A stretch of 35,122 bases of DNA from positions 1 through 35,122 of the forward strand of contig DXHY01000089.1 in assembly GCA_019113175.1 (NCBI GenBank). The letters are read 5' to 3'. The stretch is from Candidatus Eisenbergiella stercoravium. GTDB lineage: Bacteria; Bacillota; Clostridia; Lachnospirales; Lachnospiraceae. The notes below the pieces were generated by a model, which was not told the origin of the DNA, searched no databases, and worked only from the letters and a program-made list of their open reading frames with translations. Below are positions 1 through 35,122 of the stretch, one piece after another (the first letter of the stretch is position 1; each line of letters starts with the position of its first letter). The position numbers and the translations under genes were made by a program.

Positions 1-27
1 CACTCCAAAACAAGGGGCTTTTGCGCC

Positions 28-1329
28 CTAAAATACGAGGGATAAAAAGAAAGAGACAATCCGACAGAGAAATCGACCCCTAAAAAAGTACGAATTCTCT
101 GGAATTGTCTCTTTCCTGCATGTCAGGGGGGGAAATTCGGTATTAACCGACAGCCCCCTTATTTCATTATCATATTCCGCAACGGACCCGTCCGCATGCC
201 GCCAGACAGGATTTTTCCATTGGTGCGGCGTACAGTTTTCTTCCAGAACCAGATCCCTGTTGACTTCCACGCCCAGGCCGGGACGGGTGGAGAAGGAGGC
301 GTACCCATCCGTAAAGGTGAAATCCTTCGGATTGTACACATAATCCAGAACGCTCTTCCCGACGTTGTAGTGAATACCCATGCTCTGTTCCTGGATAAAT
401 GCGTTATAAGTGACTGCATCCACTGTGAAGCAGGAGGCAAGAGCGATGGGGCCGAGCGGACAGTGGGGCGCAAGAGCGACATCGTAAGCCACCACCATCG
501 CAGCAATTTTCCTGACCTCTGTAATTCCGCCCGCATGGGACAGATCCGGCTGGATAATGTCTACGCCGCCGACCTAAAGAAGATGTTTGAAATCGTATCT
601 GCTGAACAGCCTCTCTCCGGTGGCGATGGGAATGTTACAGCAACGGGCAATCTCCCGGAATTCTTCCGTGTGTTCACACAGAACGGGCTCCTCAATAAAC
701 ATGGGATCAAATTCTTCCAGCTTCTTTGCCAGGATTTTTGCCATGGGCTTATGTACCCTTCCGTGAAAATCGATGATGATGCCGAAATATTTTTCCGCGC
801 TTTCACGGATGGATGCCACCCGCTCTAGTACGGCATCGATCTTGCCATAAGAGTCGATGACCTGAAGTTCCTCGGTGGCGTTCATCTTAACCGTATGAAA
901 GCCTTCTTTCTGCCGCTTTCTGGCGGCAGAAGCCACATCGGCGGGGCGGTCGCCGCCGATCCAGGAATAAACCTTTATTTTCTGTCGACACCTTCCGCCC
1001 GGCAGATTGTAAACGGGTGTACGGTATACCTTTCCCTTAATATCCCAAAGCGCCTGGTCGATGCCGGCAATGGCGCTCATCAGAACCGGGCCGCCTCTGC
1101 AGAATGTGCCCAGGTACAGGGTGTTCCAGAAGTCCTCGATCTGCCCGGGGTTGCGTCTGGTCAGATAGTCCGCCATTTCATTCACACAGGCCAGGACAGT
1201 CCGGGTTTTTCCTTCAATGACGGCTTCTCCCCATCCGGAGATGCCTTCATCCGTTTCGATTTCAACCATGCCCCAGCGCGGCCTAGCCAGATAAGTATTT
1301 ACTTTTGTGATTTTTATGATATTCTCCAT
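28..1329 (-). pseudogene. dgoD: D-galactonate dehydratase, interrupted by an amber codon
   Basis: Enolase-superfamily (mandelate racemase type) dehydratase that converts D-galactonate to 2-keto-3-deoxygalactonate. It matches DgoD along its length: ILMSAIAGIDQALWDIKGKV-like capping/barrel start, SWIGGDRPADV, the D-F-H motif (IIDFHGR), FIEEPV, and GERLFSRYDF. At 574-576, codon 252, an in-frame TAG replaces what is normally a Glu codon (FKHLL[20 protein letters not shown]). The same frame then continues with [25 protein letters not shown] and [16 protein letters not shown], so this is a nonsense change, not a frameshift. The loss removes the second active-site His (APHCPLGP). Homology ends near 172, giving about 386 residues against a usual 382, but the frame runs on for 47 codons, through the gene's own terminator, to a TAG at 28-30. 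TGA, TAA and TGA follow at once in a neighbouring frame, so the natural stop was probably lost by an indel. The ATG at 1329 suits the family; the ATG at 1344 is also possible. Neither has a strong SD. It lies 17-32 bases behind iclR. Confidence 0.88.
42..115 (-). terminator. Rho-independent terminator of dgoD
   Basis: Perfect 12-base inverted repeat GAAAGAGACAAT (49-60) / ATTGTCTCTTTC (104-115). A second inner arm pair, CAGAGAA.TCG / CGA.TTCTCTG, matches at 10 of 11 bases. Read on the minus strand, the stem is followed by a T-rich tract (42-48). It lies about 57 bases past the point where DgoD homology ends, so it is the likely terminator of the iclR-dgoD transcript. The present reading frame runs through it, which is abnormal. 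Confidence 0.7.
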
Positions 1330-1361
1330 TGAGTCATCGGGCATACTGCCTGTACTGGAAC

Positions 1362-2147
1362 TCAGCTGAGGCGGTCAGGATCCAGATGAATGTCCAGAAA
1401 CAGATGCTCTATTCGCTGTTTTGCCGTTTTTAACAGGAGGCGGATCAGTTCCTCTTTCTCTTCTGTATAACGGAAAACAGGCACGGCGACGCTGACTGCG
1501 GCGACGATTCTTCCGTCCTTCCGCAAAGGAACGGCAATACAGCGGATGTACGGAGTGGATTCCTCCGACTCATAAGAAAATCCGCTCTCCTGTGCCTGTC
1601 TGAGCTGTTCGTCCAGCATCTGAAAATCGGTAATCGTATTGGGTGTCAGAGGCTTCATTCCCTGAGGATACAGCCGCTTCAGATCGGAAAGAGAACAGTC
1701 TGCCAGAAGTGCCTTTCCGATGCCGGTGCTGTAGGCCGGCAGGCTGTGCCCGATGGCGGCTACCATCCGGATGGGTTCCGGGGAATCCGCCTTTGCCAGA
1801 TAAAAGGCATTTCCGCCTTTCAGTGTGGCGAAATAGGAGGTTTCCGAGCATGCGGCGGTGATAGTCCGAAGCTCCTTTGTGATCTCATCCAGGGCATCAA
1901 TGTTCTCCAGATAGGCATTTCCCAGCCGGAGGGCAGATGGGCCTGTGGTATACCGGCCGCTGTCCGGATGCAGGGTCAGATATCCCCGTTCGCAGAGCGT
2001 ATGCAGGATGGGAAACATGCTGCTTTTGGGCACGTCAAGACGCTGGCAGAGTTCGGTTAACGTATAGCCGTCCCGTCCGCCCCCGGCAACCAGTTCAAGG
2101 GCGTCGAGAACCCGTGTGGTGGAACGGTGTTCCGTGGAATTTGACAT
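1362..2147 (-). CDS. IclR-family transcriptional regulator
   Basis: A 261-residue DNA-binding regulator. The N-terminal winged helix-turn-helix spans about residues 8-70 (TRVLDALELV, YTLTELCQRLDVPKSSMFPILHTL) and is followed by the IclR effector-binding domain (YSTGIGKALLAD, GFSYESEESTPYIRCIAVPL, AAVSVAVP). The start at 2147 is fixed by GGAGGA eight bases upstream; the longer in-frame extension has no such signal. Its place between a 2-keto-3-deoxy-sugar-acid kinase and dgoD, together with three matching operator-like sites at the iclR, kinase and aldolase promoters, points to a repressor of the galactonate/KDG genes that is autoregulated. The ligand is probably the sugar acid or its dehydration product (inference). 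Confidence 0.92.
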   Translation of the reverse strand: MSNSTEHRSTTRVLDALELVAGGGRDGYTLTELCQRLDVPKSSMFPILHTLCERGYLTLHPDSGRYTTGPSALRLGNAYLENIDALDEITKELRTITAACSETSYFATLKGGNAFYLAKADSPEPIRMVAAIGHSLPAYSTGIGKALLADCSLSDLKRLYPQGMKPLTPNTITDFQMLDEQLRQAQESGFSYESEESTPYIRCIAVPLRKDGRIVAAVSVAVPVFRYTEEKEELIRLLLKTAKQRIEHLFLDIHLDPDRLS

Positions 2148-2170
2148 GGCAGAGTCCTCCGCAAAAACTG

Positions 2171-2185
2171 TTCGTATATAAAAAC
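2171..2185. promoter_or_regulatory. Putative IclR operator O1 (iclR promoter)
   Basis: TTCGTATATAAAAAC, one of three copies of the near-palindrome TTCGYAYATAARAAY in this window; the underlying symmetry is TTCnTATATAnGAA. It begins eight bases past the -10 box of the iclR promoter on the minus strand, over the expected transcription start, a place where bound repressor would block initiation. Confidence 0.6.
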
Positions 2186-2193
2186 CTGGATCC

Positions 2194-2222
2194 AGCATAG
2201 CATTGTGCGGAGTGTCTGTCAA
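2194..2222 (-). promoter_or_regulatory. Sigma-A promoter of iclR-dgoD
   Basis: On the minus strand TTGACA (2217-2222), a 17-base spacer, and TATGCT (2194-2199). The predicted start near 2187 lies directly at operator O1. The leader then carries the GGAGGA ribosome site of iclR. Confidence 0.7.
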
Positions 2223-2343
2223 TTCCAGTGCTGTGCCCTTTCGGCGCCGATGCGGCGCTCGCCTGAAGCTCTGTCCGGCCCTGTGGCTTTCTTTTCCAAA
2301 ACCGTTCCGCTCCACGTGGCTTTCCCTGCTGCCTTGTCATTCG

Positions 2344-3372
2344 CTACCGCTGGACCCGTCCGGAGCCGTCTCCACCGGCAAGCTTTTCCACCTCGGAAAC
2401 AGAAACCATGTTGTAGTCTCCCTCAATGGACTGCTTCAGAGCGGAAGCGGCTGCGGCGAATTCAATGGCGTCCTGTTCTTTTTTCCCTGACAAAAGGGCA
2501 TAGATCAGGGCACTGCCAAAGCTGTCCCCACCTCCAACACGGTCCACCAGATGCAGATGATATCTCCTGGAGAAGAAGGCTTCTCCAGATGCCGCGGTAT
2601 AAAGCATGCCGCTCCAGCCGTTGTCGGAGGCGGAAATGCTTTCTCTCAGTGTGACTGCCACCTGTTCAAACCTGAAGCGGTCTGCGAGCTGTCCGGCTAC
2701 AGAACGGTATCCTTCACGGTCAAGCTTTCCTGCACAGATATCAGTATTTTCTGCTTCAATGTCGAATACGTCCCTGGCATCCTCTTCATTTGCGATACAT
2801 ATATCCACGTACTGGCAAAGCTCCGTCATGGCCTCCTGCGCTTCCTTTCTCGTCCACAGCTTGCTGCGGTAGTTCAGGTCGCAGCTGATTTTAAGGCCGT
2901 GCCTTTTAGCCGCCTGACAGGCCTGGACGCAGAGAGCCTTTACATTTTCTCCCAATGCGGGAGTGATTCCGGTGAAATGGAACCAGTCAGCTCCGTCAAA
3001 GATTTCATCCCAGTTGAAATCATCCTCAGACGCTTCTGAAATGGATGAATGCGTCCGGTCATAAATGCAGATGCTGCCGCGTACGGATGCTCCTTTTTCC
3101 ATATAGAAGATCCCGATCCGGTGGCCGCCCCTTTTTATATACCGGGTATCCACACCATAACGGCGCAGGCTGTTTACCGCCATCTGCCCGATGGCATGTC
3201 CGGGAAGCTTCGTTACAAAACGGGAATCCAGCCCGTAGTTTGCCAGAGAAACTGAGACGTTTGCCTCTGCTCCTCCGAAGGTGGCCTCAAAAGAATCCGC
3301 CTGTATGAAACGCAGATAGTTGTACGGCTGCAGACGCAGCATCAGTTCTCCAAAAGTGATTACTCTCGCCAT
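2344..3372 (-). CDS. PfkB-family sugar-acid kinase (2-keto-3-deoxygluconate/galactonate kinase)
   Basis: A 342-residue ribokinase-fold enzyme, probably phosphorylating 2-keto-3-deoxygluconate or -galactonate to KDPG/KDPGal with ATP. Visible features are the N-terminal strand VITFGELMLRL, the substrate-binding FGGAEANVSVSLANYG, SCDLNYRSKLW, and the C-terminal PfkB signature DRVGGGDSFGSALIYALLSG, with catalytic base D283. The start at 3372 (MARVITFGE) was chosen because AAAGGA lies just upstream and the domain begins there; longer frames reach 3390 and 3429. It ends with TAG, showing TAG is an ordinary stop in this genome. It forms the core of a Doudoroff-type route with dgoD and the divergent aldolase. 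The exact epimer used cannot be read from the sequence. Confidence 0.9.
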   Translation of the reverse strand: MARVITFGELMLRLQPYNYLRFIQADSFEATFGGAEANVSVSLANYGLDSRFVTKLPGHAIGQMAVNSLRRYGVDTRYIKRGGHRIGIFYMEKGASVRGSICIYDRTHSSISEASEDDFNWDEIFDGADWFHFTGITPALGENVKALCVQACQAAKRHGLKISCDLNYRSKLWTRKEAQEAMTELCQYVDICIANEEDARDVFDIEAENTDICAGKLDREGYRSVAGQLADRFRFEQVAVTLRESISASDNGWSGMLYTAASGEAFFSRRYHLHLVDRVGGGDSFGSALIYALLSGKKEQDAIEFAAAASALKQSIEGDYNMVSVSEVEKLAGGDGSGRVQR

Positions 3373-3442
3373 CTTTTTCCTTTCTGCCATGAGACCGGCA
3401 ATAAATTCTGATCTGACAACATGTTCCAAATAAAGAATTAAA

Positions 3443-3457
3443 TTCGCATATAAGAAT
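3443..3457. promoter_or_regulatory. Putative IclR operator O2 (kinase promoter)
   Basis: TTCGCATATAAGAAT, the second copy of the shared motif. It starts six bases past the kinase -10 box, almost the same geometry as at the iclR promoter. Confidence 0.6.
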
Positions 3458-3463
3458 AATTAG

Positions 3464-3492
3464 AGAATAGCATGAAGAATTTGAACTGTCAA
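3464..3492 (-). promoter_or_regulatory. Sigma-A promoter of the kinase gene
   Basis: On the minus strand TTGACA (3487-3492), a 17-base spacer, and TATTCT (3464-3469). The predicted start falls at the edge of operator O2, about 85 bases before the kinase ATG. Confidence 0.7.
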
Positions 3493-3528
3493 TACGCATT
3501 TTGAAGTTTGATAAATGATTGAAAAATG

Positions 3529-3557
3529 TTGCTGTTGCACAGATTGTATGTTAAGAT
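3529..3557 (+). promoter_or_regulatory. Possible promoter of the aldolase gene
   Basis: TTGCTG (3529-3534), a 17-base spacer, and TAAGAT (3552-3557). This is the best fit seen, but weaker than the divergent promoter. Operator O3 lies about 24 bases past this -10, so repression would act as a roadblock if the assignment is right. Confidence 0.4.
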
Positions 3558-3581
3558 CAAATTGTAAAATAAAGAACATAA

Positions 3582-3596
3582 TTCGTACATAAGAAC
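3582..3596. promoter_or_regulatory. Putative IclR operator O3 (aldolase leader)
   Basis: TTCGTACATAAGAAC, the most symmetrical of the three copies (TTC...GAA ends). It lies 24 bases before the aldolase start codon and directly before its AAAGGGATG ribosome site. Confidence 0.6.
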
Positions 3597-3620
3597 AAAT
3601 AAAAAGAAAGGGATGATACA

Positions 3621-4292
3621 ATGGAAGAGAGAAGCTGTAAATTTGTGAAGTGGGTCAGAGAATACCGGATCGTGGCAATCGTTCGCGGACTGGAGAGTGC
3701 TTTGTGCGACAGGCTGGCAGGGGCGCTGTTCGATGGGGGGATCCGCATGATGGAGGTCACCTTTGACCAGACGGGGAAGCTCAGTCAGGAAGAAACGGCG
3801 GATGCGATCAGAGGATTAGGCGGCGCATGGCAGGGAAAAATGCTGATCGGGGCCGGAACGGTGCTTACCCTTCAGCAGCTTGAGCTGGCAAAAAGGGCGG
3901 GAGCGTCCTATATCGTTACGCCGAACACCAACCCCGCGCTCATCCGAAAGGCGAAGGAGCAGGGAATGGGCGTGCTGGCAGGGGCGATGACGCCCTCCGA
4001 GATCTGTGAGGCCTATGAAGCGGGAGCGGATTTTGTGAAGATATTCCCGGCTTCGGTCCTGGGACCGGCATATATCAAGGCGGTTCAGGCACCGCTGGGA
4101 CATATTCCCATGCTGGCGGTCGGGGGGATCAATGAAAAGAATATCGCGGATTACCTGAAGGCCGGAGCTGCAGGTGCGGGCGTTGGAGGCGGCCTTGTCA
4201 GCCGGAAGAATGTGGAGAACGGGAATCTGGAGGCAGTCAGGGAACTGGCCCGGGAATATGTGAAAAATATACGGGATAGCGTCAGAAACTAA
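3621..4292 (+). CDS. 2-keto-3-deoxy-6-phosphogluconate/galactonate aldolase
   Basis: A 223-residue class I aldolase of the KDPG/KHG family, cleaving KDPG or KDPGal to pyruvate and glyceraldehyde 3-phosphate. The family signatures are all present: IVAIVRG, MEVTF with catalytic E45, IGAGTVL, VTPNTNP, and FVKIFPA with Schiff-base K140, then AVGGI. The length is typical. The start is set by AAAGGGATG upstream of the ATG. It is divergent from the kinase and carries operator-like O3 in its leader, so kinase, dehydratase and aldolase appear to form one regulon. It converges on the regulator gene ending at 4316, with only 23 bases between and no clear terminator. Confidence 0.93.
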   Translation: MEERSCKFVKWVREYRIVAIVRGLESALCDRLAGALFDGGIRMMEVTFDQTGKLSQEETADAIRGLGGAWQGKMLIGAGTVLTLQQLELAKRAGASYIVTPNTNPALIRKAKEQGMGVLAGAMTPSEICEAYEAGADFVKIFPASVLGPAYIKAVQAPLGHIPMLAVGGINEKNIADYLKAGAAGAGVGGGLVSRKNVENGNLEAVRELAREYVKNIRDSVRN

Positions 4293-4315
4293 ACACGACA
4301 AAGGAGGGATGCCGG

Positions 4316-5449
4316 TCAGAGGGCTGTTCCGTCCGGAAACAGGGGGATGCAGTTTTGAAACAGTTCTGCCAGCTCTGCCCTGCCGGAACAGCCTGTCGCG
4401 GTAAACAGCTTATTCAGCCTGTATTTAAAGGCAGTATCGGAAAGGAAGAGCTTTTCAGCAAGAGCTCCATAGGGAAGGTCGCGGATCAGCCCGGAGATGA
4501 TCTTTAGGTCAATGTCATCCATGCTGGCGATCGTGTTTTCCAAAGCATATATTTTCTTTAAATGACGTTCAAAGGTCGGTTCAAACGCCGATGAGACGTC
4601 TTCGTCAAAAATCGCTTTCGGAGGAAGCGGTTTTTTTATGGGTTTCGTGCTCTGCCTCAGAAGGATTTCTGATTTTAAAGTGGCGGTACAGGAAAGCAGA
4701 TCAGGATTTTTGATCAGAGAACGGTAGAGCTGGATCACCTGTGCTCCGACGGAGGCAAGATTCAGCGCAACGGTGGAAAGCGGAGGATCCGTATATTGGC
4801 TGAGCCTGGTATTTCCAAAGCCGGTGACCATCAGCTCATCCGGAATGCGGACGCCCCTTTCTGCGGCTTCGTGGCAGAGGCGGACGGCATAATAATCATT
4901 GGCACAGGCCACGGCGTCATATTCCCGGTAATGCTGCCAGAAATGTTCCATACATGCCGGAAGCCCGGCATCGGAATAATAGACGTCCTGTTTCGGATCT
5001 GCGGCCTGATAAGCCCTGACGATGGAGGCCCAGCCCTCAAAACGGAGCATGTCTGTCTGGATGGAAGAATTCACCCCCAGCAGGGCGATCCTTCCGGCCC
5101 CGCAGGAAATGAGGGTTTTCACCATTTCGCTCATGGCCTGGCGGCGGTTAATGGTAATGTAGCTGACCTGCAGGCTGCTCTGGAAAATCTCAAATCCGGC
5201 GACAATGGGACGCAGCTCCAGACGGGAGCACAGCTTCAGATACTCCGTGACGAAAGGAAGAGAAGAACCGAGCAGGACTAGGATCGTTCCGGGGGCAAGA
5301 CTTTCCAGCTCCTTCTCCGTGCAGAGAACGACCTTCAAAAGCCTTTTTGAAGCTTCCTTATACAAACCGTCCATGACCTGCGTATACCATGTAGTGTTGG
5401 AATATTGCTTTTCGGCGATCAGATATAATTTTTGCTTTTCGGTGTTCAT
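4316..5449 (-). CDS. Regulator with LacI-type sugar-binding domain and C-terminal LuxR-like HTH
   Basis: A 377-residue protein of unusual layout. Residues from about 8 to 270 resemble the periplasmic-binding-protein fold of LacI/GalR repressors: IVAGFEIFQSS, ISCGAGRIALLG, CANDYYAVRLCHEAAERG, VTGFGNTRLSQYTDPPLSTV. The usual N-terminal LacI helix-turn-helix is missing. Instead, the last 70 residues hold a LuxR/GerE-like helix-turn-helix (LPYGALAEKLFLSDTAFKYR, then LNKLFTATGCSGRAELAELF). The ATG at 5449 has GAGGGAAAG just upstream and is preferred over a TTG at 5461. It is divergent from the cupin-to-DUF2877 operon and shares a 177-base promoter region with it, so it probably controls that operon in response to a sugar or sugar acid (inference). 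Confidence 0.85.
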   Translation of the reverse strand: MNTEKQKLYLIAEKQYSNTTWYTQVMDGLYKEASKRLLKVVLCTEKELESLAPGTILVLLGSSLPFVTEYLKLCSRLELRPIVAGFEIFQSSLQVSYITINRRQAMSEMVKTLISCGAGRIALLGVNSSIQTDMLRFEGWASIVRAYQAADPKQDVYYSDAGLPACMEHFWQHYREYDAVACANDYYAVRLCHEAAERGVRIPDELMVTGFGNTRLSQYTDPPLSTVALNLASVGAQVIQLYRSLIKNPDLLSCTATLKSEILLRQSTKPIKKPLPPKAIFDEDVSSAFEPTFERHLKKIYALENTIASMDDIDLKIISGLIRDLPYGALAEKLFLSDTAFKYRLNKLFTATGCSGRAELAELFQNCIPLFPDGTAL

Positions 5450-5492
5450 TCTTTCCCTCAAAACCAGAAAAAGTATACAAGCATAATTAATT

Positions 5493-5521
5493 ATTATATA
5501 AAATCGTAGTCAAAATCACAA
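5493..5521 (-). promoter_or_regulatory. Sigma-A promoter of the PBP-LuxR regulator
   Basis: On the minus strand TTGTGA (5516-5521), a 17-base spacer, and a perfect TATAAT (5493-5498). The leader is A+T-rich and contains the palindrome ATAATTAATTAT. Confidence 0.65.
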
Positions 5522-5560
5522 GACCTAAAATCATTTTTTTAATCCCGTGTTTTTTGAAAA

Positions 5561-5601
5561 TTGTTCCTTCTGCCTTTTGCTCATATACTGAAAGGGAACA
5601 A
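5561..5601 (+). promoter_or_regulatory. Promoter and possible operator of the cupin-to-DUF2877 operon
   Basis: TTGTTC (5561-5566), a 17-base spacer, and TATACT (5584-5589), with a predicted start near 5596. The -35 overlaps one arm of the inverted repeat TTGTTCC (5561-5567) / GGAACAA (5595-5601), whose second arm covers the expected start. Such a placement suits an operator for the divergent regulator, though no binding evidence exists. Confidence 0.55.
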
Positions 5602-5626
5602 AGGCCTGGCCTGAAAAAAGGAGGGA

Positions 5627-6034
5627 ATGGATTTGGAGGGAATACAGGTGGCAGACATCAGGGAGGAGGGATTTCATCCGGCGGTCTGCTTTGAAAAATG
5701 GAAGGTCGCTGTCTTCAACAGCGCAAGCGTCTGGGAGGAAGAAAATCTTTCCTATCTGCAGAAGCATAATCTCAGTGATGAAGTCTTTGTTCTGCTGGAA
5801 GGGGAATGTACGCTGATTTTATCCGGGGAGGAGGTCCCGAGGAAGCTTTATGCGGTAAGGCTGGAAAAAGGTAAGGTTTATAACGTGCCGAAGGGAATGT
5901 GGCATTCCCATGTGCTTGGGAAGAAGACCAAGGTGATCGTTGTGGAAAACAGTGATACCGTTCCTGAAAATTCGCCTAAGGTTCCGCTGCCCTGTCCGGT
6001 CCGCCTGGCTGAGATGGAGTACAGGGAGAAATAG
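5627..6034 (+). CDS. Small cupin-domain protein
   Basis: A 135-residue single-domain cupin. The beta-barrel motifs are SDEVFVLLEGECTLIL (motif 1) and YNVPKGMWHSHVL (motif 2, with the P-x-G-x-x-H pattern). No enzyme family can be assigned. Small cupins in sugar operons are often isomerases, epimerases or binding proteins, but this one is not recognisably KduI or a mannose-6-phosphate isomerase. AAAGGAGGGA immediately precedes the ATG at 5627; the short spacing leaves the TTG at 5633 as an alternative start. It is the first gene after the promoter at 5561-5589, and the next gene begins 35 bases later. Confidence 0.8.
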   Translation: MDLEGIQVADIREEGFHPAVCFEKWKVAVFNSASVWEEENLSYLQKHNLSDEVFVLLEGECTLILSGEEVPRKLYAVRLEKGKVYNVPKGMWHSHVLGKKTKVIVVENSDTVPENSPKVPLPCPVRLAEMEYREK

Positions 6035-6069
6035 GAAAAGACAAGAGAAAGCGGAAAGGGAGTGAAGAA

Positions 6070-6984
6070 GTGAACCGATTATTTCGGAAAATGACGGACG
6101 ATATCTATCTGCTGGAAACACCGGCGGGCGGCGTGTGGTCGGGGATTGTCTTTGTGGACGGGAAGGAGAAGGTCCTGATCGACAGCGGAGAAAACGCGGC
6201 CCATATTGACGAGTTGCTGATCCCGGCTCTGAGGGAGCTGGGATACGGTCTGAAGGAAGTGGACTGGCTGTGCAATACGCACTGCCACGGAGATCATGTG
6301 GGAGGGCACAGGCGTATCGTGGAGCTTGCCGGAACAAAGGTGGCGGCATATCGGAAATCCGTGCCTAAGCTCAGGGATCCGTTAAAATATTCCAGGCTGA
6401 TCAGGGCGGCCTATCCGGCTGATTCGCCTCCTGCGCCGGCTGTCCTGGACGGGGTGAAGGAGAATACGATCCTGGAGGATGGAAGCGTGGTCGCCGGAAG
6501 GCTGCAGGTAGTGGCGGCACCTGGACATGACGATGACTGCATCTGTTTTCTGGATCTTGCGTCCAAGACCCTGATCAGCGGAGATTCCCTGCAGGGAAAC
6601 GGGACGCGCACGCAGGGAACGGCGCTGTATATGGACTTGGGAGCCTACCGGAGCACGCTGAACAGACTGATGGGGATGGAGATCAAAAACATCATCAGCG
6701 CGCATCCATATCTGTTTTCCGGGGAGTCGGCAAAAGGGGAAAAGGAATGCGGCATCTACCTGGAAAAATGCATGGAAATCACCAGGCTGTATGAGGAATA
6801 TATCCGGCTGAGCCTGCAGGCAGGGGAACGGGATACGGTAGAAATCGCAAAAGGCTTGATCGATCATATGGGAAATGAAAGACCAGCCTGGCTGTTTCAA
6901 CCGCTGTATACGGTGGATGCTCACAGAAGGGAGCTGCAGAAGGGACTTGCAGGAGGAAACACAAAAGGAGGGAATGTAAAGTGA
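6070..6984 (+). CDS. MBL-fold metallohydrolase
   Basis: A 304-residue metallo-beta-lactamase-fold hydrolase with the metal ligands H71, H73, D75 and H76 in NTHCHGDHVGG, a further His in APGHDDD, an Asp in LISGDSLQ and a His in ISAHPYLF. It starts at GTG 6070 behind AAAGGGAG. The fold includes lactonases, thioesterases and acyl hydrolases. In an operon with a sugar-type SDR and a dehydratase, opening of a sugar lactone is one reasonable role, while hydrolysis of an ester or thioester intermediate is another. Its stop overlaps the next gene's start (GTGA), so the two are translationally coupled. No signal peptide is seen, so it is cytoplasmic. Confidence 0.87.
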   Translation: MNRLFRKMTDDIYLLETPAGGVWSGIVFVDGKEKVLIDSGENAAHIDELLIPALRELGYGLKEVDWLCNTHCHGDHVGGHRRIVELAGTKVAAYRKSVPKLRDPLKYSRLIRAAYPADSPPAPAVLDGVKENTILEDGSVVAGRLQVVAAPGHDDDCICFLDLASKTLISGDSLQGNGTRTQGTALYMDLGAYRSTLNRLMGMEIKNIISAHPYLFSGESAKGEKECGIYLEKCMEITRLYEEYIRLSLQAGERDTVEIAKGLIDHMGNERPAWLFQPLYTVDAHRRELQKGLAGGNTKGGNVK

Positions 6985-7778
6985 ACAGAAATATTCTGGT
7001 TACCGGAGCTTCACGGGGGATCGGAGCGGCCATCGCGCTGGCCTTTGCCGCCGAGGGCGACAATGTCGGGATCAATTACCGCTTTGATGAAAGCGGAGCA
7101 AAAGAAACCTGTCGGAAAGCAGCTGATCTTGGAGTAAAGGCCCGGGTTTATCAGGCGGATGTGGGGAATTCTTCCGATGTGGGAAAAATGTTTGAAGCCT
7201 ATCTGGAGGATTTTGGTTCTATCGACGTCCTGGTAAATAATGCGGGGGGAGGACTGAAGATCCCGGAGGGGCGGTTTGAAGATATGCCACTGTCCTATTG
7301 GGATGAAATGGTGGCTCTGAATCTGAACGCCGCCGCCTACTGTTCCAGCCATGCGGTCAGGGATATGGTGAAGAACAAAAAAGGGGGAGCCATCATCAAT
7401 ATCAGTTCTGTCCACAGCGTGATCACATATGTGAAGAGGAAAACGTTCCCCTACTGCGCGGCGAAGGCCGGGCTGAACATGCTCACAAAGACGATGGGCG
7501 TAGATGTGATCCGGCACAATATCCGGGTCAATGCCGTCGCGCCGGGCTTTATTTCCACTACGGCAACAACACGGTACAACGAAGAAGAGCTGGATGCTTT
7601 CCTGAGAAAGATCCCGGCGGGACGGCTGGGAAAGACGGGGGATATCACACCGCTGGTCCTGTTCCTTGCGGATCCGGAAAAATCGGGATTCATCGTGGGC
7701 CAGACTTTTGTGGTGGACGGCGGACAGTCCATAGACGGAACGATCGATTATATGCTGCAGGAAGAAAGCAACGGATAA
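6981..7778 (+). CDS. SDR-family oxidoreductase
   Basis: A 265-residue classical short-chain dehydrogenase. It has the Rossmann TGASRGIG (residues 8-15), NNAGGG (86-91), S143, the catalytic Y158-x3-K162 (YCAAKAG) and the C-terminal VDGGQ. It most likely oxidises or reduces a hydroxyl of a sugar or sugar acid with NAD(P). The GTG start at 6981 overlaps the previous stop by four bases and has AAAGGAGGG upstream. The next gene follows after 15 bases. The substrate cannot be read from the sequence. Confidence 0.92.
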   Translation: MNRNILVTGASRGIGAAIALAFAAEGDNVGINYRFDESGAKETCRKAADLGVKARVYQADVGNSSDVGKMFEAYLEDFGSIDVLVNNAGGGLKIPEGRFEDMPLSYWDEMVALNLNAAAYCSSHAVRDMVKNKKGGAIINISSVHSVITYVKRKTFPYCAAKAGLNMLTKTMGVDVIRHNIRVNAVAPGFISTTATTRYNEEELDAFLRKIPAGRLGKTGDITPLVLFLADPEKSGFIVGQTFVVDGGQSIDGTIDYMLQEESNG

Positions 7779-7793
7779 AAGCGGGAGGTAAAA

Positions 7794-9463
7794 ATGGAAG
7801 GGAAAAGAAAACTCAGAAGTCAGTGGGAATTTGGAGAAGCCAGTGAGTGCCGAAGGGGCCTGATGCTGGGAATGGGATATTCGGAGGAAGAGCTGAAGCG
7901 GCCTCTGATCGGGATCGTAAATTCCTGGAATGAATACAATCCCGGACATGTGCATCTAAAGCAGGTGGCGGAACGCGTGAAGGCAGGCGTGCGCGAGGCG
8001 GGAGGCCTGCCGGTTGAAGTGATGACCACAGGGATCTGCGACGGAATGGTATTGAAGGATCCCAGATATATTGAAGTCCCCAGCAGGAATTCGATCGCCG
8101 ATCAGGTGGAAATGACGGTGGAAGGGAATTTTTTTGACGGCATGGTGATGCTGTCTACCTGCGACTCCATTGTACCAGGACATCTGATGGGAGCGGCGAG
8201 GATCAATATCCCCACCATTCTGGTGACGGGGGGCTATATGCCTCTGGGCCAGTGCAGGGGAAAGGAAGTAGTTCATATTCATGCGCAGGACAAGGTGGGG
8301 ACGGCAAAAGCCGGCAAAATGGACATGGACGAATACAATGAGCTGATCGCAAAGTCATGGGGAATCTGCGGCGCCTGCACATCCATGACAACGGCGAACT
8401 CCATGTGTATGATAGCGGAAGCCCTTGGGATGACCATGCCTGGAAATTCCAGCGTTTCGGCAGTCAGCTCTCAGCTTTATCTGATGGCTTATCAGGCCGG
8501 AAAGCAGATCGTGAAGCTGGTGGAACAGGATATCCGGGCGCGGGATATCATTACGGTGGAATCTTTGAAGAACGCCATCAAGCTGGACATGGCGGTGGCG
8601 GCGAGTTCCAACCTCATTTTACATATTCCTGCGATCGCCAATGAGGCAGGATATGACCTGCCCTGGTGGAAATATTTTGACGAGGCCTCCGCCGAAGTGC
8701 CTCTTCTGTCCCATCTGGCGCCCAGCGGCCCTTATTCCCTCAAGGATTTCGACCTGGCGGGAGGGATGCCTGCCATGCTGAAGGAACTGATGCCGATGCT
8801 GAACGGAGACTGCCTGACCGTTACGGGAAATACGCTTGCGGAAAACGTGGCAGACGCGAGAAATTATAACACGCAGGTGATCCATACCCTGAGGGATCCG
8901 GTGATGAAGGAGCCCGGGATCGGCGTTTTATATGGAAATCTGGCGCCGGAGGGGTCCATTATCAAAATCGCGGCCGTGCCGGAGCAGTTAATGCGCTTCC
9001 GGGGAAAGGCGAGGGTATTCGATGGACTGCATGAAGGCTTGGAGGCGCTCCGTGCGGGGGAAATACATGAAGGGGACGCGATCGTGATCCGCTTCCTGGG
9101 ACTGCGCGGAAGATTCGGGACAACAGCTTTTACCTTCCAGGAGGAGTTGAAAGGGATACCGGAGCTGTATAATAGCTGCGCGATCATCACGGACGGACGT
9201 TTTTCGGAGGAACGAGCGGGCTGAGCGTGGGATACGTATCTCCGGAAGCTGCTCTGGCAGGTCCCCTTGGGCTGGTGAAGGAAGGGGATGTGATCGAGAT
9301 CGATGTGAAAGAGCGCAGGATTCACATGGAGGTCACGGAAGAGGAAATGGAAAAGAGGGCAAAGGAATTTTCCTGGAAATTCCCGGAGGGAGAATATCCT
9401 AGATTCCTGAATCTGTTTGTGAAGAATGTTGGTTCCATGGCGAAGGGCGGTATATGGGAATGA
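7794..9463 (+). pseudogene. IlvD/Edd-family dehydratase with one frameshift
   Basis: Iron-sulfur dehydratase of the dihydroxy-acid/sugar-acid dehydratase family, expected to turn an aldonate-like acid into its 2-keto-3-deoxy product. Seen are NSWNEYNPGHVHLK, C123 (STCDS), C195 (GACTSMTTANSM) and ITDGRFS. The reading frame breaks at 9205/9206, right after catalytic S471: the 0 frame reads SEERAG and stops at 9224, while the -1 frame gives [20 protein letters not shown] through to the stop at 9463. Restored length is about 556 residues, normal for the family. Odd substitutions are Ser125 where the family has the metal-binding Lys of the CDK motif, and AASSN in place of GGSTN. The ATG at 7794 has GGGAGG. 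The restored frame ends in ATGA overlapping the next gene, so the ancestral coupling is intact and the lesion is recent or an error. Confidence 0.88.
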
Positions 9464-11109
9464 ATGTGCTGATCATCGGGACCGGTCTGACCGGCATGAT
9501 GGCCGCCGCGCAGATGAAGGGCCTGCTCGCTTCAAGGAACAGAAATGCCGGGAGGATGGAGGATGAAATACAGATAGAACTGGTCGGCGACGGCGCGGGC
9601 GCTTCCCCCTTCGTGCACGGCTTTAATATCCCGCTGGATGAAAGGGACAGCGTGGAAACCTTCCTGGAGGACACCATGCGGGGCGGATACGGCCTGTCGG
9701 AGCCGGAGCTTGCCCAAAAGCTGTGCCGGGGAAGCCTGGAGCTCCTTCCGGATCTGGAAAAGCTGGGAATTTCGCTGGAGAAAAAGGATGGAAAATATGT
9801 CCTGCTGCAACCGCTGGGTTCCTCTTGGCCCAGGGTGGCCGGAAGCGGCAACCATACCGGCGCAGAGATCTTAAACCGCCTTACGGGGCTTTTGAAAAGC
9901 AGGGAGGATGTGCGCTTTACGACGCAGGCGCGGGTGCTGAGGCTGGATGTGAGGGACGGCTGCCTGAAAGGGGCTGTCCTCTGGGACAGACGAAACAGGC
10001 GGCTGGAATACCGGAGCGCCTCCTGCGCCCTGATCGCCTGCGGCGGCTTCTGTGGCATTTATCCCTTTTCCACCAACCCTGCGGACAGCGGCGGGGATGG
10101 GATTGGTATGGCGTATGATGCGGGCGTTCCGCTGATCGATATGGAATTCGTCCAGTTTGAACCGAGCGTGGCCCTGTATCCGGAGACGCTGCGGGGAAAA
10201 AGCGTTATTACAACCATGTTTTATGAGGGTGCTCTCCTGCAAAACGGCAAAGGCGAGCGTTTTATGCAGCGGCTCCATCCGGGAGAGCATCCGGAATGCG
10301 TGAGCAAGGACGTGCTTTCCAGGACTATCTATGAAGAGATCCGAAAGGGAAATACGACCCCTCACGGAGGCGTATGGTTTGACGCGACAGGCGTGGGAAA
10401 AGAGAAGCTGGGAAAAAGCTATGGCTCTTATGTGGAACGATACCGGAGGGCGGGAATGGACATTTCCCAAGAGCCCTTTGAAATCGCTCCGGGACCTCAC
10501 ACTTCCTTGGGAGGAATCGCGGTCGAAACGGATATGAGCACGGCTGTGCCGGGGATCTATGCGGCCGGAGAAGCGGCCGGAGGGATCCACGGAGCGAACC
10601 GGATCGGCGGAAATGCGGGGCTGGAAACGCTGGTATTTGGAAAGCTGGCGGGAGAGGGCATGCTGCGTTTCCTGAACGGGAAAAGCGTATCGGCCATGGC
10701 AGATACGAAAAGCGGAGAAAAGGCGTTTATGGAAATGCTGGAGGAACCCTGCGGAGGAAAAAGAAAAACGGCGGGGGAAGATACGCTTTCCGGAATCAGG
10801 AAGGAAATGCAGGAAATCCTGCAAAAAGATCTTTACCTGGAACGGGACGCGGAGGGACTGGAAGCGGCATGCCGCCGCCTGGAGATGCTTTCGGAAGCGT
10901 TGAAGGAAACGGCAGAGCCGCAGTCCTATGAACGGCTGCGCTTGGAAAATGACCTGACGTGTGCTCTTGCGCTGGCGGCGTCAGCCAGGGCGAGAACGGG
11001 GAGCGTGGGCTGCCATGTGAGGTCGGACGACAGCGGGGAGGACTGGCATTACCATGTGTTCCTGCAGAAAAAGGACGGGAGTATGACGGTGAGAAAGGAA
11101 AAAATATGA
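9460..11109 (+). CDS. FAD-dependent dehydrogenase, fumarate reductase/succinate dehydrogenase flavoprotein type
   Basis: A 549-residue flavoprotein. It has the N-terminal FAD-binding [10 protein letters not shown], an internal [12 protein letters not shown], the capping-domain motif GPHTSLGGI (H347), [18 protein letters not shown] (R381) and a C-terminal helical domain like SdhA/NadB ([15 protein letters not shown]). Residues that bind and protonate fumarate in FrdA are changed: FHPT reads FEPS (E234) and the PRD Arg is Lys (SKD, K283). H347 and R381 are kept. This suggests a related redox reaction on a different substrate. No iron-sulfur or membrane subunit lies nearby. The ATG at 9460 overlaps the preceding stop (ATGA); the ATG at 9454 is an alternative. 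The next gene again overlaps by ATGA. Confidence 0.86.
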
Positions 11110-12638
11110 AGCGGATTGTGATAAAGAAAAACCGATATGTGGACTCGGTCACGCTGATGTCCGTCGGGGACAAGATCATGAAAATGGACGGGATCGAAAA
11201 CGCGGAGGCGCAGATGGGGACCTGGGCGAACCAGGAGCTTTTGACGGAGCTGGGGTATGAGATCCCTGCAGATACCGGGGCGGACGACTTGGTGCTGGCG
11301 GCGTCGGGAGATGCAGAAGAGCATCTGGATGCAGCGTTCCGACGTATGGAGGAAATCCTGGACCACAAGGATGAGGAGGAAGAGCAGTACCGGGATCTTT
11401 CGGAGATCGACCTGGAAAAGACGCCTTACGATCTGGTCCAGATTTCCCTGCCGGGGCGCTACGCCTTTGCGGAAGCAAAAAAAGCACTGGAGAAGGGACT
11501 CCATGTTTTCATTTTCAGCGACAACGTGAGCCTGGAGGAAGAAAAAAAGCTCAAGGAAATAGGGGAGCGGAAGCATCTTATGGTGATGGGGCCGGACTGC
11601 GGCGTGGCGATGGTCGGCGGCGTTTGCCTGGGTGCAGGCTCCATTTTTCGGGAAGGCCCTGTGGGCATCGTCGCGGCATCCGGAAGCGGCGCGCAGGAAG
11701 TGGCGTGCCTACTGGAAGAATGCGGCCTGGGAATTTCTGAACTGATCGGCACGGGGGGAAGGGATCTCTACCCCCAGATCGGCGGTATGCAGATGCTCCA
11801 AGGAATGCGGCGGCTGGATGAAGATGAGAAAACCCAGGTGATCGTCTTGGTTTCCAAGCTGGCGGACACCAGGGTGATGGAGAAGGTACTGCAGGAAGCG
11901 GATCGTCTGAAGAAGCCCGTGGCTGCGGTATTCTTAGGCGGCGATAAAGAATTATTTGAAGGACATAAAGCGGCTGCTGCCTTTTCTCTGGAAGAAGCGG
12001 CGGTTCGTGCGGCGGAGCTCGCAAAGCCGGGACAGACGTTTTCCTTCCGGTATCCGGAGGAAGAGATCGAAAGGATCGTCCGCCGGGAAATGGAGCAATA
12101 CGACGCGGAACAGAAATATTTCCGCGGATTATACTGTGGAGGAACTTTTACGGAGGAAGGGCTTCTTTATTACAGCCGCATTCCGGGAATCACCCTGTAT
12201 TCCAATCTGGAAACCCGTTATGCGAAAAAACTTCCTGACAGCCACAGGAGCATAGGAAATAGCATCCTGGATATGGGGGCGGAGGATTTTACCAGCGAGG
12301 CGCCCCATCCGGTATTCGATCCCAAACTCCGCATCCGGAGGCTTCTTCAGGAAGTAGAAGATCAGGAGACGGCTGTCATCCTGCTGGATTTCATCACCGG
12401 ACCGGGAGTGGCGCCGGATCCGGTCACGCCTGTGGCGGAGGTGATCAAAAATACGGACAGGAAACGGCATATCACATACATTGCGAATATCTGCGGCTCC
12501 TCGCAGGATCCACAGAACGTGAAAGAGGCGAAGAGGCTGCTGGAGGAAGCGGGGGTTATCGTGACGCCGTGCAGCTATGAAAGCGCGCGCCTGGCGGGAG
12601 CCTTAATGAAAGCGCTGGAAGGGAGGATGGTGCAGTGA
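11106..12638 (+). CDS. FdrA-family acyl/carbamoyl transferase subunit (AllF-like)
   Basis: A 510-residue homologue of FdrA/AllF, a protein built like a succinyl-CoA synthetase alpha chain. It shows HVFIFSDNVSLEEE, MGPDCGVAMVGGVCLG, GIVAASGSGAQEVACLLEE and GISELIGTGGRDL, all typical of FdrA. In E. coli FdrA/AllF with AllG and AllH forms the oxamate carbamoyltransferase, which splits oxalurate phosphorolytically to carbamoyl phosphate and oxamate. The same three proteins are encoded here within four consecutive genes. E. coli FdrA is somewhat longer (about 555 residues). The start at 11106 overlaps the flavoprotein stop by ATGA and has AAAGGAAAA upstream. No other allantoin genes are present, so an oxalurate role is doubtful. 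Confidence 0.9.
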   Translation: MKRIVIKKNRYVDSVTLMSVGDKIMKMDGIENAEAQMGTWANQELLTELGYEIPADTGADDLVLAASGDAEEHLDAAFRRMEEILDHKDEEEEQYRDLSEIDLEKTPYDLVQISLPGRYAFAEAKKALEKGLHVFIFSDNVSLEEEKKLKEIGERKHLMVMGPDCGVAMVGGVCLGAGSIFREGPVGIVAASGSGAQEVACLLEECGLGISELIGTGGRDLYPQIGGMQMLQGMRRLDEDEKTQVIVLVSKLADTRVMEKVLQEADRLKKPVAAVFLGGDKELFEGHKAAAAFSLEEAAVRAAELAKPGQTFSFRYPEEEIERIVRREMEQYDAEQKYFRGLYCGGTFTEEGLLYYSRIPGITLYSNLETRYAKKLPDSHRSIGNSILDMGAEDFTSEAPHPVFDPKLRIRRLLQEVEDQETAVILLDFITGPGVAPDPVTPVAEVIKNTDRKRHITYIANICGSSQDPQNVKEAKRLLEEAGVIVTPCSYESARLAGALMKALEGRMVQ

Positions 12639-14041
12639 TGTGGAAGGTGATCAATATTGGGCTTCCGTTTTTTTACGAAGCTTTAAAACAGCAGGGGTGT
12701 GAAGCCGTTCAGATCGACTGGCAGGCGCCGATATCAAGAAGCGCTGCCGCGGAGAGGCTGATGTGTGCGGTAAACCGACCGGAGCTGAAGGAAAAGGCTG
12801 ACCGGGCGAATGAAGAGGCGGTCAGATGTATCATTGATTCGGATCCCGCCTGGGTGGATATCCTGCCGGCAGGAGAGGTGATCGAAGGGATGGAGGATCA
12901 CACCATTATCCATTCAGGGCCTCCCATCGATTATGATAATATGGTGATGCTTCACAGGCGCGGGCTGGTGAGTGCATGCCTGTTTGAAGGATGGGCAAAA
13001 AACGAGGAGGAAGCGGTCAGCCTGATCCGGGGAGGGCATCTGAAGATCATGTCGGCTCTGGACACCAACACGGTCGGAGCCGGCACCGGCATCATCACCA
13101 AATCGGTGGCGATGATCGTGATCGAAGACAGGAAAACCGGAAAACGGGCGGCAACATTCCCGGCGGAAGGACCTTTTCAGGGCGGCTTCTGTGGGTGGGG
13201 CCTGTATTCGGTGCCCATTGCGGAAAACCTGCGCCACATGAGGGAGGATCTGTTCCCTGTATTGCGGCAGATGCTCCGCGAGTTCGGCCCCATTCCCATC
13301 AAACCGATCCTGGCGGAGAGCATGCAGATGGGGGATGAAAATCACACCAGACAGACGGCGGCCGATCTCCTTTTTGAGCATCAGGTGCTTCCCAGGCTGT
13401 TTAAAATGGACGTGCCAAAAGAGAAAATGATTCCTGTCATGGAGTATATCGTGGATACGCCCAGATTCTTCCACTGCTATGGGCAGGGGGCTTCCAGGAG
13501 CGCCATGCTGTCTGCAGTCGGGACGCCGTATTCCACCATGGTGACCGCGGTGTGCGGGAATGGAGTTCAGTTCGGAATCAAGGTAGCGGGCCTGGGAAAT
13601 GAGTGGTTCTGTGCCCCTGCTCCCATGATGAAGGGACGCTACACCTCCAGCAAATATACGATCAAGGATCAGCTGCCCTGGCTCGGCGACAGCTGTGTAG
13701 TGGAATGCGCGGGAATGGGCGGAATGGCTGCGGCAGCCAGCCCGATCGTGTGTTCCCTGCGGGGCATGAAACTGAGGGATGCCATAAACCTGACGAAAGA
13801 GATGGGAAAGATCTGTATCGCAAAGAACCCTAACTTCCCGATCCCCAACCTGGATTTTGACTTTCTTCCGGTCGGGATCGATATCAGGAAGGTGGTGGAA
13901 ACCGGGATCACGCCGGAAATCCACGGGGGCATGTTCAACCGGGAGGGCGGCCTGATCGGAGCGGGAAGCGCCAGAGTCCCGATGGAATGCTTTGAAAAGG
14001 CGCTGCAGGCCTACGAAAAGAAATATGGAGGAAATGTGTGA
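12635..14041 (+). CDS. DUF1116 protein (AllG/YlbE-like)
   Basis: A 468-residue DUF1116 protein, homologous to YlbE/AllG, the second subunit of the E. coli oxamate carbamoyltransferase. Recognisable stretches include INIGLPFFYEAL near the N-terminus, VQIDWQAP, TNTVGAGTGIITKS, QMGDENHTRQTAA and CAGMGGMAAAASPIV. Starts are possible at GTG 12635 (GTGA overlap with FdrA, GGGAGG eight bases upstream) and at ATG 12638. No signal peptide or membrane segment is seen. Its position directly after FdrA and before an acyl-phosphate kinase argues for an acyl or carbamoyl transfer step that ends in a phosphorylated acid. Confidence 0.88.
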   Translation: MMWKVINIGLPFFYEALKQQGCEAVQIDWQAPISRSAAAERLMCAVNRPELKEKADRANEEAVRCIIDSDPAWVDILPAGEVIEGMEDHTIIHSGPPIDYDNMVMLHRRGLVSACLFEGWAKNEEEAVSLIRGGHLKIMSALDTNTVGAGTGIITKSVAMIVIEDRKTGKRAATFPAEGPFQGGFCGWGLYSVPIAENLRHMREDLFPVLRQMLREFGPIPIKPILAESMQMGDENHTRQTAADLLFEHQVLPRLFKMDVPKEKMIPVMEYIVDTPRFFHCYGQGASRSAMLSAVGTPYSTMVTAVCGNGVQFGIKVAGLGNEWFCAPAPMMKGRYTSSKYTIKDQLPWLGDSCVVECAGMGGMAAAASPIVCSLRGMKLRDAINLTKEMGKICIAKNPNFPIPNLDFDFLPVGIDIRKVVETGITPEIHGGMFNREGGLIGAGSARVPMECFEKALQAYEKKYGGNV

Positions 14042-15216
14042 AAGACAGGATCATGGTTCTGAATCTGGGTTCCACCAGCTTTAAGTTCAAGCTGTTTCAG
14101 GAAGAAAGCCTGATCGCGGAGGGTGGATTCGAAAATCTGGGAAAGGGAGCCGGAACATGCAGCATCCGGACAAAAGAAGTGCGATGGACGGAGAAAAGGG
14201 AAGTTTTCGACCATATGGAAGCCTTTTTCCTCTCCTTGACCTGGCTGAAGGACCAGGGGGTACTGCTGTCCATGGAGGAGCTGGAGGCGGTCGGATACAA
14301 AGCAGTGCATGCCGGCGCCCTTTCCGGCGCCAGGGTGGTGGACGACGGCCTTCTTCAGGTCATGAAGCGGTATGCGGGCTTTGCGCCCGCGCACAACCCG
14401 GTATATATCCGTTTGATGGAACGGGTGCGGGAAGAATGGCCGGAGCTGATCCAGATCGGCTGCTTTGAAACTTCCTTTCACGCGGATATCCCGGAAAAGC
14501 GGACAGTTTACGGCGTGCCGGACTGGTGGAGAAGGGAGCTTGGGATCCGTAAGTATGGCTTTCACGGTTCTTCCCACAGCTATATCGCGTGGAAAATGAA
14601 GCAGACCGACGAAAAGGCCGTGCGGCTTCTTTCCTTCCATCTGGGAGGTTCCTCTTCCGTATGCGCCATCCTTGATGGAAAGAGTATCGCCTGCAGCATG
14701 GGGGCGACTCCGCAGTCCGGGGTTTTCCAGAACAATCGGGTGGGAGAGTTTGATATTTTCTGCCTTCCGGAATTGATGAAGCATTATCAGGGAGACTGGG
14801 AAGAGATCCTTACGGTCCTGTCCTCTGAGGGCGGCCTGTACGGAGTCAGCGGTATCAGCAACGACATGCGCCTGCTCCAGGAGGCGGCGGACGGAGGAAA
14901 CGCTTCCGCCGCCCTTGCGATCGACGCCTATGTGGATCAGCTCGCGGGCTATGCGGGAATGTTTTCCGTATATCTGAAAGGGGTGGACGCTCTTGTTTTT
15001 ACCGGAGGAATCGGGCTGGGAAGCAGCAGGATCCGCCGGAAGGTGTGCGAAGAGCTTTCTTTTCTGGGAGTACATCTGGACGAGGACGCGAATGAGAAGG
15101 GAGAGGAGGGAAAAATCAGCAGTAAGGACAGTCCCGTTGCGGTATATGTGTGGAAAACGGACGAGGAACGGATGGTGATGCGGCAATGCCGGGAAGTGCT
15201 GAGGTCAGGTGTCTGA
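14038..15216 (+). CDS. Acetate-kinase-like acyl-phosphate kinase
   Basis: A 392-residue ASKHA-fold kinase of the acetate/propionate kinase family, expected to make ATP from an acyl phosphate. Motifs are NLGSTSFKF (N9), VHAGALSGA, APAHNP (H119), FETSFHADIPE (E144), YGFHGSSHSYI (H176), NNRVGEFD (R234), TGGIGLGSSRIRRK and TDEERM (E376). Compared with the Methanosarcina acetate kinase catalytic set (N7, R91, H123, D148, H180, R241, E384), five are kept while R91 is Lys88 and D148 is Glu144, so the substrate is probably not plain acetate. It sits between the AllG- and AllH-like genes, where E. coli uses an unrelated carbamate kinase. GTG start with GTGA overlap on the preceding stop. Confidence 0.88.
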   Translation: MKDRIMVLNLGSTSFKFKLFQEESLIAEGGFENLGKGAGTCSIRTKEVRWTEKREVFDHMEAFFLSLTWLKDQGVLLSMEELEAVGYKAVHAGALSGARVVDDGLLQVMKRYAGFAPAHNPVYIRLMERVREEWPELIQIGCFETSFHADIPEKRTVYGVPDWWRRELGIRKYGFHGSSHSYIAWKMKQTDEKAVRLLSFHLGGSSSVCAILDGKSIACSMGATPQSGVFQNNRVGEFDIFCLPELMKHYQGDWEEILTVLSSEGGLYGVSGISNDMRLLQEAADGGNASAALAIDAYVDQLAGYAGMFSVYLKGVDALVFTGGIGLGSSRIRRKVCEELSFLGVHLDEDANEKGEEGKISSKDSPVAVYVWKTDEERMVMRQCREVLRSGV

Positions 15217-16073
15217 ATATCGGCGGAGAGCTGGATACGAAAGAGCGGCTGGAGGGAGAACTGCATTCTTGCTTTGAAAACGCGATGAATTATCTGCTGC
15301 GCACGCCTAAGGGACCGCGTATGCTCACTTTCCTGAAGGAAGGGATGCCTTTGCTCCCGGACAGTGTTGTGGTATCCAGGGAATTTTTTTCCAGAATCAA
15401 AGTCCAGGAAAATTATGATATAATAAAAAAAGATTGTCATATCCGGGTAGGAAGGCTGGAAATGGTTCTTGACGGACAGGAAGCCCGCGATCTGCATATA
15501 TGGAGAAAACAGAAAGCTGCGGGCTATGCCTGCGTGATGGAGCTTCCCAGAAAAAAACGGCAGCTGGAGGAATACCTGGAGCGGGAAGAAGGAGAAACAA
15601 GGAGCGACCTGTATCGCCTTCCAGCCCGCTACCGCCAGGCGATAACAGAGCTGGCAGAAGCTTTTTATTCCGGAAGAAAAGAAGAAGCGCTGTACTGGTT
15701 TGAAAGAGCGGCAGGGGCGGGAAGAGGTCTGACGCCAGCCTGTGATGATGCCGTGATCGGCATGATGGCGGTGATGGGCGTTTTCCTGGCCGGATTCAAA
15801 GAAGAGGGGGAAAACAGATACCGGGATATCGTCGGGGAGCTGGAAGCGCTCCTTGACCGGAAAGAGCTGACCACGCAGGTGAGCAGGAAATATCTGCAGT
15901 GCGCGTGTCAGGGAAGATTCGCGCAGCCATTGTGCGTTTTGGCAGAGTGGCTGATAGAGGACGGGGAGGAGATTCCGGAGAAGGCGCTGGGACAGATCCT
16001 GCAAACCGGCCATACATCGGGGAGGGATATGTTATACGGGGTGTTGACAGCCATGGAGCGGATTTCGGAATGA
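15186..16073 (+). CDS. DUF2877 protein (AllH/YlbF-like)
   Basis: A 295-residue DUF2877 protein, related to YlbF/AllH, the third subunit of the E. coli oxamate carbamoyltransferase. The clearest signature is GRGLTPACDDAVIGMMAVM, the family's G-LTPSGDD-like loop, with PRMLTFLKEGMPLLPDSVVV in the N-terminal part and GHTSGRDMLYGVL at the C-terminus. The best start is ATG 15186, inside the preceding gene, giving a 31-base overlap; no strong ribosome site is seen, so translation is probably coupled. It is the last catabolic gene before the two-component genes, 40 bases downstream. Confidence 0.85.
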   Translation: MPGSAEVRCLNIGGELDTKERLEGELHSCFENAMNYLLRTPKGPRMLTFLKEGMPLLPDSVVVSREFFSRIKVQENYDIIKKDCHIRVGRLEMVLDGQEARDLHIWRKQKAAGYACVMELPRKKRQLEEYLEREEGETRSDLYRLPARYRQAITELAEAFYSGRKEEALYWFERAAGAGRGLTPACDDAVIGMMAVMGVFLAGFKEEGENRYRDIVGELEALLDRKELTTQVSRKYLQCACQGRFAQPLCVLAEWLIEDGEEIPEKALGQILQTGHTSGRDMLYGVLTAMERISE

Positions 16074-16113
16074 GTAGCGGAAGGATTGACGCAGCAGGAG
16101 AGGAGCGGATCAG

Positions 16114-16875
16114 ATGTACCGTTTGATTATTATTGACGATGACGCAGGGACGTCGAATAACCTGGGAAACTATTTTCCATGGGAAGAGCATGGGTTTCAG
16201 GTGATGGAAAAATTTTACGACGGATATACGGCCTGCGAATATTTAAAAAAGCATACGGTGGATCTGATCATCAGTGATATCAAGATGCCTGTGATGGACG
16301 GGATTGAACTGGCAAAATGGCTGTACGACCAGGGCCGGAGAGAGAAGATTATTTTTATCAGCGGCTACAAGGACTTCGATTACGCGCAGAAGGCGATGGA
16401 ATACGGGGTGAGCTATTATTGCCTGAAGCCGGTGACCTATCGTGAGATCAAGCAGAAGCTGGCAAATATCCGGCAGGCGCTGGAACGGGAGAAAAAAGCG
16501 GAGCTGGAGCGGGAACCGGAGGGGGAAGCCTCCATTAAGGAAAAGCAGATCCGGAAAATGAAGGATTATATCCGGGCGAACTACCGTGACGTTACGCTGG
16601 AAGGGCTGGCGGAGCACATGAAAAAGAATCCGGCCTATCTGTCCCGGTTTTTTAAGGAAAACACCCATTTGAACCTGTCTGTCTATATCACGCAGGTCCG
16701 AATGGGGAAGGCGCTTTCCTTCCTGCGGGACGAGGAATTCGGGACCATTTATGAAATCGCGGAAAAAGTAGGCTATACCAATGCGGTCAGTTTCTCCAAG
16801 GCATTTCAGAAGCAATATGGGGTTACACCGTCGGAATATCGCAGCAGGTTTACCACCATTCAGGAAGAGATATGA
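16114..16875 (+). CDS. Response regulator, YesN type (REC plus AraC HTH)
   Basis: A 253-residue response regulator. The receiver domain (about 1-120) has the acidic pair IIDDD, phospho-acceptor D55 in LIISDIKMPVMDG, and the conserved Lys in CLKPVTY. The C-terminal AraC domain (about 150-250) has two helix-turn-helix units: TLEGLAEHMKKNPAYLSRFF and IYEIAEKVGYTNAVSFSKAF, then GVTPSEYR. The start has GGAG about nine bases upstream. It overlaps the histidine kinase gene by ATGA. Pairs like this usually activate adjacent carbohydrate ABC importers, here the genes from 20549. Confidence 0.94.
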   Translation: MYRLIIIDDDAGTSNNLGNYFPWEEHGFQVMEKFYDGYTACEYLKKHTVDLIISDIKMPVMDGIELAKWLYDQGRREKIIFISGYKDFDYAQKAMEYGVSYYCLKPVTYREIKQKLANIRQALEREKKAELEREPEGEASIKEKQIRKMKDYIRANYRDVTLEGLAEHMKKNPAYLSRFFKENTHLNLSVYITQVRMGKALSFLRDEEFGTIYEIAEKVGYTNAVSFSKAFQKQYGVTPSEYRSRFTTIQEEI

Positions 16876-18647
16876 GACAAGGAAAATATTGGAGAATTTG
16901 CATAATCGGGATCCTGGCAGTCCTTCTTATTTTAGGAGGCTGTATCGCTGCGACGTTTTATTTTTCCGATAATATCAAAGCGCTGGAGGTAAAAAGGCTG
17001 AACGAAACGGCGGAAGAGATGGATGAGTTCCTGTTCGCGGATAATATCTATCTGACGCCTGATACGGCCTATTTCTACAAACTGGAGAGGCTTTTGCGGA
17101 CAGGGGAGGGACAGGGGGAGGCGGGTACTTTCGCGGGAATGATCCAGAAGAACCTGAGCAACGGCGCGCTGTATGATTCCAACATATATTCCGTTTATAC
17201 TGCCCTTGCGGATGAAACGGCCCCTTATGTTCTCGTGAACGGCCTCCTGCGCGAAAAGGAAGAGATGCGGGATATGGAATGGTGGAATATGGCCTGCGGG
17301 ATGGAAGAAGATTGTTATCTGACCTGGAGAAAAATAAACAGTTCCTATCTGAACCGGATCGACCTGATCACCTTGTATCGGAGATATGATTCTGTCAGTT
17401 ACGTGGATGGGGGAATCGTAAGGGGATATATGGTGATCAACTTCTATGCCAGCCATATCCTGAACGAGCTCAGCGCGCTCTGCAGTCTGGGCGAGGATGT
17501 CATCCTGTATCAGCCGGAGGAAGACAGGCTGTTCTATTCCGGTCAGACAGGGTTTACAGAAGAAGAGCTTAGGGAGATCTTGGGGAAGGATGGTGCGTCG
17601 GAAGAAAGAAGCGGCATGATCGATCTGGGAAAAGAAAAGGTCATTTTCAGCATCTGTGCATCCCGTCACGCGCCGTTGTATTTTATCATGCTGAAGGAGG
17701 ACAGGGAAGTAAGCCGCTTTATGGCGGAGATCCGGTCTGTCTTCCTGGCCGTTGTGCTGCTTGGCAGCATTTTTGTGAGCGCATTTCTGTTGCTTTACTA
17801 TCGGCAGCATAGGAAATATCTGTCCGGCCTGGCCCAGATTGTAAAGGCTACGGAAGAAGAAACGCCGCTGGAAGAAAAAATGATGGAAAAGCTTGCGGAC
17901 AGCTTCCGCGGGCGTGGAGAGGATCTGGAGGTCATTGCCAGAAAGATTCTGGAGGATAATCTGGATATCAGTGAGCTTAAACGGATCTTGGGTTCAGAAC
18001 GCCAGCTTCGCACAGAGGTGGAAATGCTGTACGGGCATGCGCAGATCAATTCCCATTTTCTGCTGAATACGTTGGATTCCATTTACTGGGAAAACGTGAA
18101 ATCCCAGGGAGGGGACAGCGAGGGAACGCAGATGATCGAGCGGCTGTGTGGGATCCTCAAGTATGCTCTGGATTCTTCCACGCCCTATATCTCGTTGGAG
18201 GAGGAAGTGGAATGCGCGAAGGATTATCTGGAAATTCAGAAAATGCGGAAAGAAATGGAGATCCGGGTTGAATGGAGGATCCCGGAGACGTTGAAAAACG
18301 CGAAAGTGGGTAAGCTGATGCTCCAGCCAATCCTGGAAAACAGCATCCAACATGGAGGATTTGGGGCGGGCCAGGCGATTTGGCTGGAGGTGGAAGCAAA
18401 GGTGCTGGAGGACGCTCTGTATCTATCCGTCCGGGATAACGGAATCGGGATGGAAGAAGCGGAAATGCGGGAAATGAACCGTCTGTTCCGGCAGAACGTG
18501 CCGGTGAAATCGAAGCATATCGGCCTGATGAATGTGAACAGGAGGATCCAGCTCCAGTATGGAGAGGAATATGGGATCGTGCTCCAGCCTTCCGATGAAA
18601 ACGGTGGGCTGACGGTGATGATCAGGCTGAAATACCTGACCGTCTGA
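16872..18647 (+). CDS. Sensor histidine kinase, YesM type
   Basis: A 591-residue membrane kinase: TM1 about residues 10-32 (IGILAVLLILGGCIAATFYF), an extracytoplasmic sensing region of about 260 residues, TM2 about 290-310 (FLAVVLLGSIFVSAFLLLYY), then a His_kinase domain with H395 in QINSHFLLNTLDSI and an ATPase domain (LQPILENSIQHG, RDNGIGM, HIGLMNVNRRIQLQYG). The usual QINPHFLYN has Ser for Pro and Leu for Tyr. ATGA overlap with the regulator gene shows a cognate pair. The ligand is presumably an extracellular oligosaccharide (inference). Confidence 0.93.
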   Translation: MRQGKYWRICIIGILAVLLILGGCIAATFYFSDNIKALEVKRLNETAEEMDEFLFADNIYLTPDTAYFYKLERLLRTGEGQGEAGTFAGMIQKNLSNGALYDSNIYSVYTALADETAPYVLVNGLLREKEEMRDMEWWNMACGMEEDCYLTWRKINSSYLNRIDLITLYRRYDSVSYVDGGIVRGYMVINFYASHILNELSALCSLGEDVILYQPEEDRLFYSGQTGFTEEELREILGKDGASEERSGMIDLGKEKVIFSICASRHAPLYFIMLKEDREVSRFMAEIRSVFLAVVLLGSIFVSAFLLLYYRQHRKYLSGLAQIVKATEEETPLEEKMMEKLADSFRGRGEDLEVIARKILEDNLDISELKRILGSERQLRTEVEMLYGHAQINSHFLLNTLDSIYWENVKSQGGDSEGTQMIERLCGILKYALDSSTPYISLEEEVECAKDYLEIQKMRKEMEIRVEWRIPETLKNAKVGKLMLQPILENSIQHGGFGAGQAIWLEVEAKVLEDALYLSVRDNGIGMEEAEMREMNRLFRQNVPVKSKHIGLMNVNRRIQLQYGEEYGIVLQPSDENGGLTVMIRLKYLTV

Positions 18648-18702
18648 CAGAGAAGAGAACAGGCGGCAGGAAAAGCGGAAAACGCTTGGAAAGGGAGGAA
18701 AT

Positions 18703-20421
18703 ATGACAGCGATCGTCCATATGAAAAATGGAGAAAGAAGGACCGTGGAGGTGACGTTAACGGAAATGGGAGGAATATCTCTGGCGCGGCTTCCGGAAAG
18801 CGCAGAGGGCTTCCTGGCAGCAGAAATCCCCTGGCAGGAGGTGGAAACCGTTGATCTTTGCGTGGATTTTGCGACGGCAAAGGCCGGGGAAGAAGGATAT
18901 CTGGTTCTGCCCCGTGGCAGGAGCGGCGTGGGGGACGACTGCCTGTGTTACTTCCGGCCGAGACAGGACTGCGAGGTGGTGACGGAGGGGCCGGAGATGA
19001 CCATGTACGGCATGATCGCGGAGGGGCGTTCCTTCCTCGCCGTTGTAACGGGAATGACCTACGATTATGCCCTCGTGGCGAAGGTGGAAAACCAGGTGTA
19101 CTCGGTCTTTCCTCGTTTTCTGATCCATGGCAGGAAGCCTTATGAAGCCATAGAGGTCTGTTTTCAGCGGCTACAGAAGGACGCCGATTATAACGATGTG
19201 GCTCACGCATACCGGGACTGGCGGGTGAAGAAGGGGGAAATCCGTCCGATCCGGGAGCGGGAAAAGGAACAGGAAGTCCTGAAGGAAGCGGTACGGTCTC
19301 CTTTCATACGGATCCGTATGGGCTGGAAGCCTGTTCCCACGCCTGTCCTGGAGCAGACGCCGGAAACGGAGCCGGAAATGAAAGTGGCGTGTACGTTTGA
19401 TGATGTCATCGCATTGATAGAGGAATGCCATCGGCAGGGGATCGAGCATGCCGAATTCTGTCTGGTGGGCTGGAACCGGAAGGGGCACGACGGCAGATGG
19501 CCGCAGATTTTCCCTGTGGAGCCGGCTCTGGGCGGAGAAGAGAAACTGAAAGAACTGATCCGGCGGGCAAAGGAGCTGGGATATCTGATCGTCTGCCATA
19601 CCAATTCCACGGATGCGTATTCCATCGCGGATAATTGGAATGAAGAGGATCTGGTCCACCTGGAGGACGGACGTGTTTCTCAGAATGCAACCTCCTGGAG
19701 CGGAGGCGCCATGTATGACATATGCCCGGCGGTGGCGCTGAAGCAGGCGGAGAAAGAGCTTCCGAGGGTGGCGGCTCTAGGATTCTGCGGGCTTCATTAT
19801 GTCGATGTGATCAGCACGGTTCCGCCGCGCAGTTGTTATTCTCCTGAGCATCCCGTAACGGCAAGGCAGTGTGTGGAATACTGGAGAAGGATCATGAGGC
19901 TGTCCAGGAAGCTGTTCGGCGGCTTCAGTTCCGAGGGGGGATATGATTTCGCGGCTCCTGATATGGATTTCGGGCTTTATATTTCCTTTGGGGACAAAGG
20001 ATGCCCGCTGTCGGACCGGTTTGTCCCTTTGTGGTATCTGGTCTATCATGGATATGTGATGGGAAATCCCTATACGACGACTGTCAATCCGGATGCGGAC
20101 GACTGGCTGAAGGTGGTTGAGTATGGAGGGCGTCCGGCCATCTATTTCTACTCTCAGTTCGTAACGCCGACGAAGGACAGGGGCAACTGGATGGGGACGC
20201 TGGACTACGCCTGCCATACCCCCAAAGAACGAAAGGAAAGCGTGGAAAGAATCGCCGCCACCTGCAGAGCGTATGGGGAACTGTCCTGGCTTCAGGAAGA
20301 GTTTATGGAAAGACACCGGGAAATCGCACCCGGCGTATTTGAAATTTTATATTCTGACGGAAGCAGGATCGAGGTGGATTATAATAAGAAATCCTATCGG
20401 GTTCAAAAAGGGGGAAAGTAA
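18703..20421 (+). CDS. Putative TIM-barrel glycoside hydrolase (DUF5696-like)
   Basis: A 572-residue cytoplasmic protein without signal peptide. The N-terminal third looks like a beta-sandwich. The remainder reads as a TIM barrel of the sort seen in alpha-glycosidase clans: HAEFCLVGWNRKGHDGRWP, ELGYLIVCHTN, FCGLHYVDVIS with D368, and FGGFSSEGGYDFAAPDMDFG with E411. D368 and E411 lie at barrel strand ends where catalytic acids are expected, but this is inference. The resemblance to DUF5696 proteins found beside sugar ABC transporters is from memory and needs a profile search. GGGAGGAAAT precedes the ATG. Fifty-five bases separate it from the kinase gene, and a new promoter follows it. Confidence 0.72.
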   Translation: MTAIVHMKNGERRTVEVTLTEMGGISLARLPESAEGFLAAEIPWQEVETVDLCVDFATAKAGEEGYLVLPRGRSGVGDDCLCYFRPRQDCEVVTEGPEMTMYGMIAEGRSFLAVVTGMTYDYALVAKVENQVYSVFPRFLIHGRKPYEAIEVCFQRLQKDADYNDVAHAYRDWRVKKGEIRPIREREKEQEVLKEAVRSPFIRIRMGWKPVPTPVLEQTPETEPEMKVACTFDDVIALIEECHRQGIEHAEFCLVGWNRKGHDGRWPQIFPVEPALGGEEKLKELIRRAKELGYLIVCHTNSTDAYSIADNWNEEDLVHLEDGRVSQNATSWSGGAMYDICPAVALKQAEKELPRVAALGFCGLHYVDVISTVPPRSCYSPEHPVTARQCVEYWRRIMRLSRKLFGGFSSEGGYDFAAPDMDFGLYISFGDKGCPLSDRFVPLWYLVYHGYVMGNPYTTTVNPDADDWLKVVEYGGRPAIYFYSQFVTPTKDRGNWMGTLDYACHTPKERKESVERIAATCRAYGELSWLQEEFMERHREIAPGVFEILYSDGSRIEVDYNKKSYRVQKGGK

Positions 20422-20474
20422 AATCTGATATAGAAAAAGTAAAAATGGATGCAGAAAAAGCAAAACTGGGCATA

Positions 20475-20503
20475 TTGTATATAAAAACACGAAATGGTAT
20501 ATT
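20475..20503 (+). promoter_or_regulatory. Promoter of the ABC importer genes
   Basis: TTGTAT (20475-20480), a 17-base spacer and TATATT (20498-20503) preceded by TGG, an extended -10. It lies in an A+T-rich 127-base gap. The inverted repeat ATATAAAAA (20479-20487) / TTTTTATAT (20503-20511) straddles the promoter and could be a binding site for the adjacent YesN-type regulator (inference). Confidence 0.6.
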
Positions 20504-20548
20504 TTTTATATGCAAAAGGTGCATGAATTGAAGAAAGGGAGGTTGCGA

Positions 20549-21889
20549 ATGAAGAAAAAATTACTTGCTTTGTTAATTATTGCATCCATGTCCATGGCAA
20601 TGTTGATGGGATGTGGGAGCGGGGGAGACTCCGGAAGCTCCAGCGGCGCAGGAACTTCATCAGAACCGGAAGCATCCCAGCCGTCGGAGACTGCCGGGGG
20701 AACGGCGGAAGTGGAAACAGGACAGGAAGATCAAGAGGATGTGACGTTGACCATGTGGGTATGGGATGACGCTCAGGTTCCCGCAACGCAGGCTATGGTG
20801 GACGAATTCCATGAGATGTATCCGTACATAAATGTTGAGATCACATCCATAGCAGGCGTAGACGATTACAATACCAAGATGCAGACTGTGATCGGAACGC
20901 AGGACGCGCCCAGCGTATTCTGGATGAACTTCAATCTTGCTCAGGAATATATTTCGATGGGATTTGTGCAGGATCTGACAGACTATATCGACAACGATCC
21001 GGACTTTGATATCACCGGGCTGAACGCAGGAATTACGGATGCCTATACGGTAGATGGAAAGATTTATGGCATTGCGAAGGATACCGATGGATTTGCGGTA
21101 TTCTATAACAAGGCGCTGTTTGACGCGGCAGGAGTTGCTTATCCGGAAAATGACTGGACAGTGGATGAATTTGTTCAGACTGCCGCTGATCTGACCGGGG
21201 ATGGAGTGGTTGGATGGAGCAACAGCACCTCTGACAGAGTTTATTACAATTTCATGTACTCCTACGGCGGCAGCCCTTATACGGAAGACGGTTCTGCTGC
21301 AAACGTGAACAGCGAAGGTTCCGTGGAAGCCATGCAGGTCCTTCTGGATATGATGAACAATGGCTACGCCTATAACAGGGCCGAGATGGATGAGCTGAGC
21401 AGTAGCGTTGCCTTTGAATCCAATCTGGCGGCGATGACGATCGACGGCTCCTGGATGGTATCGGAATATTCCACGGCCCTTGGCGAGAATCTCGGAATTG
21501 TGGAAGTGCCTAGCGGCCCGAACGGGAAAGCGAGCACAGGACATGGGATCGCTTATGCGACGACCACAAGCAATCCGCATATGGAAGAAACTTGGCTGTT
21601 CCTGTCCTATCTTGGTTCCGACGCTGCGCAGGAGAAGCAGGTTGAGGTGGTTATCCCCGCGGCAAATGCCTGTGCCAGCACATGGGAAGCTGTTTATCCA
21701 GACCTGAATCTGACGGCTTTCGTAAACGCGTTGGAATATAACAAACCTTATCTGGGAAATAAAAATGCAACCGCCGCCCGGTCCGCATTCCAGGAATATA
21801 TGGCGAACATGCAGTCCGGCATGTACGCAGATGCGCAAGAGGCGATGGATGCCGCAGAAGAAGCGATGAATGCGGCGATGGATCAGTAA
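20549..21889 (+). CDS. ABC transporter sugar-binding lipoprotein
   Basis: A 446-residue extracellular solute-binding protein (family 1). The lipoprotein signal is KKKLLALLIIASMSMAMLMG followed by the lipobox Cys, then a Ser/Gly-rich linker and the binding-protein fold: TLTMWVWDD, MVDEFHEMYPYINVEI, GIAKDTDGFAVFYNKALFDA, AAMTIDGSWMVSEY. The ATG at 20549 is chosen because AAAGGGAGG lies upstream and the signal peptide begins there. A 12-base-pair hairpin separates it from the permease genes, a common way to make more binding protein than permease. Confidence 0.95.
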   Translation: MKKKLLALLIIASMSMAMLMGCGSGGDSGSSSGAGTSSEPEASQPSETAGGTAEVETGQEDQEDVTLTMWVWDDAQVPATQAMVDEFHEMYPYINVEITSIAGVDDYNTKMQTVIGTQDAPSVFWMNFNLAQEYISMGFVQDLTDYIDNDPDFDITGLNAGITDAYTVDGKIYGIAKDTDGFAVFYNKALFDAAGVAYPENDWTVDEFVQTAADLTGDGVVGWSNSTSDRVYYNFMYSYGGSPYTEDGSAANVNSEGSVEAMQVLLDMMNNGYAYNRAEMDELSSSVAFESNLAAMTIDGSWMVSEYSTALGENLGIVEVPSGPNGKASTGHGIAYATTTSNPHMEETWLFLSYLGSDAAQEKQVEVVIPAANACASTWEAVYPDLNLTAFVNALEYNKPYLGNKNATAARSAFQEYMANMQSGMYADAQEAMDAAEEAMNAAMDQ

Positions 21890-21896
21890 GAAAGCC

Positions 21897-21927
21897 ATGC
21901 GGCTGCTGGGCCTTACAGCAGCCGCAT
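21897..21927 (+). promoter_or_regulatory. Intercistronic hairpin between binding protein and permease genes
   Basis: Perfect 12-base arms ATGCGGCTGCTG (21897-21908) and CAGCAGCCGCAT (21916-21927) with a 7-base loop and no U-run afterwards. It is more likely an mRNA-stabilising or partial attenuator hairpin than a full terminator. Confidence 0.7.
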
Positions 21928-21965
21928 TTCAGTTCAGGCATCATAGGAAAAGGAAAGGGGATTTC

Positions 21966-22865
21966 ATGACAAAAAACAAAATTTCGCCGGGAAAGAAAAA
22001 AGAAGCCATTACAGCATACATTTTTCTTCTCCCGCTGTTTATCGGGGTCATTCTTTTTTTTATCATTCCGATCGTTCAGTCCTTTTACTATTCCCTGACG
22101 GACTGGAGAGGGGTAGGGGATGCCGTATTCATCGGTTTGGAGAACTTTAAAAGACTATTTACGAGTGATAAGAAATTCGGTGCGGAGCTGCGCAATACGC
22201 TGGTATATGTGGTGGGCTCAATCCCGCTCACCATTTTTCTGGCGCTTTTGGTGGCAAATCTGTTGAATACTAAGATAAGAGGTGTTTCTTTTTACCGGGT
22301 GATTTATTTTCTGCCCAACGTGATGATGGGAGCCGTCGTGGCAATGGTGTGGAGATGGCTGTTAAATTCCCGGTTCGGCTTGGTGGACGCGATCCTGTAT
22401 TTTCTGTTCGGCATCCGTCCTGCCTGGTTGTCGGATACTCATCTGACCATGATATCCATGTGCGTGATCTCTATCTGGTCCGGGATGGGGTACTGTATCG
22501 TCATCATCCTGTCCGGGCTTCAGAGCATCGGCGACACGTATTATGAAGCGGCGAAAATTGACGGAGCGAACGTGGTGCAGAGATTTCTGCATATTACCTT
22601 CCCTCTGATCACGCCGACCATTTTTTTCCTTCTGATCACCCGTGTGATCGGGGCGTTCAACCAGTTTGACCTGGTTTATATGCTGGCAGACAGTGAAGGA
22701 CCGGTTCAGGAAAGCATCAGGACAATGGTATTTGGCATTTACAAATCCGGTTTTGTGGAGTATTCCATGGGATATGCGTCTGCCAAAGCGGTGATCCTGT
22801 TCTTCATCATCCTGATCGTGACGTTCTTCCAGTTCCTTGGTGAGAAAAAGTGGGTGAACTACTAG
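21966..22865 (+). CDS. Sugar ABC transporter permease, MalF/LacF type
   Basis: A 299-residue inner-membrane permease with six predicted helices (YIFLLPLFIGVILFFIIPIV first) and the EAA loop YEAAKIDGANVVQRFLHITF that contacts the ATPase. The ATG at 21966 has AAAGGGG upstream and the first helix soon after; the longer frame begins in the hairpin. It ends in TAG. The next permease gene starts 12 bases later. No ATPase gene is in the window, as is common in clostridia that share an MsmK-type ATPase. Confidence 0.95.
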   Translation: MTKNKISPGKKKEAITAYIFLLPLFIGVILFFIIPIVQSFYYSLTDWRGVGDAVFIGLENFKRLFTSDKKFGAELRNTLVYVVGSIPLTIFLALLVANLLNTKIRGVSFYRVIYFLPNVMMGAVVAMVWRWLLNSRFGLVDAILYFLFGIRPAWLSDTHLTMISMCVISIWSGMGYCIVIILSGLQSIGDTYYEAAKIDGANVVQRFLHITFPLITPTIFFLLITRVIGAFNQFDLVYMLADSEGPVQESIRTMVFGIYKSGFVEYSMGYASAKAVILFFIILIVTFFQFLGEKKWVNY

Positions 22866-22877
22866 AAGGGAGACGCT

Positions 22878-23699
22878 ATGAAGAAAGAGAGAGTATTTAA
22901 ACTATTAACCCATTTGATCCTACTGATCGGTGTCATCGCTATGCTGCTTCCTCTGATCTGGATGCTCCTGACTTCCTTCAAGAATAACATTGAGGCAGAG
23001 GCGGTTCCCATGACCATTTTCCCCAAGGTCTGGGATCTTGGCGGATATCAGCGGGTATGGGAACGGAATATTATCAGGCCCTATCTGAATACGATCATCG
23101 TTTCCGCCGGAATCGTGATCTGCCAGTTGGTGACGGCTTCCATGGCTGCTTATGCCTTTGCCCGGCTGGAATTTCCCGGGAAAAATTTCCTGTTCGGTAT
23201 TATTATCTGCATGATCATGATCCCGCAGCACATGACGCTGATTCCCAAATATAAAATCGTCAGCGCAATGGGGCTGGCGGACACGCTGGCAGGGGTCATT
23301 GTCCCGAACTTTATCAGTATCTCCGTGACCTTCTTTTTAAGGCAGGGGTTCCTTGGATTCCCGGAAGAGCTGGAGGATGCGGCCAAAATAGACGGCTGCT
23401 CACTGCTGCGCATTTTTACGCATCTGGTAGTGCCGCTCTCAAAGCCGGTGATCACCGCAATGGGGATCATGGTGCTGCTGTTTGCCTGGAATGACCTGCT
23501 CTGGCCCACAATTGCGCTGACAAGCGAAAAAAACAGAGTGCTTTCCATGTTTATCGCGCTTTGCAAGGGACAGTACGTAACGGATTACGGATATCTGATG
23601 GCGGCGAGCACCTGCGCAGTATTACCCATGATTATTGTTTATGCCATATTCCAGAGAGCCTTTGTATCTTCTATTACAATGACGGGGATTAAGGGATAA
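22878..23699 (+). CDS. Sugar ABC transporter permease, MalG type
   Basis: A 273-residue membrane permease, partner of the preceding gene. It shows LILLIGVIAMLLPLIWMLLT as the first helix, IIVSAGIVICQLVTASMAAY, and the EAA-like loop LEDAAKIDGCSLLRIFTHLV. The length and order (binding protein, MalF type, MalG type) are typical of CUT1 sugar importers. GGGAG lies upstream of the ATG. Confidence 0.95.
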   Translation: MKKERVFKLLTHLILLIGVIAMLLPLIWMLLTSFKNNIEAEAVPMTIFPKVWDLGGYQRVWERNIIRPYLNTIIVSAGIVICQLVTASMAAYAFARLEFPGKNFLFGIIICMIMIPQHMTLIPKYKIVSAMGLADTLAGVIVPNFISISVTFFLRQGFLGFPEELEDAAKIDGCSLLRIFTHLVVPLSKPVITAMGIMVLLFAWNDLLWPTIALTSEKNRVLSMFIALCKGQYVTDYGYLMAASTCAVLPMIIVYAIFQRAFVSSITMTGIKG

Positions 23700-23739
23700 G
23701 AGGCCGGATGCCATTCACCTATCAATGCGGAGGAGACAG

Positions 23740-24948
23740 ATGAAAGAATACATGACAGAAAATGCAAGAGAGCTTCCAGTGAAATACCGCCCGGATGTCC
23801 TTGTGGCCGGCGGGGGGATCGCCGGGATCGCGGCTGCCCTGGCGGCGGCCAGAAATGGAGCGGATGTGCTCCTGGTTGAAAAACAGTGCATGGTGGGAGG
23901 GCTTGCCACTTCGGGGCTGATCGCCGGATATCTTCCGCTTTGTGACGGAAATGGCAGGCAGGTTTCTTTCGGGATCGCGGAGGAACTGCTCCGCCTTTCC
24001 ATCCGGATGGGAGCCCAGTCGGAGCTTCCTGTCGCCTGGCTTAGGGAGGGGACGCTGGAGGAACGGAAAAAGAAGCGGTATGAGGTGTCGTTTAATCCGC
24101 AATACCTGGCGCTACTGGCAGAAGAACAACTGGTAAAAGAGAAAGTCCATCTTTTATACGATGCCAGAATCTGCGCGGTGCAGTACGGTGAGGACAGGAT
24201 TACCGGGGTGATAGCGGAGAACGAGAGCGGGAGGTTTGCCATAACGGCGAAGAGCTATGTGGACGCCACAGGCAATGCCCTGCTGTATGAGCTGGCAGGG
24301 CTTCCCACCCGGATGTTCTCCAGAGGAAATATCCTTGCGGGCTGGTATTATTACTCCGATGGGAAAAAGGTCCGGCTGAGGCCGCTGGGGTATGCGGAAG
24401 TCTTTGACGAAGACAAAAAGGATACGGTCAAACCTCTGATCAACAGGCGGTTCTATGGAGTTGACGGCCAGGAGGTCACAGATTTCCTTCTCCTGTCCCA
24501 TGAGGAGATCCTGAAGGATATCCGGAAGCTGAAAGAGACATCGAAGGAGCTGGAACCCACAGCCATTGCCGGTATGCCGCAGCTCAGGATGATCCGGTGC
24601 ATGGAAGGAGAGTATTGCCTGAAGGAGACGGAGAACGGAGTGAGTTTTCCGGACAGCATCGGGATGATCGCGGACTGGAGAAAGCGTGGGATGGTCTATG
24701 AGATCCCATACAGGACGCTTTATAACAGAAAGCTCCATAATGTGATCAGCGCCGGGAGATGCATCAGCGTGGATGATGGCATGTGGGATATTTCCCGCGT
24801 GATCCCTCCCTGTGCCGTCACAGGCGAGGCGGCGGGGACGGCGGCCGCTCTCACGACTGATTTTACTGAGCTGTCCTACGGGCGGCTGGCGGAGATGCTG
24901 AAGAAGCAGGGACAGAAGCTGAAACTATCTGAAGTGTATGTCGGCTGA
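23740..24948 (+). CDS. FAD-dependent oxidoreductase (FAD_oxidored family)
   Basis: A 402-residue flavoprotein with VLVAGGGIAGIAAALAAARN, the GG-doublet MVGGLATSG, the YVDATGNALLYELAG strand, and the C-terminal FAD motif RVIPPCAVTGEAAGTAAAL. The family also appears in polysaccharide loci, where its chemistry is mostly unknown. The ATG at 23740 has GGAGGA six bases upstream. Its end overlaps longer forms of the GH36 gene. With the Gfo/Idh/MocA gene it could oxidise a sugar hydroxyl before or after glycoside cleavage (inference). No signal peptide. Confidence 0.88.
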   Translation: MKEYMTENARELPVKYRPDVLVAGGGIAGIAAALAAARNGADVLLVEKQCMVGGLATSGLIAGYLPLCDGNGRQVSFGIAEELLRLSIRMGAQSELPVAWLREGTLEERKKKRYEVSFNPQYLALLAEEQLVKEKVHLLYDARICAVQYGEDRITGVIAENESGRFAITAKSYVDATGNALLYELAGLPTRMFSRGNILAGWYYYSDGKKVRLRPLGYAEVFDEDKKDTVKPLINRRFYGVDGQEVTDFLLLSHEEILKDIRKLKETSKELEPTAIAGMPQLRMIRCMEGEYCLKETENGVSFPDSIGMIADWRKRGMVYEIPYRTLYNRKLHNVISAGRCISVDDGMWDISRVIPPCAVTGEAAGTAAALTTDFTELSYGRLAEMLKKQGQKLKLSEVYVG

Positions 24949-24973
24949 GGAGATTGATGAAGGAGGAGCAGAG

Positions 24974-27025
24974 ATGATTGGACTGGGGGAGGTTACCGTA
25001 TGTGTTCAGGGGGGACGGCGGTTTTCCTTTCAGCCTGATTGGAAAGAAACGGCTTGGGAGAAGAAAGAAGATGTTCTGTGCGTTGCAGTGTCCAGGAAAA
25101 AACAAAACGGAGTAGAAGCGATTTTTTTGGATATTTCCCTGGATAAAGAGAAGATTGACGGAGAAGAAGGAGTTTCCATCAGGTTACAGGAGCCTGAATG
25201 TGACGGCTTTCTTGCGCAGTATCGGCATAAAGAATATTGGTGTTCACCGTCCTGGGCGGATAGCCTGGAACATGTCCCTGGAGAAACACAGGCACTTTTA
25301 TGGAAGGAACATGGAACGTTCGGATTTTTTTTGCCGGTCTGCGGAGAACAATATAAAGCAGTGCTGAACGGAGATCAACTATGTGTGTCTAGTTGGTATG
25401 ATGGATTGAAAAGTTGCAACAGCCTGGCTTGTATTATTGGAATGGGAGAAAATCCAGGAGAATTGATCAGCCGTTGTGTTCGAACCGGTTTAGAACTTCT
25501 GCCGGGTTCTTTCCCAGCCAGAGAACAGAGGCGTTATCCGGAGTTATTTAATTACCTTGGATGGTGTAGCTGGGATGCTTTTCAGATCGGCGTCAGTGAA
25601 CATGGAATATTGGAAAAATGCAAAGAATTCAAAGAAAAGGATATACCGGTTCGTTGGGTGATTCTGGATGATATGTGGGGAGCGGTCAGAGGATTGATTG
25701 ATGTCAATGCTCCGGATTATGAGACGGTTCTGGGAGCGCGTCATAGCATGCCTTTGTATTCTTTTGAAGCAGATCCTGTTCGTTTTCCCTACGGGCTGGA
25801 GCACTGCATTCGCCTTGTGAAAAAACGATATGGAATTGAGACAGGAATCTGGCATCCTGTGAGTGGATATTGGAGTGGGATCGACAGAGAGGGGCCATTG
25901 GCTGATGTGTATCAGGACTGTATGACGGAAGGAGAAAATGGTCAGCTTGTGCCAGACTATAAATGGGAAAAGGCATTTCGGTTCTTTGATAATTATCATC
26001 AGTTTCTCCAGGATTGCGGTGCTGCTTTTGTAAAAATTGATAATCAGAGCACGATTCGGAGATTTTATGCCGGAAAAGCTCCTGTGGGTGAAATCGCCAG
26101 ACAGATTCATAAGGGGATAGAGGCCTCTGTCGGAATTCATTTTGATAACAGAATGATTAACTGTATGGGTATGGCTTCGGAGAACCTCTGGAGCCGGCCG
26201 GTATCCGCACTTTCAAGATGTAGCGATGATTTTTTGCCGGATGATCGTGAATGGTTTACAAAACATCTCCTGCAGTGTTCCTACAATAGTCTGATTCAGG
26301 GTGCTTTTTTGTGGTGTGACTGGGACATGTGGTGGACCTCGGATGGACAAGCTGTGAAGAACAGTTTGTTGAGAGCGATCAGTGGCGGTCCTGTATATAT
26401 CAGCGACAGACTGTGGGAAAGCAAAAGAGAGATTTTAATGCCGTTGCTTTTACAGGATGGAAGAATCCTGAGATGCGATAGACCCGCAGTCCCGACTCGG
26501 GACTGCCTTATGGAGAATCCGGAGGAGAGCGGGAAACCATTTAAAATATTCAGCAGCTGTGGAGAAGGATTTGCGGTTGCCGCATTTAATATCGGGAACA
26601 GTAATAAACCGGTATGTGGATCAATCGGCCCTGTAGATCTGGAGGATGCACTGGAGGATTGCTATGCAGTGTATGAGCATTTTACGCAAACCCTGCGGAT
26701 TGTCAAAAAAGCTGAAAGATTTTCGTTGTCTCTGAAAAATGCAGATGATTTTCGCTTTTTTTTGTTTTTGCCGGTTAAAGAAGGAAGAGCATGGATCGGT
26801 TTGAAGGAAAAGTACCTTTCACCATGTACGATTGAGGAATATGATGTGTCTCATGTTCTTCTGAAAGAGAGTGGAAGCTTTCTGTTTTACAGCCAAGAGG
26901 AAGTAAGAACAGTGTGGGTGAATGGAAAAAGAACATCTGCTATTCGGGAAGAAAACGGGTTATATGTCATCTATTGTGATGGAATGGGAAAACAGTGGAT
27001 TACCATATCAAAATCAGAAAGGTAA
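24974..27025 (+). CDS. GH36/raffinose-synthase-like alpha-glycosidase
   Basis: A 683-residue enzyme of the GH36 alpha-galactosidase/raffinose synthase (Sip1) type. Key parts are LGWCSWDAFQIGVSE (about 195-210), VRWVILDDMW, FVKIDNQS with likely nucleophile D356, RCSDDF with the acid/base at D418/D419, and GAFLWCDWDMWW. It probably cleaves or transfers alpha-galactosyl residues in the cytoplasm; there is no signal peptide. The ATG at 24974 has AGGAGG upstream. The gene is visibly more A+T-rich than those around it (26 of 60 G+C in the line at 25561), which hints at separate acquisition. An internal 9-base-pair hairpin (26486-26506) lies inside the coding sequence. The Gfo/Idh/MocA gene follows after seven bases. 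Confidence 0.88.
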   Translation: MIGLGEVTVCVQGGRRFSFQPDWKETAWEKKEDVLCVAVSRKKQNGVEAIFLDISLDKEKIDGEEGVSIRLQEPECDGFLAQYRHKEYWCSPSWADSLEHVPGETQALLWKEHGTFGFFLPVCGEQYKAVLNGDQLCVSSWYDGLKSCNSLACIIGMGENPGELISRCVRTGLELLPGSFPAREQRRYPELFNYLGWCSWDAFQIGVSEHGILEKCKEFKEKDIPVRWVILDDMWGAVRGLIDVNAPDYETVLGARHSMPLYSFEADPVRFPYGLEHCIRLVKKRYGIETGIWHPVSGYWSGIDREGPLADVYQDCMTEGENGQLVPDYKWEKAFRFFDNYHQFLQDCGAAFVKIDNQSTIRRFYAGKAPVGEIARQIHKGIEASVGIHFDNRMINCMGMASENLWSRPVSALSRCSDDFLPDDREWFTKHLLQCSYNSLIQGAFLWCDWDMWWTSDGQAVKNSLLRAISGGPVYISDRLWESKREILMPLLLQDGRILRCDRPAVPTRDCLMENPEESGKPFKIFSSCGEGFAVAAFNIGNSNKPVCGSIGPVDLEDALEDCYAVYEHFTQTLRIVKKAERFSLSLKNADDFRFFLFLPVKEGRAWIGLKEKYLSPCTIEEYDVSHVLLKESGSFLFYSQEEVRTVWVNGKRTSAIREENGLYVIYCDGMGKQWITISKSER

Positions 27026-27032
27026 ATGAAAA

Positions 27033-28229
27033 ATGGGAGATAAATTAACGGTTGCTGTAATCGGCTGTGGGGATTTCGCCAGGAATTTTGTCGGACTGTT
27101 CAAGGCGCATCCTTTTGTGAAGAAGGTTTATGTGTGTGACAGGATTAAAAGCCGGGCAGAGGAATACAGCAGGAAATTTCAGGTAGAAACAATTGACAGC
27201 TTTGAGGAAGCACTGAAAAGGAAGGATATTCAGGCGGTGGCGATCTTTGCGCAGCGCCATCTGCACGGTCCATTAGTCATCTCTGCACTGAAGGCGGGAA
27301 AACATGTCTATTCCGCCGTACCGATGGCAAGTGAGGTGGAAGAATGCGGGGAGATCGTGGATCTGGTAAAACATACGGGATTGACCTATATGATGGGGGA
27401 AACCTGTTATTATTATCCAAGCTCCATGTTTTGCAGGCAGCAGTATCAGATTGGTGCATTTGGAAAATTCGTATATGGGGAATCTCAGTATCATCATGAT
27501 ATCAGCCATTTCCCGGCAAATTTCCTGGCAGACAAAAGAAGCGCCGGGGTACCGCCTTTTTTCTACCCTACTCATTCGACGGCAATGATCCTTGCGGCCG
27601 CTGACAGCTACGTGAAAAAAGTTGTAGCGTTCGGGTATGAAGATCAGGAGCATGACGGCATCTTTGAAAAAGGAATTAATCAGTGGGATAATATCTTTTC
27701 AAACGGCTATTCCATGATGATGCTGGCAAACGGCGGGACAGCCCGGGTGAACGAATGTCGGAGGATTGGCTATAAGGCACCCAGTTCTTATGTTTCAGCC
27801 TTCTACGGGACGGAGGGATCCTACCAGTTCCATAACGCCCAGCATCTGATGACGAGGAAAACAGAAAAAGGCGTGCTGCTGAGGGATGTCAGTGCTGAAG
27901 TAAATCCCGAGGAGATGACAAGACATCAGAATGAGCCGGATTTTATGGAACGTGTAGCAAACCATGAATGGCAGGGAGATTATTTTTCACCTATTCAGGA
28001 AATGGAAAGAAAACGCCTTCCGGAGACCTATCTTGGCATGGAGAACGGACATATGGCTTCCCATCAGTTCCTGATTGATGATTTCTGCTCAGCAGCTTTC
28101 AATGGCAGACAGCCGGTAGTGAATGCCTGGAAAGCTGCGAGATATACGGTCCCCGGTCTTATTGCCCACCAATCAATGATGAAGGGGGGGATCACGCTGG
28201 AGGTTCCGGATTTTGGGGATTATGTGTGA
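27033..28229 (+). CDS. Gfo/Idh/MocA-family oxidoreductase
   Basis: A 398-residue NAD(P)-dependent enzyme. The Rossmann motif is VAVIGCGDFARNF (residues 7-19). The usual EKP motif is replaced by KHVYSAVPMA, so the common catalytic-site Lys is absent. Other marks are YMMGETCYYYPSSMFCR and FYPTHST (H181). This subgroup recurs in polysaccharide loci of clostridia and paenibacilli. Members of the superfamily oxidise sugars or, as in GH109, use bound NAD to cleave glycosides through a 3-keto intermediate. The latter is possible but not shown. The ATG at 27033 follows the GH36 stop closely; the ribosome site is weak (AAAGG about ten bases upstream). Confidence 0.9.
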   Translation: MGDKLTVAVIGCGDFARNFVGLFKAHPFVKKVYVCDRIKSRAEEYSRKFQVETIDSFEEALKRKDIQAVAIFAQRHLHGPLVISALKAGKHVYSAVPMASEVEECGEIVDLVKHTGLTYMMGETCYYYPSSMFCRQQYQIGAFGKFVYGESQYHHDISHFPANFLADKRSAGVPPFFYPTHSTAMILAAADSYVKKVVAFGYEDQEHDGIFEKGINQWDNIFSNGYSMMMLANGGTARVNECRRIGYKAPSSYVSAFYGTEGSYQFHNAQHLMTRKTEKGVLLRDVSAEVNPEEMTRHQNEPDFMERVANHEWQGDYFSPIQEMERKRLPETYLGMENGHMASHQFLIDDFCSAAFNGRQPVVNAWKAARYTVPGLIAHQSMMKGGITLEVPDFGDYV

Positions 28230-28257
28230 GGCTGAGAAAGGCACCATATTTTAGTCT

Positions 28258-30031
28258 AAAAGGATGTCAGTCCTGAATGGGATAATCAGCGATGGAGCGA
28301 TCGGCCCTCTCGTCCCTCCGTTTGGCCGTAGACTGGAAGCGGAAGCTATAATTCCATTACTGGGTGCCTGGCCATTGCTTCTGATGAAGAGGGAAAACAT
28401 GCTTTTGCTGTCTGTGACAGAGTGCTTGTGGCCTATGATATTGAAAAACCGTCAAGACCAAGGGGAATTTTCGCTGTCTGGAAAGTCCGTGGGGGCAGGG
28501 ATATTAAATATAGCAAGGGGTATGTTTTTGTCGCTGTAAGGGAACACGGCCTTTATATTGTAAATGCAAGATCCCCTGAAATGCCGGATGTGGTCAGCAT
28601 CTATGACACTCTGGAGCCTGCAACGAGCATAGATGTCGCTGATCATTTCTGCTTTGTGGCCAACAGGCATCTGGAAGTTGAGATCATAGATATTACAGAG
28701 CCTGCCCACCTTCAGTTTGTTTCCTCCTTTTTATGCGGGGAAGGATGGATATGGCGCAGGTCATGGACTGGAAATTTTTGATGTAAGTGATCCTTCGTAG
28801 CCGGAGTATGTATCCTCCGTGAAATTTCCGCCGCTGTTTGGGTCCTTGGACCTGTGGAAAGTGACGGTCAGCGGGGAAAGGGCTTTTGTGGCTGACAGCA
28901 ATAATGGTCTGTTTGTGGTAAATACAGAGGATGTATACCATCCTTTTATAGAGGTATATTACCGGGATATCCCGGCGGAGCATCAGGAGTTTCACAAACC
29001 GCAGGTGCAGGTGTGGCATGCCCCATAACCACCTGCCTCTGCCTGGACGGATATCTTTATCTGTCAGGCAGCGAAAGCGGGATCCACATCATACAATATG
29101 AAAAAAGTAGAAGGGAAGAGAGCCTTGCTGGAAATATCTGTTTCCGGCCGATTGCTACGGAAAATGTTTTCCGGCAGAACGAGCAGTTCTACAGCCTGGT
29201 GTTCAAAGGGGAACGGATATTTTCCGCTACTGGGAATGGCGGCCTGCATGCACTGAACAGGGATTTCAGGTTTCAGCATAAAACGGATGCCTGTATCCTG
29301 GATGTAAAGGCGTGCGGCGATTATCTGATCTGTGCAAACGGGCATCAGGGCGTTTGCGTTTACAGGTATACGCAAAAGGAATTTGAACTATGCGATAATC
29401 ATATCACGGAAAAGGGGGAAAACCCGCGAAGGAGATCGCTTTCTTAAACGACCGAATGGTCGCCGCCCAGGCTGGGATTGACCAGATCGTTTTCTTTGAA
29501 CTCTCCGTCGGCGGGAAACTGTCCTTCCTGCAGAGCTTTACGAACCCGGTCAAGATGTATTACAGGAACCTTGCTCCTATGCTGCTGAAGGGAAAGTATT
29601 TTGCGTTCACTTCATTGAACAATGGAGTAAACTGGTTTGAAATAAAAGGAAATAATAACGTATTATCGCAGGAAGATTTGGGGAAAGAAAGCTACCCTAT
29701 CGAGGGCGGGATCGCCGTAGAAAGGAATTTGCTGTTATCCATTCAAAAGGGAAATATGGGGCATTACCGATATCCATGAAACAGCCGCTGTAACTTTTAC
29801 GGAAAACAGGGAGCGTAAATTCAAGGGGATCCCTGATATGTGCGGGGAGACCCTGGTGGTCCTTAACCGATACCATTCGTATGCGGATTTTTCCATATCT
29901 CAGATATAAATAATTCGGTGTACATCTGGACCACCCGGGTGCCCTGTCCATCATCCGTTCGGTATGCAGATTGGAATTATTATATATGCTGCGGCCATTA
30001 CGGAGTGTTTCGTGTCGATGGCGATCAGTGA
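28258..30031 (+). pseudogene. LVIVD-repeat beta-propeller protein, heavily decayed
   Basis: Fragments of one beta-propeller protein lie in order across all three frames. Frame pieces include LVAYDIEKPSRP and GYVFVAVREHGLYIVNARSP (28420-28735), then GHGLEIFDVSDPS with an in-frame TAG at 28798-28800, AFVADSNNGLFVVNTEDVY (to about 29020), YLYLSGSESGIHIIQY (29013-29415), KEIAFLNDRMVAAQAG (29420-29760), then TDIHETAAVTFTENR, and finally DWNYYICCGHYGVFRVDGDQ to a TGA at 30029-30031. Changes of frame fall near 28735, 29020, a G-run at 29414-29418, a G-run at 29758-29761 and near 29900. The repeated hydrophobic-VD pattern fits LVIVD repeats of surface or sensory proteins. The true start is unclear; no ribosome site was found. 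With at least six lesions it cannot be functional. Confidence 0.8.
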
Positions 30032-30256
30032 ATAAGTTAAAACCAGATGTTCCATGGACAGAGCATTATGTTATACTTGCATTAACGAGAGAAACGGAAG
30101 GGGAATGTGGATCCGGAGAAGTCTATTATTCAGCTATTAAAAACAGTCATTTCTGAATCTTGAGGAAAGCAGGACAGGTGTTTCCCTTCCCATAATCCAC
30201 AGCAAATTTTCTAAACAAAAGAGCAAGCCACAGCAATGGCATGACAGCTCCTTCTA
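30032..30256. other. Gap between the propeller pseudogene and the GH2 promoter
   Basis: A+T-rich stretch with no supportable gene or ribosome site; short frames here lack family features. No terminator hairpin was seen after the pseudogene. Confidence 0.5.
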
Positions 30257-30265
30257 TGATATACT
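30257..30265 (+). promoter_or_regulatory. Extended -10 promoter of the GH2 gene
   Basis: TGATATACT, an extended -10 (TGnTATACT), with only a weak -35 17 bases upstream (TGGCAT). It lies about 58 bases before the GH2 start codon. Confidence 0.5.
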
Positions 30266-30322
30266 GAACAATCAGAACAATGCTTTTTAGTCTTTTAGTT
30301 AAATCATATGGAGGAAATTCAG

Positions 30323-33124
30323 ATGTACGTTGATCTGTCCGGCCTCTGGCAGGCCGATATCGGAGACGGGAAGGTTTATTCCATGCAGCTTCCCGGAACG
30401 CTTGATGAAAACCGGATCGGGCATAAGGATCTGGGACAGAACCAGTGGCACCCGGACGCGGCGCTTGGAAACGCGGAGGAAGGTTTTGATGAGAACGCGC
30501 CCATCGCCACCCGGTTTACCAGAAAATATACCTTTGAGGGAGAAGCGCGGCTGACCCGGCGCATATCCTTTACGCCGGAAAAAGGAAAGCGTGTTTTTCT
30601 GGAAGCGGAGCGGGCCAGGTGTCTGCGGCTTCTGGTGGATGGAAAGGAGGTGCCGCATTTTACGGAGGGCACCCTTTCCACCCCGCATGTGTTCGAGGTG
30701 ACCGGGCTTCTGACCGGGGACAATGAGATCACGCTCCTGTCCGACAACAGCTATCCTGGCCTGCCTCACGACGCCATCGTGTATTCCTCGGCGGCAACGG
30801 ATGAAACGCAGACCAACTGGAACGGCGTGCTGGGCTATCTGCGGCTCCGCGTGGAGGAACCGGTATTTCTCTCCGCTCTGCGGATCTACCCGGACAGAGA
30901 GGGCAATACCCTGACCGTGCAGGCGGAGGTTTCCTCCGACCGGCGCTGGAGCGGTACCCTCTGGGTGGAAAGCGACGCGCTGAAAAAGGAAAAATTCGGA
31001 GAGCATGAATATGCCGGATATAAAGAAAAGATCAGCGTACAACCCGGCCGGACCCGGTTTGTGCTGGAAAAGCTGCCTCTGGCCGACTGTATTTTCCGAT
31101 GGGATATGGAGGAAGGAAATCTGTATGAGCTGACTGCCTATCTTTCTTCTGAAGAAAAGAGCGAGGTGGAGCTGATCAGCAGGACGGAGGCCTTCGGCGT
31201 GCGCACCTTCGGGGACAATGGAAGGGGAAGGCTCGCTTTAAACGGCCGGGTGATCTTTCTGCGCAGTGAAGCCAACTGCTGTGAATTTCCGGAGACCGGC
31301 CATCCGCCCATGACGGTAGAAGAATGGATGGACGTGCTTGCCCGATACCGCTCCTATGGAATCAACTGCATGCGTTTCCATTCCCACTGCCCGCCGGAGG
31401 CGGCATTTATCGCGGCGGACCGGATGGGCATGCTGATGCAGCCTGAGCTGTCCCACTGGGATCCGGTGCATGCCTTTGAAGCGCCGGAAAGCTACGCCTA
31501 TTATCTGACGGAACTGAAGCAGGTGATTCTGGCTCTGGCAAATCACCCCTCCTTTGTGATGCTGACCTTCGGAAATGAGCTGGCGGCCGGGCCGGCAGGA
31601 CATTCCCGGATGGACAGCATGCTGGCGCTTGCCCGCAAGCTGGATCCGACAAGGCTGTACGCTGACAGCTCCAACGCCCATTACGGTGATAAGGGCGTGG
31701 ATCCGGAGAGCGACTTTTTCGCCTCTCAGAAATATTATGACCATGATCTGCGCGGAACCCATGCGGGCGGCGGAGAGGACGGCGCGCTTCAGGGCCATAT
31801 CAACAACCGTTACCCGGATGCAGCTCAGAATTACGACGAATCCATGGCTGAAATCAGAAAGGTCTATGCCAGACCCGTATTCAGCTTTGAGGTGGGACAG
31901 TTCGAGGTGCTTCCTGACTTCCGGGAACTGGAGGCTTTTCAGGGGATTTCCGATCCGGCCAACCTGCGGCTGGTGCAGGAGCGGGTGAAAAAAGCCGGAA
32001 TCTCCGCTGAGGAGTGGAAAAAACAGGTGGAGGCGACGGGAGAGATTTCCCGCCTGGCCTATCGGGAGGAGATTGAAGCGGCGATGCGCACAAAGGAGCT
32101 GTCCGGTATCTCTCTGCTTGGCCTGCAGGATTTCCCCGGACAGGGAACCGCGCTGGTGGGCATGATGAACTCCCACCTGGAGCCGAAGCCGTATCACTTT
32201 GCCGAACCCGCGAAGTTTCAGGCTTTTTTCCGGGATCAGCTTCCGCTGGCGCTCCTTCCCCGTTACACCTGGGAAAACACGGAAGAGCTGACGGTGCCCG
32301 TGAAGATTGCCAATTATGGAAAAACGGCGCTTTCCGGAAGAGTGCAGTGTACGCTGTGGGCGGATGCGAAGGACTCCGGCACAGAAGAAACCGGAGAGCT
32401 GATCGCCGGAGCGGAAACGGAAGAGGGAAGCTTTCCGCCTGGAACGCTGACGGAAGCGGGCTATGTGAAACTTTCTCTGGAATCGGTGAAAAAACCCTCC
32501 CGTCTGACACTGAAGGTATCTGTGGACGGCGCGGTGAACCATTATCCTGTCTGGGTTTATCCGCCGGTTTCTCCGGAAAATCTGGTGTGCCCGGAAAACG
32601 TGTACGAAACACAGCGATTTGATAAAAAGGCCAGAAGCGTTCTCGCTGCGGGCGGCTGTGTCTACCTGACCCCGCCTTCCACGAAGGAGGCGCTGCCAAA
32701 ATCCATTCGGGCCCAGTTTACCACCGATTTCTGGTCGGTCGGCACCTTTGCCCAGCAGGCGGGCGGCATGGGACAGCTCATCGACAGCGCCCATCCTCTG
32801 TTCGAGGATTTCCCCACGGACAGCCACACCGACTGGCAGTGGTGGCCTATGGCATCTCAGCGCGCGGTGATTCTGCCAGAGAGGATACAGGCCATCATTA
32901 CGGAGATGGACAGTTATGCGTATCTGCGGCCCATGGCCCAGTTATTTGAATGCCGCTGCGGCGGAGGAAGGCTGCTTTTTTCCTCCATGGGACTGCAGGA
33001 TCTGCAGCAGTATCCCGAGGCGAGAGCGTTGCTTTCCTCCATTTACCGGTATCTGGCGGGCGGAGAATTCGCTCCGGAGCAGGAGCTGGATGTGGAGACG
33101 GTGGCTTCGCTGGTGGCGGAATAG
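30323..33124 (+). CDS. Glycoside hydrolase family 2 protein
   Basis: A 933-residue GH2 enzyme: N-terminal sugar-binding jelly roll (LSGLWQADIGD, FTRKYTFEGEARLTRRISF), immunoglobulin-like domain, TIM barrel (LNGRVIFLRSEANCCEFP, GINCMRFHSHCPPEAAFIAA) and extra C-terminal domains. The acid/base is E419 in TFGNELAAG; the nucleophile is probably E523 in SFEVGQFEVLPDF. GH2 covers beta-galactosidases, glucuronidases, mannosidases and others; the substrate cannot be set here. There is no signal peptide, so it acts on imported oligosaccharides. The ATG at 30323 has GGAGG eight bases upstream. It has its own promoter and ends before a clear terminator, so it is a single-gene unit. Confidence 0.92.
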   Translation: MYVDLSGLWQADIGDGKVYSMQLPGTLDENRIGHKDLGQNQWHPDAALGNAEEGFDENAPIATRFTRKYTFEGEARLTRRISFTPEKGKRVFLEAERARCLRLLVDGKEVPHFTEGTLSTPHVFEVTGLLTGDNEITLLSDNSYPGLPHDAIVYSSAATDETQTNWNGVLGYLRLRVEEPVFLSALRIYPDREGNTLTVQAEVSSDRRWSGTLWVESDALKKEKFGEHEYAGYKEKISVQPGRTRFVLEKLPLADCIFRWDMEEGNLYELTAYLSSEEKSEVELISRTEAFGVRTFGDNGRGRLALNGRVIFLRSEANCCEFPETGHPPMTVEEWMDVLARYRSYGINCMRFHSHCPPEAAFIAADRMGMLMQPELSHWDPVHAFEAPESYAYYLTELKQVILALANHPSFVMLTFGNELAAGPAGHSRMDSMLALARKLDPTRLYADSSNAHYGDKGVDPESDFFASQKYYDHDLRGTHAGGGEDGALQGHINNRYPDAAQNYDESMAEIRKVYARPVFSFEVGQFEVLPDFRELEAFQGISDPANLRLVQERVKKAGISAEEWKKQVEATGEISRLAYREEIEAAMRTKELSGISLLGLQDFPGQGTALVGMMNSHLEPKPYHFAEPAKFQAFFRDQLPLALLPRYTWENTEELTVPVKIANYGKTALSGRVQCTLWADAKDSGTEETGELIAGAETEEGSFPPGTLTEAGYVKLSLESVKKPSRLTLKVSVDGAVNHYPVWVYPPVSPENLVCPENVYETQRFDKKARSVLAAGGCVYLTPPSTKEALPKSIRAQFTTDFWSVGTFAQQAGGMGQLIDSAHPLFEDFPTDSHTDWQWWPMASQRAVILPERIQAIITEMDSYAYLRPMAQLFECRCGGGRLLFSSMGLQDLQQYPEARALLSSIYRYLAGGEFAPEQELDVETVASLVAE

Positions 33125-33151
33125 GAAAGAAAAACTGAATCATTGAGAATG

Positions 33152-33217
33152 AAAAAAGGATATCCGAAAAGCCGGTTTAAGGGTGATATGCTTCAGGCTG
33201 GCAGGGTATCCTTTTTT
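33152..33217 (+). terminator. Terminator hairpin after the GH2 gene
   Basis: Arms of 14 bases with one mismatch (AAAAAAGGATATCC at 33152-33165; GGGTATCCTTTTTT at 33204-33217). The loop of 38 bases can fold further through GCC/GGC pairs. The A-tract on the left and T-tract on the right make it usable in both directions. Confidence 0.7.
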
Positions 33218-33238
33218 AGTGGAAAAAATAATAATTCC

Positions 33239-33266
33239 TGTAATCCCCGCCGGAAAAACCGTAGTA
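33239..33266 (+). promoter_or_regulatory. Possible ECF-type promoter of the sigma factor gene
   Basis: TGTAATCC (33239-33246) and CGTA (33260-33263) are spaced about as in ECF promoters. This would fit autoregulation by the downstream sigma factor, but the match is only suggestive. Confidence 0.3.
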
Positions 33267-33290
33267 TACAGATGAGGGAGGTGGAGGCAT

Positions 33291-33850
33291 TTGGAGGATC
33301 ATCTGATTATTCAGCTTTTTTTCGAACGATCGGAAAACGCGGTTTTAGAGCTGTCTCGGAAATACGGCGGGCTGTGCAGAAGCATTGCCTGTAAAATCCT
33401 GAATAACCGGGAGGATGCGGAGGAATGCCTGAACGATGCGCTTCTGGCGGTCTGGAACGCGATTCCGCCCGAACGGCCGGACATGCTCCAGCCTTATATC
33501 TGCAGGATTGTAAGGAATCTGTCCCTGAAAAAATACCATTTCAACGCCGCGCAGAAAAGAAACCGGCAGTATGACGTGATCCTGGAAGAGATCGCGGACT
33601 GTCTGGACAGCGGCAGAAGCGTGGAGGAGGAAATTCTGGCCAGAGAGCTGGCGGGAGAACTGAACGCGTTTCTGGGTACGCTGAACAGCCGGGACCGGGT
33701 GATGTTCAGCAGAGATACTGGTACTGCCTTTCCGTTTCGGAAATTGCGGAGAATCTGCATATGACCCGGAATGCGGTCAGGGTGCGCCTGCACCGGACCA
33801 GAGAAAAGTTGAAACAATATCTGAAACTGGCGGAAAGGGGGAGCTTATGA
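33291..33850 (+). pseudogene. ECF-type RNA polymerase sigma factor with one frameshift
   Basis: A sigma-70 family protein of the small ECF type. Region 2 is clear (LCRSIACKILNNREDAEECL, then NDALLAVWNAIPPERPDMLQ, YICRIVRNLSLKKY). After codon 141 the frame breaks near 33713: the 0 frame ends at 33764. Re-reading one base gives RRYWYCLSVSEIAENLH, then MTRNAVRVRLHRTREKLKQY, the normal region 4 helix-turn-helix, and runs to a TGA at 33848-33850. Restored length is about 186 residues. The start is TTG 33291 behind GGAGGTGGAGG. The restored stop overlaps the next gene's ATG (ATGA), so the ancestral pair is intact. As written, the protein lacks its -35 recognition domain. Confidence 0.85.
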
Positions 33851-34971
33851 ATATCCGGGATATCGAAGCAGCAGTCAGCGCCATAGAGGACAGCTATATC
33901 CAGGAAGCGGGAAAGACAATCGGAGGGCAGGGGAGGGCGACGAGAAGAAGGCGTTGGCTGCAGCGCAGCTTTTTATGCAGATGGAAGCGCTGGCTTCCGT
34001 TCAGCTTTCCATACAGCTTCCCGAGGCGGGGGCGTATTGCGGCAGCATGTCTGGCAGGAGCGCTGTTTTTTTCTGCCTTTTCTCTGATTGCAGCTGTGGC
34101 GGCGGGAAGCATGCCGGCCTATGAGATCCTTTATGCCCTCTATCCGGAAACCGCAAAACATCTCACACCGGTTCAGGTTTCCTGTGAGGACAATGGAATC
34201 CGGATGGAGGTGGAAGCTGTGTATGTGCATGCGGATACGGTAGAAATCTATCTTTCCATGCAGGATCTTGCAGGGGAACGCATCGATGAAACAGTGGATC
34301 TGTTTGACAGCTATTCCATACATTCTTCCAGAGACAGTTCTGGCACCTGTTCTCTGGTGGATTATGATCCGGAGAGCGGAAAGGCGGTTTTTCTGATTCA
34401 GGTAAAGTATATGAACGGAGAGAAAATCGAGGGCCGGAAGCTCACGTTCAGCGTTTCGGAATTTCTCACCGGAAAACAGAAAGTGGAGCAGAAACTGCCG
34501 GAGATCAACCTGAGCCGGATGGAGGAAAAAACGGAGCTTCAGTCGGATGTACCCATCCGGGGAAGCGGCGGGAATATGGAAAAAGTGGAAGAGGAACAGC
34601 GCAAGGGCCTCCTGGAGCCGGATGCAGCCCAGTCCTTTTCCCCGGTTGACGGAGTGACGGTCACCGCATATGGATGGGTGGACGGCAGGCTTCATATTCA
34701 GGTACATTATAAGGATATCCTGAATACGGATAATCATGGTTATGTTTTCCTTAAGGATGGACAGGGAAATGACGTTCCCTGCTTTGGAAGCGTGGCCTTC
34801 TGGGATGAAGAGCAATCCGGCAGCTATCAGGAATATTTTTTTGAGGTGGAACCGGAAATGATCACGGAGGGATGGTCTGCCTGGGGATATTTCAGCACCT
34901 GTTCGGAATTGGTTGAGGGAGACTGGAGGGTGACGTTTCCGATTGAGGAGATGAAGCCTTTCAAATATTAA
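33847..34971 (+). CDS. DUF4179-type membrane protein, probable anti-sigma factor
   Basis: A 374-residue single-pass membrane protein. The first 57 residues are cytoplasmic and very basic (RATRRRRWLQRSFLCRWKRW). A transmembrane helix follows at about 60-85 (IAAACLAGALFFSAFSLIAA), then an extracytoplasmic beta-rich domain of about 290 residues (ITEGWSAWGYFSTCSELVEG near the end). This layout and the four-base overlap with an ECF sigma gene are typical of DUF4179 proteins, which are thought to hold the sigma factor at the membrane until an envelope signal arrives. The cytoplasmic part is short for a sigma-binding domain, and the signal is unknown. Confidence 0.82.
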   Translation: MNIRDIEAAVSAIEDSYIQEAGKTIGGQGRATRRRRWLQRSFLCRWKRWLPFSFPYSFPRRGRIAAACLAGALFFSAFSLIAAVAAGSMPAYEILYALYPETAKHLTPVQVSCEDNGIRMEVEAVYVHADTVEIYLSMQDLAGERIDETVDLFDSYSIHSSRDSSGTCSLVDYDPESGKAVFLIQVKYMNGEKIEGRKLTFSVSEFLTGKQKVEQKLPEINLSRMEEKTELQSDVPIRGSGGNMEKVEEEQRKGLLEPDAAQSFSPVDGVTVTAYGWVDGRLHIQVHYKDILNTDNHGYVFLKDGQGNDVPCFGSVAFWDEEQSGSYQEYFFEVEPEMITEGWSAWGYFSTCSELVEGDWRVTFPIEEMKPFKY

Positions 34972-35022
34972 TTGCTATGATACATTTTTGTACGGGGCTG
35001 TCGGGAAATAGATAGTTCCAAA

Positions 35023-35062
35023 CAGGGGCAGGTGTGACTCATGCGAGTCACGCCTGCCCCTG
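35023..35062 (+). terminator. Strong hairpin after the sigma/anti-sigma pair
   Basis: Eighteen-base arms CAGGGGCAGGTGTGACTC (35023-35040) and GAGTCACGCCTGCCCCTG (35045-35062), pairing fully with one G-U, loop ATGC. Only a weak U-rich stretch follows, so it may be a terminator or the arm of a dispersed repeat. Confidence 0.6.
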
Positions 35063-35074
35063 AAATTTATCCTC

Positions 35075-35114
35075 AAAAAAGAGAAAAAGATGACTAACGA
35101 CAGCCATCTTTCTC
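35075..35114 (-). terminator. Minus-strand terminator of a gene beyond the right edge
   Basis: Read on the minus strand, GAGAAAGATG and CATCTTTTTCTC pair with a two-base bulge and are followed by T6 (35075-35080). This predicts a convergent gene ending just outside the window. Confidence 0.55.
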
Positions 35115-35122
35115 CCCGTTCC

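Follow-up and report, generated by a model that had tools for sequence, protein, structure and literature searches.

A candidate acyl-phosphate pathway for sugar acids in a Lachnospiraceae operon combining AllF-, AllG- and AllH-like proteins with a divergent acetate kinase homologue

The window (the whole 35,122-nucleotide stretch of Candidatus Eisenbergiella stercoravium DNA analysed here) carries, at 5627–16073, a nine-gene operon of a Lachnospiraceae genome, in the order cupin, metallo-beta-lactamase-fold hydrolase (MBL), short-chain dehydrogenase (SDR), IlvD-type dehydratase, FrdA-like flavoprotein, AllF, AllG, AckL and AllH. This operon and the three genes before it are as follows.

2344..3429, minus strand: PfkB-type sugar kinase, likely a KDG kinase (Pfam PF00294; homologue in 16 of 22 related loci)
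3621..4292, plus strand: KDPG/KHG aldolase (Pfam PF01081; homologue in 17 of 22 related loci)
4316..5461, minus strand: LacI-type sensor-domain regulator (Pfam Peripla_BP_3)
5627..6034, plus strand: cupin (Pfam Cupin_2, below cut-off)
6070..6984, plus strand: metallo-beta-lactamase-fold hydrolase, proposed sugar-acid lactonase (Pfam PF00753, Lactamase_B; HxHxDH motif)
6981..7778, plus strand: short-chain dehydrogenase, proposed aldose 1-dehydrogenase (Pfam PF13561, adh_short; YxxxK motif)
7794..9463, plus strand: IlvD/EDD-type dehydratase, frame-broken, proposed sugar-acid dehydratase (Pfam PF00920 and PF24877, ILVD_EDD_N/C)
9454..11109, plus strand: FrdA-like flavoprotein, proposed 2-keto-3-deoxy acid 4-dehydrogenase (PF00890, FAD_binding_2, and PF02910, Succ_DH_flav_C)
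11106..12638, plus strand: AllF (FdrA)-like subunit (Ligase_CoA; NCBIfam PRK06091 below cut-off; PDB 3dmy, 180 bits)
12635..14041, plus strand: AllG (DUF1116)-like subunit of an Ack-linked clade (PF06545, 219 bits; PDB 3clq, 229.5 bits; tree)
14038..15216, plus strand: AckL, acetate-kinase-family protein, proposed lactoyl-phosphate kinase (PF00871; residues and trees)
15150..16073, plus strand: AllH (DUF2877)-like subunit with an uncertain start (PF11392, 85 bits)

An earlier note on this DNA had described nine translationally coupled genes, most of them joined by four-base overlaps. All nine lie where it placed them, but the IlvD gene is broken in the window: its reading frame ends at 9224, and a different frame encodes the remainder of the domain, up to a stop near 9463; in relatives the gene is intact (21 extracted copies, open across 552–565 amino acids). 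Four-base overlaps join MBL to SDR, the flavoprotein gene to AllF, AllF to AllG, and AllG to AckL, but the AckL/AllH overlap is of 67 bases if AllH starts at its first GTG; the bases at the AckL stop contain no ATG, GTG or TTG from which a four-base overlap could arise. The KDG-kinase-like and KDPG aldolase genes upstream, which travel with the set, had escaped mention.

Is this gene set a peculiarity of one Eisenbergiella genome? That possibility, which the earlier note had raised against its own interpretation, is ruled out by the recurrence of the set among many gut bacteria, in 22 close loci, all of the related loci being MAG contigs. AllF and AllG were found in all 22, IlvD and the flavoprotein in 20 each, MBL and SDR in 19 each, AckL in 18 and AllH in 15 (the window and L041 are each counted as a row although nearly identical, and L063, which is 36% identical and labelled Burkholderiales, was excluded). 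Cupin homologues occur in L041, L046 and the L219 contig. Two of the loci lacking AckL (L059 and L060) are cut off by the end of their contigs, and in their genomes AckL adjoins cluster genes on another contig; for L056, the AckL of the genome sits in a microcompartment operon, and for L055, a contig of 3.4 kb, none was found. A tblastn panel of 26 sequences (the window, the 22 close loci and three of a second group) gave no match with E. coli probes for carbamate kinase (YbcF), AllD, AllE or phosphotransacetylase (Pta), in agreement with the earlier note in the case of carbamate kinase in the window. Only L047 showed genes resembling allB, allC and a permease gene, and these lie on the opposite strand.

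The window brings together homologues of each of the three subunits of oxamate transcarbamylase. In a tree of 79 AllG rows (L055 was omitted, as was L032, which was left out of all trees because it is the record of L054), the 21 Ack-labelled rows fell inside one 25-row clade (SH-aLRT 99) that contained no carbamate-kinase-labelled row and was separate from E. coli AllG and from carbamate-kinase-linked AllG, which rules out orthology of the window AllG to that of E. coli. The other objection foreseen in the earlier note, orthology of the three subunits to characterised enzymes, is therefore not borne out for AllG. The joining of both Ack-linked AllG groups may be a long-branch attraction, according to a warning from the tree program (quick method). 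The same residue was found in more than 90% of every compared group at 42 AllG and 45 AllF positions, and at a further 16 AllG and 11 AllF positions the window group has a conserved residue different from the one that is conserved in the E. coli-type rows and shared by at least 85% of the remaining rows.

In the kinase, four substitutions, R91K, D148E, N211G and G212S (R91, D148 and N211 being numbered as in the M. thermophila enzyme), were present in all 20 AckL rows and in none of six AckA rows, in all of which R91, D148 and N211 are intact. As judged from these residues, AckL is a kinase subfamily with altered catalytic residues. The genome holds two strong AckA copies in addition, so that AckL is not its housekeeping acetate kinase. 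N211G alone is not diagnostic, as another kinase (L205, from the L056 genome) has G at N211 with the R and D retained. Nor does AckL seem to be a strict partner of the AllFGH-like complex: six of the nine AckL-type matches in 397 genomes of the family were in genomes lacking a PF06545 match, and no partners were apparent near them (two of these six lay at contig ends). AckL therefore also occurs independently of AllFGH, which counts against the pathway favoured below.

Relatives of AckL provide a clue to its possible substrate. In 79 genomes of the phylum to which L056 belongs there are four AckL-type kinases (two of them nearly identical), all adjoining PduL-, BMC-shell- and aldehyde-dehydrogenase-like genes, while R, D, N and G are retained in all 26 other kinases read in that comparison. 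In the AckL tree (from which L043 was omitted, a contig end cutting its gene) the four are the sister of a 13-row group that includes the window AckL (100/99). Among the 29 window frames scanned there was no Pfam match to BMC shell proteins or PduL. According to available excerpts, the Planctomycetes-Verrucomicrobia (PVM) compartment degrades fucose and rhamnose and includes an acetate kinase gene (PMC4207490), and a route from lactyl-CoA through lactyl-phosphate to L-lactate has been predicted for it (PMC8857213), so that the lactyl-phosphate role of its kinase is itself a prediction.

The MBL of the window has an HxHxDH motif, which all 20 extracted rows share, and the YxxxK motif of SDR is present in 20 of 20 (PDB comparison gave generic relatives only among the top matches for these two proteins, and no relative for AllH). 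Six cysteines are invariant in 21 IlvD rows. The IlvD of L042 is closest to dihydroxy-acid dehydratase (346 bits) and L-arabinonate dehydratase (324 bits), which tells against the pathway favoured below. Compared with SdhA, FrdA and NadB, the flavoprotein has E for H233 and K for R288 and has lost the Arg of RGEGG, but retains H356 and R391 (21 of 21 rows in every case). Mutarotase homologues occur in six of the 22 related loci.

The comparative evidence supports a pathway by way of an acyl-phosphate, with lactoyl-phosphate as the compound indicated, and so bears out in part the earlier note, which had envisaged phosphorolysis of an oxidised sugar-acid-like substrate with recovery of ATP by the kinase. 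On balance, if by a narrow margin, we favour the view that the operon determines a non-phosphorylative sugar pathway that saves energy and whose substrates and reactions are all inferred. SDR would oxidize an aldose and MBL would open the lactone. IlvD would convert the resulting sugar acid by dehydration into a 2-keto-3-deoxy acid, whose C4 the flavoprotein would oxidize, forming a 2,4-diketo-3-deoxy acid. To this C4 the AllF–AllG–AllH-like complex would then add phosphate and split the C3–C4 bond, yielding pyruvate and a 2-hydroxyacyl phosphate, most probably lactoyl-phosphate if the starting sugar is a 6-deoxyhexose (L-fucose or L-rhamnose, for example), as seems likeliest, and AckL would transfer the phosphate to ADP, leaving lactate. 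The putative diketo substrate (-OOC-CO-CH2-CO-R) would be an isostere of oxalurate (-OOC-CO-NH-CO-NH2), with pyruvate corresponding to oxamate and the acyl-phosphate to carbamoyl-phosphate. It may even be, although we put this somewhat short of an even chance, that the AllFGH fold acts generally as a phosphorylase on substrates shaped like oxalurate, with this clade representing a lactoyl-phosphate-forming 2,4-diketo-3-deoxy sugar acid phosphorylase. Among the literature matches listed, we recognized no AllFGH-type phosphorolytic cleavage of a diketo acid in titles and the beginnings of abstracts, and matches linking acetate kinase to lactoyl-, glyceroyl- or glycolyl-phosphate likewise showed nothing corresponding to the proposed reaction; a lactate kinase is mentioned in work on F420 (PMC6450877).

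As to the identity of the sugar, a 6-deoxy acid lacks the C6 hydroxyl for KDG kinase, so the PfkB kinase and KDPG aldolase genes (16 and 17 of the 22 loci), which argue against a 6-deoxyhexose, need another branch or sugar. They would suit hexonates, and with a hexose or pentose as source the acyl-phosphate formed by an unchanged phosphorolysis would be glyceroyl- or glycolyl-phosphate, from which AckL would release glycerate or glycolate. The second Ack-linked group is in keeping with this: beside AllF, AllG and AckL, L031 has genes resembling those of glycerate kinase and GarR, and L108 one resembling that of GarR (glycerate kinase and GarR being identified by reading the sequences). We nevertheless consider it rather unlikely, given that the window AckL is related to the kinases of the microcompartments, and given the neighbours of two loci: in L052 the order is AckL-AllH-LarA-EtfB-EtfA-LctD (LctD matching 7qh2 with 683 bits and LarA, lactate racemase, 2yjg with 486 bits), and in L054 AllH-EtfB-EtfA-LctD, with a four-base AllH/EtfB overlap. 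Lactate dehydrogenase-Etf genes adjoin only these two of the 22 loci, and their AckL proteins lie in the opposite half of the AckL tree from those of the window and the microcompartments. GH43, sulfatase and weakly GH127-like genes near some loci point to neither fucose nor rhamnose in particular.

The same aldolase and kinase genes, present in most loci, would also be expected if KDPG aldolase carried out the C–C cleavage and the complex phosphorolysed a different acyl compound, for instance a sugar-acid ester or thioester. The relationship of AllF to succinyl-CoA synthetase, and the genes resembling GDSL or CE2 esterases in the vicinity of L049 and L060, could be read in this way, but the flavoprotein would then have no clear role, and five loci lack the aldolase in the stretch seen (though the L059 genome has it on the continuing contig); we regard this as quite improbable. 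Slightly less probable still, in our estimation, is continued carbamoyl transfer by an enzyme acting on a ureido compound, with AckL a bystander or acting on acetyl-phosphate. The 42 AllG and 45 AllF positions common to every group are what would be expected of it, and the assay of such a complex in print, as far as the excerpt goes, is of the E. coli complex as OXTCase (PMC11326118), but it sits poorly with the failure to find carbamate kinase, AllD or AllE in the 26 sequences, the group-specific AllG and AllF residues, and the altered catalytic residues of AckL.

If the general-phosphorylase reading is true, phosphate would split a C–C bond without thiamine, CoA or selenium, and the energy that hydrolases known from the diketo acid pathway lose would be conserved as ATP. 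If the pathway is as proposed, a little-studied three-subunit enzyme would acquire a second reaction, in central carbon metabolism; gut and rumen anaerobes would have a means of converting sugar to pyruvate and lactate with one ATP more than the hydrolytic version; and the acetate kinase family would have a recognizable lactate kinase branch, at present annotated 'acetate kinase'.

Several known systems resemble parts of this proposal. Like the window, the oxamate transcarbamylase system of E. coli (AllFGH with AllK) comprises, within an operon, three homologous subunits and a kinase able to form ATP from an acyl-phosphate, but the window AllG belongs to a separate clade with group-specific residue changes, the kinase is of another family, and sugar genes replace the allantoin genes. 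AckA, which functions with phosphotransacetylase, shares Pfam family PF00871 with AckL, but AckL has changed catalytic and pocket residues and is not accompanied by Pta in the 26 sequences. The PVM microcompartment for L-fucose and L-rhamnose shares an AckL-subfamily kinase and a predicted lactyl-phosphate with the window, but there, in the excerpts, lactaldehyde is the predicted source of the acyl-phosphate, via aldehyde dehydrogenase and PduL. Finally, route III (FucF/FucG, LRA5/LRA6), described in excerpts as a non-phosphorylative pathway for L-fucose, L-rhamnose and pentose in which a diketo acid yields pyruvate and lactate (PMC11199699, PMC6336799), has the order proposed here: aldose dehydrogenase, lactonase, dehydratase, 4-dehydrogenase and cleavage of a 2,4-diketo-3-deoxy acid. 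The protein families for the first three steps are present in our loci (at family level only), and an FAH-type hydrolase was found in none of the 26 sequences with E. coli YcgM, a single, distant and insensitive probe. The window proposal would differ from route III in having a flavoprotein instead of an SDR at C4 and phosphate in place of water in the cleavage, which would conserve one ATP.

The window is a single contig from a Lachnospiraceae genome. Its nine-gene plus-strand operon, which the earlier note had read as one series, was confirmed by frame listing, Pfam and NCBIfam, and four-base overlaps occur at four of its junctions. The dehydratase gene of that series is present but its frame is broken; because it is open in all 21 relatives extracted (including L041 and L042), either a faulty assembly or a change in this strain accounts for the break. 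The relevant features are:

5627–16073 (+): operon for cupin, metallo-beta-lactamase-fold hydrolase (MBL), short-chain dehydrogenase (SDR), IlvD-type dehydratase, FrdA-like flavoprotein (FAD), AllF, AllG, acetate-kinase-like kinase (AckL) and AllH
7794–9463 (+): IlvD gene, broken near 9.2 kb
28–1344 (−): enolase-superfamily (MR_MLE) gene in two frames, 28–498 and 574–1344
28422–29779: several short frames after a GFO/IDH gene, one matching the LVIVD repeat, possibly remains of a larger gene

Upstream of the operon, besides the split enolase-superfamily gene, are genes for a LacI-type regulator, a KDPG aldolase, a PfkB kinase and an IclR regulator; downstream are a two-component pair and a sugar-type ABC transporter. 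The AllG family (PF06545) occurs once in this genome, and the closest named record (L041, Candidatus Eisenbergiella merdipullorum) has an AllG 100% identical to that of the window.

Few sampled genomes carry PF06545: 24 of 397 at family level, 20 of 392 at order level and 60 of 398 at phylum level. Scanning genome contigs with the AllG proteins of the window and of L032 gave 23 loci, 22 of them with an AllG 62–100% identical to the window's; one of these 22 close loci comes from the same species as the window (L041), and two are near-duplicates of each other (L054/L055). All are from metagenome-assembled genomes, many of animal gut or rumen origin, with record titles naming Lachnospiraceae, Oscillospiraceae, Erysipelotrichaceae, other Clostridia and one Planctomycetaceae. 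The gene set is therefore not confined to one genome, as the earlier note had allowed it might be: by tblastn (>50 bits), AllF and AllG are found in 22/22 close loci, IlvD and FAD each in 20, MBL and SDR each in 19, AckL in 18, KDPG aldolase in 17, PfkB in 16 and AllH in 15. A common order is MBL-SDR-IlvD-FAD-AllF-AllG-AckL-AllH, with several reshuffled loci (AllG-KDPG aldolase-PfkB-AckL in the L049–L054 group; AckL-AllH first in L058). Mutarotase-type genes, present in six of the 22, suit an aldose 1-dehydrogenase role.

The genomes of the four close loci lacking AckL were searched for it. L060 begins inside AllF, and a separate contig of its genome carries AckL, AllH, MBL and SDR in series, an order also seen upstream in its sister L058; L059 terminates inside AllG, and another contig of its genome starts at the AllG end and continues with AckL, AllH, cupin, KDPG aldolase and PfkB. 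The L056 genome, which bears the label Planctomycetaceae, has its AckL away from the AllFGH locus, in a microcompartment operon. The genome of L055, itself a 3.4-kb contig, is incomplete and yielded one canonical kinase and one weak, partial hit, but no AckL.

Clear orthology to the E. coli complex, which would have told against a new function, was not found for AllG. In a tree of 79 rows (quick method, SH-aLRT support), all 21 AllG rows that have AckL nearby on their stretch belong to one 25-row clade (support 99) containing no row labelled with carbamate kinase; E. coli AllG belongs to a different, 12-row group, 11 of them so labelled. The 25-row clade divides into the window group, with 22 rows, and a second group made up of L031, L107 and L108, and since the program warned of long branches meeting there, the two may be separate. 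In L031 and L108, AllF and AllG adjoin AckL, and genes read as GarR-like and transporter-like are also present, joined in L031 by one read as glycerate kinase-like; the L107 contig (5.3 kb) ends in AllF, and a search of its genome found a canonical kinase alone. At 16 AllG and 11 AllF positions the residue conserved in the window group differs from the one conserved in the E. coli-type rows and in at least 85% of the remaining rows; the second group has five of the 16 and three of the 11. Among them are R258, N380 and T381 of AllG (E. coli numbers), replaced in each of the two groups by G, H and G.

Elsewhere, AllF and AllG read as a single open frame of roughly 1000 aa (L034, L035, L038, L039, L040, L116 and L118–L121). 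Some stretches have two or three AllG copies (L033, L034, L130, L136 and L139), a hint at additional forms of the complex that are as yet unstudied. The opposite-strand neighbours at L047 (14688–20648, −) resemble AllB, AllC and a permease and were judged by eye to be a separate pyrimidine or hydantoin set.

The kinase is also distinctive. In the tree the AckL rows separate from AckA as a clade of their own (support 100/100), and all 20 have K, E, G and S at R91, D148, N211 and G212 (M. thermophila acetate kinase numbering, mapped via E. coli AckA), changes absent from all six AckA rows (E. coli and four of the related genomes). A profile built from 14 AckL rows gave nine matches at 511–612 bits in the 397 family genomes, followed by a gap down to at most 449. 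Three of the nine come from AllG-bearing genomes. The remaining six (L195–L200, from Lachnospiraceae genomes without AllG) have the same residues and stand without evident partner genes, though two are near contig ends that cut off their neighbours; because of these, AckL is a kinase type of wider occurrence, recruited by the AllFGH-like operon.

Among 79 genomes drawn from the phylum of the L056 genome, four matches stand out (499–522 bits; next best 423), two of them nearly identical. The AckL residues are present in every one of the four, and all adjoin PduL-like, two BMC-shell-like, EutN-type and aldehyde dehydrogenase-like genes. The 26 other kinases read from these genomes all keep R, D, N and G and have no shell genes within 1.5 kb, one (L231) having a PduL-like neighbour; a further kinase of the L056 genome (L205) keeps R and D, with G at N211. 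The full operon was read by Pfam for the L056 genome, which also carries the AllFGH cluster, and the nearest genes alone for the other three:

L217, 5103–12969: class II aldolase, EutN_CcmL (two), Aldedh, Acetate_kinase, BMC (two), PTAC and DeoR

This operon matches the published PVM (Planctomycetes-Verrucomicrobia) locus, which PMC4207490 describes as degrading L-fucose and L-rhamnose, acetate kinase being an ancillary gene. The route is drawn in PMC8857213 as lactaldehyde to lactyl-CoA, lactyl-phosphate and L-lactate, and PduL is thought to act on lactyl-CoA (PMC4784909). In the final AckL tree the four microcompartment kinases are sister (100/99) to a 13-row group holding the window AckL, the other half of the clade comprising seven further close-locus rows, the second group and the stand-alone genes. 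Because the window kinase groups with those of loci having a predicted lactyl-phosphate route, the acyl-phosphate of the operon is most likely lactoyl-phosphate, as judged from sequence relationships.

Lactate genes beside two loci are a second pointer in this direction. The L052 cluster runs on through AckL, AllH, LarA, EtfB, EtfA and LctD, and in L054 a four-base AllH/EtfB overlap is followed by EtfA and LctD (Etf named by reading). L052 LctD scores 683 bits against the lactate dehydrogenase subunit 7qh2 and 227 against glycolate oxidase, and its LarA 486 against lactate racemase 2yjg and 234–236 against malate and broad-range racemases. Such genes are restricted to these two of the 22 close loci, whose AckL copies belong to the half of the tree without the window AckL.

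FAD was compared with E. coli SdhA, FrdA and NadB (FrdA numbers with Met). In all 21 rows (the window and 20 loci) H233 is E, R288 is K and the RGEGG Arg is lost, and H356 and R391 are retained. In this family R288 is the proton donor of fumarate reduction and the retained H356/R391 pair binds a carboxylate. FAD is therefore unlikely to be a fumarate reductase and is proposed to oxidise a carboxylate-bearing sugar acid.

As to which sugar, the likely KDG kinase (PfkB) and KDPG aldolase that travel with the gene set do not fit, as they cannot be used for a 6-deoxy acid in the usual way; the cluster may serve a hexonate or hexuronate too, or its sugar may be something other than a 6-deoxyhexose. 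Adjacent glycosidases, in the part of the neighbouring frames that was scanned, do not decide it.

The acyl-phosphate pathway proposed in the earlier note is strengthened and narrowed by these comparisons, short of proof. Oxalurate differs from a 2,4-diketo acid in having NH in place of CH2 and NH2 in place of R, and a reaction of the oxalurate type, applied to a 2,4-diketo-3-deoxy acid, would yield pyruvate plus an acyl-phosphate; from this likeness we infer phosphorolysis and, with the kinase, a gain of ATP. According to PMC11199699 and PMC6336799, the known route III enzymes hydrolyse the 2,4-diketo-3-deoxy intermediate, releasing pyruvate together with lactate or, when the sugar is a pentose, glycolate. 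The proposed pathway would differ from route III in that phosphate replaces water and a kinase is added, which would spare one ATP, as fits anaerobes.
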